A stretch of 64,000 nucleotides of DNA from Weeksella massiliensis (GTDB taxonomy: Bacteria; Bacteroidota; Bacteroidia; Flavobacteriales; Weeksellaceae), in contig CCMH01000004.1 of NCBI GenBank assembly GCA_000751595.1, positions 1 through 64,000 on the forward strand, written 5' to 3'. Position 1 is the stretch's first letter. Each line of letters opens with the position of its first letter. The notes beneath the pieces were generated by a model, which saw only the letters and a list, made by a program, of their open reading frames with translations, did not search any database and had not been told where the DNA came from. The translations under genes and the position numbers were made by a program. Below, piece by piece: positions 1-64,000 of the stretch.

Positions 1-3
1 CCC

Positions 4-12
4 GTTACTTGC
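4..12. other. attC-like right end (R') of a cassette site that begins before the window
   Basis: GTTACTTGC just inside the window matches, as reverse complement, GCAAGTAAC at 776-784 behind the first gene. In an integron the first bases of a cassette (after G of GTT) are complementary to its own last bases, so this marks the left boundary of cassette 1. The rest of the site lies outside the window. Confidence 0.6.
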
Positions 13-35
13 AATTTTAGGAAATACCACACAGA

Positions 36-770
36 ATGAAAATGATAACGACAATAACAACAATTTGCTTAGTAATTATTGCAGGACTTTGGTTTATGAA
101 AACACAAGGACAGACAAGGACTAAACAGATAAAGGTAGTTCTCAACAAAGACGAGGCACAAAAATTTGTAAAGCAACTTGATGAACTTGGCTATTTCAAA
201 TATGCTGACAATTCAAACCTTGACAGTTTGAAAGCAACTTTTATTAAAGAGTTTGACCGTGACGCAGAATTGATAAGTATTTGGGACGACAATACTCATT
301 TGCCGAAAGACTTTAGATATTATTTCTGTGACGGAGAAGAAGTTTACGAACAAGGTGGAATTACTGGTCTATTGAAAGACTTAAAACCTGTGTTTGACAA
401 AATGAATTTCAAGTGCGAAATAACAAACCATTTTGAAGAATGGGACGAGAAAAACAAATGGCTCAATCACAAAATCACAATCAACGGAATAGAGTATATC
501 ATTTTCAAAAACTTTAAGGACTATGGTTGGAGCGAAGCACCATTTAGAATTGCTCAAATATTGAACATAGAGCTACAAAAACAAAACATAGACGAACAAA
601 TCTATCTAGTTAATGGCGGTAATGACGGAAGACTTGCATTATTATCAAAAGAACAACATGAATTAATTTATAAAACCTACAAAGACAAGAATTGGAAACC
701 ACTTGACATATACGAATGGGCAATAACAAATCAACTAGACATTAATAAATTTGAATACTGGAAAAAATAA
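36..770 (+). CDS. hypothetical membrane-anchored protein (cassette 1)
   Basis: The 244-residue product has one hydrophobic N-terminal segment (about residues 4-21, MITTITTICLVIIAGLWF), then a soluble, Lys/Asp/Glu-rich body. I do not recognise a family. The segment may be an uncleaved anchor or a signal peptide. The gene is the only one in its cassette: it starts about 30 bases after the R' end at 4 and stops just before the R'' arm at 776. Base use is like the neighbouring cassettes. The reading frame is open throughout, so it is probably functional. Confidence 0.7.
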   Translation: MKMITTITTICLVIIAGLWFMKTQGQTRTKQIKVVLNKDEAQKFVKQLDELGYFKYADNSNLDSLKATFIKEFDRDAELISIWDDNTHLPKDFRYYFCDGEEVYEQGGITGLLKDLKPVFDKMNFKCEITNHFEEWDEKNKWLNHKITINGIEYIIFKNFKDYGWSEAPFRIAQILNIELQKQNIDEQIYLVNGGNDGRLALLSKEQHELIYKTYKDKNWKPLDIYEWAITNQLDINKFEYWKK

Positions 771-773
771 AAA

Positions 774-976
774 CTGCAAGTAACATGGTATTGCCAAAAG
801 CGGGGGCTAAAGTACTAAATTGAAACTTTGTGCTTCTATACCGCCAAAAACGAATTTTATTCGTTTTTTATTTTTAAATTTAACTCACAAAATTCGTTTT
901 GGCTTGCCTCGGTACAAAATCGGAACTTATCGCTTCGATTTCCCCGCCTTCGGCAATACCCAAAACGTTATCTGCA
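774..976. other. attC-like site 1
   Basis: Imperfect palindrome of about 200 bases. The left side, TGCAAGTAACATGGTATTGCC then AAAAGCGGGG, is mirrored by the right side, CCCCGCCTTCGGCAATACC then AAAACGTTATCTGC. GTATTGCC pairs with GGCAATAC, and GCGGGG with CCCCGC. The R'' arm (776-784) belongs to cassette 1; the R' arm (GTTATCTGC, from 967) belongs to cassette 2. Small ORFs inside it are fortuitous. Confidence 0.75.
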
Positions 977-1024
977 AGCGTATTTGAACAAACCGCAAAC
1001 AAACACAAAATAAAAAATATTAAT

Positions 1025-1480
1025 ATGGAGTTAAAGAATGGTTTTAAGTTAATCGGAATTTCTACCCGAACAACAAATGAAAATAATAAATCTCAACAAG
1101 ACTTGGGAGAACTTTGGAATAAATTTTATTCTGAAGAAATTTTTGAAAAAATTCCAAATAAGATTTCAAATGAAATATTAGCAATCTACACTGATTATAA
1201 AAGTGACTACAGCGAGGACTACACCACAATTATCGGCGTTCCAGTTTCCACACTTAATGAAATTCCAACTGGTTTAATTGGTCAGGAATTTGAAAAAGAA
1301 AATTTTCAAAAATTTGTGGCAAAAGGTGAAATGCCGAATGCTGTTTTAAATACTTGGAAAGAGATTTGGAAAAACGACAAAGAATTAAAAAGAAAATATA
1401 CTTACGATTTTGAAGTTTATGGAGAAAAATCACAAAACGGTAAAAATTCAGAAGTGGAAATTTATGTCGCTACAAATTAA
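1025..1480 (+). CDS. GyrI-like / AraC-type effector-binding domain protein (cassette 2)
   Basis: A stand-alone small-molecule-binding domain of the GyrI-like / bacterial transcription activator effector-binding superfamily, 151 residues. Family marks are GFKLIGISTRT at the start, YTDYKSDYSEDYTTIIGVPV in the middle, then FVAKGEMPNAVLNTWKEIW and YDFEVYGE...SEVEIYVA at the end. There is no DNA-binding domain, so it would act as a stand-alone ligand-binding or sequestering protein (inference). I chose the ATG at 1025 because the longer frame from 899 runs through attC site 1. A close paralogue lies in cassette 6 (4555-5004). Confidence 0.8.
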   Translation: MELKNGFKLIGISTRTTNENNKSQQDLGELWNKFYSEEIFEKIPNKISNEILAIYTDYKSDYSEDYTTIIGVPVSTLNEIPTGLIGQEFEKENFQKFVAKGEMPNAVLNTWKEIWKNDKELKRKYTYDFEVYGEKSQNGKNSEVEIYVATN

Positions 1481-1491
1481 ATGAAAAGATC

Positions 1492-1693
1492 GCCTGCAGA
1501 TAACATAGTATTGGCAAAATGCGGGGTTGAATCGCAGGTAGAAAGATTTGTCACATTCAGCCGCCGCTGCTTTTCAATTCCACATTTTATTATAATTTAG
1601 TTCCATTGAAAAAGCATCGGCTCCGTTTGGTCGAAATTGAACTTCCGGTTCCATTTAGCCCGCACTTCGCCAATACTTTTTCCGTTATACGCA
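1492..1693. other. attC-like site 2
   Basis: Left arm CGCCTGCAGATAAC (1491-1504) is the reverse complement of the start of cassette 2 (GTTATCTGCAAGCG at 967), with one extra base. The centre AGTATTGGCAAAATGCGGGG is mirrored by CCCGCACTTCGCCAATACTT before the R' end GTTATACGC (1684). The open frame at 1606-1863 lies mostly within this palindrome and is not a gene. Confidence 0.75.
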
Positions 1694-1700
1694 ATAAAAA

Positions 1701-1838
1701 TTACTTACGTTCTCGTTCTAATCGAGCTTTGAGTTTTTCAATATGCTTTTCAATTTCTTTTATACGTTCATCAGCTTCCCGTCTTATTTTGACAACTCGC
1801 TGTTCATATTGTTTTATCGTATCTTCAAGTGTTGTCAT
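1701..1838 (-). CDS. small coiled-coil protein, reverse orientation in its cassette (cassette 3)
   Basis: A 45-residue frame on the minus strand fills cassette 3. The product starts MTTLEDTIKQYEQRVVKIRR and continues as one long charged helix with heptad-like spacing of I/L/V (ERIKEIEKHIEKLKARLERE), so a coiled coil is likely. No family was recognised. The cassette has no plausible plus-strand gene, the frame begins with ATG and ends with TAA inside the cassette limits, and composition is strongly non-random. It is short, so the call stays tentative. Most integron cassette genes point the other way. Confidence 0.5.
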   Translation of the reverse strand: MTTLEDTIKQYEQRVVKIRREADERIKEIEKHIEKLKARLERERK

Positions 1839-1854
1839 AAATCGTAATTTTCAC

Positions 1855-1957
1855 ATCGCATAACAAGGGTTTTGCGTAATAGCCCTATCAAGTGTCGTGG
1901 TTAATTTTAAGTTTTTTACTATGGGCTACTACGCAAAGCCCAGATACGTTGTGCGAC
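1855..1957. other. attC-like site 3 (short form)
   Basis: About 100 bases. AAGGGTTTTGCGTAATAGCCC (1865 on) pairs almost fully with GGGCTACTACGCAAAGCCC (1923 on). R'' is CGCATAAC (1857-1864); R' is GTTGTGCGAC (1948-1957). The cassette 3 arms (GTTATACGC at its start, CGCATAAC at its end) match with one bulged base. Confidence 0.75.
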
Positions 1958-1984
1958 AGCTTTTGAAAACCGTATAAAATCTTA

Positions 1985-2491
1985 ATGATAATAATATTTA
2001 CAATTTTCTCCATAACTATAATTTTACTATTTACTTGGTTAATAACTAAGAAAAGCATTTATGGAAAAATTTTAGGTATATTTTATTTGATAATTATAGC
2101 TTTTGCAATTCTTGGCTCAATTATAAATTATTTGAGCACACCGAAAATATTGAAAAAAAACGATTATTACGGAGAATATGTAATTAAAAGAGATTTTTTT
2201 AAAGGCAAACAATCTGATTGGCAATACAATCATTTCAGATTTGAAATAAAAGAAAATGATTCTATATACTTTTATTTCACCGAAAATGAAAAAATTTTGA
2301 AAACTATTCGAGGAAAGATTACAACAGTAAAACCATATAGTTCGGAAAGATTGATAATTAAAATGGATTCATCTTTTCATATATTAGAAACTAATCCAAC
2401 AATTTATCGTGAACCATTTGATTTTTATTTAGTCTTTAAATCTGAAAATTTAATAATGTCTTTTTTGAAAAAGGGCAATGGAAATCACTGA
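1985..2491 (+). CDS. hypothetical membrane protein (cassette 4)
   Basis: 168 residues. Two hydrophobic helices (about residues 1-20 and 27-50, with a short KKSIYGK linker) are followed by a soluble domain rich in aromatic and charged residues. No family was recognised. The likely topology is two membrane passes and one soluble tail. It starts about 35 bases after the R' end of attC site 3 and stops about 12 bases before the R'' arm of site 4, as expected for a cassette gene. The frame is intact. Confidence 0.65.
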   Translation: MIIIFTIFSITIILLFTWLITKKSIYGKILGIFYLIIIAFAILGSIINYLSTPKILKKNDYYGEYVIKRDFFKGKQSDWQYNHFRFEIKENDSIYFYFTENEKILKTIRGKITTVKPYSSERLIIKMDSSFHILETNPTIYREPFDFYLVFKSENLIMSFLKKGNGNH

Positions 2492-2502
2492 ACAAATAAA
2501 GC

Positions 2503-2700
2503 CGATCGCACAACACCAGCTTGGCAAAATAGCGAGTTAAGGCAAATCATAAAGTTTGTCTTTTTTTTGTCGCAATCGCTATTTTTATTTTTTAATTTAT
2601 TGAATTTAAAAAAATAAAAATGCGTTGCTCAGTTTTGGCAATTCATGAAGTTTGTGATATTTTTTTTCGCTACTTCGCCAAGCTGCGTCACGTTAGCTGT
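2503..2700. other. attC-like site 4
   Basis: R'' ATCGCACAAC (2505-2514) is the reverse complement of the cassette 4 start (GTTGTGCGAC). CAGCTTGGC near 2517 pairs with GCCAAGCTG near 2678. R' is GTTAGCTGTC (from 2692) and belongs to cassette 5. Confidence 0.75.
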
Positions 2701-2719
2701 CATTATTCAAAAAATCCGT

Positions 2720-4117
2720 ATGAAAAAAATACTTTTTCTTTTAATCTCATTTTTGTTGACAAATTTATTATTTGCTCAAACTGAGAATTACAAAGTCGCA
2801 ATTGATAATTTCAAGTTGAATTATAACGCTGAAAAATATGAAGAAATTTTCAACGGTTTTTCAATTGAAATGAAACAAGCGTTACCACTTGAGCAAACGG
2901 TCGAATTTTTAAAAGGACTTAAAAACCAAGTTGGTAAAATTGAAAATAAAGAGTTTATAACCTATCAACAAGAAACCTACGCAACGTACAAAACGAAGTT
3001 CGAAAAAATGGTTTTAGCAGTTAACATTTCGCTTGACAACGAAAATCTAATAAACGGACTTTTTATAAAACCTTATGAAGAACCAACACAAACAACGAAT
3101 AATGCCATAAATTCACTAACCAATTACCCGAAAAAAAATTCCGAAATTATTTTTTCTAAAGTCAAAGACTTTCCCAATAACACTCAACTTTCTATTGCCA
3201 TAATTCAAAATGGGAAAACAAATTATTACGGAGTTATAAACCTTAATGACACCATAAAACCTATTGAAAATCAAAACAAAGTATTTGAAATTGGCTCAAT
3301 TACAAAAGTTTTCACATCAACGGTTTTGGCTTCGCTTGTAGAAGAAGGAAAAATCAAATTGACCGATAAAATAAATTCGTATTACTCATTTCCATTTAAA
3401 GACAATATCAACCTGAACTTTAAAGATTTAGCCAATCATACTTCAGGATTACCTCGATTACCTGAAAATTTGGATTTATCAAACGAAACCAATCCATACA
3501 AGAGCTACGGAAAAACTCAAATTGAAGAATATTTGAAAAACTTTCTGAAACTTGAGAATGCTAAAACTTATTCGTACTCAAATTTAGGAACGGGATTATT
3601 GGGTTACACGCTTGGATTAACTCAAAAAATGAGTTTTCAAAAGTTGTTGCAGAATAAAGTTTTTGACAAATACAAAATGAAAAATTCATTTGTGAGCACT
3701 AAAAATTTAAACGATAATCTTGTAAAAGGACAAAATCCAAATGGAGAAATTACACCTAATTGGGATTGGGACGTATTGTTTGGAGCAGGAGGAATTTTAT
3801 CTACAACAGAAGATTTAGTAAAATTTGCAGAAGCACAATTCAATCCGAAGAACAAAGAACTAACATTAACAAGAACACCAACTTCAGACATTAACGAAAA
3901 TATGAAAATCGGTTTAGGCTGGCATTTGTTAAAATCAAAAAGTGGAAAAGATTTAATTTGGCATAATGGTGGTACTGGAGGATATTCTTCCTCTATGACT
4001 TTAAATACTAACGACAAAACAGCGGTAATAATTCTATCGAATCTTTCAGCTTTTCATCCTAAAATGGAAAATATTGACCAATTGTGCATTGAACTAATAA
4101 ACGAAACGCAAAAATAA
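2720..4117 (+). CDS. secreted serine hydrolase of the class C beta-lactamase/PBP family (cassette 5)
   Basis: 465 residues from the ATG at 2720. The upstream start at 2645 lies in attC site 4, and 2720 opens a clear signal peptide (MKKILFLLISFLLTNLLFAQ). Residues about 25-120 resemble the DUF3887 helper domain; the rest is a beta-lactamase-fold serine hydrolase. Catalytic motifs are visible: S-I-T-K (Ser193, Lys196), Y-S-N (286-288) and H-N-G-G (from 415). The family covers beta-lactamases, peptidases and esterases, so resistance cannot be claimed. It is probably periplasmic, and the frame is intact. Confidence 0.85.
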   Translation: MKKILFLLISFLLTNLLFAQTENYKVAIDNFKLNYNAEKYEEIFNGFSIEMKQALPLEQTVEFLKGLKNQVGKIENKEFITYQQETYATYKTKFEKMVLAVNISLDNENLINGLFIKPYEEPTQTTNNAINSLTNYPKKNSEIIFSKVKDFPNNTQLSIAIIQNGKTNYYGVINLNDTIKPIENQNKVFEIGSITKVFTSTVLASLVEEGKIKLTDKINSYYSFPFKDNINLNFKDLANHTSGLPRLPENLDLSNETNPYKSYGKTQIEEYLKNFLKLENAKTYSYSNLGTGLLGYTLGLTQKMSFQKLLQNKVFDKYKMKNSFVSTKNLNDNLVKGQNPNGEITPNWDWDVLFGAGGILSTTEDLVKFAEAQFNPKNKELTLTRTPTSDINENMKIGLGWHLLKSKSGKDLIWHNGGTGGYSSSMTLNTNDKTAVIILSNLSAFHPKMENIDQLCIELINETQK

Positions 4118-4257
4118 CGACAGCTAACATGGTATTGCCAAAAGCGGGGCTGAAGTTCTTCGATTGAGCATTTGTGCAAAGTTCAACATTCGTTCTTCGA
4201 TTAAACTTTAGTACTAAAAATCCCCGCCTTCGGCAATACCCGAAACGTTATCGGCAA
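4118..4257. other. attC-like site 5
   Basis: Left arm GACAGCTAACATGGTATTGCC (4119 on) has the same core as site 1. The right side CCCCGCCTTCGGCAATACC, then GAAACGTTATCGGC, ends at R' (from 4247). The GACAGCTAAC arm is the reverse complement of the cassette 5 start GTTAGCTGTC. Confidence 0.8.
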
Positions 4258-4290
4258 GCGTATCAAAACAGCGGTTAATAGACGATTTAT

Positions 4291-4551
4291 ATGGAAATTG
4301 AAAAACCAGAAATTCTAAAAAATATTTGTTATACAGAACTTGTTTATGGGAGAATTAATAAAAAATTAAGTTCCAACTTTTCAAAATCACAGATTGAAAC
4401 TCTTCTGCAAAATTTAATCAGCGAAACAAGAATTGAAAATTTTCAGAAAATTGGTAAAAATATTTACGTCACAAACGAAAAACAAAATATTAGAATAACA
4501 ATAAATTCAAACACATACAGAATAATAACTGCTGATAAACTAACAAAATAA
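4291..4551 (+). CDS. DUF3781-like protein (cassette 6, gene 1)
   Basis: 86 residues. The C-terminal half has the DUF3781 pattern: IGKNIYVTNEKQNIRITINS followed by TYRIITADKL. The function is unknown in the family. It is followed after only 3 bases by the GyrI-like gene, so the two are probably co-translated from one cassette. Two-gene cassettes are less common than single-gene ones. The frame is intact. Confidence 0.7.
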   Translation: MEIEKPEILKNICYTELVYGRINKKLSSNFSKSQIETLLQNLISETRIENFQKIGKNIYVTNEKQNIRITINSNTYRIITADKLTK

Positions 4552-4554
4552 AAT

Positions 4555-5004
4555 ATGACAAACGGATTTAAAGTTATTGGAATTTCAACAAGAACAACAA
4601 ATAAGGAAAATAAATCGCAACAAGATTTGGGAAAACTTTGGGGAAAATTTCTTTCCGAAAATATTTTTGAAAAAATACCGAATAAAGTTTCTAACGAAAT
4701 TTTATCAATCTACACCGACTATAAAAGCGATTATACTGATGAATACACTACAATTATTGGAGTTCCTGTTTCAACACTTGACGAAATTCCTAGTGAAATG
4801 ATTGGACGAGAGTTTCCCGAAGAAAATTTTGAGAAATTTATCGCAAAAGGTGAAATGCCAAGTGCTGTTGTAAATAGTTGGATGGAAATTTGGCAAAAAG
4901 ATAAAGAACTGAACAGAAAATACACATACGATTTTGAGGTTTATGGAGAAAAATCTCAAAATGGAGAAAATTCAGAAGTTGAGATTTATATTGCGACAAA
5001 ATAA
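4555..5004 (+). CDS. GyrI-like / AraC-type effector-binding domain protein (cassette 6, gene 2)
   Basis: 149 residues, a close paralogue of the cassette 2 protein: NGFKVIGISTRTTN, YTDYKSDY and KYTYDFEVYGEKSQNG are shared nearly letter for letter. It is a stand-alone ligand-binding domain with no DNA-binding part. Its role is inferred to be ligand binding or sequestration. It lies 3 bases after the DUF3781 gene, and its stop is followed within 10 bases by the R'' arm of attC site 6. Two divergent copies in separate cassettes of one array suggest independent cassette capture or an old duplication. Confidence 0.8.
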   Translation: MTNGFKVIGISTRTTNKENKSQQDLGKLWGKFLSENIFEKIPNKVSNEILSIYTDYKSDYTDEYTTIIGVPVSTLDEIPSEMIGREFPEENFEKFIAKGEMPSAVVNSWMEIWQKDKELNRKYTYDFEVYGEKSQNGENSEVEIYIATK

Positions 5005-5012
5005 CCGAAGAA

Positions 5013-5029
5013 CGCCTGCCGATAACATG
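5013..5029. other. left fragment of attC-like site 6, cut by the IS110 element
   Basis: CGCCTGCCGATAACATG is the reverse-complement arm of the cassette 6 start (GTTATCGGCAAGCG at 4247). The site stops after ATG, where the insertion element begins. Its continuation (GGTTTGGCGCAATGGCGGG) is found after the element at 6264. Confidence 0.8.
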
Positions 5030-5052
5030 AACTGTGTAAACAAACAAGTTTT

Positions 5053-6030
5053 TTAAGCAGTTTTTTGTAAATAATTATCCTGGTAAAATTCCCTATTTTT
5101 TACCACTCCAAATACAATTTTAAGCAGCTTGTTGCACACCACAATTACGGCTGCTTTTTTATTCTTTCCTTTTTCCACTAATCGATCGAATAATGCCCTG
5201 CAATGATCGTTGGTTTTCTTCGCATTTAAGGCACACATATACAAGATATGTGGCAGTTGTTTGCCGCCTTGTTTGCATATTCGGATACGCCCTCGAATGC
5301 TACTTCCACTCCGATGTTCGGTGGGACTCAGCCCTGCGTAAGAGATCAATTGTTTATACGAATTCATGTCTTTAAAGCCTTGCGTGTAGATCAATAATTC
5401 GGCGGCAGCACGCTTACCAATTCCTTTTACACTAGATACCAATTCAAGCGTTTCTTGATCCCATTCTAAGAGTTTTTCTTGTAATTCTAATTCTAAATTT
5501 AGCTTTTCTTCTTGCAGTTTTTTGATGATTTTTTGAAAGTATTTTTCTATTCTTTTCGCATCAAACGGACATTTTTTCAAGCTGTGTATTTGGTTGCTAA
5601 ACTTGGTAATCTCTTTGGTTAAATCGTGAATCGCATTGTTCAACGAACGGCATTCAAAGTACGCCATATCAGGCATAGAGTAGGTTTCTGGATTTCGATC
5701 AACACCGTATTCATAAATGCGCTTGGCATCTTTTTTATCCGATTTATTACGTTCTAAATGCATTTGAATGTAACGTTTAATTTGCAAAGCATTCACCACG
5801 CTAAATCGACAACCTTTTTCTTGTAAAAAGAAAATCAAATTCAAATGATACACCCCCGTTGTTTCCATCACAAAATGTGTTGTAGTTCCTGCTTCTTTCA
5901 GCATTTTTCTGAAACCGGTAACGGTATTTGAGATTTGTAAATGTTGATGAATTCCTTCTTGATTAAGAAAATACAGATCTAAGGTTTCATTGGAAACATC
6001 GATGCCACAATACTTGGTTTTTTCTTCCAT
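5053..6030 (-). CDS. IS110-family transposase (DEDD recombinase)
   Basis: 325 residues, full length for the family. The N-terminal RuvC-like DEDD domain shows D11 (CGIDVSNETLDLYF), E56 (FVMETTGVYH), and D98 and D101 (RNKSDKKDAKRIYEYG). A coiled-coil stretch lies around residues 160-195. The C-terminal Tnp/transposase_20 domain has VKGIGKRAAAELL and LISYAGLSPTEHRSGSSIRG with the conserved serine (around 241-244). IS110 enzymes are guided by a bridge RNA made from the element's own end. The frame is intact, so the element may still be active. Confidence 0.92.
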   Translation of the reverse strand: MEEKTKYCGIDVSNETLDLYFLNQEGIHQHLQISNTVTGFRKMLKEAGTTTHFVMETTGVYHLNLIFFLQEKGCRFSVVNALQIKRYIQMHLERNKSDKKDAKRIYEYGVDRNPETYSMPDMAYFECRSLNNAIHDLTKEITKFSNQIHSLKKCPFDAKRIEKYFQKIIKKLQEEKLNLELELQEKLLEWDQETLELVSSVKGIGKRAAAELLIYTQGFKDMNSYKQLISYAGLSPTEHRSGSSIRGRIRICKQGGKQLPHILYMCALNAKKTNDHCRALFDRLVEKGKNKKAAVIVVCNKLLKIVFGVVKNREFYQDNYLQKTA

Positions 6031-6059
6031 TTTTTATACTTTTATTGTTGAAAAGAGAG

Positions 6060-6215
6060 AACTTTTCTTGCTATACAACCAACGATCCTAACACGAACTT
6101 TTTGTTCAACTAAACTGTACGGTTTTCAGCAAGAAATGAGCAGGGATAATCATGTTAATGAAGTTTAAAAACTTAATCGGTTTGTCTATCTTATTCTGCT
6201 CATTTTGTTCTTTAT
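6060..6215 (-). ncRNA. predicted bridge RNA of the IS110 element, with target and donor guide loops
   Basis: Read on the minus strand. Target loop: stem 6196-6204/6135-6143 (9 bp perfect) enclosing left guide CAAACCGAT (6184-6176), an inner hairpin (6161-6166/6169-6174) and right guide TAACATG (6157-6151). The restored target reads CAAACCCAT then GTTATC on this strand, so the left guide matches 8 of 9 and the right guide pairs with CATGTTA. Donor loop: ACAGTT (6118-6113) equals the element's right end (5035-5030), hairpin GAAC/GTTC (6095-6107), then TAGGAT (6090-6085), which pairs with the left end (6257-6262). The layout and strand polarity are those known for bridge RNAs. The exact ends are a guess. 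Confidence 0.7.
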
Positions 6216-6263
6216 TTTTATGATTTTGATACTATAAATTTAAGGAATTACAAACATAGGATG

Positions 6264-6449
6264 GGTTTGGCGCAATGGCGGGTTAGGGCTAAAATTAAAG
6301 TTTAGACTTTCTATTCCGCCAATACTGTGAGCATTGGCTTTTTTTTCATAATATTGCTACGGCTCACAGTATTGGCAAACGTTCGTGACAAATTGAACTT
6401 TCTGTTCTATTTATCTCGTACTATCGCTAAGCCGCGAACAGTTAGCCGT
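6264..6449. other. right part of attC-like site 6
   Basis: GGTTTGGCGCAATGGCGGG (6264 on) pairs imperfectly with CGCTAAGCCGCGAACAGTTA ending at R' GTTAGCCGT (from 6441). The middle has TATTCCGCCAATACTGTGAG mirrored by CTCACAGTATTGGC. The left arm lies at 5013-5029, on the other side of the insertion element. Confidence 0.7.
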
Positions 6450-6467
6450 AATTATAAATTTAACTAT

Positions 6468-7007
6468 ATGAAAAACAAAATTTTACTTTTGTTATTTCTA
6501 ATTTCTTCTATCACTTTCTCACAAAATCTAGAATCTTCAACTAGAAAATTTATTGAAGATGCTCAATTTACTCAAATTAATAAAGATTGGAATACTATTG
6601 CCGAATTTGAATCTGGTATTGGTGAATATGTGAATTTTTTTCCCATTGAAGTTATTAATTTAAAATCAGAAAATAAAGTTAAAGCTCTTCAATTGGAAAT
6701 GTATGTGAAAAGACCAGAAGCTTATAAAACAGCTTGGGTTGGACTAGATGAAATTGACGAATTTATTTTATTTATTGAAAAAAATGTTATTCCTAATTTA
6801 GATTTGAGATTCAAAAAACAATCAACAGAATATATTTTCAAGGCAAAAGAAATGACGTTTTCGTATCTTGTAGATGAATAAAGAAAAAGAATTTCCATTA
6901 CGCTAAATAATTATGATGGTGGTGAAATTCCCAATTATTATTTTTGGACAGAAACTCAAGTTAATAAAATTCCGAAATTATTAGAAGTTTTAATAAAAAT
7001 TAAATAG
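6468..7007 (+). pseudogene. secreted hypothetical protein interrupted by an in-frame stop (cassette 7, gene 1)
   Basis: The first open part (6468-6881, 137 residues) starts with a signal peptide (MKNKILLLLFLISSITFSQ). A TAA at 6879-6881 is followed in the same frame by 41 more codons of protein-like sequence (ISITLNNYDGGEIPNYYFWT...) ending in TAG at 7005-7007, two bases before the next gene. I therefore read it as one gene of about 179 codons with a nonsense mutation. The shorter product may still be made. The family was not recognised. The start at 6327 is rejected because it lies in the attC site. Confidence 0.6.
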
Positions 7008-7009
7008 TT

Positions 7010-7396
7010 ATGAAATTAAAGCAATTACTTTGTATATTATTTTTACTTCCAATGATTTGTTTTTCTCAGAATAAATTTAGAAATGACTATAATAATGTAG
7101 CTTTTTATAATGCAAATAGTAAAAGTTGGTCTGATTGGGAAAGTGGTTTCAATACATTTGTAATTAATATAAATGACAATGGTGATATTGCACATTTCAA
7201 AGCAAATGGTGACAGAGTCATATATCGAAATCTTTCAGATGTTGAAGAAGGTGAAACAGATGAAGGGTTCCATTATCAGATAATTAAAGCTCTGGATGAT
7301 GATGGAGATGTATTTTATTTTCAAATTTTTGACGATCCTAAAATAGGATTAAAAATAATATATGATAATTTTATGATACAATTTGCAAATTTTTAA
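7010..7396 (+). CDS. secreted hypothetical protein (cassette 7, gene 2)
   Basis: 128 residues with a signal peptide (MKLKQLLCILFLLPMICFSQ) and an acidic, aromatic-rich mature part (WSDWESGFNTFVINI, EEGETDEGFHYQII). No family was recognised. It follows the broken gene by 2 bases, so the two were one transcription unit. The conserved feel of FNTFVININDNGDIAHFKAN suggests a small beta-rich domain (inference). Confidence 0.65.
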   Translation: MKLKQLLCILFLLPMICFSQNKFRNDYNNVAFYNANSKSWSDWESGFNTFVININDNGDIAHFKANGDRVIYRNLSDVEEGETDEGFHYQIIKALDDDGDVFYFQIFDDPKIGLKIIYDNFMIQFANF

Positions 7397-7402
7397 TTAT
7401 AA

Positions 7403-7602
7403 CTACGCTAAACATGCGTTTTGCTAAATGCGAGAGGAAGTGCAGAATAGAACTTCTCTCTTATTTTATCCGCCAAAAGCTGTTCGCTTTTGTTTTTTAT
7501 TAAATTTACCAATAGGCTCACAGCTTTGGCTACGTTCGGTTCTGAATTGAACTTTCGATCAATTCAAGCCAGTATTTCGCAAAGAATCGGCGGTTAGAGG
7601 AA
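7403..7602. other. attC-like site 7
   Basis: R'' ACGCTAAAC (7405-7413) followed by ATGCGTTTTGCTAAATGCG; mirrored by CAGTATTTCGCAAAGAATCG and R' GGTTAGAGG (from 7592). The arm matches the cassette 7 start only partly, so this site is degraded. Confidence 0.6.
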
Positions 7603-7644
7603 ATTTTACACAACCCGCGTAAACACAAATGAAAATAAATTAGT

Positions 7645-8420
7645 ATGGGAACTTTTTACAATGGAGCAAATTGTGATATTTATATTGGAAAAGGTGCAGG
7701 GAAAAAATTGCTTGATGATATTTCAATTGCAAAAAGAAATGTAAAATTAATTTCACCTTATTTATCACCATTTTTAATTAAAGAGTTGATTTATCTTTAT
7801 ACAAAAGGAATAAACATTCACTTGATAACAACTGACAATATTGAGGATTTTTACGGTTCGTATGAAAAAAATATTCACAAATTAATTAATCAGCACCAAA
7901 TAAAAGATTTGGAAGCTGAAAAAAATTAGAAATAAATGGATTGATTTGACAAAACTACTTTTGTATGCAATTATCGGATTAAGTTTGGTCTTAATTTTAT
8001 CCGCTTATTTTTATAGAGAAGTTAAACTTTTATATGGAGTCATTCCAATTATACTTTTATTTTTAATCAGAAATTTTTTTCAAAATAAAATAAAGACGAA
8101 AAAAATTTTTAATTATAAATATTCACAATTATTTCCTTTTAATGTTTTTGTTTCTCCAGAAAAAGTAGACTCATATAAAAATACTTTTATTCATGCAAAA
8201 ATTTATATAATAGACGATGAAATTGTGTATATGGGTTCACTTAATTTCACAGGAAGCGGAACAAAAGATAATTACGAAACAAGAATAAGAACAACGGATC
8301 GAAATGCAGTATCAAAAGTAGTAGAAGAATTTGATCAATTATTTTTTATTCTAGACTTCCAGAAAGAGATATTCAATTTTGGGGTAAAGAGTTGTATAAT
8401 GAACCTATAAATTAAAAAAC
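7645..8420 (+). pseudogene. phospholipase-D-like membrane protein, two frameshifts (cassette 8)
   Basis: Three frames together give one protein. 7645-7929 is the N-terminal part (YIGKGAGKKLLDDISIAKRN, KLISPYLSPFLIKELI). After a frame change in a run of seven A at 7919-7925 come two membrane helices and the PLD motif half HAKIYIID...MGSLNFTGSG (7937-8350). After a second change in the T run at 8341-8347 the frame reads LPERDIQFWGKELYNEPIN and stops near 8412. PLD-family HKD proteins cleave phosphodiesters. Only one HKD copy is visible, and dimers can supply two. Homopolymer slippage suggests decay or phase variation. Confidence 0.75.
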
Positions 8421-8421
8421 C

Positions 8422-8560
8422 TTGCTCTAACTTCTTATTGGCGAAGAGGTTTTTTTTGTGAATTTATTCAATTAATTGGCTTTTGCTAACTATGTCGGTA
8501 AATTGAAACTTTTCGCTTCAGTTTCTTTCACTGACGTTAAGCCCCGATCCGTTAGCTACA
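8422..8560. other. attC-like site 8
   Basis: R'' GCTCTAAC (8424-8431) is complementary to the cassette 8 start (GTTAGAGG). The right half AAATTGAAACTTTTCGCTTC, then CTGACGTTAAGCCCCGATCC, ends in R' GTTAGCTAC (from 8551). Confidence 0.7.
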
Positions 8561-8564
8561 ATTT

Positions 8565-9544
8565 ATGAATAACACTAATATAGATTTACATTGCGACGTA
8601 TTAACTTATTTTTTTGTATCCTAATTCAAATTCAAAAAATGATTTAGGCTGTTCAATACCCTACTTACTTGTTGGAAGGAGATGTCACTCTACAAATTAT
8701 GGCAATATATTCTTCTACATCTCAAGGAAGTGTGAAAACTGCTTTTAAACAATTGGAATATTATAGTAATTTATTAAAGAATGATAACATTTACCAGGTA
8801 ACCAATTTGTCAATTAATAATTTACAGAGAAATAAACTTGGAATGATTGGAGCAATTGAAAATGCGTCTTGCTTATGTGTAGAAAGTGATTCGTTAGAAA
8901 GTACATTTAAAAACCTTGAAACAATTTTAGATTGCACTTCTAATATTTTATATATTGGATTAACACATCATTCCGAGAATTGATTCGGTGCAGGAAATAA
9001 TATAAATGTTGGACTAAAAGACGATGGTAAAATTCTCATAGATTAATTAGCGGATAAAAAAATAGCCATTGATCTTGCACATACTAGCGATAAGCTAGCG
9101 TATAATAATTTGAATTATATTGATAATAAAAATTATAAAATTTCAATTATATCGAGCCATTCTAATAGCAGAAAAGTATTTGAAAATAATAGAAATTTGC
9201 TTGATGAATTAATTTCAAAAATAATAAATAGAAAAGGATTAATAGGTTTAAATTTTATTAAAGATTATATTGACCCGTCAGATCCTAAAAAATTGTATCA
9301 ACATATTGACTATTTATTATCATTTGGAGGGGAATTAGTATTATGTTATGGAGCAGATTTTTTCTTTGATAAAGCCCATCCCGATAAATCAAGATATCCT
9401 TTTTTCTTTGAAGAATTCAATAATGCCTTATCAAACAATCATATAAATAAATGTATTGAAGGTAAATATGGCAGTAATATTTCTGAAAACATTAGTCATA
9501 AAAACGCACTAAAATTCATAAAAAAATCATGGAAAAAAGAATGA
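8565..9544 (+). pseudogene. membrane dipeptidase (peptidase M19) pseudogene (cassette 9, gene 1)
   Basis: The fragments align end to end with an M19 zinc dipeptidase. The start MNNTNIDLHCDVLTYF carries the metal motif D-x-H-x-D, followed by GCSIPYL, DVTLQIMAIYSS, GLTHHSEN/FGAGN, IDLAHTSD, ISIISSHSNSRKVFENNRNL and GLIGLNFIKDYIDP. Two frameshifts lie at about 8620 and 8660-8670. In-frame stops are TGA at 8981-8983 (where the family usually has N-R-F-G) and TAA at 9044-9046. The enzyme would cleave dipeptides, often D-containing. It cannot be made from this copy. Confidence 0.8.
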
Positions 9545-10084
9545 TAAATCAATCGATTTTAGAAAATGAGAAAGTGAAATTAATTCCAATTTCTTTAGAA
9601 CATTTAGATGTTTATCAATCTTTGGATTAGAAGAACCTAACTTATGGAAATACACATTGGATCAACCTACGATCAAAGAAAAAATGAAAGCCTATATTGA
9701 AAAAGCAATTGAAGAAAAAGAGAAATTCTCTATTTTATTTATGTTGTTTATGATTGTAAGAATGGTGAAATTGCAGGATCAACAAGACTTTTAGTATTAG
9801 ATTTCGTAAATAAAACATGTTCTGTAGGGCATAAAAAATTCAGGGTGCTGGAGTCAACTATTTCCATATGAATTAGAAGAATTAAATATACAAAGGTTAT
9901 AATTTAGAACAGATGTTGAAAACCAATAAAGTATTAATACTATTAAAAGTTTAGGTTGTACTGAGGAAGGTAAATTAAAAAGCAATTTATTAAAACCAGA
10001 TGGAACTCGAAGAGGCAATATTATTCTTAAGTATATAAAAAAGTGAATGGGACAATTTTGTAAATGAAAATCTAAAAAAATAAA
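9541..10084 (+). pseudogene. GNAT acetyltransferase (RimJ-like) pseudogene (cassette 9, gene 2)
   Basis: It overlaps the end of the M19 gene by 4 bases (ATGA). Recognisable pieces in changing frames are ENEKVKLIPISLEHLDVYQS, LEEPNLWKYTLDQPTIKEKM, GSTRLLVLDFVNKTCSVGH and the C-terminal RGNIILKYIKKSEWDNFVNE. This order fits the N-acetyltransferase GNAT_3/RimJ group that acetylates amines using acetyl-CoA. At least four frame breaks and a stop at about 9627 make it a clear pseudogene. The ATGA overlap shows it was once coupled to the dipeptidase. Confidence 0.7.
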
Positions 10085-10086
10085 CT

Positions 10087-10285
10087 GTAGCTAACATTGT
10101 ATCTTATCAAAACACGTTAAAGATAAACATGAAAGGAATATGTTTTTTGTATGCAAGTTGTTTTTGTTTAGTTTTATTTTCTAAATTTATCATAACATTA
10201 AACAATTTTCGAGTAGGATTAAAGATTGAAAATCAGCGTTTGTGTTTCAATTTCACAAGTTTCTGCAATAGCAAAACTGTTAATA
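10087..10285. other. attC-like site 9 (degraded)
   Basis: R'' GTAGCTAAC (10087-10095) is the exact reverse complement of the cassette 9 start GTTAGCTAC. The right end is unclear; TTTCTGCAATAGCAAAACTG followed by TTAATA (10280) is my best guess. The interior keeps only weak pairing (GTATGCAAGTTG, CAATTTCACAAGTTTCTGC). Confidence 0.5.
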
Positions 10286-10300
10286 TAAATTTTAAATGAA

Positions 10301-10682
10301 ATGATGTCTAATCATGTTTTTTTTTATATTTTTAATTTTATTAAAAGGAATAAAATAATTTTAATATTTATTTACCTGATTGCGATTAATTGTGATCCTG
10401 TAAGAATTTTAACAATAGAAAATAATATTGATAAGAAAAAAAAGTGTTGTAATTTATGGAAATGAAAAATTAAATCCAAACAATATTCAAAACGGAAGTA
10501 ACAATTCTATTGTCGAATTACAAAATGGTCAAAAAGATGTAAAAGTATTTTACGGAATTGGAAATTGGAACAAAAATCAAATAAAATATCTAAGTAATAA
10601 TATTGACTCAATAGTATTCTATGAAAATGATGAAAAATTTATCATTACAGAAGAACAAAAAATTCGAAATTTTCTAAAATAG
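10301..10682 (+). pseudogene. frameshifted hypothetical lipoprotein (cassette 10)
   Basis: The open frame at 10428-10682 lacks a proper beginning. The frame that starts at ATG 10301 gives a lipoprotein-like leader (IILIFIYLIAINCDPVRILT, a lipobox-like cysteine after AIN) and runs into the poly-A stretch at 10436-10443. A one-base change there would join it to VVIYGNEKLNPNNIQNGSNN and the rest. The joined protein would have about 126 residues. The family is unknown. An N before the lipobox Cys is unusual, so lipidation is uncertain. Confidence 0.5.
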
Positions 10683-10749
10683 AATGTTAGAGGGATATTT
10701 AAACATACAATTCTAATTAATAATAGAAGTAAAAATCACGTTCCGATAA

Positions 10750-10833
10750 CGTAGATTTTTACTTACCGTGTCGCTAAATTGAAACTTTTCGCTTCAATTT
10801 CCGTCACTGACGCCAAGCCCCGAAACGTTGTAC
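10750..10833. other. attC-like site 10 (right half recognisable)
   Basis: GATAACGTAG at 10746 may be the left arm. The right part, AAATTGAAACTTTTCGCTTC then CACTGACGCCAAGCCCCGAAAC, closely matches site 8 and ends in R' GTTGTACGC (from 10827). Confidence 0.6.
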
Positions 10834-10848
10834 GCAATATCTCCAAAA

Positions 10849-11292
10849 ATGAAGCATAAAAAATTGATTTTAAGTATAATTATTTTAGTAATTACATTTT
10901 TTGTGATACTGCAAAAATTTTACATAAATCCTAATGCTGAAAATTCAATAAGAAACGAATTAAAAGAACAAGCTGAATATTTTGTTGTATATAAAAACTC
11001 CCATCGTTCTTATAAATTATACTTATCTACTAACTTTAATAAAATTGATTTACCGGAAAATACAGTTATTGAAAAGGTTAAGATTGACGATTCAATAAAT
11101 GTAATTTTACCTACTAATGAATTATATGAAAATGCCAAGGTTGGTGATAAAATTTACAAATTAGAGAATTCTAACAGATGTTTTATAAAACGTAATGATT
11201 CTATCATTTTATTCAATTATTTAAATACAAATATTGAAGGTTTTGAAGAATGGAATGTTGCAGAAATAAATAAGATAATTATAAAAAAATAA
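10849..11292 (+). CDS. hypothetical single-pass membrane protein (cassette 11)
   Basis: 147 residues from ATG 10849. An earlier TTG at 10828 sits inside the attC arm and is rejected. Residues 4-24 form a membrane helix (KLILSIIILVITFFVILQKF). The rest is a small soluble domain (YKLYLSTNFNKIDLPENTVI, VGDKIYKLENSNRCF). No family was recognised. The gene fills a cassette whose two arms, GTTGTACGCA and TGCGTACAAC, are perfect reverse complements. Confidence 0.65.
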   Translation: MKHKKLILSIIILVITFFVILQKFYINPNAENSIRNELKEQAEYFVVYKNSHRSYKLYLSTNFNKIDLPENTVIEKVKIDDSINVILPTNELYENAKVGDKIYKLENSNRCFIKRNDSIILFNYLNTNIEGFEEWNVAEINKIIIKK

Positions 11293-11294
11293 TA

Positions 11295-11487
11295 CTGCGT
11301 ACAACAAAGTGTTTCGAGAAAAACGGGATGAAAGTAAACTTTCATTCCATTATTTTCCGCTCGCAAAATTGCTTTTCTTAAAACAATACACTAATTTAGT
11401 TTTAGCTAAGCAATTTGCTTGAACGCACGAACTTGAACTTCGTTCAAATTCTCTCCCGTTCTTTGCAAATACTCGGCTCGTTGTGCA
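11295..11487. other. attC-like site 11
   Basis: R'' TGCGTACAAC (11296-11305), then AAAGTGTTTCGAGAAAAACGG, pairs with CCCGTTCTTTGCAAATACTCGG and R' GTTGTGCAAC (from 11480). The middle has CCGCTCGCAAAATTGC and GCAATTTGCTTGAACG as a second inverted pair. Confidence 0.75.
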
Positions 11488-11850
11488 ACATTCTAAAGAA
11501 CCTAACTTTGTGTTAAGATTGCACAATTGTTTTATTTATTTTAAATAATTTTCACTAGATTTCATCAGATCTTAAAAAAACGCTTTAAATGCAAAACGGA
11601 AGAGTACGCAATAAAATGTGGTAAATTTTAAAGAAGCGAAAATTAAAAGAACGTCGCACAACATCATTTTTGGGCAAAACGGGTTGAAGGCAAACTTGAG
11701 AGTAATTTACTTTCCCGCTTGTGCAATGTTTTTTGTTTCAGTTTAATTCTTAAATTTATCAAAACAAAACAATTTGCAAATAGGAGTAAAGCTTGAGTGT
11801 CAGTTCATTTTTATTGCTGTTCTTTGCAAATTTTTATGTGAATTTTACAA
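11481..11850. other. cassette 12 without an ORF, plus attC-like site 12
   Basis: Between R' GTTGTGCAAC (11480) and R'' GTCGCACAAC (11653-11662) lie about 165 bases with no credible reading frame on either strand. The two arms are reverse complements with one mismatch, so this is a real but gene-less cassette. The site that follows (11653 to about 11850) pairs CATTTTTGGGCAAAACGGG with CTGTTCTTTGCAAATTTTTATG. Its right end is blurred (GAATTTTACAACGTAAAA). The stretch 11293-11877 holds nothing else. Confidence 0.55.
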
Positions 11851-11877
11851 CGTAAAATACTTTAAAAAAAAAACTGA

Positions 11878-13278
11878 ATGAAATTTATTACCACTTTATT
11901 TTTTAGCTTACTGATTGTTTTTAGTTATGGTCAAGAAACAAACTCTCTAGATAAGCCCAAAGTAGATGAAAGAATAGAAATACTAAGCATCGTTTTTCGT
12001 CTTGCAGAAAGTGAAGAATATAGTTCAAAAAGATTCAAACTTTATACCGATAAAATAGAAAAATATTTTTCACCTTATAAAACTCATGAACTTATAGCGT
12101 TTATAAAAACGCTAAGAAATGAGAAAGGGGTCGGATATGATGCTGTTATGAGCATGGCTATTCATCTCGATAATCAGCTAAATCCACTCGTTGAATTTAC
12201 TGATAAAATTCCAGACGAACGTTGGGGAAAAGATAATGCGAATGAATTTGTTAGATTATTAAAGAAATTCTACCAAGAATCTAATTCAAAACAATTTTTC
12301 AAAGAAAACGAAAAATTATATGCAGAAATAAGTACAAGATTTCTTCCTGTTTATGAACATCTTGATCTGGATTGGTACACAAAGTTTTATGGAAAAGAAC
12401 CTAATGAAAAGTTTAGAATAATAAACGGACTTGGAAATGGAGGAGGAAACTACGGACCTTCTATTGATCTCCCTAACGGAAAAAGAGAGGTTTATGCAAT
12501 CATGGGAACTTGGAAAACGGATAGTTTAGGAATGGCAGATTTTACGATTGATAGTTATTTTCCTACTTTACTTCACGAATTTAATCACTCTTTTGTAAAT
12601 TATTTATTGGAGAAAAATCCCGAACCTTTCAGAAAAAATGGCGAAACTTTATATACTGCTGTCGAAAATGAAATGCAAAACCAAGCATATGCAAATTGGG
12701 AAACAATGTTGAACGAGGCATTGGTTCGAACGGCAGTTATAAAATATATGAAAGATCATAATTTTGATAAAAAACAAGTTAATACCGAAATAAACAAGCA
12801 ACTTAATCGAGGTTTTTTATGGATAGAAGATCTTCTTGCAGAGCTAGAAATTTATGATCAACAAAGACATAAATATCCTACTTTGGAAAGTTATATGCCT
12901 AATTTGATAAAAGCATATGATTCTTATGCAAGTAAAATTAATATTTATACCAAAAATTTTGATGAAAAAAGACCCAAAATTGTTTCAATAAACGGATTGG
13001 AAAATGGAGAGCAAAATGTAAATCATTCTCTCAATAAAATCACGATTAACTTCGATAAACCATTGTTAGGAAAAGGCCACTCGATAAATGATGGAGAAGA
13101 TGAAGCTGCTTTTCCTGATTTTAAAAATATAACTTACTCTGAAGATAAAAAGTCAATCACCATCGAATGGGAATTGAAACCCAATACAAATTATGAATTT
13201 GTCTTAACCGGATTATCTTTCAGATCGGTAGAAGGAATTTCTATAAACGATTACACAGTGAAGTTTAAAACAAAATAA
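11878..13278 (+). CDS. secreted DUF4932-type putative metallopeptidase (cassette 13)
   Basis: 466 residues with a signal peptide (MKFITTLFFSLLIVFSYGQ). The central region is like DUF4932 proteins, with a zinc-type motif H-E-F-N-H (PTLLHEFNHSFVNYLLE, about residue 238) and a downstream NWETMLNEALVRTAVI that could give the third metal ligand (E/N region, inference). The last 100 residues form an Ig-like beta domain (NKITINFDKPLLGKGH, SITIEWELKPNTNYEF). It is probably a periplasmic or exported protease. It is intact, long for a cassette gene, and followed by a degraded attC-like site. Confidence 0.7.
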   Translation: MKFITTLFFSLLIVFSYGQETNSLDKPKVDERIEILSIVFRLAESEEYSSKRFKLYTDKIEKYFSPYKTHELIAFIKTLRNEKGVGYDAVMSMAIHLDNQLNPLVEFTDKIPDERWGKDNANEFVRLLKKFYQESNSKQFFKENEKLYAEISTRFLPVYEHLDLDWYTKFYGKEPNEKFRIINGLGNGGGNYGPSIDLPNGKREVYAIMGTWKTDSLGMADFTIDSYFPTLLHEFNHSFVNYLLEKNPEPFRKNGETLYTAVENEMQNQAYANWETMLNEALVRTAVIKYMKDHNFDKKQVNTEINKQLNRGFLWIEDLLAELEIYDQQRHKYPTLESYMPNLIKAYDSYASKINIYTKNFDEKRPKIVSINGLENGEQNVNHSLNKITINFDKPLLGKGHSINDGEDEAAFPDFKNITYSEDKKSITIEWELKPNTNYEFVLTGLSFRSVEGISINDYTVKFKTK

Positions 13279-13527
13279 AAAGGTATTGTATTCTATTTTT
13301 TAGAAAAGCTATTATTTATTGATGTTTATAAGAATTTCCTATATAGGAAAAAATAATCTATTAAAAGTCTTAATGCTTATAAATCATTACTTGAGAAGGT
13401 TCATTCCAGTTTTACTGATCTTGTAATACCTTCACTATATAAAAGACTATAAATTGTGAGTGTTTACCGAAATTATATTGAATAAAAAAACCTCAAAAAG
13501 GCATTTTATATTTTCTTTTTCCGTAAA

Positions 13528-13624
13528 TTTAGTAACAAATAAGGGCTGTTGCTCAGCTTAGTGCAAATCAGAAAGTTTAGGCTTTCGAATCTATACAATC
13601 GCTAATCCGCGACCCGTTACCGAA
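13528..13624. other. attC-like site 13 (weak) in the 13279-13694 gap
   Basis: Candidate R'' AGTAAC (13531-13536), a half TTGCTCAGCTTAGTGCAAAT (13549 on) that pairs with ATCGCTAATCCGCGACC, and R' GTTACCG (13616). The gap otherwise has only AT-rich sequence. Confidence 0.5.
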
Positions 13625-13694
13625 AACTTCCCGAAATACATCGAGAAATTTCGTTATAACCTTAAATAATAACCTTAACAATTTAAACGAAAAA

Positions 13695-15200
13695 CATGTC
13701 TATTGAAAATCAAAACCCAACATTCCAAATTTTTTAGAAAAACCAGCTCCTATAACGGACATTCAACAAACTAAAGAATACGATATCGTAATTATCGGAG
13801 CAGGTTCTCTTGGCGTTCCTTGTGCTTTGAAAGCTGCTGAATTAGGCGCAAAAGTGGCTATTTTACAAAAAGAAGCCAAGGCTTCTGCTTGCGGAAATTT
13901 CGGAGCCGGTATAGATTTGTCCAACAGCGATCCTGCAGATGTAGAAAGTTTAGTTTCTTTATTTTGGCGGCTTCTTCACATCGTCCGAAAAGAGAAGTTG
14001 TTGAAACTTGGGCGAAAAATTCTGGTGAAGCTGTAAAATGGACTATCGAAAAAGCAAAAGAAGCAGGTGCACAAGTCGCAGATTTAGGAACAGGTCCTCA
14101 TGCTGAACTGTTGCAACAACACGGATGGAATCTAAATTTTATCACTAGTTTTTTTGGTCCGAAACCCTACAATGCTGGTGAAGCTATGAAAGTGATGTGC
14201 AAATTGGCCGAACAAAAAGGGGTAGATATTTTCTACGAAACTCCGGCAGTACAATTGGTGCAAAACGATGGAACGGTAACTGGGGTTATCGGAAAAAATA
14301 AAGAGAATTATATTCAATTCAATGCTAAAAATGGAGTAGTAGTTGCCACCGGCGATTATGCTAATGATAAAAGAATGATTGATTTTTATATTCCTGATGA
14401 TACTAAGCTAGAATTGAGAAGAACTGGTAGAACCGGGGATGGTCATAAAATGATTGTTTGGGCAGGGGGAAAAAATAGAAAATATAGGACATACCAAAAT
14501 GTGTCATGATATGGATGCAGGTCCAACTTCTATGATGAATGCTCCTTTTTTGAGGGTGAAAACCAACGGTAAACGTTTTTGTGACGAAACCGTAGGAATG
14601 GAATTGATGAATTGTTACCTTTTAAGTCAAGAAGACAGCGGACATTATTGTCAGATTTTTGATGCAGATTATTTGGATAAAACAAAAGATTGGGGATTCG
14701 AATTTGATGATCAAGAATCGCTAAAAAATTGGATGCCAGAAGAAAATACCGAAAAAAAAGGTGTTATGACTGATTTAATTGATACTTACAAAGCTGATAC
14801 TTTAGAAGAATTGGCGCAAAAACTAAGAATTAAAGATACTGCTGCATTCATAGAAACTGTAAAAAAATATAATGAAATAGCTTCTAACGGAGAAGATACT
14901 GAATTTGGTGTCCCAACAAAGTATCTTTCTACAATTGATAAACCACCCTATTATGGTATTCATCGTCATATCCGTTTTACGGTCGGTTGTTCGGGTGTTG
15001 TAATTAATGGGAAACAACAAGTTTTAGACGAAAACGATCAACCGATTCTTGGTTTGTATGCAATCGGAAATTTAGCCGGAAACTTCTATGGCGGAACAGA
15101 TTATCCTTTGGATGTTTTCGGACTGAATTTAGGACACAATTATACCGCTGGTTATGTTGTAGCTAAGGAATTGACTCAGAACAATATCCAAAAACAATAA
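13695..15200 (+). pseudogene. FAD-dependent oxidoreductase (fumarate-reductase flavoprotein-like), three frameshifts
   Basis: The pieces form one flavoprotein of about 500 residues. An N-terminal leader is broken near 13725. It is followed by YDIVIIGAGSLGVPCALKAA (GxGxxG FAD-binding motif), a frame change near 13963, a middle part VVETWAKNSGEAVKW...GVVVATGDYAND, and another frame change in the AAAAAA run near 14472. The last 248-residue part has GHTKMCHDMDAGP and a C-terminal FAD contact GLYAIGNLAGNFYGG. Family members oxidise or reduce fumarate-like or steroid-like substrates; the substrate here is unknown. The next gene starts 5 bases later. Confidence 0.8.
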
Positions 15201-15204
15201 AATA

Positions 15205-15600
15205 ATGATAAAAAATATTTTAATAATCGCCGTTGTGCTTGCTTTAACATCTTGCAACCAAACAACCAAACAAGAAGCAAAAAACGGAGAAGTTTCAACA
15301 TCTGTAATAGATAAGAAAGATAATTTGCTAATTGGTTCTTGGGTAGAGCCAAATCCTATCAATAATAAAGAAGTACAAGGTATAAAAATTAACCAAGATG
15401 GAACAGCAGAATCTATCAATATGGCAACTTTGGTCTATAAGAAATGGTGGGAAGAGCCCAATAAATTGGTTGTAGTTTCTGAGAGTATTGGGAATGGTAT
15501 GACGATTATTGATACTACTAACTATGAGATTGTGAAACTCAATAATAACGAATTAGAATTAAAGGATGGAGATTTTACGGTAAAATATAAAAAACAATAA
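15205..15600 (+). CDS. lipocalin-like lipoprotein
   Basis: 131 residues. The signal peptide has a lipobox (MIKNILIIAVVLALTSCNQT, Cys17), so it should be lipid-anchored. The mature part resembles small lipocalin-like proteins of Bacteroidota: LIGSWVEPNPINNKEVQGIK, then repeated beta strands ending in DFTVKYKKQ. It sits 5 bases behind the flavoprotein gene, so they were co-transcribed; a joint role in handling a substrate is inference. The frame is intact although its partner is broken. Confidence 0.65.
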   Translation: MIKNILIIAVVLALTSCNQTTKQEAKNGEVSTSVIDKKDNLLIGSWVEPNPINNKEVQGIKINQDGTAESINMATLVYKKWWEEPNKLVVVSESIGNGMTIIDTTNYEIVKLNNNELELKDGDFTVKYKKQ

Positions 15601-15644
15601 AATCGTACCAAAATCTGTTTTGCAACATAGTAGGTTTTGAGTTT

Positions 15645-15737
15645 TTATAACAGTTAAGAACAAAGATTGAGTCTGGTTTTTTGATAGAGAATTTACTTTA
15701 GAAAGCATCTCTTTTGCAATGTTCTTGACTGTTGTAA
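15645..15737. other. attC-like inverted repeat 14
   Basis: TAACAGTTAAGAACA (15648-15662) pairs with TGTTCTTGACTGTT (15720-15733), then R' GTTGTAA (15731). It sits between two gene groups, as an attC site should. Arms for the following cassette could not be matched at its far end. Confidence 0.5.
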
Positions 15738-15760
15738 ATGAACAATGAGTAAAAAATAAA

Positions 15761-16501
15761 ATGATGAAAGACAATTTTTCAACCCATTCAGACAAATATG
15801 CAAAATACAGACCGACATATCCATCTGAATTGTATGACTTTCTGAACGAAATTATCCCAAAAAAACACAATGTTTGGGATTGCGGAACAGGAAACGGGCA
15901 AGTTGCGTGTGAATTGGCAAAGTTTTTTGACAATGTTTTTGCAACCGATATTAGTTAACAACAAATTGACCACGCTTTGCAACGGGACAACATTTTTTAT
16001 TCGGTACAAGCAGCTGAGAAAACGAATTTTAAGAATAGCTTTTTTGACCTGATTCTGGTAGCACAAGCAATTCATTGATTTGATTTTGAAAAGTTTTATT
16101 CAGAAGTAAATCGTACTGCAAAAGACAATGCATTGCTTTGTGTTGTAGGGTACGGCAGGTTGAAAATATCCGAACCAATTGATTTGCTCATTACCAATTT
16201 TTACGAAAATGTTATTGGAAAATATTGGGACAAAGAACGAAAATATGTCGATGAGAATTACCAAACCATTCCTTTTCCGTTTGAGGAAATCAAAACTCCA
16301 AACTTTGTGAATACTCAAAATTGGACCTTAGAACATTTGATTGGTTATTTGAACACTTGGTCTGCGGTGAAAAAATTCATCCAACAAAATGAGTATAATC
16401 CGATAGAAAAATTACAACAAGACCTTGAACAATTTTGGGGTGAAAAGCAAACAAAACCAATTCATTTTCCGATACTATTGCGAATAGGACGAATTGCATA
16501 A
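15761..16501 (+). pseudogene. class I SAM-dependent methyltransferase with two in-frame stops
   Basis: One continuous frame of 247 codons. It has a UbiE/YafE-like start (FSTHSDKYAKYRPTYPSELY), SAM-binding motif I WDCGTGNGQVA, ATDIS and LILVAQAIH/FDFEKFY. TAA at 15956-15958 falls after ATDIS, and TGA at 16076-16078 replaces the tryptophan of the usual AIHWFD. No indel is needed, so these are two base substitutions. The enzyme would transfer methyl groups to a small molecule not identifiable here. Confidence 0.8.
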
Positions 16502-16514
16502 AACATCAAAAACA

Positions 16515-17156
16515 ATGACTGAAGAACAGAAAGTTGCTATCAAAAATATGAACGATAAAATTATTGAAAGTAAAAACTATCGTTATAATACCTGGCTTCT
16601 GCTTTTAGAAGATCCACTAGTGAGAAGTATTAAAGAAATAAAAGCAAGAATGTCGCTGATGAATGCGTTGATCAATATTTTTTTTGAAGCACCAGTTTAA
16701 TATATCAGAAAATGGATAGAAAATAATAATCTAAACAAATATTTATCAAATTGGAAAATAGAAATCATCCTAAAAAATAATGAAGATTTAACGGATGTTG
16801 AATTGAATTCGCTTCGATGGTATTTAGAAGGTTTGTGGGCATTGATGTGGGCAACAAATCTGATTGATTCTCTAGATGAAACGCAATGGTGTGGTGAGGA
16901 TATGATGTCTTTTCTGCCGAATCTTGAAATTGGAGAAGACAATCGAAAAATTGATGAAATTTCAGAAATCAGATCAGATGTAGAAATTTATACAATGTTG
17001 GATTATTACTATCGACTTCATTGGTATTGCGTAGATGAGCGAATAAATAATCGAGAAGCAAAGATAAACGAGGGAATTGTGTACGAAAGAAGAAAAGCAT
17101 TGGAATGGTTAATGGATAATTCTTCTGATTGGGATGAAATTGAAATGAGTACGTAA
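16515..17156 (+). pseudogene. DUF4272 protein with one in-frame stop
   Basis: A single frame of 214 codons from ATG 16515, split by TAA at 16698-16700 (FEAPV/YIRKWIEN). DUF4272 marks are an N-terminal helix (VAIKNMNDKIIESKNY) and the tryptophan-rich RWYLEGLWALMWATNLIDSL. The function is unknown in the family. It starts 14 bases after the broken methyltransferase, so the two were one unit. A single substitution inactivated it, pointing to recent loss. Confidence 0.75.
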
Positions 17157-17364
17157 TATTGCCACTGAACAAGAGACAGTTTTTATGAAAATCAATTTAA
17201 AAAATAACATTTTAATTACCGTAAAAAAAGCAATTATTTGTTTTAATCATCTATATTTATCCAACCAAAAATTCAAGTTAGGGAATGAGAAAATTTTAAA
17301 ACATAAGTTTATTTTTAGCGCTTACAAACTTGCTTTTTTTGTTAACAAATAATACTAAATATAT

Positions 17365-18570
17365 ATGAAAAAAATTTACTTATTGCTTTTATTTTTTGTG
17401 CCATTGATCATGTTTGCACAGGTGAAATTTATGAAAGGGAATATCGTCACCAATTCGGGCGAAAAAATAGAATGTCTTATAAAAAATTATGGTTGGCAAG
17501 CAACTCCAACGTCCATCGAATATAAACTTACCGAAGCGGATGAACCCAAAAAAGGGGAGATAAAAGATATCGAATCTTTTGAGATTTATGATTATGTGAA
17601 ATATGTGAGAGAAACCGTGAAAATTGATAAATCTAGCAGAAGTGTTTATAAATTAAGTAACGAGAGAAATCCGGAATTTGTAGAGAAACAAGTCTTTTTG
17701 AAGCAACTTGTAACTGGAAATGCAAATTTGTATGAATTGAATGAAGGTAATGTTTTGTTTTATATCCAAACCAACCAAAATAGTATAGAACCTCTTATTT
17801 ATAAGCCTTACGAAATTAATAGAAACAAGATTGCCTACAATGATGATTATAAAAAACAACTGAAAAAAGAGTTGGTTTGTTCTAACTTTGATATAGGAGA
17901 AAACAAAGCCGAATATCATGAAAAGTATTTGATCAATGTCTTTAATCAATACAATCTTTGTGCTGATCCTGAGTATGTTGTTACATCAAAAATCAATAAA
18001 GGAAAGTTTAATTTGAATATTCGTCCAAGAGTGAATTTTTCTTCTGTAGAATTATCCAACTTAGCCAATTTTAATACAAAAATAGATAACCAAGCAGGAT
18101 TTGGGATTGGAGTAGAAGCAGAGTATATTCTTCCGTTTAATAGAAATAAATGGGCAATAATTGTCGAGCCAACCTTACAGTTTTATAAGTTTGATAAAAA
18201 GCAACCGATAAATAATACTGCTGATACAGAGCAAAGTATCAAAGTAAATTATACGACGATCGAGCTTCCTATCGGGGTGAGACATTATATGTTTATGAAT
18301 GAAAATTCTAAATTATTTGTCAACCTTCAATATGTTGTAGATATTCCGATGAACTCTACCATTGATTATACTCCAAATTTTTCATCGACCCAAAAATCGA
18401 TTGATATACAAACAAATCAGAGTGTTGCATTTGGTTTAGGTTACAATTATCAAAATAAGTACGGAATCGAAGTGAAATATTTTACCAATAGAAGCTTAAC
18501 CAAAACCTATCCTTATTGGAATTCTGACTTCAATAACTTGTCGATAATTTTAAGTTATAATTTATTTTAA
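17365..18570 (+). CDS. outer-membrane beta-barrel protein
   Basis: 401 residues with a signal peptide (MKKIYLLLLFFVPLIMFAQ). The N-terminal half is a small periplasmic-like domain (VKFMKGNIVTNSGEKIECLI, typical of 'TonB-box-less' Bacteroidota proteins). The last 190 residues alternate polar and hydrophobic residues and end in FNNLSIILSYNLF with a C-terminal Phe, as in outer-membrane barrels. The ligand is unknown. The terminator at 18624-18660 follows. Confidence 0.7.
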   Translation: MKKIYLLLLFFVPLIMFAQVKFMKGNIVTNSGEKIECLIKNYGWQATPTSIEYKLTEADEPKKGEIKDIESFEIYDYVKYVRETVKIDKSSRSVYKLSNERNPEFVEKQVFLKQLVTGNANLYELNEGNVLFYIQTNQNSIEPLIYKPYEINRNKIAYNDDYKKQLKKELVCSNFDIGENKAEYHEKYLINVFNQYNLCADPEYVVTSKINKGKFNLNIRPRVNFSSVELSNLANFNTKIDNQAGFGIGVEAEYILPFNRNKWAIIVEPTLQFYKFDKKQPINNTADTEQSIKVNYTTIELPIGVRHYMFMNENSKLFVNLQYVVDIPMNSTIDYTPNFSSTQKSIDIQTNQSVAFGLGYNYQNKYGIEVKYFTNRSLTKTYPYWNSDFNNLSIILSYNLF

Positions 18571-18623
18571 GGTGTTGATATATAGTAGTTTGTGTGAAGT
18601 TATCTTCTTGATATATTGAACAT

Positions 18624-18660
18624 AAAAAATACCTCGGAAATTTTTTTCGAGGTGTTTTTT
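18624..18660. terminator. intrinsic terminator, possibly bidirectional
   Basis: ACCTCG (18631-18636) and CGAGGT (18648-18653) flanked by A and T runs. It lies between the convergent barrel gene and the small minus-strand gene, and both can use it. Confidence 0.7.
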
Positions 18661-18661
18661 A

Positions 18662-18862
18662 TTATAGTTTAACGATGTCGAAATTTGTAAGACTCAAACC
18701 ATTTACAGCTGTATTTGGTCCATATTTTTGATTTACGGCATCAATAACCTCTCTTTGATTAGGAGGTCTAGACGCATTTCGTATGACGATTTCTACCCAC
18801 ATTCCTTTGGCTAGTTTGCCATACTCTTTCTTAGCGGTAACTTTGTATAAATGTGTTGACAT
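18662..18862 (-). CDS. small conserved hypothetical protein
   Basis: 66 residues: MSTHLYKVTAKKEYGKLAKG, then WVEIVIRNASRPPNQREVID and a short tail NGLSLTNFDIVKL. The compact, well-mixed composition looks like a real small domain that I have seen as an unnamed protein in Bacteroidota, but no function can be assigned. It is convergent with the barrel gene and shares its terminator. Confidence 0.55.
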   Translation of the reverse strand: MSTHLYKVTAKKEYGKLAKGMWVEIVIRNASRPPNQREVIDAVNQKYGPNTAVNGLSLTNFDIVKL

Positions 18863-19272
18863 AGGGTTATTTTATTTAAAATCTTTAATACTTTTTTCTA
18901 ATTCTTCTTTTTCTTCATTATTACAGTTTAGTTTAAAATTAATAATTTTTTCTCTTTTTAAACTGTACTTTTTTTGGGGGAGCTTACAACATAGGGAAGA
19001 GTTGTTCTAATTTTTAGTCGCAATAATTTTCACTTTTCATATTTTTTAACTATATTGCTTCATAGAAATAACGTTGGCTAGGAACCGGTAGTCATTCTAG
19101 AATTCTACTCGACAAAAGCACGTACTTGTGCCAATGCCCAACAGCTTATAGCCAAGGTTAGGCGAGGTATAGTTATACCAAAAGGCACAAAAAAATCGGG
19201 AAGAAGAAAAACGTAAATTCTAAAATGGTTTAAGTAAGAAAATAAACATTAAAAAATTAACAAAAGAATAAA
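18863..19272. promoter_or_regulatory. structured intergenic region upstream of the hibernation-factor gene
   Basis: It holds three inverted repeats: TTGGCTA (19074-19080) with TAGCCAA (19149-19155), TTGTGCC (19126-19132) with GGCACAA (19184-19190), and the tight hairpin GGTATA/TATACC (19166-19179). It could be a 5' leader RNA of the gene at 19273 or an attC-like relic (GTTGGCT, GGTTAGGC). No terminator tail is present. The left part (18863-19060) is plain AT-rich sequence. Confidence 0.4.
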
Positions 19273-20352
19273 ATGGAATTAAAAGAACAACTACAAAAAT
19301 TAGCAACAGAAAAAAACTCACCATGTGTTACTATTTCATTAAATACACATAGAACACATCCGGATAATGCAAATGATTCAATAAAGTTAAACAACCTCTT
19401 GAAAGAGGCCGAAAACAGAGTAATCGATGAGTTTGGTAAAAGACCAATTGTGTCACTTTTAGAAAAAATAAAAGATGTAGCTAATGAGGTAGATATTAAT
19501 CACAACTTGGATAGTTTGCATATCTTTTTATCAAACGACACAAAGGAAATCATAAAATCTTCTTGGTCTACCAATAACGAAGGAGTTCATATATCAGATG
19601 GTTTTGCTGTAAGATCTATCATAAAATCATACAACAGAAGTAACCACTATTTAGTAATGTTGCTTTCACAAAGTGGCGTACATTTATACGAAGCGGTAAA
19701 CGACGGTATAATCAAAGAAATCAAAAATGGAGATTTTCCTTTTTCAGAAAATCCACATTACAACACCAATCCAGATAAAACCAGCGACGCTAAACACCTA
19801 GACAACCTGGTTCGCGAATTTTTGAATAAAGTAGACAAAGCGTTGGTAAAAGTACATAACGAAACAGGTCTTGATTGTGTTGTGATTTGTACACAAGATA
19901 ACTACAGCCGATTACAGCAAGTAGCCGACAAACCATCGGTTTACCTTGGGTATTCAGCTATTAATTATAACGAAAGAGAAACGCATCAAATCGTTAAACA
20001 ATCTTGGGAAATCATCAAATCTCTACAAGATGAACGTAAAATTAAAGCTATCGCCGATATGAAAGAAGCTGTTGCACAAGGTAAAGTACTTACAGATTTA
20101 CAAGAAATTTATCAGGCAGTTATTGACGGTCGTGGAGAGCTTTTGATTGTTCACCATAATTTCTCACAACCTGTATTGATGAAAGACGAAAAAACATTCG
20201 ATATTATCGATGATATTACAACACCAAATGCCATAGACGACATTACAAGTAACATAGCTTGGGAAGTAATTTCTAAAAAAGGCGAAGTTTTTTTCACAGG
20301 ACAAGATGAAATTAAAGACCTTGGTAAAATAGTATTAAAAACAAGATACTAA
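19273..20352 (+). CDS. baeRF-family / Balon-like ribosome hibernation factor
   Basis: 359 residues, all soluble. The order of segments resembles the bacterial archaeo-eukaryotic release-factor (baeRF) group, to which the hibernation factor Balon belongs: an N-terminal sheet (CVTISLNTHRTHPDNANDSI), the centre HYLVMLLSQSGVHLYEAVND, and a C-terminal LLIVHHNFSQPVLM with a DDITTPNAIDDIT segment. There is no GGQ motif, as in Balon, so it should bind the ribosomal A site without peptide release (established for Balon, inference here). It stands alone behind the structured region. Confidence 0.65.
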   Translation: MELKEQLQKLATEKNSPCVTISLNTHRTHPDNANDSIKLNNLLKEAENRVIDEFGKRPIVSLLEKIKDVANEVDINHNLDSLHIFLSNDTKEIIKSSWSTNNEGVHISDGFAVRSIIKSYNRSNHYLVMLLSQSGVHLYEAVNDGIIKEIKNGDFPFSENPHYNTNPDKTSDAKHLDNLVREFLNKVDKALVKVHNETGLDCVVICTQDNYSRLQQVADKPSVYLGYSAINYNERETHQIVKQSWEIIKSLQDERKIKAIADMKEAVAQGKVLTDLQEIYQAVIDGRGELLIVHHNFSQPVLMKDEKTFDIIDDITTPNAIDDITSNIAWEVISKKGEVFFTGQDEIKDLGKIVLKTRY

Positions 20353-20372
20353 AAACGTACTACCATATAAAA

Positions 20373-20491
20373 GCGTGTATGTAAATTAAATAAAACGTGT
20401 AGTGGTAAATTAGAAGAGTTTACTTTCTCTAAAAACTCTTTACCCAAAAAAGACAAAAAAGTACAGCTAAATTACCACTTCACATACACGC
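20373..20491. repeat. long imperfect inverted repeat
   Basis: GCGTGTATGT (20373-20382) and ACATACACGC (20482-20491) form the outer arms. GTAGTGGTAAATTA (20399-20412) and TAAATTACCACTT (20468-20480) form the inner arms, with a small GAAGAGTT/AAACTCTT pair in the loop. It may be an attC-like relic, a small non-autonomous element or a terminator for 19273-20352. It has no poly-T tail. Confidence 0.55.
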
Positions 20492-20567
20492 CAATTGTTT
20501 GATGTAATTTTACAGAACATCGCTTTTGGATCAATTTTCTATACAAAATAGCAGAAGTAATTTTTTT

Positions 20568-21067
20568 CAGAAGACAGTCAACTGTCCATATTACCAAATA
20601 TTTGTTTTTGGTCAGGTAGTGGTCATTCTCAATACTATGATTTTGCATTAATGATCAGAAAAGAAGCCATTTCAGGCAAAATAAGTGAAAAAGAATCGAT
20701 CGAAAAGCTTGATAGTCTTTTTGTTCAATTACAAGATATTGAAAATAATCCAAACTCCATAGAAAAGCAATGGCATGAGAATTCTTATCGAAGATGGAAA
20801 CAATTTTCGGAACCTCCGGTTGCTAATTTATTGAAAGTTGACATTCCAATTTTTGTAGCTATCGGAACAAAAGACGAATCCGTTCCTATGGAGTCGAGTC
20901 TTATTATAAAAATAGAATTTATCCGAAATAAAAAACACAACTTGACTTATAGAATGTATCCAAATTATGATCATAACTTAGAATTACTGTCAGAGGATCC
21001 AAATCAAGATCCGGAAGATAAATGGATGGACGTTTTCTATGAATTTATGAAATGGACAGAAAAATGA
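20568..21067 (+). pseudogene. truncated alpha/beta hydrolase (C-terminal half)
   Basis: The open frame from 20651 and its in-frame extension upstream (SILPNICFWSGSGHSQYYDF) give the C-terminal half of an alpha/beta-fold hydrolase. It has a lid helix region (RKEAISGKISEKESIEK), VDIPIFVAIGTKDESVP (catalytic Asp strand) and YPNYDHNLELL (catalytic His). The N-terminal half with the nucleophile serine is absent. The frame closes at a stop just upstream, so this is a remnant. The substrate is unknown. Confidence 0.7.
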
Positions 21068-21471
21068 AGAATTGAGTAAATTTGCGTATCTTTTTTGAGC
21101 ACTAAAATTATTTTAGTGCTGTTTTATTTTATACATTTAGTATACAAAAACGAATGTGAGTAGGTGAGAAGTAAGATATTTTTAAAATTATTTTATTTCG
21201 GTACCAAGGCGCAAAACGTTATAGGTGAAGGGGAGAATTAAATCAATGTATCTAAAATTTAACTTAGTGCAATGTTTTAATAGTGAAGGTTTATGAAGTG
21301 CAGATCTAATTTAGATATAGTTTCATCATAAATAGTTTTTGCACAATTGATTATAAAATATATAATAGATTAAAAAAAACTTTACATCATTTTATTTGTA
21401 ATAATATAAAATAAAACCTCTCTCAACATAGTGAAAGAGGTAAAATTTAAATAAAAATTGCGTACAATCTT
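21068..21471. other. gene-free stretch with two terminators
   Basis: It holds AGCACTAAAA/TTTTAGTGCT (21098-21120, plus-strand terminator with T tail) and ACCTCTCTC/GAAAGAGGT (21416-21441, tail on the minus side, for the T9SS gene). A GTTATAG at 21218 after CAAGGCGCAAAAC resembles an attC right end, but no partner arm was found. The rest is AT-rich with no frame. Confidence 0.55.
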
Positions 21472-23070
21472 TTACTTTTTAATAATTTTAAATGAATTCA
21501 TTTCATTTTCTAATTCTACATTTACTGTGTAAATTCCAGGAAGAAGCTCCGATACATTTACTTGATTTTTGGCACTGTTTAGTTTTTTGCTCATCATAAG
21601 TTTACCAGTTGCATCATATATGGTTATGCTTTTAAATTTCGAATTTGCTTCTAGATTTAAAAATTCCATAACTGGATTTGGGTAGAACTTAACATTCGCT
21701 TTAGTATGTTCTTGCGTCTCGAGTGATCCGACATTAACAGTATATTCTTCGGCTTGTCCAAAACTTCCACCAACACAAGGATTAAGTAAATTAGCAGGGC
21801 CGAAGTTCTTTTTCACGCGCATTCTTGTAAGCCCAGTTTTAGCATCTGCTGGAACTGCAATAACCTGAGTAATTTCTTTTTCATCAACACCTGTTGACCC
21901 GATAAGTTTTTCAGTGATCTCATACGTTTCACCTTCGTCATCGAAATTTCCATTTTGATTCCAGTCTATGAATACTACAAAAGAACTATCCCAAGCTCCA
22001 TTTGTATTACCTTTTAGGGTTATAGTTTCATTGCTTCCGACAGTTACATTGGCAATTTTATCTAAGAAAAGTTCATGAGCAGGTGAATTATTCAGTACAG
22101 CGTCACTAACATTTGTCATTCCTCCGAAGCTTACGCTACTAATGGGTTCAACATTAAAAGAAAAATTCAGAGGCCCACAATATGGTGCAACAGAGGTTTC
22201 TGCTGTAGTGAAAGAGAAAACAGTACAGTTTTCAGCAGGACCGCTTGAATTTTTTGGAATGACTTTCCAGTAATATGTTGTACCACCATGCGTTAACCCA
22301 TTAACTTTTACGGATGTATCTGGTGTAGTTCCGATATAACTAGTTGGGTTTGGATTTGTATCGATAAAAAAGTCGTATTCATCTACATTACCATCTGCAG
22401 GAGCAGTCCAACTAAAATTCACACCCGAAAGAAAATCAACGTTTGATTCACCATTAATCGGGAGGTTTAAGTTAGCGCAATTTGGTAATGCTACAGGGAT
22501 GTATTCATCTACTTTAATATTGTCAATAAGTAAAACAAACTTATCTGTACTGTTGTTAACGAATGCTACTCTAATTGTTTTTCCAATATATTCTGAAAGA
22601 TCAGCAAATCTGCTTTTCCATTTAGAATTTTCTGCTGGTGTTGAAAATAATTCAACTGTGAAGTCTGAAACTAAATTTCCTCCATTAGGCGCAAGCATAA
22701 CTTTATAACCATCTGAAAAATTAGGATCAGCAGCTTTAGCTTCCCATAGAAGATATGGAGAACTGCCTGAAACTATTATTTGCGGTGAGATAAGCCAGTC
22801 GTTTGCAGTCCCTGATGGTGAATAATAAGAAGTACTTGCTGCTGCATAATTATCATCTGGACCACCATAATTTGGTTTAGGACCGCCACGATTAACTGTT
22901 ACCCATCCAACAATTTCGCTAACGGGTGAGGAAGGTGTTGAACCGTCAATATCCAAGATGGTCCAAGCATTAATGCCAGGCCCATTTCCGTCGAAATCTT
23001 CTTGAAAAATTTGGGCAGTTCCAACGAGTGGTAAAGCAATAAATAATGCTTTAAATAGTTGTTTTTTCAT
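21472..23070 (-). CDS. T9SS-exported protein with choice-of-anchor J, FN3 and GEVED domains
   Basis: 532 residues. Order: signal peptide (MKKQLFKALFIALPLVGTAQ), choice-of-anchor J/cleaved-adhesin-like domain (about 22-190, TILDIDGST and NDWLISPQI), fibronectin III-like domain (about 200-290), GEVED domain (about 300-445, VVFIDWNQNGNFDDEGETYE) and a T9SS type A sorting domain (about 460-532, FYPNPVMEFLNLEAN to the end NSFKIIKK). It should be secreted or attached to the cell surface. The ligand is unknown. It is monocistronic, with a terminator at 21416-21441. Confidence 0.85.
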   Translation of the reverse strand: MKKQLFKALFIALPLVGTAQIFQEDFDGNGPGINAWTILDIDGSTPSSPVSEIVGWVTVNRGGPKPNYGGPDDNYAAASTSYYSPSGTANDWLISPQIIVSGSSPYLLWEAKAADPNFSDGYKVMLAPNGGNLVSDFTVELFSTPAENSKWKSRFADLSEYIGKTIRVAFVNNSTDKFVLLIDNIKVDEYIPVALPNCANLNLPINGESNVDFLSGVNFSWTAPADGNVDEYDFFIDTNPNPTSYIGTTPDTSVKVNGLTHGGTTYYWKVIPKNSSGPAENCTVFSFTTAETSVAPYCGPLNFSFNVEPISSVSFGGMTNVSDAVLNNSPAHELFLDKIANVTVGSNETITLKGNTNGAWDSSFVVFIDWNQNGNFDDEGETYEITEKLIGSTGVDEKEITQVIAVPADAKTGLTRMRVKKNFGPANLLNPCVGGSFGQAEEYTVNVGSLETQEHTKANVKFYPNPVMEFLNLEANSKFKSITIYDATGKLMMSKKLNSAKNQVNVSELLPGIYTVNVELENEMNSFKIIKK

Positions 23071-23359
23071 TATTGAATTATTTAATATGTAATTAATTAT
23101 GTGTTAATAAATAGTTTGAATGTTAATATTTGTTTTTTTGCACTAGTCTGTTATTTTGCTCTTCAAAATAAATATTCATGAGAAAATATTAATAATTAGT
23201 ATGTTTCTATTAAGCTATGTTGCAAATATATAATATTAATATATGTATTAAGTGGATTTTTAGAAGAATTATATGTGTTTTTTATAAAAAATTAAACGTT
23301 TATTATTTTGATATGTATGTTTTTAAAGTGTTTTAATATGTGATTTGTAGTAAAAAATC

Positions 23360-24604
23360 CTAAATAATTAAAAATGAGAATAAATCTTGCTGTTCGTTCA
23401 AATACTGATATTTTATCTTTTTTGCTTTCATTTTTTGTTCCATAGTATATAAATCAGAACTATATTTTAATTCTACACCAACAACCGCCGGACCATCTTC
23501 GCGATTATTTTTTTTAGTGAACTGGAAATAAGTAATATCGTCGTTATCTCCCAATACATTATGCACAAACTCTTTCAAAGATCCTGGTCTTTGTGGAAAA
23601 TTGATGATGAAATAATGTTTTAAACCCTCAAACATCAAGGATCGTTCTTTGATTTCTTCCATTCTAGTTATATCATTATTGCTTCCGCTCACAATGCATA
23701 CAACATTTTTACCTTTAATTTGATCTTGATAGAAATCTAAAGCCGCAATACTTAATGCACCAGCCGGTTCTACCACAATAGCTTCTTCGTTATATAATTT
23801 GAGAATTGTAGTACAAATTTTCCCTTCAGCAACCAATATAATATCATCTAAAGTACTTTTACAAATTTCAAATGTTTTGTCACCTACACGCTTGACAGCA
23901 GCTCCATCTACAAATTTATCAATGTCAGTCAATATAGTATTTTCACCATTTTCTATTGAAGTTTTCATGGAAGCGGCCCCTTGTGGCTCTACACCGATAA
24001 GTTTAGTGTTGGGACTCAATTGTTTAAATACCGAAACAACTCCTGCCGCTAAACCCCCTCCTCCAATGGGAAAAAACACAAAATCAATTGTGTTTTGGCA
24101 ATCTTTAATTATCTCCAATCCAACAGTTCCCTGACCCGCTATGACCTTTTCATCATCAAATGGGTGCACAAAAACAGCTTTTCTTTTTTCACTAAAGATC
24201 AAAGCTTCCTTGTAAGCATCATCAAACGTGTCTCCTTTTAGGACTATTTCTACATTTTCTTGACCAAAGAGTTTTACTTGTTTTATTTTTTGTGCGGGAG
24301 TAGTTGTAGGCATATAAATCATAGCTTTTATATTCAATTTTTTACAAGCAAAAGCCACACCCTGTGCATGATTTCCGGCGCTTGCACATACCACGCCCAA
24401 CTCTAAATTCTTTTTGGACAACGAACTTACTTTATGATATGCACCACGCAATTTATAAGATCGTACAGGTTGTAAATCTTCCCGTTTCAAATAAACCTGA
24501 GCTGCGAATCGCTCGCTCAGATTTTCGTTTTTCACAAGGGGCGTGTGCACCGCTATACCTTTTAGGTTTTCGGATGCTTCTTTTATTTTACCTAAATGTA
24601 TCAT
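23360..24604 (-). CDS. ilvA: threonine dehydratase (threonine ammonia-lyase)
   Basis: 414 residues from ATG 24604-24602, which overlaps the ilvC stop as ATGA and implies translational coupling; a longer frame from 24649 runs into ilvC and is rejected. The enzyme deaminates threonine to 2-oxobutanoate, the first step to isoleucine. The PLP lysine lies in VRSYKLRGAYHK and the glycine loop in FFPIGGGGLAAGV. A C-terminal ACT-like regulatory part (HYFIINFPQRPGSLKEF, about residue 330 on) suits feedback control by isoleucine. It is the last gene of the ilv operon. Confidence 0.93.
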   Translation of the reverse strand: MIHLGKIKEASENLKGIAVHTPLVKNENLSERFAAQVYLKREDLQPVRSYKLRGAYHKVSSLSKKNLELGVVCASAGNHAQGVAFACKKLNIKAMIYMPTTTPAQKIKQVKLFGQENVEIVLKGDTFDDAYKEALIFSEKRKAVFVHPFDDEKVIAGQGTVGLEIIKDCQNTIDFVFFPIGGGGLAAGVVSVFKQLSPNTKLIGVEPQGAASMKTSIENGENTILTDIDKFVDGAAVKRVGDKTFEICKSTLDDIILVAEGKICTTILKLYNEEAIVVEPAGALSIAALDFYQDQIKGKNVVCIVSGSNNDITRMEEIKERSLMFEGLKHYFIINFPQRPGSLKEFVHNVLGDNDDITYFQFTKKNNREDGPAVVGVELKYSSDLYTMEQKMKAKKIKYQYLNEQQDLFSFLII

Positions 24605-25647
24605 TTGGTTTGAGGTCTTAATTTTCGAACTTGCATTCCCGTTTGCCATAATTCACTTTGTTGTATTGCTTGAAGTTCTTCGTTGAGTTTTTCTCTGTAA
24701 TCGGGCTTGCTGTTGGCTTCGATAACAATGGCAGCTTCTTTGCCTGATAGCACATTATCATACAACTCATTAAAAACAGGTGTGGTAGCTTCTCTAAATT
24801 TTTCTTTCCAATCTAGTGCTCCACGTTGTGCAGTGGTGCTACAGTTTGCAAACATCCAATCCATCCCGTTTTCGGCTACCAAAGGCATTAAACTTTGAGT
24901 CAATTCTTCTACGGTTTCGTTGAAGGCTTCACTTGGCGAATGTCCTCGCTGACGAAGCACATTATATTGAGCCTCAAAAACACCTGCGATAGCTCCCATC
25001 AAAACGCCTCGTTCGCCAGTCAAATCGCTGTATACTTCTTTTTGAAATGTAGTTTCAAATAAATAACCAGAACCAATAGCGATGCCTAAGGCTAAAGCTT
25101 TTTCGTTTGCTTTTCCTGTTGCATTTTGAAAAATGGCATAACTGGAATTTAAACCTTGTCCTTTTAAAAATAAAGTTCGTAACGATGTTCCCGAGCCTTT
25201 TGGAGCCACCAAAAAAACATCGATATCTTTTGGGGGTACAATACCCGTTTTTTCATGAAAAGTAACCCCAAAACCATGTGAAAAGTATAATGATTTCCCA
25301 GGTTTTAAATGTTTTTTCATTGATTCCCAAGCTTGTATTTGTCCGGCATCCGACAATAAGTTCATCAGTATTGTCCCTTTTTCACAAGCCGTTTCCAAAT
25401 CAAAAAGTGTTTCTTTTTCTACCCAACCATCAGCAAGGGCTTTATCCCAGCTCTTTGTCCCTTTTCGTTGTCCTACAATTACTTTTACACCATTATCTTT
25501 CAAGTTTAAAGCTTGACCCGGACCTTGCACGCCGTATCCAATGACGGCAACCGTTTCATTCTTCAATATTTCTCTTGCTTTCTCTAAAGAAAACTCTTCT
25601 CGTGTTACGACATTTTCGATAACGCCGCCAAAATTTAATTGTGCCAT
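24601..25647 (-). CDS. ilvC: ketol-acid reductoisomerase
   Basis: 348 residues, class I size. It converts acetolactate or acetohydroxybutyrate to dihydroxy acids using NADPH and Mg. The Rossmann motif GYGVQGPGQALNLKDNG is near residue 40, and the metal and substrate residues lie in the helical domain (YSDLTGERGVLMGAIAG, ENGMDWMFANCSTTAQRGAL). It lies 19 bases after ilvN and overlaps ilvA by ATGA. Confidence 0.95.
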   Translation of the reverse strand: MAQLNFGGVIENVVTREEFSLEKAREILKNETVAVIGYGVQGPGQALNLKDNGVKVIVGQRKGTKSWDKALADGWVEKETLFDLETACEKGTILMNLLSDAGQIQAWESMKKHLKPGKSLYFSHGFGVTFHEKTGIVPPKDIDVFLVAPKGSGTSLRTLFLKGQGLNSSYAIFQNATGKANEKALALGIAIGSGYLFETTFQKEVYSDLTGERGVLMGAIAGVFEAQYNVLRQRGHSPSEAFNETVEELTQSLMPLVAENGMDWMFANCSTTAQRGALDWKEKFREATTPVFNELYDNVLSGKEAAIVIEANSKPDYREKLNEELQAIQQSELWQTGMQVRKLRPQTK

Positions 25648-25666
25648 TTTATATTCTATTATTTTT

Positions 25667-26197
25667 TTAATTAATTTCTAATTCTTTTAAATAAGCGCTT
25701 AATTCTTTCATTGGTTTGGTAACTGCTACTCTTCCTGAACGTGCAAATTCGAGAATACCAAAGGGTTTTAGTTTCTCAAATAAAACCTGTGTTTCTGCTT
25801 TGTGCCCTGTTTTTTCAATGACGATAAAATCGGGATCTACGGTGAGAATTTTGGCGCTGTTTTCTCTAACCACTAGCTCTACATTGTTAGATTTAAGTTC
25901 TGTTGTTTTGATTTTATATAGTGCAACTTCCTGATGTACTACTTCATTATCTTCGTGTACAAAGACCTTCAGAACATCAATTAATTTGTCTATTTGTCCA
26001 ACAACTTTGTCTATTTGTTCTCTATTTGTTTTCAGAACGATGGTGTAACGGTGCACATTTTTAACTTCAGTTTCAGAAGCGGTAATACTGTCAATATTCA
26101 AATGTCGTCTTGTAAATATGATGGTGATACGGTTGAGTATTCCGACTGTATTTTCCGTAAATATGGATACGGTAAATGTTTTGTTCATTGTTTCCAT
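25667..26197 (-). CDS. ilvN: acetolactate synthase small (regulatory) subunit
   Basis: 176 residues. The N-terminal ACT domain (FTVSIFTENTVGILNRITII, about 8-80) binds valine for feedback inhibition; the C-terminal domain (about 90-165) contacts the large subunit. An ATG at 26188 (MNKTFTVS) is an equally possible start, as RBS signals are weak here. It follows ilvB by 14 bases. Confidence 0.92.
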   Translation of the reverse strand: METMNKTFTVSIFTENTVGILNRITIIFTRRHLNIDSITASETEVKNVHRYTIVLKTNREQIDKVVGQIDKLIDVLKVFVHEDNEVVHQEVALYKIKTTELKSNNVELVVRENSAKILTVDPDFIVIEKTGHKAETQVLFEKLKPFGILEFARSGRVAVTKPMKELSAYLKELEIN

Positions 26198-26211
26198 TTT
26201 ATCCGTTTTAT

Positions 26212-27912
26212 TTATTGTAATCTTATTTCAGCTACCGAAGCACCTGTGGGCACCATCGGAAAAACATTATCCTCTCGAGCAACTTTCACTTCCAACAAGT
26301 ACGCCTTTTCTGAGTTTAAAAGTTGATCTAATGCGTGGTTCAAGTCCTCCTGTCTTTCAACTCTTTGACTTTTGATATTGTACGAGGCTGCTAATGCTAC
26401 AAAATCAGGACTTTGAATGTCGGTAAATGAATATCTTTTTTCAAAGAACATTTGTTGCCATTGCCGCACCATTCCTAGATAGCCATTGTTTAAGATGATG
26501 ATTTTCACACCAATATTATTCTGCATTATGGTTCCCAACTCCTGCAAGGTCATTTGAAAACCACCATCACCAATGATAGCTACGACTTGTTTTTCCGGAT
26601 TTGCCATTTTTGCTCCAATAGCTGCCGGAAGTGCAAAACCCATTGTTCCCAATCCGCCAGAAGTAACATTACTTTTGGTTTGATTATATTGATAAAACTG
26701 GGAAGCCAGCATTTGATGCTGCCCCACATCGGTTACTATAATTGCATTACCATTCGTTTTTTGAGATAATAAATCAATCACCAAGTCCATTCGCAATTCA
26801 TCTGAGAATTCCTTATTTCTGTTTTCAGAAAGTATCTGTAATTCTTTTTGTTTCTCTTGATGAAATTCATTCAACCAATCGTGATGACTTTGTTTTTCTA
26901 CCAAGTCTATTAAACCCGCTAATGCTTCTTTGGCATCGGCTAAAACTGCAACATCAGCTTTGATAATTTTATTGATTTCGGCAAAATCGATATCTATATG
27001 AATAATTTTAGCTTGTTTAGCATATCGAGAAACATCTCCTGTAACACGGTCGTCAAAACGCATTCCTATGGCAAGCAACACATCGCATTCATTCGTTTTT
27101 ACATTGGGCGCATAATTGCCATGCATCCCTACCATTCCAACAAATAAAGGGTGATGACCAGGAAAGGCTCCTAAACCCAGAAGTGTAGATGCCACCGGAA
27201 TACCCATTTTTTCGGCAAAAACTAACAGCTTTTCTTCTGCATTGGAAAGCATAATTCCTTGTCCCACAATTATCAAAGGTTTTTGGGCTTCATTCAAAAG
27301 TCTTGATGCTTCTTGAATTTGATCTACATTTAATTTGGGCTTAGGTTGATAGCTTCTTACCGATGTACACTTTTCGTAAGAGAAATTTAGTTTTTCAAAT
27401 TGGGCATCTTTTGTAATATCGACTAAAACCGGCCCCGGACGACCAGATGAAGCAATGTAAAAGGCTTTAGCTAAAGTTGGAGCTATATCGGCTGCATTGG
27501 TAACCTGGCAATTCCATTTGGTTACTGGCATCGAAATGCCCATGACATCGGTTTCTTGAAATGCATCTGTTCCCAAAAGATGAGAAGCTACCTGTCCAGT
27601 GATACAAATCAAGGGCGTAGAATCGATTAAGGCATCGGCCAAACCTGTAATTAAATTGGTAGCTCCTGGACCTGAAGTAGCAAATACAACTCCGGTATTT
27701 CCTGAGCTTCTAGCATACCCTTGAGCTGCATGTATAGCACCCTGCTCGTGTCTGGTCAAGATATGATGTACCTCTTCAAGATGATGAAACAAGGCATCGT
27801 ATATGGGCATGATAGCTCCGCCTGGATAGCCAAATATCGTTTTTACGCCTTCAGCTTTTAGACTTTGTATTACCGCTTCTGCACCAGTGATTTTTAATTC
27901 CGTAGTTTTCAT
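26212..27912 (-). CDS. ilvB: acetolactate synthase large (catalytic) subunit
   Basis: 566 residues, the usual length. It joins two pyruvates, or pyruvate and 2-oxobutanoate, with thiamine diphosphate. Marks: N-terminal TPP domain KTIFGYPGGAIMPIYDAL with the catalytic Glu in THEQG-like RHEQGAIHAAQGYA, central FAD-binding region, and C-terminal TPP motif GDGGFQMTLQEL...NNGYLGMVRQWQ. It lies 6 bases after ilvD. Confidence 0.96.
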   Translation of the reverse strand: MKTTELKITGAEAVIQSLKAEGVKTIFGYPGGAIMPIYDALFHHLEEVHHILTRHEQGAIHAAQGYARSSGNTGVVFATSGPGATNLITGLADALIDSTPLICITGQVASHLLGTDAFQETDVMGISMPVTKWNCQVTNAADIAPTLAKAFYIASSGRPGPVLVDITKDAQFEKLNFSYEKCTSVRSYQPKPKLNVDQIQEASRLLNEAQKPLIIVGQGIMLSNAEEKLLVFAEKMGIPVASTLLGLGAFPGHHPLFVGMVGMHGNYAPNVKTNECDVLLAIGMRFDDRVTGDVSRYAKQAKIIHIDIDFAEINKIIKADVAVLADAKEALAGLIDLVEKQSHHDWLNEFHQEKQKELQILSENRNKEFSDELRMDLVIDLLSQKTNGNAIIVTDVGQHQMLASQFYQYNQTKSNVTSGGLGTMGFALPAAIGAKMANPEKQVVAIIGDGGFQMTLQELGTIMQNNIGVKIIILNNGYLGMVRQWQQMFFEKRYSFTDIQSPDFVALAASYNIKSQRVERQEDLNHALDQLLNSEKAYLLEVKVAREDNVFPMVPTGASVAEIRLQ

Positions 27913-27918
27913 TTTTAA

Positions 27919-29595
27919 TTAATTATCGGTTATACACCCTAACGAAGCACTCGAAACGCATTGCGCATATTTGTACAAAATTCCTTTACGTGCTTTCAGT
28001 GGAGGCTGTTTCCATGCTGCTTTTCGTTTTTCCAATTCCTCTTCAGATACTTTTAAATTGATGGTCTTGTTTTTAGCATCTATCGCAATCAGATCTCCAT
28101 CATTAACCAAAGCAATGGTGCCACCTACATAAGCCTCTGGTGTAATGTGTCCTACTACAAAACCGTGTGTACCACCTGAAAATCGTCCATCGGTAATTAA
28201 AGCAACACTATTCCCCAATCCTGCCCCCATGATGGCTGAAGTAGGTTTTAGCATTTCTGGCATCCCTGGTCCGCCTTTTGGTCCGCAATAACGGATTACT
28301 ACCACATTACCAGGTTTTACTTCTCCGTTTCGAACGCCATCAATCACGGCATATTCATCGTCAAACACTTTGGCAGTTCCTTCAAAATAATCACCTTCTT
28401 TACCGCTTATTTTTGCCACACTTCCTTCAGTTGCTAAATTTCCGTAGAGTATTTGCAGATGTCCAGAGGGTTTTACAGGGTTTTCTATCGGTAGAAAAAC
28501 TTGCTGACCTTCGGTTAAATCGTCTACAACTTCCAAATTTTCAGCAACTGTTTTTCCAGTTACGGTCAAACAATCGCCATCTAATAAATGGTGTTTTAGT
28601 AAATATTTCATCACTGCCGGAACGCCGCCTACTTCGTGCAAATCTTCCATAAGGTATTTTCCGCTCGGTTTCAGATCTGCCAAGACTGGAACACGGTTAT
28701 TTATTTTTTGGAAATCATCTAAAGTCAATTTCAAATCTACCGAATGAGCCATGGCTATTAAGTGCATTACGGCATTGGTAGAGCCGCCCAAAACCGTTAC
28801 CATCGTCATAGCATTCTCAAAAGCTTTTCGGGTCATGATGTCTTTGGGCTTAATGTCTTTTTCTAACAAGACTTTAATAGCCTTTCCTGCATCAAAACAT
28901 TCGATTTTTTTATTGCTGCTCAACGCAGGATTGGATGAACTGTAAGGTAAACTCATTCCCAAAGCTTCAATAGCTGATGCCATCGTGTTGGCAGTGTACA
29001 TACCTCCACAAGCTCCTGCACCCGGACAAGCATTTTTGATAACTCCTTTGTAATCCTCATCAGAAATGGTATGGCCGAATTTTTTACCTAACGCTTCAAA
29101 AGCCGAAACAATATTGAGCGATTCTCCTTTCCATTTTCCTGAATGGATGGTTCCACCGTACACCATAATTGCAGGTCGATTTAATCTTCCCATTGCAATG
29201 ATAGATCCGGGCATGTTTTTATCGCAACCAACTACTGCTACTATCGCATCGTACCATTGTGCACTTACTACCGTTTCTATAGAATCTGCAATTATATCCC
29301 TGGAAACTAATGAATAACGCATCCCATCAGTTCCGTTTGATATCCCGTCACTTACACCAATAGTGTTAAAAATCAATCCAACTAAATCTTCTTTTTGTAT
29401 ACCTGATTTTACTTCTTTTGCCAAACCATTAAGATGCATGTTACATGGATTTCCTTCGTAACCCATACTCACAATCCCCACTTGTGCTTTTTGCAAATCT
29501 TCTTCGCTTAATCCTACTGCATAAAGCATAGCTTGAGCGGCAGGTTGGGTTTCATCTTGCGTGATGGTTTTGCTGTATTTGTTAAGTCTTTTCAT
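27919..29595 (-). CDS. ilvD: dihydroxy-acid dehydratase
   Basis: 558 residues. It dehydrates 2,3-dihydroxy acids to 2-oxo acids with an Fe-S cluster. The cluster cysteines lie in [22 protein letters not shown] and [20 protein letters not shown]; a C-terminal family motif is [19 protein letters not shown]. It follows ilvE by 12 bases in the same operon. Confidence 0.96.
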
Positions 29596-29607
29596 TATTT
29601 TTGATAA

Positions 29608-30480
29608 TTATGTTAAAGGTTCTCTGACCAAAAGTGAGTACGCATTTTGGAGTTTTTTACCTAAGGAATCGTTCCAGTTTTTTGGGAATTGATAATTATC
29701 TACAGATGCTATTCCAACCACTTCGGCAGCTGTTCCGCAGTAAAATGCACTATCGGCTTCAAATAGCTCTTCTTTCGAAAATTTTCCTTGTTGTACTTCC
29801 AGACCTAATTTTTCAGCTAACTCCAAAACAGTAGCTCTTGTGATTCCCGGAAGGATATTTCCTAATTGCGGCGTGAACAATTTTCCGTCTTTCTCAAAAA
29901 ACAAATTCGCTCCCGGACCTTCGGCTAAAAATCCGTCACTATCTAACAGCAATGCTTCATCAAAACCATTGTCTTTTGCTTCATTGGTTGCCAAAATTGA
30001 ATTCACATAATGTCCCGAAATTTTTGCTTCGATGTGGATTGATTTTGGATGGGGACGACAATATGAAGAAACTGTTAATCGAAGTAACTTTTCTCCCAAA
30101 TATGCTCCCCAATCCCATGCGGCAATCATTAAAGAGACACTCGTCGGTTTAGACAAACTCATACTTTGCCCGCAATACACCAATGGACGGATATAGGCAT
30201 TTTTTAAATTGTTTTTTTCTAGTAATTCATAAGTAGCTTCTATAAGCTCTTGGATCGTATAATCGAACGGTATTTTGACCAATTCACAAGATTTTTGTAA
30301 ACGTTCATAATGTTCTACCGCTTTAAAAATCTGAGTCCCACATTCTGTTTCGTAAGAACGAATACCTTCAAATGCACCATAGCCATAATGAAGTGTTTGA
30401 CTGAACAAATCTGTATTAGATTCGTTAGCTTTTACAAATTTTCTGTCCAAATAAAGGACTGTTTGATCGTTGAAATACAT
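29608..30480 (-). CDS. ilvE: branched-chain amino acid aminotransferase
   Basis: 290 residues, fold-type IV PLP enzyme. Marks: HYGYGAFEGIRSY at the start, AKISGHYVNSILATNEAKDN with the PLP lysine region upstream, and DEALLLDSDGFLAEGPGANL. It catalyses the last step for Ile, Leu and Val. It is the first structural gene of the operon and lies 100 bases after the second leader peptide. Confidence 0.94.
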   Translation of the reverse strand: MYFNDQTVLYLDRKFVKANESNTDLFSQTLHYGYGAFEGIRSYETECGTQIFKAVEHYERLQKSCELVKIPFDYTIQELIEATYELLEKNNLKNAYIRPLVYCGQSMSLSKPTSVSLMIAAWDWGAYLGEKLLRLTVSSYCRPHPKSIHIEAKISGHYVNSILATNEAKDNGFDEALLLDSDGFLAEGPGANLFFEKDGKLFTPQLGNILPGITRATVLELAEKLGLEVQQGKFSKEELFEADSAFYCGTAAEVVGIASVDNYQFPKNWNDSLGKKLQNAYSLLVREPLT

Positions 30481-30522
30481 GTTTTTTGTTATTAATTGAG
30501 TTTATAATTCTTTTTTAGGAAT

Positions 30523-30553
30523 AAAAAAAGCCTTTCCCGAAATGAGAAAGGCT
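30523..30553 (-). terminator. attenuator terminator 2 of the ilv operon
   Basis: On the minus strand, AGCCTTTC (30553-30546) pairs with GAAAGGCT (30536-30529) and is followed by seven T (to 30523). It lies between leader peptide 2 (ends 30580) and ilvE (starts 30480), the position expected for an attenuator. Confidence 0.85.
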
Positions 30554-30579
30554 TACAATTAGGCATATAGCAGCATCTC

Positions 30580-30636
30580 TCACGGTGGCGAGCTAATAAT
30601 AATGCTGATAATAATGTTGTTGATATATGATTTCAT
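30580..30636 (-). CDS. ilv leader peptide 2 (Ile-rich)
   Basis: 18 residues, MKSYINNIIISIIISSPP. Seven are isoleucine, in runs of three. It stops 27 bases before the stem of the attenuator terminator. Ribosome stalling at Ile codons when charged Ile-tRNA is scarce would favour an antiterminator and let RNA polymerase reach ilvE (known mechanism for enterobacterial ilv leaders; inferred here). Confidence 0.8.
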   Translation of the reverse strand: MKSYINNIIISIIISSPP

Positions 30637-30653
30637 TATGTTTTTTATTTGTC

Positions 30654-30687
30654 AATAAAAAAAGCCTCCTGATTTCTCGGGAGGCTT
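30654..30687 (-). terminator. attenuator terminator 1 of the ilv operon
   Basis: On the minus strand, AAGCCTCC (30687-30680) pairs with GGAGGCTT (30669-30662), followed by T residues (to about 30657). It sits between leader peptide 1 (ends 30711) and leader peptide 2 (starts 30636). Confidence 0.8.
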
Positions 30688-30710
30688 TCAAATATAACTT
30701 TTTAATTAAT

Positions 30711-30785
30711 TCAATAGTTTTCCTTCCCGTACTGTGAAATCACACCCGAAATAATAATAGAAGAAATTATATTTGAATTGTACAT
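30711..30785 (-). CDS. ilv leader peptide 1 (Ile-rich)
   Basis: 24 residues beginning MYNSNIISSIIISGVISQYG. Six are isoleucine and one is valine. It ends 24 bases before the stem of terminator 1, so it looks like a complete leader/attenuator unit placed upstream of a second one. The first ATG lies about 18 bases downstream of the promoter's -7 element. Confidence 0.7.
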   Translation of the reverse strand: MYNSNIISSIIISGVISQYGKENY

Positions 30786-30802
30786 TTTTCTGTTTTGAGC
30801 GA

Positions 30803-30833
30803 CAAACTTAACTAGTATTTTTCAATTTCACAA
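30803..30833 (-). promoter_or_regulatory. predicted ilv operon promoter (Bacteroidota type)
   Basis: On the minus strand TTG (30833-30831), 20 bases, then TAAGTTTG (30810-30803), close to the Bacteroidota consensus TTG/TAnnTTTG. The expected transcript start is just ahead of leader peptide 1. Confidence 0.55.
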
Positions 30834-31333
30834 TTTTTTTTATGTAAAGTTGCTTCGAATTTCAGTTGATGATTTTTAGGGTGGAGGATGAAAGAAATAT
30901 TGTAGGCTATTTTTTTTGATGAGTAAAGAAGATGGTTTTATTGGCTAAGTATTTGGTAGTGAAGGTTTTTTTAGGTTGGATGTCAATTGTATTTTAGATT
31001 TTTACACTTGTTTTAAAAGGATTATTTTTATGTTCAGTTAGTACATCCAATGAGAATTCTGTCTGTGAAAATTATTAATTGCGATTGCTAAATAAAAATT
31101 TTGGTAAGAACATCAGATTTATAATGATATAACATCGCATGTAAAAATCTATAGAGAAAAATATGTTTTGATTTTATGAAATGTTCTTAAGCAATTACTA
31201 GTTAAATAATAATTTACCCTAAATTTTAGTTGTATTTCTGTACAAGCCTAAACAATATAGCATTATATAGGAAAGGCTTTTCCCGTTATTAAATTTATTT
31301 TATTTATCTTCGTTTCTAAATTTTTATTGAACT
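30834..31333. other. gene-free stretch between the ilv promoter and the NTF2-like gene
   Basis: AT-rich. I see no frame, repeat or RNA structure. CAAGCCTAAACAATATAGC around 31243 and GGAAAGGCTTTTCCCG around 31270 (a weak hairpin) are the only marks. It must hold the promoter of the plus-strand gene at 31334. Confidence 0.5.
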
Positions 31334-31714
31334 ATGAATGAAGCAGAATTAATAACAGAGTATGCAAAATGCTGGAATAATTTAGATGTTTCTTATATAG
31401 AAGAAATTCTCGCGGACGATTTAGAATATTCTTCTCAATGGGTTTTCGAAACGATGCACAGCAAAAAGAATTATTTAGATTACTTAAAAGGTAAATTTGA
31501 GACTTTTAAGAGAAATAATTCGTTGCCAGAAGCTCAGATTGGCTATTTTAAAAAAGTAGGTTTAGAAAGTGACAAACCTTGTATTGTTTTGACCAACGGC
31601 GATGTGAAAGTTTCTCTGTTATTGCAAGTAAATGATGGAAAAATAAAGCGAATTGATATGGTAGGCATTCCAAATCCAGAAAAAGCAATTCTTTTTGATT
31701 ATATCCCTAAATAA
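31334..31714 (+). CDS. NTF2-like (SnoaL-type) small protein
   Basis: 126 residues. The N-terminal helix (NEAELITEYAKCWNNLDVSY) and cone-shaped sheet pattern (EILADDLEYSSQWVFETMHS, CIVLTNGDVKVSLLLQVNDG, KIKRIDMVGIP) are typical of the NTF2-like superfamily. Members bind small ligands or act as isomerases; no specific function can be given. It is monocistronic with its own terminator. Confidence 0.75.
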   Translation: MNEAELITEYAKCWNNLDVSYIEEILADDLEYSSQWVFETMHSKKNYLDYLKGKFETFKRNNSLPEAQIGYFKKVGLESDKPCIVLTNGDVKVSLLLQVNDGKIKRIDMVGIPNPEKAILFDYIPK

Positions 31715-31717
31715 TAA

Positions 31718-31747
31718 AATATCGAACAATTTGTTCGATATTTTTTG
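31718..31747 (+). terminator. intrinsic terminator of the NTF2-like gene
   Basis: AATATCGAACAA and TTGTTCGATATT (31718-31742) form a nearly loopless stem followed by TTTTTG. Confidence 0.8.
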
Positions 31748-31836
31748 TTTATGAAATTCGATCGTTTAGATAATGATCAATCAATATAAGTAGTTAATTT
31801 TATATTTATACAATTATAATTAATTTTAAAGATTTT

Positions 31837-33552
31837 ATGTTGTTGATGTTTTCTAAAATGAAGAGGAAGTCTATAATAATAATAATTTTCATATCTATTT
31901 TACTATTAGGTATATTTATCGTTATACGAAAATCTATATATTCTATAGAAAATAAGGGATTCGGTTTTGATAAAATGCATTCTAAAGTGCAGATAGATAG
32001 TTTGTTGTCATTATCAGTAAACTCGATTCCTAATAATCCTACGCAAGCGGAAGAATTATTAAATGAGGCTGTAAAATTAACACCCCAAAAAGCAACAAAT
32101 TCTATAAAAGCTGCTCTTAGAAAGGTTTCAGGACAAATAGCCTTAGAGCAAACCGATTATCCAAATGCGCTAAAACATTTTATTGAAGCTTCTAATTTAT
32201 ATAAAGCAGAGACAGACTTATCAGTAGAAGAAAAAATACAATATGGTAATACTTTAAACTATATTAGTCAGATATATTTTCTATTAAATAGAAATGACAA
32301 GGCTATGGAGTATCTGACGATGAGCCTTGGGATATACGAGTCGATAAACTCTACAGAAAATATCATCAATACTTATCGAAATATGGGGTCGATTTTCTAT
32401 AATCAGAAAAAATATAAAGAAGCACTACATGCGTATAAATATCTTCTTGATATGGATTCTGTAGCTAATTCTCCAGACGATTTGGTTGTCTTGTATTTTA
32501 ATTTGGGTGCAGTAAATTTTAGTCTTAATCGATTGGATAGTAGTATTTTTTACTTGGATGAAGCAGAAAGAGTAACCAATAAATTATTAGAAAATGATCA
32601 TCAGAATTCGAAAATTCTTAAAAAATTATCAGGAATTTATTACAACAAAGCAATTTACTATAAAGCTGTAAATAAAGAGAAATTATATTTGGATTATTTA
32701 TGGAAATCTAAAAACACATTGGAAAATATTTATGCACCTGCAGAAGTATATCCGGCTTTGATAGATTTGCATCAATATTATAAACAACAAGGTGATTATA
32801 AGAACGCGTATAATTTGCTTGTACAATCTCAAGATGTTAGAGATAGCCTTTTTAATATTGAGAAAACGCACCAAATTGCAAGAATTGAGGAGCAACAACA
32901 GCGCTTTAAAGAACAACAAGAATTAGAAAAACAAAAACGGGATATTGAAAGACGTTATTGGATAATTATGACTGCCTTGATGTTTATTTTGATTTTAGTT
33001 TTGATGTATTTACAGATTCAGAAAAATAAAATAATTCGTTCTGAAAAAGAAATGTTGCGTTTAGCAGAGAATAAAAATTTATTAGAATCACACATTGATG
33101 AACAAGAAGAAATTTTGCACCAAAAAGAACACAAAGTAAAAGTGTTAGCATTAAAAATAGAAGAAAAAGATCAAAATATTTTGAGTTTAGAAGATAAGAT
33201 TCATCAAATAAATACCACTTTACAGAAACATATTCATCATTATAAAATTTCTGATCTCACAAAACCAACAAAATCTTCACCAGAAAGAGAAGAAGAGAGG
33301 AAAAGTATTTTATTAAGTTTAGAACAAATTTCTATTCCGATCACAGAAAAGTTAGAGCAGAGGTTTGGCTTATTAACTACTCGACAAAAGCAACTTGTTG
33401 CCTTGATAAAATATGAGTTTACAGCAAAAGAAATTTCAATACTTTTTAATATTTCTCATAAATCTGTGCAAACGGCAAAATACAGGCTAAAGAAAACTTT
33501 CCGTTTAAAACCGGAGGAAAGGTTAGAAGAATTTCTTAAAAATTTAAAATAA
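31837..33552 (+). CDS. TPR-repeat membrane protein with C-terminal helix-turn-helix
   Basis: 571 residues. Order: N-terminal membrane helix (about 12-30), TPR repeats (about 60-350, NIINTYRNMGSIFYNQKKY and neighbours), a second helix (WIIMTALMFILILVLMYLQI, about 374-393), a coiled coil (about 395-460) and a LuxR-like HTH (LTTRQKQLVALIKYEFTAKE, then ISILFNISHKSVQTAKYRLK). Such proteins are thought to signal from membrane to DNA in Flavobacteria. The ligand and targets are unknown. An inner start at 31858 (MKRKS) is possible. Confidence 0.8.
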   Translation: MLLMFSKMKRKSIIIIIFISILLLGIFIVIRKSIYSIENKGFGFDKMHSKVQIDSLLSLSVNSIPNNPTQAEELLNEAVKLTPQKATNSIKAALRKVSGQIALEQTDYPNALKHFIEASNLYKAETDLSVEEKIQYGNTLNYISQIYFLLNRNDKAMEYLTMSLGIYESINSTENIINTYRNMGSIFYNQKKYKEALHAYKYLLDMDSVANSPDDLVVLYFNLGAVNFSLNRLDSSIFYLDEAERVTNKLLENDHQNSKILKKLSGIYYNKAIYYKAVNKEKLYLDYLWKSKNTLENIYAPAEVYPALIDLHQYYKQQGDYKNAYNLLVQSQDVRDSLFNIEKTHQIARIEEQQQRFKEQQELEKQKRDIERRYWIIMTALMFILILVLMYLQIQKNKIIRSEKEMLRLAENKNLLESHIDEQEEILHQKEHKVKVLALKIEEKDQNILSLEDKIHQINTTLQKHIHHYKISDLTKPTKSSPEREEERKSILLSLEQISIPITEKLEQRFGLLTTRQKQLVALIKYEFTAKEISILFNISHKSVQTAKYRLKKTFRLKPEERLEEFLKNLK

Positions 33553-33570
33553 AATTAAAAGGGGAGAAGT

Positions 33571-33600
33571 AAAAAAAGCCGCTACAATATTGCAGCGGCT
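33571..33600 (-). terminator. terminator for the T9SS gene, between convergent genes
   Basis: AGCCGCT (33577-33583) and AGCGGCT (33594-33600), with the T run on the minus strand. Confidence 0.7.
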
Positions 33601-33630
33601 CAGAATTAACACTAAATGATAAATGATTAC

Positions 33631-35229
33631 TTATTTCTTTATAACTTTATAAGATTGCTTTTCACCATCCACATCTACATTGATCGTATATACCCCTGGT
33701 GCAAGATGAGATACATCGATTTTGTTATCTTTGGTATGAAGGATTTGTTTCTGAACAGATTGTCCATTCATATTAAAAATTTCAATTGAAGAAATTGTTT
33801 TTGTTGTATTGATATTTAAGTAATCTTTAGTTGGATTTGGGTAAACTACAAGATCTTTTTTGTCAAAATTATCGTTAGCCAAATTTCCTACCACAACAGT
33901 ATAATCTTCTGCCTGTCCGTATGAAATCCAAGCGCAAGCTTCTGAAGGATAAGCATTGGCAAAGAACTCTTTATATACGCGCATTCTAGTTGTGCCAGGT
34001 TTTGCTGATTGAGGCACAGTTAGAGATCGGGTTACTTTTTGTCCATCTTCTCCGGTAGAGTTAGAAAGAACACCAATGTCGTATCGTTCTGTAAAATTAC
34101 TAAATTTTCCGTCTTGGTTCCAATCAAAAAATACTGTGACACCATTCTGATAGTTTCCACCTGTATTTCCTTCTACAGATATAGAATACATTTTTCCTGG
34201 AGTTACATTTGCTGGTAGATCAAAGAAATATTCCTGTACCGGTGAACCGTTAAGTTTAGCTGATGTTCTATTTTCTATGCCAGCAAACTCAACAAACGTT
34301 ATTGGCTCTATTGTATCAAATACTTCGAGTATACAATAATCATCAATTGTTTTAAAGGTTAATGGAATGGTATTAATACTTTGTCCATCTGCACAAATAG
34401 TTTTTACATAAACATCGTATTCTGTAACTCGATCTAAGCCAGTTAGAATAGTTGAAAATTCGTTTCCAGCAACTTCAATAATTTTACCTTGATCACTTCC
34501 TGGAGCAAAGCCTTTCAATCCATATTCTACAATAAATTTTTGAGCATTATAAGAACCTTCCCATGAGATTTTTGCAGTTGTAGTTTGAATATCTTTTGCA
34601 TTAACGGCTTCTGGAATTTGACAACCGTCTGTTTTGGTACATTTTCCACTGATTGAGAAAACACCATCCCAAGTTGCATTGGTCATCCAATAATCAATAG
34701 TTGGATTAGAGAAATTAACGCCTTCGCCATCAACTTGAACACCATTCAACTCCCAACCAACTCGTTTACCTGCTTTTGCCGGATAAGCAACAAGTTGCAC
34801 CCAATATTTTACCGGAGTAGTACCACCACCTTCTAAGTTGACAGCTTCAGGAAAATCTAAAATTACTTTTCTGATCTGAAACCCTTCTTCAGAATCGGTA
34901 TCAATTATATTTTGAGAACTTGGCGTTAATTTTGAAAGTTTAGCAATCATTTCGCCAGGATTTTTTCCGTCATTTTTATAAAAAATAATATCTACTGAAT
35001 TAATCTCTCCATCCTCGGTCCATAAATTGGCTTCCATTGTAGAGGCAGAAAAATTTAGGGTATTGGCAGAAATTATAAAATCATTTGCAATCATTTGTCC
35101 ACCTGCATCCATAAATCCTTTAGAGCGCATACTGTGGCTAGGATGGTTGTGGGGCGTACAAGAATCTTGAGCATATCCCACAAAGGATAAAATAAAAAAA
35201 ATGAAAAGGAATAAATTTGTTTTTTTCAT
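33631..35229 (-). CDS. T9SS-exported protein with FN3 and GEVED domains
   Basis: 532 residues. Order: signal peptide (MKKTNLFLFIFFILSFVGYAQ), an N-terminal beta domain (about 40-195), fibronectin III-like domain (about 205-295, ISWEGSYNAQKFIVEYGLKG), GEVED domain (about 300-450, VTVFFDWNQDGKFSNFTERY, GQAEDYTVVVG) and a T9SS type A sorting domain (VVYPNPTKDYLNINTTK to YKVIKK). It shares the GEVED and sorting layout with the protein at 21472-23070, including the same 532-residue length. A surface or secreted location is likely. Confidence 0.85.
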   Translation of the reverse strand: MKKTNLFLFIFFILSFVGYAQDSCTPHNHPSHSMRSKGFMDAGGQMIANDFIISANTLNFSASTMEANLWTEDGEINSVDIIFYKNDGKNPGEMIAKLSKLTPSSQNIIDTDSEEGFQIRKVILDFPEAVNLEGGGTTPVKYWVQLVAYPAKAGKRVGWELNGVQVDGEGVNFSNPTIDYWMTNATWDGVFSISGKCTKTDGCQIPEAVNAKDIQTTTAKISWEGSYNAQKFIVEYGLKGFAPGSDQGKIIEVAGNEFSTILTGLDRVTEYDVYVKTICADGQSINTIPLTFKTIDDYCILEVFDTIEPITFVEFAGIENRTSAKLNGSPVQEYFFDLPANVTPGKMYSISVEGNTGGNYQNGVTVFFDWNQDGKFSNFTERYDIGVLSNSTGEDGQKVTRSLTVPQSAKPGTTRMRVYKEFFANAYPSEACAWISYGQAEDYTVVVGNLANDNFDKKDLVVYPNPTKDYLNINTTKTISSIEIFNMNGQSVQKQILHTKDNKIDVSHLAPGVYTINVDVDGEKQSYKVIKK

Positions 35230-35550
35230 AATGTGTAATGAATAATTTTAGAAGAGAAGAACTCTTCGGGTTAATATATAATTTTAATCTATGTGTTTCT
35301 TTTGTTTGTAAAATATTCGGGTTTCTTATCAAACTAAATGGAACCTGATTTGATAAGAGGAAAACCCTTTTACAAATATATCAAAAGGTATTTCTGAGTT
35401 GTTTCACTAGGATACTACATAGGTACTACATGGTTGTAAGTTATAGTTATGTAATGTGTTAGGTTTTGTTATTCGGGAGTGTTCTAATCTTATTGTAAAA
35501 AGAAATTAAAATGTAAGCACTATTTTGTAAGTTTATAAAAACATCATTAA
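35230..35550. other. divergent intergenic region
   Basis: It separates the minus-strand T9SS gene from the plus-strand SIMPL gene and must carry both promoters. The sequence has weak direct repeats (ACTACATAGGTACTACATGG near 35413) but nothing I can name. Confidence 0.5.
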
Positions 35551-36258
35551 ATGAAAAATTGGATCTTTTATATACTGATTAGCTTGTTGACGCAAGTCTT
35601 GTTTGCGCAGAAAAATTTTATCGATCAACCGTATATTGAAACTAATGTGAAAGCCGATACGTTGGTTATTCCTGATAAGATTTATCTCTCGATACAGTTA
35701 AATGAAGCTGATAGTAAAAATAAAAAATCTGTAGAAGAACAAGAAAAAGTATTGGAAAATACTTTAAGAAAACTACAAATTGATCTAAAAAATGATTTAT
35801 CGTTATTAGATTTTTCAAGTAATTTTAAGAATTATTTTCTGAAAGGTCAAAATGTTATCAAATCAAAAATGTATTCTTTATTGATTCGAGATGCGATGAC
35901 TGCAGGTAATGTTATGTCTGAATTGGAGAAGGTTGGAATTTCAAATGTTCAAATCGAACGAACAGAATATTCGAAAGCAGATGAAATCATCGCTTTATTA
36001 AAAGCAAAAGCAGTGAAAAAATCGAAAAAATCAGCCGAGAATTTAGCCCAAGCCTTGGATCAGAAAATAGGAAAGGCGATATACATATCCGATATCAATA
36101 CGGTTGCAAACTCTTTGCAAGGACAAGCGCCCGGTTTGATGATCAGAGGAATGGCTAGTCTTTATGGTTCTAGAAATGAACAAATGGCTTATGTAGAATT
36201 TAAGAAAGTGGCTTTCGATGTACAAGTCACAGCTAAATATATTCTTATGCTTGATTAG
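35551..36258 (+). CDS. SIMPL (DUF541)-domain periplasmic protein
   Basis: 235 residues with a signal peptide (MKNWIFYILISLLTQVLFAQ). The order fits the SIMPL family: NVKADTLVIPDKIYLSIQLN, a helix EEQEKVLENTLRKLQIDLKN, the paired strand MTAGNVMSELEKVGISNVQI and AVKKSKKSAENLAQALDQKI. The function is unclear in the family. Residues about 188-210 (NSLQGQAPGLMIRGMASLYG) look like the plug signature of SusC-type receptors, which is odd here and may be chance. Confidence 0.75.
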   Translation: MKNWIFYILISLLTQVLFAQKNFIDQPYIETNVKADTLVIPDKIYLSIQLNEADSKNKKSVEEQEKVLENTLRKLQIDLKNDLSLLDFSSNFKNYFLKGQNVIKSKMYSLLIRDAMTAGNVMSELEKVGISNVQIERTEYSKADEIIALLKAKAVKKSKKSAENLAQALDQKIGKAIYISDINTVANSLQGQAPGLMIRGMASLYGSRNEQMAYVEFKKVAFDVQVTAKYILMLD

Positions 36259-36512
36259 GGTTTTTAGATGAATATTAGTTATTATTTGCGTATAATATTA
36301 GTATGTAATTTAATAATTGTTAAAACTTGATATAATAACTTCAGTACTTTATTTTTTTATGTTTCTAACTTCTCATTAATCTAAATTTTTACTTTTTTCA
36401 GAAACTACAAAATCAAAAAAAGGATTTTACTGAAATTGGGTTGCTTTTTCATATTAAGTATATGTTTCTTTGGGGAATTATAGTATATTTATATCGTTTA
36501 AACTTTTGTTAA

Positions 36513-36596
36513 ATGATTTATCTAGATAACGCATCAACAACACGATTGAATGAAGAAGTGCTTAATGCAATGATGCCTTATTTTAATCAATTTTAA
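36513..36596 (+). pseudogene. 5' remnant of a cysteine desulfurase gene (NifS/DndA type)
   Basis: 27 codons, MIYLDNASTTRLNEEVLNAM then MPYFNQF. This is the conserved start of class V aminotransferase cysteine desulfurases (MIYLDNAATT...). The protein stops where the family continues with YGNPSS. Such enzymes supply sulfur, including for DNA phosphorothioation (DndA). The break falls beside the HNH gene region, so a large internal deletion is likely. Confidence 0.75.
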
Positions 36597-36684
36597 TTTG
36601 AAAATTAATAATGTAGATGCATCGGTTTTTGTAGAATCGTCTATCGAGGATGAGAATAAATTTAGATTATTAAAAACAGCTTAG
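36595..36684 (+). pseudogene. 3' remnant of an unidentified gene joined to the desulfurase start
   Basis: A frame of 29 codons (NLKINNVDASVFVESSIEDE, then NKFRLLKTA) ending in TAG, one base before the ATG of the HNH gene. It has no start of its own. It looks like the tail of the gene that once preceded the HNH gene and was fused by deletion to the desulfurase start. I do not recognise it. Confidence 0.5.
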
Positions 36685-36685
36685 A

Positions 36686-37729
36686 ATGATAGAATTACCT
36701 TATTCCCAAAACTTACCGGTAAATTTACTTTCTGCAGTGTTTAATAACACAACAGCGACTTATAAATTTTATTGGTTATTAGCAATTGTGGAGTTGGTGG
36801 AACAGGAGAAAACAGAAATTCTAAAAACAGAAATTTTCTCTAAAATGATTAGTAATTCTTGGTACACCATTAATTATTTTCATCTTTCATTTGGGAAACA
36901 TGATTTACTTGAAGACGCTGTTTTGAAGTTGATAGATATTGAAAATCTAACGATCGATGAAAAACAAAATATTGTTCAAGAAAAGTTAATTACTTCTACT
37001 GATTCTGAAACGAAGAAAATTCTTCAGCATTTTGATAAAAATGTGCCGCATTGGTTCCTTTCTCCATGGTTTCAAGGTGAGACGAAAACGGATATTTATA
37101 AAAAATCGTAAAGTTTTGAAAATCAGTCTTTATATGCTTTATCTAAAGATAGGATCGTTATCAATACTAATTGGATAGAATATCTGAAACAAAATTCTAA
37201 ATTGTTGAAAAGTTTTTGTTACTGGAATTTGACGTTGTTTCTTCAAAATAGAAATCCAAATGTACCAGATATTTCCAACAAATTAATTAAACCAGCACAA
37301 AGAAATAGCCTTCAAAAGCAAACCAATCACTATTGGAAAATCGTTTTTGATGAATTGGATAGTATTGATTGTATTTTTACGGGTAAAAGATTGGTATTTA
37401 ATGAAAAGAACTTTGCACTAGATCACTTTGTTCCTTATGCATTTGTTTCTCACGATTTAGTTTGGAATTTATTACCAATTGATAAGTCTTTCAATTCTTC
37501 AAAAAGCGATAGACTTCCACAGTTTGATAAGTATTTTACGCAGTTTAAAAATTTGCAAAAAATTGCCTTTAATATTCACAAAGAAAAGCATTCTAGCAAT
37601 AAATTCCTTGAGGAATATTTAACTATTTTTCCTACAATTACCGATTTTGATGATGTTCTGTTTGAAAATACAATTCAACCATTATTAACAATTGCCAATA
37701 ACAATGGTTTTTTATATCTAAATGAGTAA
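36686..37729 (+). pseudogene. HNH endonuclease with an in-frame stop
   Basis: One frame of 347 codons interrupted by TAA at 37109-37111 (DIYKKS/SFENQSLYAL). The C-terminal part has an HNH motif: CIFTGKRL, ALDHFVPYAFVSHDLVWNLL and NSSKSDRLPQFDKY. The N-terminal part (YSQNLPVNLLSAVFNNTTAT) is a helical domain that is probably for DNA or target sensing. The likely role is restriction of foreign or unmodified DNA (inference from context). The second half alone could still start internally, so some activity cannot be excluded. Confidence 0.75.
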
Positions 37730-38582
37730 ATCGAATCCATATAGCCACTTAACAGCGAAGGAAAGAAAATATATTTCATTTCCTTGTAAAATATTGTTGG
37801 ATAAAAATCTTATTGTAGGTAAAACTTTAGATTTCGGATGTGGATTTGGTAAAGATGTTGAAGTCTTAAAAATGAAAGGTTATGATGTTAGTGGTTATGA
37901 TCCTTACTATTTTCCAATAAATCTTGAAGATGATTATGATACTATTATTTGCTTTTACGTTTTAAATGTTTTAGAGTCTGAAGAACAAATAAATGTTTTA
38001 ATGGATATTTCCGAAAGACTTAAAATAGGAGGGAAAGCCTATTTTGCAGTGAGAAGGGATTTAAAATATCAAGGATTTAGAACTCATAAATTGCATCAGA
38101 TCCAAACATTTCAAACGAACGTTAAACTACCATTTAAATCAGTTTTTGTCAATGATTTTTGTGAGATTTATGAATTTCAGCATTACACTTATTTGTATCA
38201 AGGAAATGAAGCAATCACTCCATTTTTAAGTATTGATGAAAAAAGAGAACCAATTGTAGAAACAGCCACTGTTTTTTCATTCTATGATAAATTTCCAGTT
38301 TCTAAAGGACATGCTTTAATCGTTCCCAAAAGAGTAGTTTCTGATTATTTTGAATTAACAAATAGAGAACAAATTGCTTGTTGGTTAGTGGTGAATCGAG
38401 TGAAAGAAATTTTACAACAAAAATTCAAGCCTGATGGTTTTAATATTGGAATTAATGTAGGAGAGACAGCAGGACAAACGATTCCTCACGTTCATATTCA
38501 CATCATACCGAGATATAAAGATGATGTCCCGAATCCTAGAGGAGGAATCAGAGGAGTGATCCCTTCTAAAAAAGAATATTAA
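37722..38582 (+). CDS. fused class I SAM methyltransferase and HIT-family protein
   Basis: 286 residues. Residues 1-160 form a methyltransferase-like domain (motif I KTLDFGCGFGKDVEVLK, CFYVLNVLESEEQINVLMDI, FAVRRDLKYQG). Residues about 165-286 are a HIT domain with TATVFSFYDKFPVSKGHALI and the histidine triad HVHIHIIPRY. HIT proteins hydrolyse nucleotide-phosphate bonds. The start overlaps the HNH stop by 8 bases, so translation is coupled. The pairing points to a modification or repair role for DNA or nucleotides (inference). Confidence 0.8.
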   Translation: MSKSNPYSHLTAKERKYISFPCKILLDKNLIVGKTLDFGCGFGKDVEVLKMKGYDVSGYDPYYFPINLEDDYDTIICFYVLNVLESEEQINVLMDISERLKIGGKAYFAVRRDLKYQGFRTHKLHQIQTFQTNVKLPFKSVFVNDFCEIYEFQHYTYLYQGNEAITPFLSIDEKREPIVETATVFSFYDKFPVSKGHALIVPKRVVSDYFELTNREQIACWLVVNRVKEILQQKFKPDGFNIGINVGETAGQTIPHVHIHIIPRYKDDVPNPRGGIRGVIPSKKEY

Positions 38583-38638
38583 TATTCTTTAATGTCTAAA
38601 TTATTTAAACTCCCTAAAGTAACGTTGATTTTCTTTTT

Positions 38639-38833
38639 TCATAATTTCCAATCTAACCAATATATTACAGAAGATACCATATTTTTACCTACACCTAAGG
38701 ATGTAATACTGTCCGTAATATCAGAAAAGGATGTGTCAGTTTTATCGATTATAAAACTAAATCCTTTTAATAACCACTGCTGTTTGCAATGAAATGTATC
38801 GTGTCCTGAAAATCTATAAATCATCAAATTCAA
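38639..38833 (-). pseudogene. N-terminal fragment of a DUF4007 protein
   Basis: 64 residues on the minus strand: YRFSGHDTFHCKQQWLLKGF, then ITDSITSLGVGKNMVSSVIY. FSGH-x-TF...LGVGKNMV...YW is the DUF4007 signature. The usual protein has roughly 300 residues, so only the start remains. DUF4007 genes are, from memory, often near DNA phosphorothioation or sulfur-modification genes; this should be checked. It lies inverted relative to the methyltransferase-HIT gene. I see nothing in 38834-38940. Confidence 0.65.
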
Positions 38834-38946
38834 CTTTTAGCGAAAATAACTTTAATCTACATGGAGGAATTCCTCCAACAGCTCAAAGATATAATTTTAG
38901 AATGATATACTAGGATGTTTAATTAAAAATGTTCGTCGAATGGAAA

Positions 38947-38977
38947 TAAAAAAAGCGCTTACTGTTCGTAAACGCTT
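38947..38977 (-). terminator. terminator of the tRNA gene
   Basis: On the minus strand AGCGTTTAC and GTAAGCGCT pair, followed by seven T, just past the tRNA 3' end. Confidence 0.75.
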
Positions 38978-38988
38978 GATTTTCAGGG

Positions 38989-39062
38989 TGGTCCCAGTTG
39001 GGCTCGAACCAACGACTTGCTGATTATGAGTCAGCTACTCTAACCAGCTGAGTTATAGGACC
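38989..39062 (-). tRNA. tRNA with anticodon CAT (tRNA-Met, or tRNA-Ile2)
   Basis: 74 bases on the minus strand. Acceptor GGTCCTA pairs with TGGGACC (one G-T), discriminator A. D-arm ACTCAGCTGGTTAGAGT. Anticodon arm GCTGA-CTCATAA-TCAGC with CAT. T-arm GTTGG-TTCGAGC-CCAAC. CCA is not encoded. CAT is read by elongator tRNA-Met or by tRNA-Ile2 after lysidine modification; sequence alone does not settle it. It sits at the right edge of the decayed island, a common integration spot. Confidence 0.93.
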
Positions 39063-39150
39063 TGAATTTTAGCTGTTAGCAACCTCAAACGCTTGAGGTC
39101 TGATGCTTAATTCGAGTGCAATATTATAACTAATTTTCTTAATTACAAAA

Positions 39151-39549
39151 TTATTTTTTGTCTGCGCAGAGCTCTACCAATACACCATTGGTGGTTTTGG
39201 GATGTAAAAAAACTACTAACTTATTGTCTGCTCCTTCTTTAGGTGTATCATTGATAAATTCGAATCCAGCTTTTTTTAAACGATTTATTTCATACGTTAG
39301 ATCGTCTACTCCAAAAGCTAAATGATGTACACCTTCTCGATTTTTGGTGAGATATTTTGCAATTGCGCTCTCTTCGGCAGTAGCTTCAAGTAATTCTATT
39401 TTAGTGTTTCCTACCGAAAAGAAAGATGTTTTTACATGTTCCGATTCGACAAGTTCTTCTTTATATGGATCATTCCCAAGAAGTTTCGAGAACAAGTCAT
39501 TCGATTTATCTAGAGATTGAATAGCAATTCCTATATGTTCTAATTTCAT
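39151..39549 (-). CDS. mce: methylmalonyl-CoA epimerase
   Basis: 132 residues with a glyoxalase/VOC fold. It interconverts (R)- and (S)-methylmalonyl-CoA in propionate metabolism. Marks: MKLEHIGIAIQSLDKSNDLF with the first metal His, FFSVGNTKIELLEAT, GVHHLAFGVDD with the second, and GVLVELCADKK with the last Glu. It lies 14 bases downstream of the symporter gene, so it is probably co-transcribed. Confidence 0.9.
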   Translation of the reverse strand: MKLEHIGIAIQSLDKSNDLFSKLLGNDPYKEELVESEHVKTSFFSVGNTKIELLEATAEESAIAKYLTKNREGVHHLAFGVDDLTYEINRLKKAGFEFINDTPKEGADNKLVVFLHPKTTNGVLVELCADKK

Positions 39550-39563
39550 TTTTTTTTAGACGT

Positions 39564-40820
39564 TTAAGCGTTATGATTTGTTTCGGCATCCATCAAATGT
39601 TTATGTTCCCATTTGCTGATAGAGGCGGTAGATAAAGCATTTCCTAAAACATTCGTCATACTTCTTGCCATATCGCAAAAGTGGTCGATAGGTAAGATAA
39701 GGGCGATTCCTTCTGGCGGAATTCCGAACATAGAACAGGTTGCAATAACAACGATTAGGGAAGCGCGAGGAACTCCAGCAACTCCTTTACTGGTCAGCAT
39801 CAGAACCAAAAGCATCAAGATTTGTTTTTCGAGTGGCATGTGGATATTGTACACTTGCGCAATAAACATACTCGCAAATGTCATATACATCATACTTCCG
39901 TCTAAGTTGAACGAATATCCTAATGGTAGTGTAAAAGAAACAACCTTAGAGTCTGCTCCATAGTCTTCTAATTCTTCTACCAATTTAGGGAAAACAGCTT
40001 CACTACTTGTGGTAGAAAAAGCAATCAGTAAAGGTTCTTTGATATGAAGTAGTAAAGAGATTAATTTTTGTTTTCCCAAGATAATGTAGCCTACAATAAT
40101 CAAGACTATCCATAGGAGCAATATACCTAGAATGAAGGCAATTAAGAATTTACCATACATAATAAACACACCAAAACCATGTTTAGCAATTGCAGCTGCA
40201 ATGGCACCGAAAACTCCTAATGGTGCAACCCACATGATGTATTCGACCATTTTCAGTACGACATGAGAAATCTTATCCAAAGCTTTGGTAATCATTTCAC
40301 CTTCTTTTCCATAGGCTGCTAAAGCAACTCCAAAAAAGATAGAGAAAACTACAATTTGTAAAATTTCATTAGTCGCAAAAGCTTCGAAAACACTTTTCGG
40401 AATCGTGTGTGCCACAAAATGCTCTAGAGTAAGGGCGGAGGTAGAGTTGTTGAGCAAATCAGCAGCATCTGCACTGTTGATCTCGAGGTTCATATTTTCT
40501 CCAGGTCGCACTAAATTTACAATTATCAAACCTATAGTCAACGAAACCAAAGAAGCGGTAATAAACCAAGCCATCGCTTTTCCGCCAACGCGTCCTACCA
40601 ACTTCATGTCGCCCATTTTGGCGATTCCGACAACAAGGGTAGAGAATACCAATGGCGCAATAATCATTTGAACCAATCGAATGAAAATAGTTCCTAAAAG
40701 TTTTATGTTTTTAGAAAAAGTATCTGCACTTTCGGGGAAAGCATAGAAAACGATTCCTCCCAAGATTATCCCGGCAATCAAACTGATAATAATGGCTAAA
40801 AAAAGTTTATTGTTTTTCAT
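39564..40820 (-). CDS. dicarboxylate/amino acid:cation symporter (DAACS family)
   Basis: 418 residues, about 8 membrane helices and re-entrant loops. Family marks are FIRLVQMIIAPLVFSTLV, AFSTTSSEAVFPKLVEELED (serine-rich hairpin 1), SFTLPLGYSFNLDGSMMYMT and SMTNVLGNALSTASISKW. It takes up dicarboxylates or acidic amino acids with Na or H ions; the substrate is not resolved. It sits in front of mce. Confidence 0.9.
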   Translation of the reverse strand: MKNNKLFLAIIISLIAGIILGGIVFYAFPESADTFSKNIKLLGTIFIRLVQMIIAPLVFSTLVVGIAKMGDMKLVGRVGGKAMAWFITASLVSLTIGLIIVNLVRPGENMNLEINSADAADLLNNSTSALTLEHFVAHTIPKSVFEAFATNEILQIVVFSIFFGVALAAYGKEGEMITKALDKISHVVLKMVEYIMWVAPLGVFGAIAAAIAKHGFGVFIMYGKFLIAFILGILLLWIVLIIVGYIILGKQKLISLLLHIKEPLLIAFSTTSSEAVFPKLVEELEDYGADSKVVSFTLPLGYSFNLDGSMMYMTFASMFIAQVYNIHMPLEKQILMLLVLMLTSKGVAGVPRASLIVVIATCSMFGIPPEGIALILPIDHFCDMARSMTNVLGNALSTASISKWEHKHLMDAETNHNA

Positions 40821-40866
40821 AATATTATTTCTGTGCGTGAAATTAAGAAATTGTTATAAAATTTCG

Positions 40867-43554
40867 TTAGTTATTTAAATTTTCTTCAAAAGGAATGTCT
40901 GGATTTAATATATCTCTGATTAAGTTTTGGAAATGCATCAAACTATCTTCTACAATTTCATAATTTATCGTTGTACTTTTATTGTAAGTAAGATAAATAG
41001 GCTCTTTCTTTTGATATTTGATTGGATAAATACTCAACTGAATTTCCTCATCTTGTTGATGGTCTTCATTATAATATAGATGAGCATACGTAATCAATTG
41101 TAAGTGTTTATCTTTGGTAGGTTTCTCGAAAACTTCTTCCATTGTGTTCGACGTCAAATTCAAAGGGTTTATATTTCCAGTCTTATAATCGATAATTCGT
41201 TTCGTTCCATTTACAGAATCTATCCGATCGACAAATCCTTTTATTTTTACTTTGCGTTCACCAATATCCAACAAGAAATTGAATCTTTTTTCTAAAAATA
41301 AAATTACCAATTCATTTTCTTTGGCTATTTTTTTATCGCGTTGCAAAACACCCTCGATAATCTTTTTAGCTACATTTTTGATTAGTAAATTTTCTCCTCG
41401 ATTAAGTTCTCCTTCCTTATATTCTTTCTTAAAGTTGGCTTCCAAATCCTCATCAATTTTCTTTTTCATCTCGTCAAAATCTTTTTCATGTAAGATAATA
41501 TTGAGATAATCTTGATACAAATCTTCTAATGTTCCGTGTACAATTTTACCCAAAGTCTTTGCACTTATCGTTTCTTCTGCCTCTTCTGTTTCTTCGTTCG
41601 ATAAAATTACTCGTTCATAAAACTCAATCGGATTGCGAATATAAGTTGACAATAAAGTTGGTGAAATTCCGGTATTTTCTGCCCAATCGATGAGTTTTTC
41701 CATCGTTTTTGGGGTTTTGGGTATAATTAATCTATTTTTTGGAGTTACTTCGAAATGAGGTTTTGCATAATTAAACACAACATCGTGTTTACTTTCATAA
41801 GCAATTTGTTCTAAAAATCGACTCTTATCTCCAGATCCCAACGAATCTGAATCGGTATTGTAAAGGAAATGCGCTGTTTTTGCACGAGCTAATAATCGAT
41901 AAAAGTGATATGCATAAATCGCATCATTTTCTGTGAACGTGTTGAGTCCTTTTTCTTTGCGAATATCGTACGGAATAAATGTGTTGTTTTGACGTCCCAA
42001 CGGAAGTACACCATCATTTGCCGAAGTCATGATTAGATGATCGAAATTGATTAATCGGGTTTCTAATAATCCCATAATTTGCAATCCTTCAAGTGGTTCA
42101 CCTATGAAACTTAAAGTTTCACTTTGCAATAGTTTTTGGTATAAAAGATGCAAGGTTCTGAAACTTGTTGGTACCTTTAGCGTAGAAATTTCTGTGCGTA
42201 ATTCTGAAAATATTTGTTGGAAATAAAATAAATATTCGCGCATCAAACCATTATCTACTTTTTGATTTTCTAATAAATCTGATGTGAATTTTTCGATGAT
42301 AAATAATAAATCATTCAAGTTTTTTGGGCTTGAAAATAAAGGTCTGAAAATCGAATCTTCTAAAAATTCTTGTAAGAATTTTACCGAACTGAATACTTTG
42401 TTCTGAGAATGAATAATCTCGATTAATTGCTCGTCGTTTTTGCTATGTAATATTTTTAGCGACGGATTTTCGAGAACATCCAATATATTTTTGAAATAAA
42501 AAGATGTCGAACTTCCTAGCTTTTCTCGGTTCAAGTGCAACTCGAAAATCGATTTGAAAAAGTGAGCCAAAGGAATATTTTTTAGGGGAATTCCCATCGA
42601 AATATTGAGATGTTTAACATTTTCGGGCATCGCATTCAACAAAGAAGGCAACAGCATTTCATCCGCCAAAATCAAAGCTGTGTTTTTTAACTCTTCTTCG
42701 GACTTATTTTTGAGTAATTCGGTAACATATTTTGCTTGCGCAACATTTTTACTAATTCCTGTAACTTCTATTTTTTTGGGTGAATTGAAATCGTCAAAAG
42801 TCCATTCCCAATTTTTTGACTTCTTCTTATGGCGTCGTAAAAATGCACCCGATTCTTGTTTTTCTTGCAAATAATATTCATCCGCATCCCAAAATATTCG
42901 TGCTTTTTGTTCTTTTTCTAACCCAAATATTATCGCTTCTTCTGCAGTTGTAAGGGCGTTGAAACCTGCAAAAACAAACTGAAAAGGAGAGGAAGTTGCT
43001 CGACTGATTTGCTCTACAGCAAGTCGATTCGCTAACCCATAATAGGCTTTTTTTTCGGCCAATAAATCATTTCTGAATTGATTGTAAAAAAGTTTTACGC
43101 GTTCGAAAAATTCTAAATGATGCTGAATTAATGTATGTTTATCCACTTCTCCGATTTCAAGCCCCCAATTTTTTATTCGTTCTACCGAAACCATATAATC
43201 AAAAAAATGATCAGTATCGAGCAAAGACGCATCAAGATCATCAAAATCTTTTAAAGTTGTCGGCGCCCATTTCAAGAAATCATCAAAAGTTTCTAAATCT
43301 GGAAAAATTTTTTGATACGAATTGTAAGCAAAAAACCAAAGCGATAAACCAGAAATAAGATGCACATCAGCCATTTCAGAAACAAACTCTTCTATGCTAA
43401 TCATTTTAGGAAGAACAAGTTGTAATTTTCTTTCTTGAAAAGCTTGTTTGAAAAATAACATTGGTCTTTTTCCGGGTAGAACCAAAGTTGTTTGTAATAA
43501 TTTTTCTGGATCATTTAGTAGTTCATCAACTACTTTATCTATAAAATTTGACAT
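40867..43554 (-). CDS. AddB-like PD-(D/E)XK nuclease
   Basis: 895 residues. The N-terminal part is a non-canonical helicase-like domain (LVLPGKRPMLFFKQAFQERK, then FQFVFAGFNALTTAEEAIIF and LIMTSANDGVLPLGRQNNTF). The C-terminal PD-(D/E)XK nuclease is near residues 680-800 (LGKIVHGTLEDLY, FVDRIDSVNGTKRIIDYKTG with the catalytic D...E/K). It should work with an AddA-type helicase in end resection for recombination repair; no addA lies in the window. It ends 46 bases ahead of the symporter. Confidence 0.85.
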   Translation of the reverse strand: MSNFIDKVVDELLNDPEKLLQTTLVLPGKRPMLFFKQAFQERKLQLVLPKMISIEEFVSEMADVHLISGLSLWFFAYNSYQKIFPDLETFDDFLKWAPTTLKDFDDLDASLLDTDHFFDYMVSVERIKNWGLEIGEVDKHTLIQHHLEFFERVKLFYNQFRNDLLAEKKAYYGLANRLAVEQISRATSSPFQFVFAGFNALTTAEEAIIFGLEKEQKARIFWDADEYYLQEKQESGAFLRRHKKKSKNWEWTFDDFNSPKKIEVTGISKNVAQAKYVTELLKNKSEEELKNTALILADEMLLPSLLNAMPENVKHLNISMGIPLKNIPLAHFFKSIFELHLNREKLGSSTSFYFKNILDVLENPSLKILHSKNDEQLIEIIHSQNKVFSSVKFLQEFLEDSIFRPLFSSPKNLNDLLFIIEKFTSDLLENQKVDNGLMREYLFYFQQIFSELRTEISTLKVPTSFRTLHLLYQKLLQSETLSFIGEPLEGLQIMGLLETRLINFDHLIMTSANDGVLPLGRQNNTFIPYDIRKEKGLNTFTENDAIYAYHFYRLLARAKTAHFLYNTDSDSLGSGDKSRFLEQIAYESKHDVVFNYAKPHFEVTPKNRLIIPKTPKTMEKLIDWAENTGISPTLLSTYIRNPIEFYERVILSNEETEEAEETISAKTLGKIVHGTLEDLYQDYLNIILHEKDFDEMKKKIDEDLEANFKKEYKEGELNRGENLLIKNVAKKIIEGVLQRDKKIAKENELVILFLEKRFNFLLDIGERKVKIKGFVDRIDSVNGTKRIIDYKTGNINPLNLTSNTMEEVFEKPTKDKHLQLITYAHLYYNEDHQQDEEIQLSIYPIKYQKKEPIYLTYNKSTTINYEIVEDSLMHFQNLIRDILNPDIPFEENLNN

Positions 43555-43755
43555 TTTTGTATGCTTTCTAAAAGCGTGAAATTAATCTAAATAATAGAAT
43601 TTTTAGGTATAAAATAACTTTTCACCCATTTTTAGATTTCTTTTTAGTTTGGATGATAGGAAAAGAAATAAAAGTTTTTGAAGAATAATATTGTTAGATG
43701 AATCTAATTTTATAATTTTGTATAGCTAAATCAATACGAAATCAATATTAAAAAG

Positions 43756-43989
43756 ATGCATTTAGGATTATTAGAAAAAGGTCAAATCGGAATTATTCAA
43801 AAGTTGAGTGCCGACTGTAGAACAGAAGTTCGCCAACGATTACTCGATCTTGGTTTTGTGCGCGGTGCCGAAATTTATATCCAAAATATAAGTCCGCTCG
43901 GCGATCCAATTGCTTATTCTATTCATGATACTTTGATTTCTTTGAGAAGAGAAGATGCAGTAAACGTGTTGATTGCACTGAAAAAATAA
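43756..43989 (+). CDS. feoA: FeoA-like small ferrous transport protein
   Basis: 77 residues with an SH3-like fold (LSADCRTEVRQRLLDLGFVR, SPLGDPIAYSIHDTLISLRR). It assists FeoB in ferrous iron uptake. It is 3 bases ahead of feoB, in the same unit. No Fur box could be confirmed by eye in the 200-base upstream region. Confidence 0.92.
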   Translation: MHLGLLEKGQIGIIQKLSADCRTEVRQRLLDLGFVRGAEIYIQNISPLGDPIAYSIHDTLISLRREDAVNVLIALKK

Positions 43990-43992
43990 ACT

Positions 43993-46161
43993 ATGAAACT
44001 AAATACAGCCTGTGAAACGTGTGAATTAAATCCTTCATCCGACCTAAAAAAACTGGGCGATTTTTCGGGTAAGTTCGATTATACCATTGCTTTGGCAGGG
44101 AATCCGAATACCGGGAAAAGTACCGTTTTCAACTCCTTAACTGGCTTAAAACAACATACCGGTAATTGGCCCGGAAAAACTGTAACCCATGCAGAGGGTA
44201 GTTTTTCTTATCATAACAAAACCTATAAAATCGTCGATCTTCCAGGGACTTATTCGTTGTTATCAACCTCAGAAGATGAGGAAGTTGCGCGCGATTTTGT
44301 GCTTTTCGGACAACCAGATGTTACAGTAGTAGTGGTAGATGCAAGCCGTTTAGAACGAAATTTATCGTTGGTTCTGCAGATTTTAGAAATTACCAATAAA
44401 GTTGTTTTGTGTATAAATCTGATGGATGAAGCGCGTCGTCATCATATAGAAATTGATAGCCGCACGTTGTCGAAAGATTTAGGAATTCCGGTTGTGGAGA
44501 CAAGTGCTCGATCGAAAGAAGGAATCCCCGATTTATTGGCAGCGATTCGTCAAGTTGCTGAAGGTAATTATCCTACCAAAAAATTACAACGTTTTCAATT
44601 GTCAGATAATACAGAAAAAGCCGTTAATGATTTATCGGGGCGTTTAGAAAAACTTTTTCCTACTTTGCCCAATACGCATTGGCTGGCAATGAGATTGATC
44701 GAAGGTGATGCGAGTATTTTGAGTTTTTTGGAAGAAAAAATCGATTCGAAAAATGAATTGTATGATTTGATTTCGCAAGCCGAAAAATATAAAAAAGAAT
44801 TGGGCGATGATTACCGAAATGATGTAGTGGAAGCGATCTATAGCAAGGCAGCAAAATTGGTAAACGATAATGTGACGACAGACAAAAATCGTCGTTCTTT
44901 CCGTTTGGATCGTTCGATAGATAGAATAGTTACGCACCGATTTTGGGGTTTCCCGATTATGCTTTTTTTATTAGGTATTGTTCTTTGGTTAACGATTGTT
45001 GGGTCTAATTATCCATCAGAATTACTATCGAAGTTATTGTTAGAGAATGTTTATCCATTCCTAAAACAAGGTGCCGCTTCGCTAAAATTTCCGTGGTGGC
45101 TTAGTGGTTTTTTAATCGACGGCGTCTATATGGCAACGGCTTGGGTAGTTTCGGTCATGTTACCTCCGATGGCTATTTTTTTCCCATTGTTTACATTGTT
45201 AGAAGATTTTGGATATTTACCTCGCGTAGCTTTCAATTTGGATCGACTATTCAAAAAATCTGGCGCACATGGAAAACAAGCCCTAACCATGACCATGGGT
45301 TTTGGGTGTAATGCAGCAGGTGTAGTAGCCACAAGAATTATCAATAGTCCAAGAGAAAAATTAATTGCAATTATAACCAATAACTTTTCATTATGCAATG
45401 GTCGTTGGCCAATGCAAATATTGATTGCGACTATCTTTTTAGGAGTTTTAGTTCCAGCAAAATGGTCGGGAACTATTTCTATGTTGGCTGTAATTTTTAT
45501 AGCTGTTTTAGGAATTGCCTTTACTTTTTTCACCTCATGGTTGTTATCCAAAACATTGCTAAAAGGTCAGGCTTCTTTCTTTACATTAGAATTGCCACCT
45601 TATCGTCCGCCACGTTTTTTTCAAACTATTTATACCTCAATTATCGATCGTACTTTGATTGTTCTTTGGCGTGCGATTGTTTTTGCAGCGCCTGCAGGTG
45701 CAGTAATTTGGTTGATTTCTAATATTCAGATTGCGGATCATAGCTTAGCAGTTTGGATGATAGACGGACTCAATCCCTTTGGATTATTTATAGGACTGAA
45801 TGGAGTGATTCTTTTAGCATATATTGTTGCCATTCCGGCGAATGAGATTGTGATTCCAACTATTCTTATGTTGACAGTGTTGACTTTAGGTGATAGTTCG
45901 CTGGGCGAAGGAGCAGGGGTGATGTTTGAAGGTTCTTCTGGCGAGATTGCTTCTTTATTGCACGCTGCCGGTTGGACAACCTTAACGGCCGTAAACCTCA
46001 TGCTTTTTAGTTTGTTGCACAATCCTTGTAGCACGACGATTTATACCATTTACAAAGAAACTGGAAGTAGAAAATGGACAGCTGTAGCAACTTTCTTACC
46101 GATAATTTATGGTTTTATTGTCTGTTTTTTAGTTACTAGAATTTGGCATTTATTTAGTTAA
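43993..46161 (+). CDS. feoB: ferrous iron transporter B
   Basis: 722 residues. The N-terminal GTPase has G1 GNPNTGKST (36-44), G3 VDLPGTYSL and G4 [11 protein letters not shown] spacer domain follows. The C-terminal membrane part has two Gate motifs ([16 protein letters not shown] and a second around [14 protein letters not shown]). It imports Fe(II) across the inner membrane. It has the usual length and an intact frame. Confidence 0.95.
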
Positions 46162-46318
46162 TTATTTTTTATTTGTTCAAGAGCATTTCGTTTAAAGGCA
46201 ATTTTACATTTCTTAATCAGAAGGTAAATGAGCTTTTAAACGTTTTGCGTATCTTTGATATTTAAAGGAAACATTCCTATTAGTTATCAATAGGATATAA
46301 AAAACAGTAAACCATCAT

Positions 46319-46870
46319 ATGAAAGTTCTACTATTTAATGGAGCTCTCGATAAAAGAGAAAATTCAGTTTCAGAACGAATTTGTAAATATTTTCAGACTC
46401 AACTTAATCAAAAAAATATAGAAACGACAATTTTCAATATTGCCGAATCCAATATTCCATTGCTCGATTTTTCGATCAAAGAAACGCCAAAAGAAGTGTT
46501 AGAAATGAATAATCTCTTCGTAGAAACCGATTTACAAATTTGGTTTACACCTCTGTATCATGGAAGTTTGACGGGGGCCATGAAAAACGCCATCGATTGG
46601 TTAGAAATCAGTGCCAAATTGCCTAAACCTTACCTCACCGGAAAACGAATCGGTCTGGTAAGTTGGGCAGATGGTATGCAAGCCATGCAAGGCATTAATG
46701 CGATGGAATCTATCGTAAAAGCTCTCAGAGCCTGGCCTTTACCTTATAGTGTTCCAGTGCAAAGACCCGACTTGTTTACCGAAAATCAAGAGATTAACAC
46801 CAAATACGAAACGCGTTTTCAACTGCTAATCGATGTATTGCTAGAAGGACCAAATCATGCAAAATGGTAA
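46319..46870 (+). CDS. NAD(P)H-dependent FMN reductase
   Basis: 183 residues with a flavodoxin-like fold: KVLLFNGALDKRENSVSERI at the start, TPLYHGSLTGAMKNAIDWL (FMN phosphate loop) and a GKRIGLVSWADGMQAMQGIN strand. It reduces flavin or quinones using NAD(P)H; the exact substrate is unknown. It is monocistronic and convergent with the lipoprotein gene. Confidence 0.88.
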   Translation: MKVLLFNGALDKRENSVSERICKYFQTQLNQKNIETTIFNIAESNIPLLDFSIKETPKEVLEMNNLFVETDLQIWFTPLYHGSLTGAMKNAIDWLEISAKLPKPYLTGKRIGLVSWADGMQAMQGINAMESIVKALRAWPLPYSVPVQRPDLFTENQEINTKYETRFQLLIDVLLEGPNHAKW

Positions 46871-46886
46871 CGTTACCTTGTTTTCG

Positions 46887-47339
46887 TTATAAAGGAAAAG
46901 TTTGGTGTGCAATCATTTTATAATGTTGATCGTACACCACAATTCTTACTTCTTTTATGTTTTTGGGTAAACGTGTAGAAAGTTGTTTGAAATAAGTCTT
47001 TTCTCGATTTCTTCTAACTTTATTATCCTCTAAAAGTTGATGCTTCACAATCAATTCATCATCATTAATTTCTATTTCTTTGGTGAAATGAGAAGACTTT
47101 TCTGATAAAGGAATTTGCGCATCTTTTGCATCGATAGAATAATATAAAGTTCTATTTTTTAACTCATCTAGTTTGATGGTTAATGGTTTATCATCAGTAA
47201 TTGTATCAAAATTATAAGTAGATAATAAAGGTTTTTCTTCTGAAAGTTGTGTACTACAACTGCCAGAAAAAAATAGAGTGACCAAAAGTAGCGAAGAAGA
47301 AAATCCGAAATTCTTTTTCAATTTACATACACCTTTCAT
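46887..47339 (-). CDS. hypothetical lipoprotein
   Basis: 150 residues. The leader KKNFGFSSSLLLVTLFFSGSC ends in a lipobox Cys, so it should be lipid-anchored; the start at 47339 or the inner MK-less region is uncertain. The body is beta-rich (PLTIKLDELKNRTLYYSIDA). No family was recognised. Its start lies inside the end of the next minus-strand gene (17-base overlap), so the two are translationally coupled. Confidence 0.6.
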   Translation of the reverse strand: MKGVCKLKKNFGFSSSLLLVTLFFSGSCSTQLSEEKPLLSTYNFDTITDDKPLTIKLDELKNRTLYYSIDAKDAQIPLSEKSSHFTKEIEINDDELIVKHQLLEDNKVRRNREKTYFKQLSTRLPKNIKEVRIVVYDQHYKMIAHQTFPL

Positions 47340-47739
47340 TGATAAGATTACATAAACGATTTAGTTCTATTTCTATTTTCTTGGCTTCTTGCATCGCTTG
47401 CTCGATAATCATTTTATCGAAAAGGGAATTCAATTCGGCTTTTTGGGCAAGAATTTTTTCATAAATCCGATTCTTATAATTGATCTGATCAAAGTATCGG
47501 ATGATATCTTCAAGCTCATCAAAATTAGAAGAGTCGATGGGATTTTGTAGATAATAATTCCATAAAAACTTCTGTTCGCCTTGTATTTTCTCTTCGATTT
47601 CTTGAATTGTTTCTTCGTTTTGGCAATTATTTCCGTTATTTCTATGGTCGTTAATCAATTCAGCTCTTAGAAATTCTAAATGTTTAATCTTTTTTGTTTT
47701 CAAGGGTGTTGTAATTATCATAAATACTTCGTCATCCAA
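47323..47739 (-). CDS. hypothetical helical protein
   Basis: 138 residues, almost all helix and rich in charge (IQEIEEKIQGEQKFLWNYYL, QEAKKIEIELNRLCNLI), likely cytoplasmic. No family was recognised. An alternative start at 47721 (MIITTPLK) would drop six residues. It is first of a two-gene unit with the lipoprotein gene. Confidence 0.55.
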   Translation of the reverse strand: MDDEVFMIITTPLKTKKIKHLEFLRAELINDHRNNGNNCQNEETIQEIEEKIQGEQKFLWNYYLQNPIDSSNFDELEDIIRYFDQINYKNRIYEKILAQKAELNSLFDKMIIEQAMQEAKKIEIELNRLCNLINERCM

Positions 47740-47929
47740 AATCCCACGAAGTCAGTTGCTTATATTAGTTATACTTTTTTGGATGTTAGGGTAATTTGTT
47801 TTATATTTTGAATTGAATTTTCACATTTCCGATAGGAAATGAACAAGGGTTACAAAGTTGAAAAATAATTATTGAATTTTCAAAAATATCATGATGAATT
47901 TTACCTAAAAAAGCATATTTATGTTATGA

Positions 47930-47957
47930 AAAAAGGCTATCATATATGATGATAGCC
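47930..47957 (-). terminator. terminator of the outer-membrane protein gene
   Basis: GGCTATCAT (47935-47943) and ATGATAGCC (47949-47957) with the T run on the minus strand. Confidence 0.8.
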
Positions 47958-47993
47958 TAAGCTTTTATAATCTATTGTTTTTAAAATGCTTTC

Positions 47994-48584
47994 TTAGTTT
48001 TTACCTAAATAAATTTGGAAACCTAGAGCAACACCTAATCCGTTTTGTGCTTTTGCATCTGAAGCATCAGATTTAGAATAATTATATCCTACAGACCCTT
48101 CAAGGGCAACATTACGAGAAACAAAGTGTGCATATCCTGCATTTAAACCAAAACCGAAAGAAGTGTCTTTTTTAGACCCATCATCAGTACCGCCTCTGTC
48201 TGCTCCTGTAATACCTGCTTCAGCTTGACCAAAAAATCTACCAGTTGAACTTGCTCCTTCAGGGAAATAGTAACGTGCAAATGGCATCAAGCGGTAGTTC
48301 CAAATGTTTTTATCATTCTTCACTGTTTGTAAGCCAAAACTAGTTGTTAAACCAATAGCAATTCCATCAGAAATAAAATAACCAGCTTGCGGATTTAAGT
48401 TGATATTAAAGTTTTCTCCTTCGAATGAGTAGCCTAAAGACCCTATTGAACCTCCAACTAACCAGTTTCCTTGTTTAATTGGCGTTGTCCCAACATCAGC
48501 TGATGTAGAAGGAGTGGAAATATTTTGTCCGAAGGAAAAAATTGATACCGATAAAAGACTTAATGTTAAAATTATTTTTTTCAT
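47994..48584 (-). CDS. outer-membrane beta-barrel protein (OmpX/OmpW-like)
   Basis: 196 residues with a signal peptide (MKKIILTLSLLSVSIFSFGQ) and about eight amphipathic strands (NWLVGGSIGSLGYSFEGENF, NYRLMPFARYYFPEG, VALEGSVGYNYSKSD), ending in LGVALGFQIYLGKN. It resembles small Bacteroidota barrels of the OMP_b-brl group. The function is unknown. Confidence 0.75.
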   Translation of the reverse strand: MKKIILTLSLLSVSIFSFGQNISTPSTSADVGTTPIKQGNWLVGGSIGSLGYSFEGENFNINLNPQAGYFISDGIAIGLTTSFGLQTVKNDKNIWNYRLMPFARYYFPEGASSTGRFFGQAEAGITGADRGGTDDGSKKDTSFGFGLNAGYAHFVSRNVALEGSVGYNYSKSDASDAKAQNGLGVALGFQIYLGKN

Positions 48585-48818
48585 AATAATAGCGTTTTTC
48601 TATGAATAATTAGTTTTGTTGTAAATGTGCAATTAACGTACCATAAATAATTTATTAACTTTTAATTTTGACTCCATTTGCTTTTTTTATTGATTGTAAA
48701 ATGTTTAGTTATAATAAATCTTCAGTTTTTATATCAGCCAAATAAAATATTTATAAAATTAACCAACCTTTTTTATGTAAATTGCATCTAGACAATAGAA
48801 TCTAAAAATCATAATCCA

Positions 48819-51800
48819 ATGAGGCAATTAATCTTATTATTTGCGCTACTATTTAGTTCATATACTATGGCACAAAATTCTTTAAATACCATTTGGAAAG
48901 AAATAGAGAAGGAGTTTAACGATGGAAACTTCAAATCTTTACAACCAAAAATCAATCAAGCAATCGATTTGGCAAGGAAAGAAAACAATATTCCGTTTGT
49001 TGCTAAAGGAATGTTTGCAAAGGCCAAAATCCAAATTGTGACGCAGGACGAAAACGATGATGTGAATTTTGTTTTTCGGGATTTCGAAAAAGAAATTAGT
49101 CGTACAAGCGGTGTTGAAAAAGTTATTTTAACAGAATATTTACGTCAATTGTATTCGATTTATTGGTCAGAAAATTCTTGGAAATTTAGGAATAGAACGA
49201 ACTTACAAAATTCACCTTCCGAGGATATCCGATTTTGGAGTGAAGTAAATTTCTTGGATAAAAACGATGAATTATTTTCTCAAATTAAAGCTCAGAAAAA
49301 CCTTTTACAAAACGAAAAAAGCGAAAAATGGCTTTCACTTTTTGAATATGATCCAGCAATTGAACAAGAAAAAATAAAGAATAGTTTCCGCTTATTGCCT
49401 ACGCTTTGGGACGTTTTGGCTAATAATCAATTGCAATATTTAAAGCAAAATAACTCAGCTTTGGTAAATGACTATGTTGATGAATGGTTGGCTTCCAATG
49501 CTGGCTTAACTTCAGAGCTAAAGATGTACTTGGAAGAAGTGAAAATTAATCAGCAAGAGGATTTATTTGGAGAAGTAAAATATATAGATGCACTGAAAAA
49601 TCTGATTGCACGATATCCGAAAAATTGGTACTCGTATGAAGTGATGTATCATTTGGTTTCTAAATTGTACAATAATCAGATTTCGGAACAAGAGCAATAC
49701 GATGAAATTTTAACTTTTCTCAAGATAATTCTTTCTGAATCAAAAGATAAAGAGTTGTTGAAAAATGCTAAATTGTTTGTGGATGTCATCAATAATCCTT
49801 CGATTACATTGACGATGGATGAGTTTATTACTCCCAATCAGGTGAATCCTATCCAGGTAAATCATAAAAATACGTCGAAGTTTTATGTGAGAATTTACGA
49901 TTATAATATCGGGGCAAAAGATATTCAATCTCAAGATTTACGAAACAATTTATTGCGAAATTATCAAGAAGGTAATAGTTACGAAAAGTTTTTATCGAAT
50001 CTAAAAATTGTCGATTCTTATACAATTGATCTAAAGAAATTCGAGGATAATCTAGAACATTCGACCTTGTTTGCCTTGAAATCTTTACCTGCAGGTCGAT
50101 ATATTTTAGTGGCGAGTTTAGAAGATAATTTCAAAAGAAATGCCACCAATAAAATAGATGTTTTAGAACTGAAAGTTTCCAATTATTCGATTTTGTTTGA
50201 TGCACTTCAACATGTTTTTCAGGTAGCAAATCGACAAACGGGTAAAAAAGTGGCCAACATGCCCATCGAAATTTATTCGATGAAGTATGTCAATCAAAAA
50301 CCAGAAATTGTTTTAGATTCAACGATTATTACCAATAAAAATGGTCTTATTCACAAAAAAATCAAGAACTCTTTTTATTTTCGATTAGCCGATGAAAACA
50401 TTTTTTATTCGGATTATAATTATGGTTCTTTTACGCCTAAAAGAGATATATCCGTTAATAAAGTCGTAGAGTTATTTACCGATCGCGCGATTTACCGACC
50501 AGGGCAAACCGTTTATTTTAAAGGGATTGCTTATTCTGTTGATAGTCAAAATAAAACAACTTCGGTTATACCAAAAGAAAAGTTCATGGTAAAACTGTTG
50601 GATATTAATCAAAAAGAAATTCAACAAATAGAACTTACTTCGAATGAATTTGGTTCGGTAAACGGAACTTTTACGCTTCCTGCTTCGGCACTAACTGGGG
50701 CGTTTACCATAAAGATAGACAATTTAGGATATAAAACTATTTCGGTAGAAGAATATAAACGCCCAAAATTTTCGGTAGAATTAAACGATTTGACGCAAAC
50801 TTTTCAGTTGAACTCAACCGTGAATATTTCCGGAAAAGCAGTTACTTTTTCGGGTGGAAACATGGATAATGCCCAAGTGAAATACAGAGTTTATCGTCAA
50901 GCCATTTTTCCGTATTGGTTTTTTAGCGCTCGTCGTCCGAAATATGAAGCTGAAGAAGAGTTGGTTTTCGGGCAATTAGAAACAAATAATCAAGGAGAAT
51001 TTGCTTTTCAATTTCCGGCAAACTCGGCAAGAGAACGAAACGGAAAAGATGACGTTAGAACTTATACTTTTCGGGTTGTTGTGGAAGTAACCGATCTGAA
51101 TGGTGAAACGCATTCTACCGAAAAAAGTATTATGATTGGGGATAAAAATCTTTTGGTTCGAGCAAAATTAGAAGATAAAGTTTCGGTGAAAAATTTAGAA
51201 AATTTTGAGTTGAATTCGACCGATCTTAATTTTAACAAAATTGCTACGCAAGGTGTTTTGACGATTTCTGAATTAGAAGCTCCTAAAAGAGCTTTGAGAA
51301 AAAATAAATTCACGACGAATTATGAATTATATTCTCGTACCGAGTTCGAAAAATTATTTCCGCATGATGCGTATGCAAATGAAGATAATCCAGAGAATTG
51401 GGCGAAAGGAAAACAAGTTTTCTCAACGAAATTCAATACTCAACTTTCAGAAGCAATCCGTGTAGCTGATGCTTCGAAATGGAAAGAAGGCTATTATACG
51501 GTACAGATGAAAGTTCAGGAGAATGGAGAGCAAGAGGAATTTTATCAAATTATTTATTTAGCTAATCCGAAAAAGAAATCTGCGGCGACCGAATTATTTC
51601 AATACACCTTGAACCAAGAATCTTTCCAACCAAAAGATAACGCAGTGATAACATTCACGACTAATGCGGATAATCTTGAAGTGAAAATTCGATTAGAAGC
51701 GGATGAAGAAATCAAACACGAAGAACTTTTAACGGTAACCAAAAAAGGAAATTCGTATTCGTTTCCGATCGAAAAAAGTTACAAAAGTAATGTGTTTTTG

Positions 51801-54710
51801 CATTATGAATTTGTAAAATACAATTCGGCGCAGCAAGGTACAATTGTGATTAATGTACCTACTGAAAATAAAAATCTAGAAATCACGACCGAAAGTGTAC
51901 GAGATTTATTGACGCCAGGAGCCAAAGAAAAATGGACTTTTACCATAAAAGGAAGTAAAAAAGATAAAGTTTTATCAGAATTTCTTGCCACGATGTACGA
52001 TGCTTCTTTGGATCAATTTGCATCAAATTCTTTGAGAATGCTTCCGTATAATTTCTATTCTTATCCAAGAAGAAGTTTCGCATATAATAACGCGTTTGAT
52101 TTAACTGAATCGGAACAATGGACGATGAATAATTTGTATCCAACTTATCGATACAATTATTATTTATATCCTATCAATACTTTTGATTTTAGTTTTAGTT
52201 CTTATGTATATAATAGAATGTACAGAACAGCTGCGATGGCAGAAAGTACAGTAGCAGCACCAATTGTTGAGAAAAGTGTTCGTATGAAAGATGTTGACGC
52301 TTCGGCAGCCGTACAAGATAAACAATTGGATGGCGGAATAGCTAACGAGCAAATAACAGAAACCCCGCAAGAGAAAGGAGAGGAGATTGCTACTCGACGA
52401 AATTTACAAGAAACTGCCTTTTTCTATCCTACCCTAAAAACAGATAAAGAGGGCAATGTGCAGTTCGAGTTTACTGTTCCGGAAAGTTTAACGAAATGGA
52501 AGTTGATGGGGCTTGCGCATACCAAAGATATGAAGATAGGATATTACGAGAAAGAAGTTGTAACCCAAAAAGAATTGATGGTTGTACCGAATATGCCACG
52601 ATTTTTACGGGTTGGTGATAAGATGAAAATTTCGAGTAAAATCATGAATCTTTCGGATAAAAATCTCAATGGAAAAGCGAAATTAGTGTTAACGGATGCA
52701 ATTACGCAACAACCGTTGGACATGGTTTTTGAGAATGCCAATAACACCAAAGATTTTTCGGCATATAAAGGACAATCGACCGAAGTCAATTGGGAAATTA
52801 ACATTCCAGAACATGTGCAGCTCGTGACTTATAAAGTAACGGCAGAAGCAAACGGTTTCACAGATGGCGAAGAATCTGTTTTGCCTATTGTAACAAATCG
52901 TATGATGGTGACCGAAACTTTACCGTTGTTTGTAAGAGAAAATCAGAACAAAAAGTTTGAGTTTAAAAATTTACTCAATCAACGTTCTTCGACGCTCGAA
53001 AATTATCAATTGACTTTAGAGTTAACGAATAATCCGATTTGGTACGCGATATTTTCTTTGCCTTATCTCAAAGAAAATCCGAACGAATCATCAGAGCAAA
53101 TTTTTAGTTCATTGTATGCGAATTTACTTTCAGAAAAACTTTTAACTTCTAATCCGAAAATAAAAGCGGTTTTTGATGATTGGAATAAAAAAGGACAATT
53201 AAAATCGAAATTAGACCTCAACCAAGAGCTAAAATCGATTATTCTCGACGAAACACCTTGGGTACAAGATGCCTTGAGCGAAGAAGAGCAAATGAAACGT
53301 ATTGCCGTTTTGTTTGATTTGAATACCATGCAACAACAAATTCAAAGTAGTTTCGAGAAGTTGATGCAACAACAAAAAGATTCGGGTGGTTTTTCTTGGT
53401 ATAATGGTGGATTAGAAAGCGAGTATTTTACAACTTACATTTTGAGTGGATTTGGGAATATGAAAAAAATGGGCGTTGATTTAGATAAATTTAATCTTTC
53501 AGCTGATGAAAATATTTCTGCAATGATAGAATTTTTAGATCATCAACAACTTAATTTTTATACAGCTCAAAAAGCAAAAAACTTACAAATTTCAGATTGG
53601 AACAATGGGATCCATTATCTCTATGCAAGAAGTTTCTTTTTGGATGATCATCCTCTCCCAAAAGAATTGAATGAATTGAAAACAATTTATATCAATAATA
53701 TCAAGAAAAACGCACGTCAATTATCACTTCAAACACGAGCGATGGCTGCCATAATTTTGATTAGAATGGGAGAGAAAAGCGAGGCCAAACGAATTATCAC
53801 TTCTCTAAAAGAAACCAGCGTAGATAGTGACGAGATGGGTATGTATTGGAAGAGTAATGTTGTCGGTTGGGCTTGGTTTGCAACGCCTGTAGAAACTCAA
53901 GCAATCTTAATAGAAGCTTTCTCGGAAGTTAACCAAGATGAAGAATCAGTAGAAAAAATGAAAGTTTGGTTATTGAAAAATAGACAAACCAATCAGTGGA
54001 ATTCTACCAAAGCGACAACCAAAGCAGTCTATGCGCTTCTCGGAACCGGAAAATCTTGGATAGATTCAGAAATCGATGTCCGAATTTCTTTAGGAAACAA
54101 AGCAGTTGATTTTTCAACTTCGACCCCACAAAGTGGAACCGGAATGGTGAAAAAAGTTTGGACGAGCAAAGAAATTCAGCCCGAAATGGGGAATGTCAAT
54201 ATCGAGAAAAAATCTGCCGGAGTTGCTTGGGGGGCTTTGTATTGGCAATATTTCGAAGATTTGGATAAAATTCAATCAGCTGAAACCGGAATTGCTTTTC
54301 AGAAAGATTTGTATAGAAAAGAAAATACTGCCAATGGGCCAATGTTGATGAATATTACCGAGAAAACTCCTATCAAAATTGGAGATGTTGTGGTGGTTCG
54401 TTTACGAATTTCGATTGATCGTCCGATGCAGTTTGTCCATATAAAAGATATGCGAGCAGCAGGTTTCGAGCCTGTAAATGCGCTTTCAGGATATCAATAC
54501 AACGGAGAGTTTGGCTATTATCAGAGTACGCGAGATTTGGCCACTAATTTTTACGTAGATTATATGCCACGCGGAACGTACGTGTTCGAATATGAATTGA
54601 TTGCCAATAATGAAGGTGATTTCTCGAACGGAATTACTACAATGCAAAACATGTATGCTCCAGAATTGAGTGCGCATAGTAAAGGAATTAGAGTGCAAAT
54701 CAAAAAGTAA
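48819..54710 (+). CDS. alpha-2-macroglobulin-like protein lacking the thioester cysteine
   Basis: 1963 residues with a signal peptide (MRQLILLFALLFSSYTMAQ) and no lipobox. MG-type beta domains follow (TDRAIYRPGQTVYFKGIAY near 560), then a linker/bait-like stretch (AAMAESTVAAPIVEKSVRMK near 1130), the A2M core (RNLQETAFFYPTLKTDKEGN, FTVPESLTKWKLMGLAHTKD) and the helical TED-like domain (GGFSWYNGGLESEYFTTYIL near 1520). The place of the thioester motif C-x-E-Q reads S-S-E-Q (1424-1427), so no covalent trap can form. A periplasmic protease-trapping or envelope role is inferred. Confidence 0.9.
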   Translation: MRQLILLFALLFSSYTMAQNSLNTIWKEIEKEFNDGNFKSLQPKINQAIDLARKENNIPFVAKGMFAKAKIQIVTQDENDDVNFVFRDFEKEISRTSGVEKVILTEYLRQLYSIYWSENSWKFRNRTNLQNSPSEDIRFWSEVNFLDKNDELFSQIKAQKNLLQNEKSEKWLSLFEYDPAIEQEKIKNSFRLLPTLWDVLANNQLQYLKQNNSALVNDYVDEWLASNAGLTSELKMYLEEVKINQQEDLFGEVKYIDALKNLIARYPKNWYSYEVMYHLVSKLYNNQISEQEQYDEILTFLKIILSESKDKELLKNAKLFVDVINNPSITLTMDEFITPNQVNPIQVNHKNTSKFYVRIYDYNIGAKDIQSQDLRNNLLRNYQEGNSYEKFLSNLKIVDSYTIDLKKFEDNLEHSTLFALKSLPAGRYILVASLEDNFKRNATNKIDVLELKVSNYSILFDALQHVFQVANRQTGKKVANMPIEIYSMKYVNQKPEIVLDSTIITNKNGLIHKKIKNSFYFRLADENIFYSDYNYGSFTPKRDISVNKVVELFTDRAIYRPGQTVYFKGIAYSVDSQNKTTSVIPKEKFMVKLLDINQKEIQQIELTSNEFGSVNGTFTLPASALTGAFTIKIDNLGYKTISVEEYKRPKFSVELNDLTQTFQLNSTVNISGKAVTFSGGNMDNAQVKYRVYRQAIFPYWFFSARRPKYEAEEELVFGQLETNNQGEFAFQFPANSARERNGKDDVRTYTFRVVVEVTDLNGETHSTEKSIMIGDKNLLVRAKLEDKVSVKNLENFELNSTDLNFNKIATQGVLTISELEAPKRALRKNKFTTNYELYSRTEFEKLFPHDAYANEDNPENWAKGKQVFSTKFNTQLSEAIRVADASKWKEGYYTVQMKVQENGEQEEFYQIIYLANPKKKSAATELFQYTLNQESFQPKDNAVITFTTNADNLEVKIRLEADEEIKHEELLTVTKKGNSYSFPIEKSYKSNVFLHYEFVKYNSAQQGTIVINVPTENKNLEITTESVRDLLTPGAKEKWTFTIKGSKKDKVLSEFLATMYDASLDQFASNSLRMLPYNFYSYPRRSFAYNNAFDLTESEQWTMNNLYPTYRYNYYLYPINTFDFSFSSYVYNRMYRTAAMAESTVAAPIVEKSVRMKDVDASAAVQDKQLDGGIANEQITETPQEKGEEIATRRNLQETAFFYPTLKTDKEGNVQFEFTVPESLTKWKLMGLAHTKDMKIGYYEKEVVTQKELMVVPNMPRFLRVGDKMKISSKIMNLSDKNLNGKAKLVLTDAITQQPLDMVFENANNTKDFSAYKGQSTEVNWEINIPEHVQLVTYKVTAEANGFTDGEESVLPIVTNRMMVTETLPLFVRENQNKKFEFKNLLNQRSSTLENYQLTLELTNNPIWYAIFSLPYLKENPNESSEQIFSSLYANLLSEKLLTSNPKIKAVFDDWNKKGQLKSKLDLNQELKSIILDETPWVQDALSEEEQMKRIAVLFDLNTMQQQIQSSFEKLMQQQKDSGGFSWYNGGLESEYFTTYILSGFGNMKKMGVDLDKFNLSADENISAMIEFLDHQQLNFYTAQKAKNLQISDWNNGIHYLYARSFFLDDHPLPKELNELKTIYINNIKKNARQLSLQTRAMAAIILIRMGEKSEAKRIITSLKETSVDSDEMGMYWKSNVVGWAWFATPVETQAILIEAFSEVNQDEESVEKMKVWLLKNRQTNQWNSTKATTKAVYALLGTGKSWIDSEIDVRISLGNKAVDFSTSTPQSGTGMVKKVWTSKEIQPEMGNVNIEKKSAGVAWGALYWQYFEDLDKIQSAETGIAFQKDLYRKENTANGPMLMNITEKTPIKIGDVVVVRLRISIDRPMQFVHIKDMRAAGFEPVNALSGYQYNGEFGYYQSTRDLATNFYVDYMPRGTYVFEYELIANNEGDFSNGITTMQNMYAPELSAHSKGIRVQIKK

Positions 54711-54731
54711 ATAAGTGATTATTATGATAGA

Positions 54732-54760
54732 AACTCCTCGAATTTTTCGGGGAGTTTTTT
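54732..54760 (+). terminator. terminator of the macroglobulin gene
   Basis: AACTCCTCG and CGGGGAGTT (54732-54756) followed by TTTTTT. Confidence 0.8.
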
Positions 54761-54905
54761 ATTGAATGTAAATGATGAGTATTATGGTGAAAATACCCTA
54801 TAAAAGGTATTTTTATTTACTTTTTGTAATTGTAAATTTAATACGAGAAATAGAGTTTTCTGATAGGTGCTTTAGAGTATAGAATTGAATTCAAAGTTTT
54901 TTGGT

Positions 54906-56477
54906 ATGAAAAAAAGTTTACAAATTGTTTTCTTTTTCTTTTTTTCGATTTTGTTCGGACAAGGAAATCAAAGTGTTTTAGCCGATATGCAGAACACGAA
55001 AATCAAAGAAATTCATCGAATACATTCGCAAGAAAAGATTGATTACTCCAAATTAAAAAATCAATATGAAGCGATTCTCGAAGGCAATAATGTCGAAGAT
55101 AAAGTGCATCTTTTTACGTACGAATCGACCAATCCAAACAAACTAATCAATTGGATGAACTATGCACCTCAATTGGATCAGATAGGTGGATTTATCGAAG
55201 ATATGCCCGATTCGGAGTATGCTACTTTTGCCAAAACGATGGTCTATTTTACCATTGCAAAAAGATTGTACAAAGAGAACGATAAGAAAAAACAATACCT
55301 AAACTTTGTTCTGCATTCTTTGTTGAATTTTGTAGAAAATGAAACCGATAGAGTCGTTGAGCCTTTTGCTTGGACGAATGCAGAACTGTTTGCGATTGGT
55401 TTTGTTGACGATCATCTTACCGAGGAATTGCTCTTAGAATCATTTCGATATTTGTGGGAGTTGCCGACGAGCAATAAAGAAACTCTGATCAGTTATTTGC
55501 GTGCGAATTTGTATTATGAGAATGTTTTTCGGATAGAACTTAGTTCGGAAGAAAAAGAAGAATACCGAAAACGCACTGAAATTTCCACCAAAATCATTCA
55601 TCATTTAATGAAAGAATTTCCTGCCGATGCTCCTAAAATAGCCTTTCTTTTATGGGAAGATTCACTGGTAGAATATTCTTTTACTCGATACGAAGTTCGA
55701 TTTAAAAAAGGCTATGCTGATGCTTTCGCCGATGTTTGGGCACAAAGTTCAATAGCGATGGCAGATAAAAATAAGGTCTTAGGGATTGATTTCTTATTTC
55801 GATATTTTATAGAACGCGATCGTTCGTTAAACCTTAAAAGTTTTGTGCAATTGCATACAACCAAAAAACAAGCATACGATCAGTTGATGTATTTTATCAA
55901 AACATTGAATCAAAATGAGTATTTACCGCTGGATGCGTTAGGCGTTCGTCCCGAATGGGCTTTGTTTTTTCAGGATGAGTTGATGGCGAACTATTCAACT
56001 GATGCACTTTACGCATTGCGTTTTTCGAGTGATTACGAATATTTGTTGTCGAAATCTACTCCAAAACATTTTGATCAGTTGAGTGAAGTGTATCAAACCT
56101 TGCAACAATTAGGTAAGCAGGAAAGTGTGGATCTGAAAAATACTTTGATTTTTAGTTTTGACATGATGAATTTGTTTGAAGATGCCTTGAAATATCCACA
56201 CCTGAAAAATAACTCCAACCTAAAAAAATATTACGCAGATAGTGTTCTTGATTTTGAGATTTTGTATTTGTTGAACAAAAATATGCACAGTCCGACCATT
56301 ATATATATTGGTTCGGCATTCGAAAATTGGACCAAAGAAGAAAAGAAAGCGTATGAAGAAACCTTGCTTTCCAAATTAAATCAGTATTTGATTTATTATA
56401 AAAAAGTAGCTGAATATTCGGATGAATCATTTCTGGTTTTAGAAGAGTTAGAAAAATTAGTGGACGAATTTTTATAA
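54906..56477 (+). CDS. secreted hypothetical protein downstream of the macroglobulin gene
   Basis: 523 residues from ATG 54906, which opens a signal peptide (MKKSLQIVFFFFFSILFGQ); the start at 54885 adds seven residues without benefit. The body is helical and acidic (ENETDRVVEPFAWTNAELFA, LLWEDSLVEYSFTRYEVRFK, YEYLLSKSTPKHFDQLSEVY). No family was recognised. It lies behind the macroglobulin terminator but in the same direction, so a linked role is possible. Confidence 0.65.
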   Translation: MKKSLQIVFFFFFSILFGQGNQSVLADMQNTKIKEIHRIHSQEKIDYSKLKNQYEAILEGNNVEDKVHLFTYESTNPNKLINWMNYAPQLDQIGGFIEDMPDSEYATFAKTMVYFTIAKRLYKENDKKKQYLNFVLHSLLNFVENETDRVVEPFAWTNAELFAIGFVDDHLTEELLLESFRYLWELPTSNKETLISYLRANLYYENVFRIELSSEEKEEYRKRTEISTKIIHHLMKEFPADAPKIAFLLWEDSLVEYSFTRYEVRFKKGYADAFADVWAQSSIAMADKNKVLGIDFLFRYFIERDRSLNLKSFVQLHTTKKQAYDQLMYFIKTLNQNEYLPLDALGVRPEWALFFQDELMANYSTDALYALRFSSDYEYLLSKSTPKHFDQLSEVYQTLQQLGKQESVDLKNTLIFSFDMMNLFEDALKYPHLKNNSNLKKYYADSVLDFEILYLLNKNMHSPTIIYIGSAFENWTKEEKKAYEETLLSKLNQYLIYYKKVAEYSDESFLVLEELEKLVDEFL

Positions 56478-56507
56478 TGCTAATGTTGTTTTGGTTATTT
56501 AATGAGA

Positions 56508-56543
56508 ATTCCCGCTAATCGAATCGAGAAGCGGGATTTTTAT
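56508..56543. terminator. terminator between convergent genes
   Basis: ATTCCCGCT (56508-56516) and AGCGGGAT (56530-56537) with TTTTTATT after it. It serves the plus-strand gene, and possibly purB as well. Confidence 0.75.
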
Positions 56544-56559
56544 TGAATGTATTTTTTTC

Positions 56560-57990
56560 TTAAACTTTCAGGTCTGTATTGACGTTTCCTAAAAGATCTT
56601 TGTATTTATCAAGGATTGGTTGAACTTCTGTTTTTAAGAACTCTTCGGTTTGTTCAGGTGCAAAACCAATGAAATTCATCGGATCCATAATCTCTTTGAT
56701 TTTTTGTTCGTCCATTTTCATGTTTTCATCTTTCAATAAACGTTCGATCAAATCATTCCGTTTTCCTTCCATTTTCACTTGTTTAGCAGCTTCCATCGAG
56801 TGCGTACGAATAATTTCGTGCAACTCTTGGCGGTCGCCTCCGTGTTTCACTCCTTCCATAATAATATATTCGGTCGCCATGAAAGGTAATTCTTCTTGGA
56901 TTCTGCGTTCGATACTTTTCGGATACACCACCAATCCTTCTAAAATATTGTTCCAAATTAAAAGGATAGAATCTATTGCCAAGAAAGCTTGCGGAATCGA
57001 CAAACGTTTGTTCGCAGAATCGTCTAAAGTACGCTCGAACCATTGAGTCGCAGCCACCATTTGTGGTGAAGAAGCCAAAGAAATCACAAACTTAGCCAAA
57101 GAAGCAATTCGCTCAGAGCGCATCGGATTTCTTTTATAAGCCATCGCCGATGAACCGATTTGGTTTTTTTCGAACGGTTCTTCTATTTCTTTTAAGTTTT
57201 GCAACAAGCGCAAATCATTGGTGAATTTATGGGCAGATTGAGCGATATTGGCTAAAACTTCTAAAGCTTGCGCATCTATTTTTCGATCGTAGGTTTGTCC
57301 AGAAACTGCAAAAACATGATTGAATCCAAAACGATTAGAAAGTTTTTTGTCCAATAATTTTACTTTTTCATAATCACCATTGAATAGTTCTTTGAAAGAA
57401 GCTGCTGTTCCGGTGGTTCCTTTTACGCCTCGGAAACGCAACGTATCGATTCTGAATTCTAACTCTTCCATATCGAGCAAAACCGATTGCAACCAAAGCG
57501 TAGCACGTTTTCCTACCGTAGTCAATTGAGCTGGTTGATAATGAGTAAATCCTAAAGTTGGTAAATTTTTATAGGTTTCGGCAAATTTGGCTAAGCCATT
57601 TATAACGTTCACCAATTGTTTTTTCACCAACTCGAAACCATCTCGAATCTGAATCAAATCGGTATTGTCTCCCACAAAAGCAGAAGTTGCCCCAAGGTGA
57701 ATAATTCCTTTCGCTTTTGGCGCTACATCCCCATACGTATGTACGTGTGCCATCACATCATGACGGAATCTCTTTTCATAGGCAGCCGCTACCTCATAAT
57801 CGATATTGGTTTCATTGGCTTTTAGTTCGTCTATTTGCTCTTGCGTAATATCCAACCCTAATTCTTTTTCTATTTCGGCCAAGGCGATCCAAAGTTTTCG
57901 CCAAGTAGTAAATTTTTTATCAGGTGAGAAGTTATACAACATTTCGTCGCTTGCATAACGGCTCTCTAATGGATTTTGATATTTGTTCAT
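56560..57990 (-). CDS. purB: adenylosuccinate lyase
   Basis: 476 residues of the fumarase/aspartase superfamily. It cleaves SAICAR and adenylosuccinate to release fumarate in purine synthesis. Marks: NPLESRYASDEM at the start, HVHTYGDVAPKAKGIIHLGA, TLGFTHYQPAQLTTVGKRAT with the catalytic His, and the signature loop IGSSAMAYKRNPMRSERIAS. It is the last gene of the purA, kinase-like, purB group. Confidence 0.95.
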   Translation of the reverse strand: MNKYQNPLESRYASDEMLYNFSPDKKFTTWRKLWIALAEIEKELGLDITQEQIDELKANETNIDYEVAAAYEKRFRHDVMAHVHTYGDVAPKAKGIIHLGATSAFVGDNTDLIQIRDGFELVKKQLVNVINGLAKFAETYKNLPTLGFTHYQPAQLTTVGKRATLWLQSVLLDMEELEFRIDTLRFRGVKGTTGTAASFKELFNGDYEKVKLLDKKLSNRFGFNHVFAVSGQTYDRKIDAQALEVLANIAQSAHKFTNDLRLLQNLKEIEEPFEKNQIGSSAMAYKRNPMRSERIASLAKFVISLASSPQMVAATQWFERTLDDSANKRLSIPQAFLAIDSILLIWNNILEGLVVYPKSIERRIQEELPFMATEYIIMEGVKHGGDRQELHEIIRTHSMEAAKQVKMEGKRNDLIERLLKDENMKMDEQKIKEIMDPMNFIGFAPEQTEEFLKTEVQPILDKYKDLLGNVNTDLKV

Positions 57991-58029
57991 TTGATGTTGT
58001 TTTTAAAGTTTTTTGTTTGATTTTTTCGA

Positions 58030-58884
58030 TTAAAGTTTTTTCAAGATCGTTTGCACTTCATCCAAATAATACCCTCCGAAAAGCAGCGCATGCAACATAA
58101 GAGGGTAGAGTTGAGTGTACGGTAAACGCTCTTGCCAAGTTTCTTCTAAAGGATAAAGTTCTTGATAGGTTTGGTAGAATTGATGATCGAAACCACCAAA
58201 AAGTTTACTCATCGCCAAATCCATTTCTCGATGCCCAAAATAGGATGAAGGATCGATTAGCGCAATTTGATTATTTTCGATTGGTAGGATGTTCCCCGAC
58301 CAGAAATCTCCATGCAAAAGAGAAGGTTGCTCGATCGGAAAAAATGAATTGATATGCTTGCAATATTTATCAAGTTGTTGACTTTCTCGAATACCGATGA
58401 GGTTTTTATCACGCAACAACTTTGCCATTGGTAGGATTCTATTTTCGCTAAAAAATTCTTCCCATTGGGTAGATGCAACATTGGGCTGAAGCACAATTCC
58501 GTAATAGGTATCTTCCGTCCAACCAAAATTTTCTTGATGAGTACGATGAAGCGTTGCCATGTTGTTGGCTAAATGAATCCAAGATTTTTCGGTAGGAGTT
58601 TTTCTTTCTAACCATTCTAAAATCAGAAACTGAAAATTATCCTGCGAAATTCCATGATCGATTACATTGGGCAGAATGAGTTGATTGATTTTTGCTAGAT
58701 AGTTTAAGTTGTCGGCTTCTTTACGAAATAGTTCTGGAAAACTATCGGCTACGTTCAACTTGAGGAAAAAGGATTTTCCGTCGCGTTCTAAGCGAAAAGC
58801 ATCATTGATGTCGCCTCCTTTTATAGGGATGGCTTCATCAAATTTTAATTTAGCTAAAGCAACTTTTTTTAAAACTTCATTCAT
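58030..58884 (-). CDS. fructosamine/ketosamine-3-kinase family protein
   Basis: 284 residues from ATG 58884; the longer frame to 58914 overlaps a perfect terminator-like hairpin, so I reject it. It has an aminoglycoside phosphotransferase-like fold with IPIKGGDINDAFRLERDGKS (P-loop-like), SLLHGDFWSGNILPI (catalytic Asp, HGDxxxxN) and IALIDPSSYFGHREMDLAMS (metal-binding D-P). It likely phosphorylates sugar adducts on proteins for deglycation. It stands between purA and purB. Confidence 0.88.
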   Translation of the reverse strand: MNEVLKKVALAKLKFDEAIPIKGGDINDAFRLERDGKSFFLKLNVADSFPELFRKEADNLNYLAKINQLILPNVIDHGISQDNFQFLILEWLERKTPTEKSWIHLANNMATLHRTHQENFGWTEDTYYGIVLQPNVASTQWEEFFSENRILPMAKLLRDKNLIGIRESQQLDKYCKHINSFFPIEQPSLLHGDFWSGNILPIENNQIALIDPSSYFGHREMDLAMSKLFGGFDHQFYQTYQELYPLEETWQERLPYTQLYPLMLHALLFGGYYLDEVQTILKKL

Positions 58885-58898
58885 ATAGTAAACAATAA

Positions 58899-58925
58899 AA
58901 GTCTGATGAAACATCAGACTTTTTT
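58899..58925. terminator. intercistronic hairpin between purA and the kinase-like gene
   Basis: AGTCTGATG (58900-58908) and CATCAGACT (58912-58920) with a 3-base loop. The T tail is stronger on the plus side. On the minus strand the tail is only four T, so it may reduce rather than end transcription of the two downstream genes. Confidence 0.6.
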
Positions 58926-58930
58926 ATAAT

Positions 58931-60220
58931 TTAAAATAAGGTCGTACGAATAATATTTTGTGACCTTTCTGGGCCAACTGATACAAGATAAACCTCTATT
59001 CCTAAATAATTTTCGATATAATGGATATAATCTTGAGCAGTTTTTGGTAAATCGTCGAACGAACTGACTTTAGAAATATCTTCTGTCCAGCCTTCTAATT
59101 CTTCGTACTGTGCCTCGTATTGCTCGAGTTTTGTGGTAGAAGAGGTGAAGTAGTCGATTATTTTACCGTCTTCTGTTTTATAAGCGGTACATACTTTTAT
59201 TTTATCGATGCCGGTTAAGACGTCTAATTTGGTAATCACTAAATGAGTAATTCCGTTGATCATGCACGCATGACGCAAAGCAACTAAATCTAACCAACCT
59301 GTTCTGCGAGGTCTTCCGGTAGAAGCACCAAACTCGAAACCAACTTGTCTGATTTGCTCGCCCAAGTCGTCGTGTAATTCAGTTGGGAAAGGTCCGTTTC
59401 CTACGCGTGTACAGTAAGCTTTAGAAACCCCAATTAGGTTTTTTAGTTTGGTCGGAGGAACTCCTGCACCTACACAAACTCCGCCAGTTGTTGGCGATGA
59501 TGAGGTAACATATGGATAGGTACCAAAGTCGATATCGAGCATAAGCGCTTGCGCACCTTCAAAAAGGACTGTTTTTCCTTCGTCGATTCCTTTGTTGATT
59601 TCTAACTCAGAATCTATGATGCGTTCTTTTAGACGTTGACCGTAATCCAAATATTTCTGAAAGATATCTTCTAATTTCAATGGATCTTTCTCGAAAAGCT
59701 TTTCGAAAAGAGCATTCTTAACCACTAGATTTTCTTCTATTTTTGCTTTTAGAACTTCTGGGTTTAATAGATCAATTGCACGAATTCCGACACGGGCAAC
59801 TTTGTCTTCATAACAAGGACCAATACCTCGTTTGGTCGTTCCGATTTGTAAATCTTTTCCGGCAAACTCTTCTCGATATTCATCCAAAAGAATATGGTAA
59901 GGCATAATGATATGCGCTCTGCGGCTAATAAAAACATGATCGGTACGTTGACCTCTAGCTTCTAATTTTTCTATTTCATTGAAAAACGCTTCAGGATTCA
60001 CAACGACCCCGTTGGCAATAATGCATTTTCCTTTGCATTGCAAAACACCCGAAGGCAAAAGATGCAAAACAAATTTATCATCACCTACATACACCGTATG
60101 ACCTGCATTGTTACCGCCTTGGTAGCGAACAACATAGTCTGATTTTTCGGCTAAAACATCGGTGATTTTCCCTTTTCCTTCGTCGCCCCATTGAAGGCCG
60201 ACCACTACATTTGTTGACAT
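58931..60220 (-). CDS. purA: adenylosuccinate synthase
   Basis: 429 residues. It makes adenylosuccinate from IMP and aspartate with GTP. Marks: VGLQWGDEGKGKITD (8-19), the IMP-binding GGNNAGHTVYVG, IGTTKRGIGPCYEDK, and the GTP-binding VITKLDVLTG region near the C-terminus. It is first in the group with the kinase-like gene and purB. Confidence 0.96.
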   Translation of the reverse strand: MSTNVVVGLQWGDEGKGKITDVLAEKSDYVVRYQGGNNAGHTVYVGDDKFVLHLLPSGVLQCKGKCIIANGVVVNPEAFFNEIEKLEARGQRTDHVFISRRAHIIMPYHILLDEYREEFAGKDLQIGTTKRGIGPCYEDKVARVGIRAIDLLNPEVLKAKIEENLVVKNALFEKLFEKDPLKLEDIFQKYLDYGQRLKERIIDSELEINKGIDEGKTVLFEGAQALMLDIDFGTYPYVTSSSPTTGGVCVGAGVPPTKLKNLIGVSKAYCTRVGNGPFPTELHDDLGEQIRQVGFEFGASTGRPRRTGWLDLVALRHACMINGITHLVITKLDVLTGIDKIKVCTAYKTEDGKIIDYFTSSTTKLEQYEAQYEELEGWTEDISKVSSFDDLPKTAQDYIHYIENYLGIEVYLVSVGPERSQNIIRTTLF

Positions 60221-60413
60221 GTAAGAATTGTTAAATTGTTTTTGTTTGTTAGCTGCAAATTTAAGTTAATGTTAAGCCTCTTCCAATTATTTATCATAAG
60301 TTTTTAAAAAATTGTAGAAACTTCTTTTCAGTTCTGTGTGAGAGTAGAATATTTTAACAATTTTTTTTTAGCTAGGATGGATATTCTCCTACCGAAACTT
60401 ACCATAGTGTGGA

Positions 60414-60441
60414 TAAAAAAAGCCTGCAAATGCAGGCCGAA
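60414..60441 (-). terminator. terminator of the GLUG/T9SS gene
   Basis: AGCCTGCA (60421-60428) and TGCAGGC (60431-60437) with a T run on the minus strand. Confidence 0.8.
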
Positions 60442-60448
60442 AGATTGT

Positions 60449-61897
60449 TTATTTTTTGATGAATTTTGATGATAATCTACCTTCATCGGTTTGTAGTAAT
60501 AAATAATACGTCCCTTTTGGTAAATGATTCACCTGGACTTTTGTCTGTTTTGCTTCAACTGCATTTTGCATTACTTTTCTACCCGAAGCATCAACGATTT
60601 GATAATTAACGATAGCAACATCGGCTTCAATCGTTACGAAATCAGAAGTAATGGTTGGATAAACTTTCAGTTTTGGTTGCGCTGTAAAATTCTGATTCGA
60701 CATGTTTCCTTGCGCTTTCAGATAAGGATAACCATTGTTGATATTTTGTGCACTCGCCCAAAGTTCTTCCCCATTCTGATTAAGAAGATCGACCATCGCT
60801 TGCGATTTCATAAAAGTTGTTGTTTTTCCTTGAATATCAATTGGAGTTTCTCCGTATTCGAAATCTGCAATTGCATTCAACTCATTCAACTCTTCATTAT
60901 AGTAAGATTTATTAATCTGAACTGGACCAACCAAACCTGCAAAAGCGCCTGCAAGTAAAGGAGAAGTCACTTTCCCGACAGAATAAACATTTTCCACAAC
61001 CATATTAAATTGTGGCGAACCTACGAAACCACCAGCACGTTCTAAGATTGCGGTAACATCGACAATTGCGTACGAATTTTTTATAGTATTGATTCGGTTC
61101 GGTGCAAAAGCCATCGTACTAAAACCTGCAAATCCTCCGATGATATATTCCCCTGAAACTTTTCCGGTTGCATAAGATTCGGTAATAGTCGTATTGTCCC
61201 AAGGCGTTCCAACAAAACCTCCAATTTGGTTAACCCCACTGATATTCCCTTCTGAAGAAGAATTATGGATTGATGAGTCGGTTAATAATCCTCCTACAAA
61301 TCCACCAGCATTATACCCGGTAGCAACAATGTCGGCACCTTTTACGTGGCAATTTTCTGCAGAACTATTGGTTGAAAGATTTCCGACAAACCCACCCAAC
61401 GTATCACGGCCTCTAAGGTAAACATTTTCTACTTTGGTGTTTTTTAAGTGGCCTTTGAAAACTTGTCCGAAGAAGCCCATGAAATCTCCCTTCTCACGAA
61501 CTACTTGAATATTTTTTACTGTATGATTTCCTCCATCGAAAGTACCCGAAAAAGGTTGTGTTGCCGAATACCCAATTGGTGTCCAAAGATGCGCGGCTAA
61601 ATCTAGATCTTGGGTTAGAGTGATTGTTTTTCCGACAAAAGATTTTCCATCCATCACCAATTTTGCTAATCCAGCTAATTGCTCGGCAGAACTTAGTTCG
61701 AACGTTGTTTGCGCTTCGGCATACCAACTTACATCAGCGTTATCGAGCCAATTGCTGCTTGGTAAATCTTTTTTCAGGTCGAATGATTTGTTTGTTGTAA
61801 TAGATTCATACACATTTGGTGCAAATTTTTGAGTGTCTTGTGCATTTCCGATAAAAAAAGAAGCTGCAGCCAAAAGTGATAGTAAAGTTTTTTTCAT
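60449..61897 (-). CDS. T9SS-exported protein with GLUG repeats
   Basis: 482 residues from ATG 61897 (MKKTLLSLLAAASFFIGNAQ signal peptide). The frame extended to 61981 adds an AT-rich stretch without a signal and is rejected. The body carries GLUG-type repeats (FSGTFDGGNHTVKNIQVVRE, GGFVGNLSTNSSAENCHVKG, GGFVGTPWDNTTITESYATG, GGFAGFSTMAFAPN and others, about 130-350). The end is a T9SS type A sorting domain (KVYPTITSDFVTIEADVAIV to SSKFIKK). It is likely a surface adhesin-like protein. Confidence 0.82.
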   Translation of the reverse strand: MKKTLLSLLAAASFFIGNAQDTQKFAPNVYESITTNKSFDLKKDLPSSNWLDNADVSWYAEAQTTFELSSAEQLAGLAKLVMDGKSFVGKTITLTQDLDLAAHLWTPIGYSATQPFSGTFDGGNHTVKNIQVVREKGDFMGFFGQVFKGHLKNTKVENVYLRGRDTLGGFVGNLSTNSSAENCHVKGADIVATGYNAGGFVGGLLTDSSIHNSSSEGNISGVNQIGGFVGTPWDNTTITESYATGKVSGEYIIGGFAGFSTMAFAPNRINTIKNSYAIVDVTAILERAGGFVGSPQFNMVVENVYSVGKVTSPLLAGAFAGLVGPVQINKSYYNEELNELNAIADFEYGETPIDIQGKTTTFMKSQAMVDLLNQNGEELWASAQNINNGYPYLKAQGNMSNQNFTAQPKLKVYPTITSDFVTIEADVAIVNYQIVDASGRKVMQNAVEAKQTKVQVNHLPKGTYYLLLQTDEGRLSSKFIKK

Positions 61898-62189
61898 ATT
61901 TGTGATTTTTGTGCTGACAAAGAAAAGAAAATTAAAATGGAATATCCAATTAAAAATCAAATAATTATGAAAAATTTTCAATAAAAAATCCCTCTATTTA
62001 TCATTTTAGGAAAAATATTCCCTATTAGATAAAAATACTGAAATTAATTAATCAAATCCAATTCAAAATAAAAGCCTTGTCTTAATTCTATCAAGAAGAT
62101 TGTTTACCAAAAGAGATGATTAAGTTTACAATTTTGTAACTTACTGTACTGATTGGAGTTGTATCTTTATAGAAACAAGATTTTTTGTT
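61898..62189. other. divergent intergenic region
   Basis: It separates the minus-strand GLUG gene from the plus-strand YkuK-like gene and must hold both promoters. No further structure was seen. Confidence 0.5.
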
Positions 62190-62675
62190 ATGGAGGAGAA
62201 GTATAAAATATGGAAAAATCTCAATGGAATTGCTTATTCCGAATCAATCCAAGATTTATTAGAAGATGCAATTTGTCGAGAATTATCAGCTGGTCATGAA
62301 CTGAAAGTTTGTATCGGGTCTGATTCTCATGTGTATGGGAATGAAGTGAATTATGCCACGGCAATTGTGGTGGTGAGAAAAGGAAAAGGAGCTTTTGCTT
62401 TTTTGCATACCGAACGTGTAAAAGAAAAGATTAGCCTAAAAGAACGTCTGCTCAATGAAGTAGCAAGATCGGTTGAGGTGACGTACAGTGTTTGTTCTAT
62501 TCTCGATTTGTATCATATCGAGCTAGAAGTGCATGCCGATATAAACTCTGCAGAAGATCATAAATCTAACTTGGTTCTGAAAGAAGCAATGGGCTATGTC
62601 TTGGGAATGGGCTATACATTTATTGCCAAACCATATGCATTCGCAAGTTCTTCTTGTGCAGATTGGGTTGCCTAA
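62190..62675 (+). CDS. YkuK-like protein (DUF458, RNase H-like)
   Basis: 161 residues. Marks: VCIGSDSHVYGNEVNYATAI, VVVRKGKGAFAFLHTERVKE and ELEVHADINSAEDHKSNLVL, which form the RNase H-like core with acidic residues. The molecular role is not established. The gene is monocistronic. Confidence 0.85.
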   Translation: MEEKYKIWKNLNGIAYSESIQDLLEDAICRELSAGHELKVCIGSDSHVYGNEVNYATAIVVVRKGKGAFAFLHTERVKEKISLKERLLNEVARSVEVTYSVCSILDLYHIELEVHADINSAEDHKSNLVLKEAMGYVLGMGYTFIAKPYAFASSSCADWVA

Positions 62676-62806
62676 ATATTTTTTATATAATTCTATTGCT
62701 GATCGTTAGGGTAGGATAGCAAAGAAGATTTTGGTAAAGCTTCGATAATTAAGAGAATTTCTTGTGCACTCTACAATCTTCCTTATTTTTGTAAAAAATT
62801 AATCGA

Positions 62807-63958
62807 TTGGAAGATTTTAAAATGATGGCGAAAACCTTCTTTGGTTTTGAAGAAGTTTTGGCACAAGAAATAAAAAGTATAGGAGGACGAGATGTGCAAA
62901 TCCGTAACCGTATGGTTGAGTTTTATGGAGATCTTGGTTTCCTCTACAAAGCCAATTATAGCTTGAGAACTGCCCTCAGAATCTTGAAGCCAATCATGAA
63001 TTTTTCGGTAAAAAATGACGATCAATTGTACCAAAGACTTTTAAAGTTTCATTGGGAAAACTATTTGGATGTTGATCAGACTTTTGTAATCGATGCGACT
63101 GTAAATTCAGATTATTTTCGTCATTCGCAATACGCAGCCCTAAAAATGAAAGACGCAATTGTCGATCGATTCAATGATAAATATGGTAAACGCCCAAGCG
63201 TAGATCGTTACGAAGCTGATGTACGATTCAATCTTCATATAAGTCACGACAAAGTTACGCTTTCGCTCGACAGCAGTGGAGAATCGTTGCACAAAAGAGG
63301 ATATAGAACAGAAACTGGTCCAGCGCCAATCAATGAAGTATTAGCGGCAGGTTTACTGAAAATTGCAGGCTGGGATGGCAAAGGAAATTTCTTGGATCCG
63401 ATGTGTGGTTCGGGCACAATGTTGATCGAAGCAGCCATGGTAGCCAATGAAATTCCGGCACAATTGCACCGAAAACATTTTGCATTCCAGAATTGGAAAG
63501 ATTATGATGAAGCGCTTTTTACATCGATTAGAAATTCAAGAATCAATCGAATCAAACCTTTTGATTATAAAATCGTTGGGTATGATATCAGTCCGATGAT
63601 GGTGAAAATTGCTGAACAAAATATTATTTCTGCAGATTTAGCAGACTTTATCGAAGTGAAACATCAAGATTTTTTCACTTCAAAAAAAGACCTTTTCCCT
63701 GTTTTATTGGTTTTCAATCCGCCGTATGATGAGCGAATAGAAAATGATAATCAGACTTTTTATAAACAAATTGGTGATCAGTTGAAGAACTTTTACCCGA
63801 ATACTTTATCGTGGTTTATTACTTCTGATCTCGAAGCTAAAAAATATGTTGGATTGCGTCCATCTAAAAAGTATAAAATTTTCAATGGAAAATTAGAGTG
63901 CGATTTTCTACAGTATGAAGTGTATGAAGGTTCGAAGAAAAAATCGAAAAACAATTAG
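62807..63958 (+). CDS. THUMP-domain class I SAM-dependent RNA methyltransferase (RlmL/YpsC-like)
   Basis: 383 residues. The start is TTG 62807, because family members begin M-x-x-F-K-M-x-AKTFFGFE; ATG 62822 is the alternative. The N-terminal THUMP domain is at about 45-150. The Rossmann methyltransferase has motif I FLDPMCGSGTMLIEAAMVAN, a motif II-like VGYDISPMMVKIAEQN, and the N6/N2-type catalytic motif NPPYDERIE. It likely methylates 23S rRNA guanine (inferred from family). Confidence 0.9.
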   Translation: MEDFKMMAKTFFGFEEVLAQEIKSIGGRDVQIRNRMVEFYGDLGFLYKANYSLRTALRILKPIMNFSVKNDDQLYQRLLKFHWENYLDVDQTFVIDATVNSDYFRHSQYAALKMKDAIVDRFNDKYGKRPSVDRYEADVRFNLHISHDKVTLSLDSSGESLHKRGYRTETGPAPINEVLAAGLLKIAGWDGKGNFLDPMCGSGTMLIEAAMVANEIPAQLHRKHFAFQNWKDYDEALFTSIRNSRINRIKPFDYKIVGYDISPMMVKIAEQNIISADLADFIEVKHQDFFTSKKDLFPVLLVFNPPYDERIENDNQTFYKQIGDQLKNFYPNTLSWFITSDLEAKKYVGLRPSKKYKIFNGKLECDFLQYEVYEGSKKKSKNN

Positions 63959-63961
63959 ACC

Positions 63962-64000
63962 ATGACCGAAAATCAAATATTTATACAAGAAGTTTTTCAA
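63962..64000 (+). CDS. start of an unidentified gene running off the window
   Basis: ATG three bases after the methyltransferase stop, then MTENQIFIQEVFQ to the window edge. The tight spacing suggests an operon. Too little is visible to say more. Confidence 0.4.
   Translation, partial: MTENQIFIQEVFQ

What the first reader, a model, noticed from the sequence alone, without database searches (positions are those of the whole stretch)
5027..6263. IS110 element whose bridge RNA is programmed against attC-like sites
Seen: the insertion sits exactly between GATAACATG and GGTTTGGCGC of an attC-like palindrome. The 230-base upstream end folds into two loops. In the first, 9-base CAAACCGAT and 7-base TAACATG match or pair with the two target halves; in the second, ACAGTT and TAGGAT match or pair with the two element ends. 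Strand polarity is correct for all four and each loop has an inner hairpin. Known: IS110 enzymes use bridge RNAs, and an attC-targeting subgroup exists in IS1111 elements of Proteobacteria. Inferred: this is an IS110-group, Bacteroidota counterpart that reads cassette arrays by RNA guide.
Basis: partly seen in the sequence, partly recalled or inferred. Interest (0 to 1): 0.92.

Follow-up and report, generated by a model that had tools for sequence, protein, structure and literature searches.

The report
RNA-guided jumping gene targeting cassette sites
A small bacterial jumping gene (IS110 type) appears to carry an RNA guide whose sequence directs it into the recombination sites that separate gene cassettes in Bacteroidota, a parallel in another phylum to elements known from Proteobacteria.

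Summary
Window 5027-6263 is a complete IS110-group element: DEDD transposase 5053-6030(-), 233 nt non-coding upstream, 26 nt downstream. The upstream region folds into a target loop and a donor loop (z -3.2). Its structure covaries across relatives: 24 of 31 pairs with changes on both sides on a model-fitted alignment, 8 of 31 on a plain one. Guides follow targets: permutation p 0.0001 over 13 lineages, 26 copies. In own-genome loci chosen for their cassette arrays, the 10 best of 325,852 positions for the sister copy's guide were all flagged as cassette-site arms; for the window guide 8 of 12. DNA beside the window insertion, outside the guide footprint, fits the cassette-site profile (17.6 bits, 0 of 844 controls). 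Corrections: the 9-base guide match is 8 of 9, and the far arm of the window's palindrome is weak. The arrays look integron-like; in several relatives they lie near an IntI-like recombinase below the IntI cut-off, not found in the window's draft genome. RNA-guided attC targeting is published for IS1111 elements; this is an IS110-group Bacteroidota variant. Nothing was tested at the bench.

The parts
5027..6263 (-). IS110-group insertion sequence, 1237 bp counting the ATG at both junctions; core dinucleotide AT
   Evidence: own-genome copy C38 (96%) and the Vaginella massiliensis copy (95%) share these ends and have different flanks
5053..6030 (-). DEDD recombinase (transposase), 325 aa, intact
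   Evidence: Pfam; IS621 8wt6 E 2.7e-30; ISCro4 9t56 E 8.6e-30
6062..6206 (-). predicted bridge RNA, target loop then donor loop
   Evidence: (165 bits; part of the training set)
6176..6184 (-). left-target guide, RNA CAAACCGAU; 8 of 9 match to CAAACCCAT
6151..6157 (-). right-target guide, RNA UAACAUG; pairs with CATGTTA (GTTA is target-only)
6113..6118 (-). left-donor guide, RNA ACAGUU, same as the right element end ACAGTT
   Evidence: in distant relatives G283 and G189 guide and end both read ACAGAT
6085..6090 (-). right-donor guide, RNA UAGGAU, pairs with the left element end ATCCTA
6251..6258 (-). TATGTTTG, a flavobacterial-type -7 box at the left end; with TTG of the right end it would form a promoter when the ends are joined
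   Evidence: -7 consensus TAnnTTTG in PMC9723704 (passages)
5045..5047 (-). TTG, putative -33 element of the same junction promoter
5018..5026 (+). R'' side of the interrupted attC-like site (GCCGATAAC)
6264..6290 (+). L'' side of the interrupted attC-like site and following stem
   Evidence: 17.6 bits, 0 of 844 controls
6415..6447 (+). presumed far arm (L'-R') of the interrupted site, weakly paired
   Evidence: (6 of 8 L-box positions)
776..975 (+). intact attC-like site
1496..1692 (+). intact attC-like site after a paralogue of the cassette gene that precedes the IS (uninterrupted comparison)
4120..4255 (+). intact attC-like site of the GGCAATACCAT type that matches the guide of own-genome copy C38

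Best explanation
An IS110-group insertion sequence excises as a circle (inferred). Joining its ends puts a TTG 20 nt before TATGTTTG, which would drive the upstream non-coding region and the transposase (sequence shown, function inferred). The non-coding region makes a bridge RNA with two loops (structure and covariation shown, transcript inferred). The donor loop reads the two element ends. The target loop reads the R''-spacer-L'' half of attC-like sites: its right guide pairs with GTTA of the R'' box plus the core AT, its left guide with the L'' box (for example CAAACC). The recombinase then inserts the element between R'' and L'', in one orientation. The register between the two guides fits the short R''-L'' spacer and not the longer one of the other arm, so one arm of a near-palindrome is chosen. 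Lineages differ in the left guide (CAAACC, CAATAC, AAATAC) as attC-like sites do, so the element is retuned by guide drift (inferred).
For: Structure and covariation. Guide and target covary: all 26 parsed copies in 13 lineages, p 0.0001; 11 lineages without the two distant ones, p 0.0013 (first run with 5 rows left out and one mis-parsed, p 0.00015 and 0.0045). Distant relatives G283 and G189 (36-39% aa) carry guides TTGTCATT and CGGAATG and sit in TTGTCATTCCG. Scan of 325,852 positions in own-genome loci: for C38's guide the 10 positions scoring 12-13 of 13 are all flagged attC-like arms; for the window guide 8 of 12 scoring 11 or more; random positions are flagged 23 and 27 of 400. Thirteen own-genome left arms against shuffled guides: p 0.001 (window), 0.0004 (C38); right arms score 4.7 and 5.3 against 10.2 and 10.8. 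Flank outside the guide footprint is attC-like in 13 of 18 clade copies. Three insertions that are not attC-like still match their guides. In a second lineage (G410) five of six copies lie in one 27-kb stretch of array. Junction promoter: TATGTTTG with TTG at fixed spacing in 17 of 19 rows of the main set.
Against: No transcript or transposition data. Beyond the core only GTTA supports the right guide. A scan with floating register was not specific: 179 of 336,888 positions scored at least as well as the window's real site. C38 does not match its own left target (score 3). The G002 guide against own-genome arms gave only p 0.057, and in their own loci the best-scoring positions of the G002, G138 and G290 guides were flagged in 2 of 3, 1 of 2 and 2 of 7. 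The lineages are related, so the permutation is not a test on independent events. The window's far arm is weak. No Rfam family other than a tRNA reached its threshold in the window.
Confidence: 0.88

Rival explanations
1. The recombinase recognises the folded attC-like hairpin as a structure; the RNA matches are secondary.
For: 13 of 18 clade copies lie in attC-like sequence and 11 of 23 reconstructed sites have hairpins reached by at most 20 of 842 controls. Group IIC introns target attC (recalled; an integron link is stated in the abstract of PMC7923331, listing only).
Against: Three insertions not attC-like by profile still match the guide (G290d, L043, L044). 12 of 23 reconstructed sites, the window's included, do not reach that hairpin level. 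Guides covary with targets.
Confidence: 0.06
2. The element does not seek attC-like sites; it is carried along in cassettes moved by an integrase, and guide matches are inherited from one founding insertion.
For: Copies lie in or near cassette arrays.
Against: Copies within one genome (G290, G138, G410, the Ferruginibacter MAG) sit in differing sequences, between R'' and L'' where the site is attC-like, and lineages with different guides sit in sites of matching sequence.
Confidence: 0.04
3. The target reading is right, but the palindromes are not integron attC sites; they belong to another cassette or repeat system, for example one run by a Xer-type recombinase.
For: No match over the IntI cut-off was reported in nine genomes (matches scored by stretch), and four whole proteins scored 192-209 bits against a cut-off of 265. 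In all four NF040815 scores highest. About 58 positions of the IntI model are bridged by about 16 residues. None was found in the window's draft genome. In G290 the nearest strict site is about 37 kb from the recombinase.
Against: Sites have an R''-L''-loop-L'-R' layout with asymmetric spacers and stand in the same orientation along the arrays. In G001, G002 and G138 the recombinase is divergent to and within 3 kb of strict sites. NF040815 is described by NCBI as tyrosine recombinase/integron integrase.
Confidence: 0.3

Closest known systems
IS1111-attC group (ISKpn4, ISPst6, ISPa25; ISPa21 by PMC11616780)
   Same: DEDD insertion sequences that insert at one end of attC sites; for ISKpn4 and ISPst6 a seekRNA co-purifies with the transposase and matches both strands of the target (PMC11187229, section 9 read)
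   Different: IS1111 group: subterminal inverted repeats, non-coding region usually downstream, reversed guide order. Here: IS110 group, region upstream, no such repeats, Bacteroidota hosts
IS621 and ISCro4 (IS110 family, solved structures)
   Same: Nearest solved relatives of the transposase; for IS621 a two-loop RNA with target and donor guides (PMC11208160, abstract and passages; ISCro4's RNA is recalled)
   Different: Different targets; the passages I read of PMC11208160 mention attC only in a reference title
ISEc21 (IS110 family)
   Same: Upstream seekRNA, same guide order, circle junction forms a promoter (PMC11187229, section 12 read)
   Different: Target is a linear stretch inside IS3-family transposase genes
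Integron cassette arrays and CALINs
   Same: ORFs followed by attC-like palindromes in the same orientation
   Different: The recombinase near the arrays of relatives is below the IntI cut-off and lacks part of the IntI model; none found in the window's genome

Membership tests
IS110 family | DEDD transposase with Transposase_20 domain | tested here: met
   IS621 and ISCro4 matches
IS110 group (not IS1111) | long non-coding region upstream of tnp | tested here: met
   233 nt upstream, 26 nt downstream
IS110 group (not IS1111) | no 11-13-bp near-perfect subterminal inverted repeats | tested here: met
   the pair nearest both ends (5064-5077 with 6241-6254) is 14 nt at 79%
IS110 group (not IS1111) | top-strand match lies 3' of the bottom-strand match in the RNA | tested here: met
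   left guide (pairs with bottom strand) precedes right guide (pairs with top strand); rule from PMC11187229 section 12
Bridge RNA of IS110 elements | two loops with paired guides for target and donor, conserved structure | tested here: met
Bridge RNA of IS110 elements | RNA is made and bound by the recombinase | not testable with these tools
   needs small-RNA sequencing or co-purification
IS1111-attC group | IS1111 layout with subterminal repeats and downstream region | tested here: not met
Integron attC site (array sites) | R''-L''/L'-R' near-palindrome with asymmetric spacer, in arrays of one orientation | tested here: met
   59 strict hits in 33 loci, a few of which look like chance by eye; shuffled DNA gave 3 in 632 kb, one strand
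Integron attC site (the interrupted window site) | folds as such a palindrome | tested here: inconclusive
   left half fits by sequence, far arm weak
Integron | integron integrase IntI with its specific extra stretch | tested here: not met
   no match over the TIGR02249 cut-off reported in nine genomes; four IntI-like proteins of relatives score 192-209 bits, cut-off 265

The most novel reading that the evidence does not exclude
Bacteroidota have integron-like cassette arrays run by a tyrosine recombinase without the IntI-specific stretch, and these arrays are parasitised by at least two lineages of IS110-group elements whose bridge-RNA guides have drifted to follow local site variants: RNA-guided attack on cassette sites arose separately from the IS1111-attC group.
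Probability: 0.5. Interest if true: 0.76.

Novelty: new variant of a known kind. Interest (0 to 1): 0.62.

Why it matters
It suggests natural reprogramming of bridge RNAs inside one clade: recombinases 80-95% identical to the window's carry different guides that fit different versions of the same kind of site. That gives a ready set of guide-target pairs, with two versions of the core (AT and, in the Chitinophagaceae copies, GT at the right end), for testing mismatch and spacer tolerance. It also suggests that insertion into cassette sites, expected to fix or break cassettes, happens in Bacteroidota, and points to cassette arrays there that the IntI model does not pick up.

Tried and rejected
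Rfam search of the whole window: only a tRNA reached its threshold; I did not check whether Rfam holds an IS110 bridge RNA family. First palindrome finders were loose and were replaced. A floating-register guide scan was not specific; the fixed-register scan was. The partner-arm test was uninformative (37 of 500 random positions reached 7 or 8 of 8). A right-arm pattern search in six genomes gave no more hits than its control; I had written the spacer one base short. One alignment used the wrong strand for one row (A1) and was not used further. Mis-parsed rows: G410_L131 (wrong left end; true flank), and G290a, where the inner of two left ends was taken, so that its guide was scored against its own DNA. 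One search left out five rows (G290a, G290d, L043, G410_L123, G410_L128) from the permutation; one search repeats it with all 26 rows and the right ends. Structure alignments used 11 of 20 parsed copies, leaving out near-identical ones and the two distant ones. Not parsed at all: the truncated G178 copy and the partial copies on own contigs C37, C14, C47 and on two G045 contigs. In one search the profile was built from all 59 strict hits, a few of which look like chance, and the six G410 rows were tried in three registers where the controls had one. Of the other genomes with an RNA-model match, G577 and G459 were looked at only by eye and G581 not studied. Tetu and Holmes was asked for and is not held; Post and Hall was not asked for. 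Literature searches for an IS110-group attC element or for such arrays. I saw titles and abstract starts of at most 20 papers each; none of those named one. PMC11616780 (abstract sentence and passages) says IS110 disrupted attC sites, but names ISPa21, which it places in the IS1111 group.

Full report
What is there. The element at 5027-6263 encodes, on the minus strand, a 325-aa DEDD recombinase (5053-6030) with both IS110 Pfam domains over cut-off; the two solved relatives found are IS621 (8wt6, E 2.7e-30) and ISCro4 (9t56, E 8.6e-30). Read in transposase direction, the junctions are CGCCAAACC[CAT]CCTATG and ACAGTT[CAT]GTTATCGG. An own-genome sister copy on contig C38 (96%) and the Vaginella massiliensis copy (95%) have the same ends and different flanks. 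C38 reduces the shared core to AT. The window's genome is of the same genus as V. massiliensis: handle G002 and record L036 agree in contig length and position.

RNA. The fold of 6060-6210 gives a target loop (stem AUGAGCAG/CUGCUCAU, inner hairpin AAGUU..AACUU) and a donor loop (stem UUCUUGCU/AGCAAGAA, inner hairpin GAAC..GUUC); z -3.23, 1 of 200 shuffles as good. I aligned 11 of 20 parsed copies with MAFFT alone: 91.8% of cells paired, 8 of 31 pairs with changes on both sides (shuffled 4.3 sd 1.4; 7 of 500 shuffles reach it), covariation score 0.206 against 0.123 sd 0.013. One measure, further pair types, was not raised (14 against 15.9). A model built from it matched 23 places in 26 loci, the window at 165 bits (a training sequence) and two distant relatives it was not trained on at 58.8 and 31.0 bits. 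On that fitted alignment (17 distinct rows) 24 of 31 pairs change on both sides, against 10.5 sd 1.9; sliding the partners by 1-3 columns gives 5-10. The fitted alignment leans towards the structure; the plain one does not.

Guides. In the RNA the order is CAAACCGAU (left target), UAACAUG (right target), ACAGUU (left donor), UAGGAU (right donor). Shuffling the region 5000 times reached the summed run length 176 times, and in the right order once. The left guide is 8 of 9 to the site, not 9 of 9. Donor guides covary with ends: in G283 and G189 both the end and the guide read ACAGAT, and in the Chitinophagaceae copies with a right end both read ACAGTTCG.

Other copies. From (9 of 320 family genomes with a relative at E <= 1e-60; 9 loci) I parsed 20 copies. 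Guides and sites: G290 guide AAATACTAT, sites AAATACTAT and AAATACCTT; Chryseobacterium-type (G138, G144) guide CAAACCCTT, sites AAAACCCTT; L044 guide CAATACCTT, site CAATACCTT; Ferruginibacter MAG guide CAAACCC with right guide CAACACG, sites CAAACC or TAAACC with GTGTTG; G283 and G189 guides ATTGTCATT and CGGAATG, sites TTGTCAT and CATTCCG. Nineteen rows were scored against 12,000 random positions. One (G290a) was taken at the wrong end. Of the other 18, 14 had sites reached by at most 5 random positions; the rest were G290d 16, G268 18, G002 22, C38 132. Those scores include core bases that the element itself may supply. Without core bases, and with all 26 copies (six from G410), permuting left targets among 13 lineages gave p 0.0001, and among the 11 lineages other than G283 and G189 p 0.0013. 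Lineages are related, so these are not independent events.

Prediction in the host. With the guide in fixed register against 325,852 positions of own-genome loci, C38's guide (CAATACGAT plus GTTA) scored 12-13 of 13 at ten positions, all flagged as attC-like arms; the window guide scored 11-12 at twelve positions, eight flagged; random positions were flagged 27 and 23 of 400. The window's real site would score 12 by the same count (done by hand). These loci were chosen because they hold pattern hits of the arrays. Guides of other genomes did less well in their own loci: at the best score G002 2 of 3, G138 1 of 2, G290 2 of 7 flagged. Thirteen own-genome left arms fit the window guide (p 0.001) and C38 guide (p 0.0004) better than shuffled guides; against the same arms the G290, G138, Ferruginibacter and G002 guides gave 0.003, 0.005, 0.023 and 0.057, an unrelated guide 0.43; right arms score far lower (4.7 against 10.2 for the window guide) because the L'-R' spacer is longer. 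So the register would pick one arm and one orientation.

Are the sites attC? Array sites read YAAC-ATNG-TATTGGC-AAAATGCGGGG ... CCCGCACTTCGCCAATAC-N6-CGTTA, with variation. A strict finder gave 3 hits in 632 kb of shuffled DNA (one strand). Observed: 16 credible sites on the plus strand of own contigs C4, C54, C12 and C23 (2 further hits look like chance), 13 on the minus strand of G002 860-900 kb, 10 on the minus strand of G410 110-139.5 kb, 3 in G001, 2 in G138 near 1840 kb, 6 on the minus strand scattered over 145 kb of G290, and a few single hits on other strands. In G002, G001 and G138 an IntI-like recombinase lies within 3 kb of strict sites and divergent to them; in G410 a NF040815-type recombinase lies about 7 kb from the last site found and points the same way; in G290 the nearest strict site is about 37 kb off. 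Four of these proteins score 192-209 bits with the IntI model (cut-off 265); their best family is NF040815, over its cut-off in 2 of the 4. No match over the IntI cut-off was reported in nine genomes, and the window's draft shows only weaker tyrosine recombinases, one of them a XerD. I therefore write attC-like, and integron-like. [quoted passage not shown] so integrons in the phylum as such are not new. A 2026 paper describes an attC-like fold downstream of an acquired gene in Riemerella (PMC13148043, passages; same family as the window's genus is recalled).

The insertion site. The hairpin of the reconstructed window site is not above control (score 18; 210 of 842), nor are those of C38, G002, G268, G138a and L040-L043; 11 of 23 scored sites reach a level met by at most 20 of 842 controls. 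But the 16 nt beyond the guide footprint score 17.6 bits with the array-site profile (control maximum 6.5), and 13 of 18 clade copies exceed every control; several of these 13 share the same flank. L038 is marginal (6 of 844); C38, G290d, L043 and L044 are not attC-like by this test. The last three still match their own left guides (scores 7, 6, 7), which favours guide sequence over hairpin recognition. C38 may have lost about four bases next to the insertion; this is unexplained. The paralogous cassette at 899-1480 ends in an uninterrupted site at 1502, a natural comparison.

A second lineage. The RNA model matched 5 of 395 Bacteroidota genomes, own included, with strict filters. In G410, a one-contig genome of another family, six copies of a 40%-identical element with other ends (CTTAAG, CACAGTTCTTTG) occur; five lie within 27 kb in the array. 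Its guide AACCGC finds AACCGC at four of six sites and AACCAC at two; by the attC profile 3 of 6 exceed every control (L131, L132, L134), and by hairpin 5 of 6 reach a level met by at most 20 of 842. The sixth, far away, does neither.

Promoter. Joining right and left ends gives TTG and TATGTTTG 20 nt apart (the script left out one core base and printed 19) in 17 of 19 rows of the main set; L039 and L040 have TATGTTCG. The six G410 rows show only TAAGTTTA, and one of them was mis-parsed. TAnnTTTG is the flavobacterial -7 consensus (PMC9723704, passages); the -33 element and its spacing are recalled. ISEc21 likewise forms a promoter at its circle junction (PMC11187229, section 12).

Relation to the known. 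RNA-guided targeting of attC by IS1111 elements is published (PMC11187229; sections 9, 12, 13 read, rest as abstract and passages). What appears new is the IS110-group layout, the host group, the drift of guides among related elements, and these arrays. In the listings named in Tried and rejected I saw no report of this; most subscription papers are not in that library. The effect on the host is inferred: an insertion between R'' and L'' should impair that site, as suggested for ISPa21 (PMC11616780, abstract sentence and passages).

Noticed in passing
L009:39-398 (own contig C47): About 360-bp derivative with both element ends and a full bridge RNA (91 bits) but no transposase: a possible non-autonomous copy with its own guide CAAACCGAG.
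   Followed up: partly
L116:9968-10060: One G290 copy has a doubled left end; the inner one abuts TCGTAAATACTATT, the DNA of its own left guide, as if the guide DNA itself had served as a target.
   Followed up: partly
L114:19241-19387 (-): Bridge-RNA remnant (69.9 bits) in genome G138; the protein search lists no transposase there.
   Followed up: no
L094, L096, L097, L098, L135: Tyrosine recombinases of five Bacteroidota genomes, close to integron integrases but without part of the IntI model, four of them beside or near cassette arrays: candidate integrase of an integron-like system.
   Followed up: partly
window 899-1480 and 4555-5004: Two paralogous cassette genes (78% DNA identity over 300 nt) in one array.
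   Followed up: no
window 13700-15200: A gene that looks by eye like a FAD-dependent enzyme lies in two overlapping reading frames next to the array, so it is probably broken.
   Followed up: no
L106 (C38 copy, left target): The C38 insertion site lacks about four bases expected between L'' and the core, and its guide fits other sites in the genome better than its own.
   Followed up: partly
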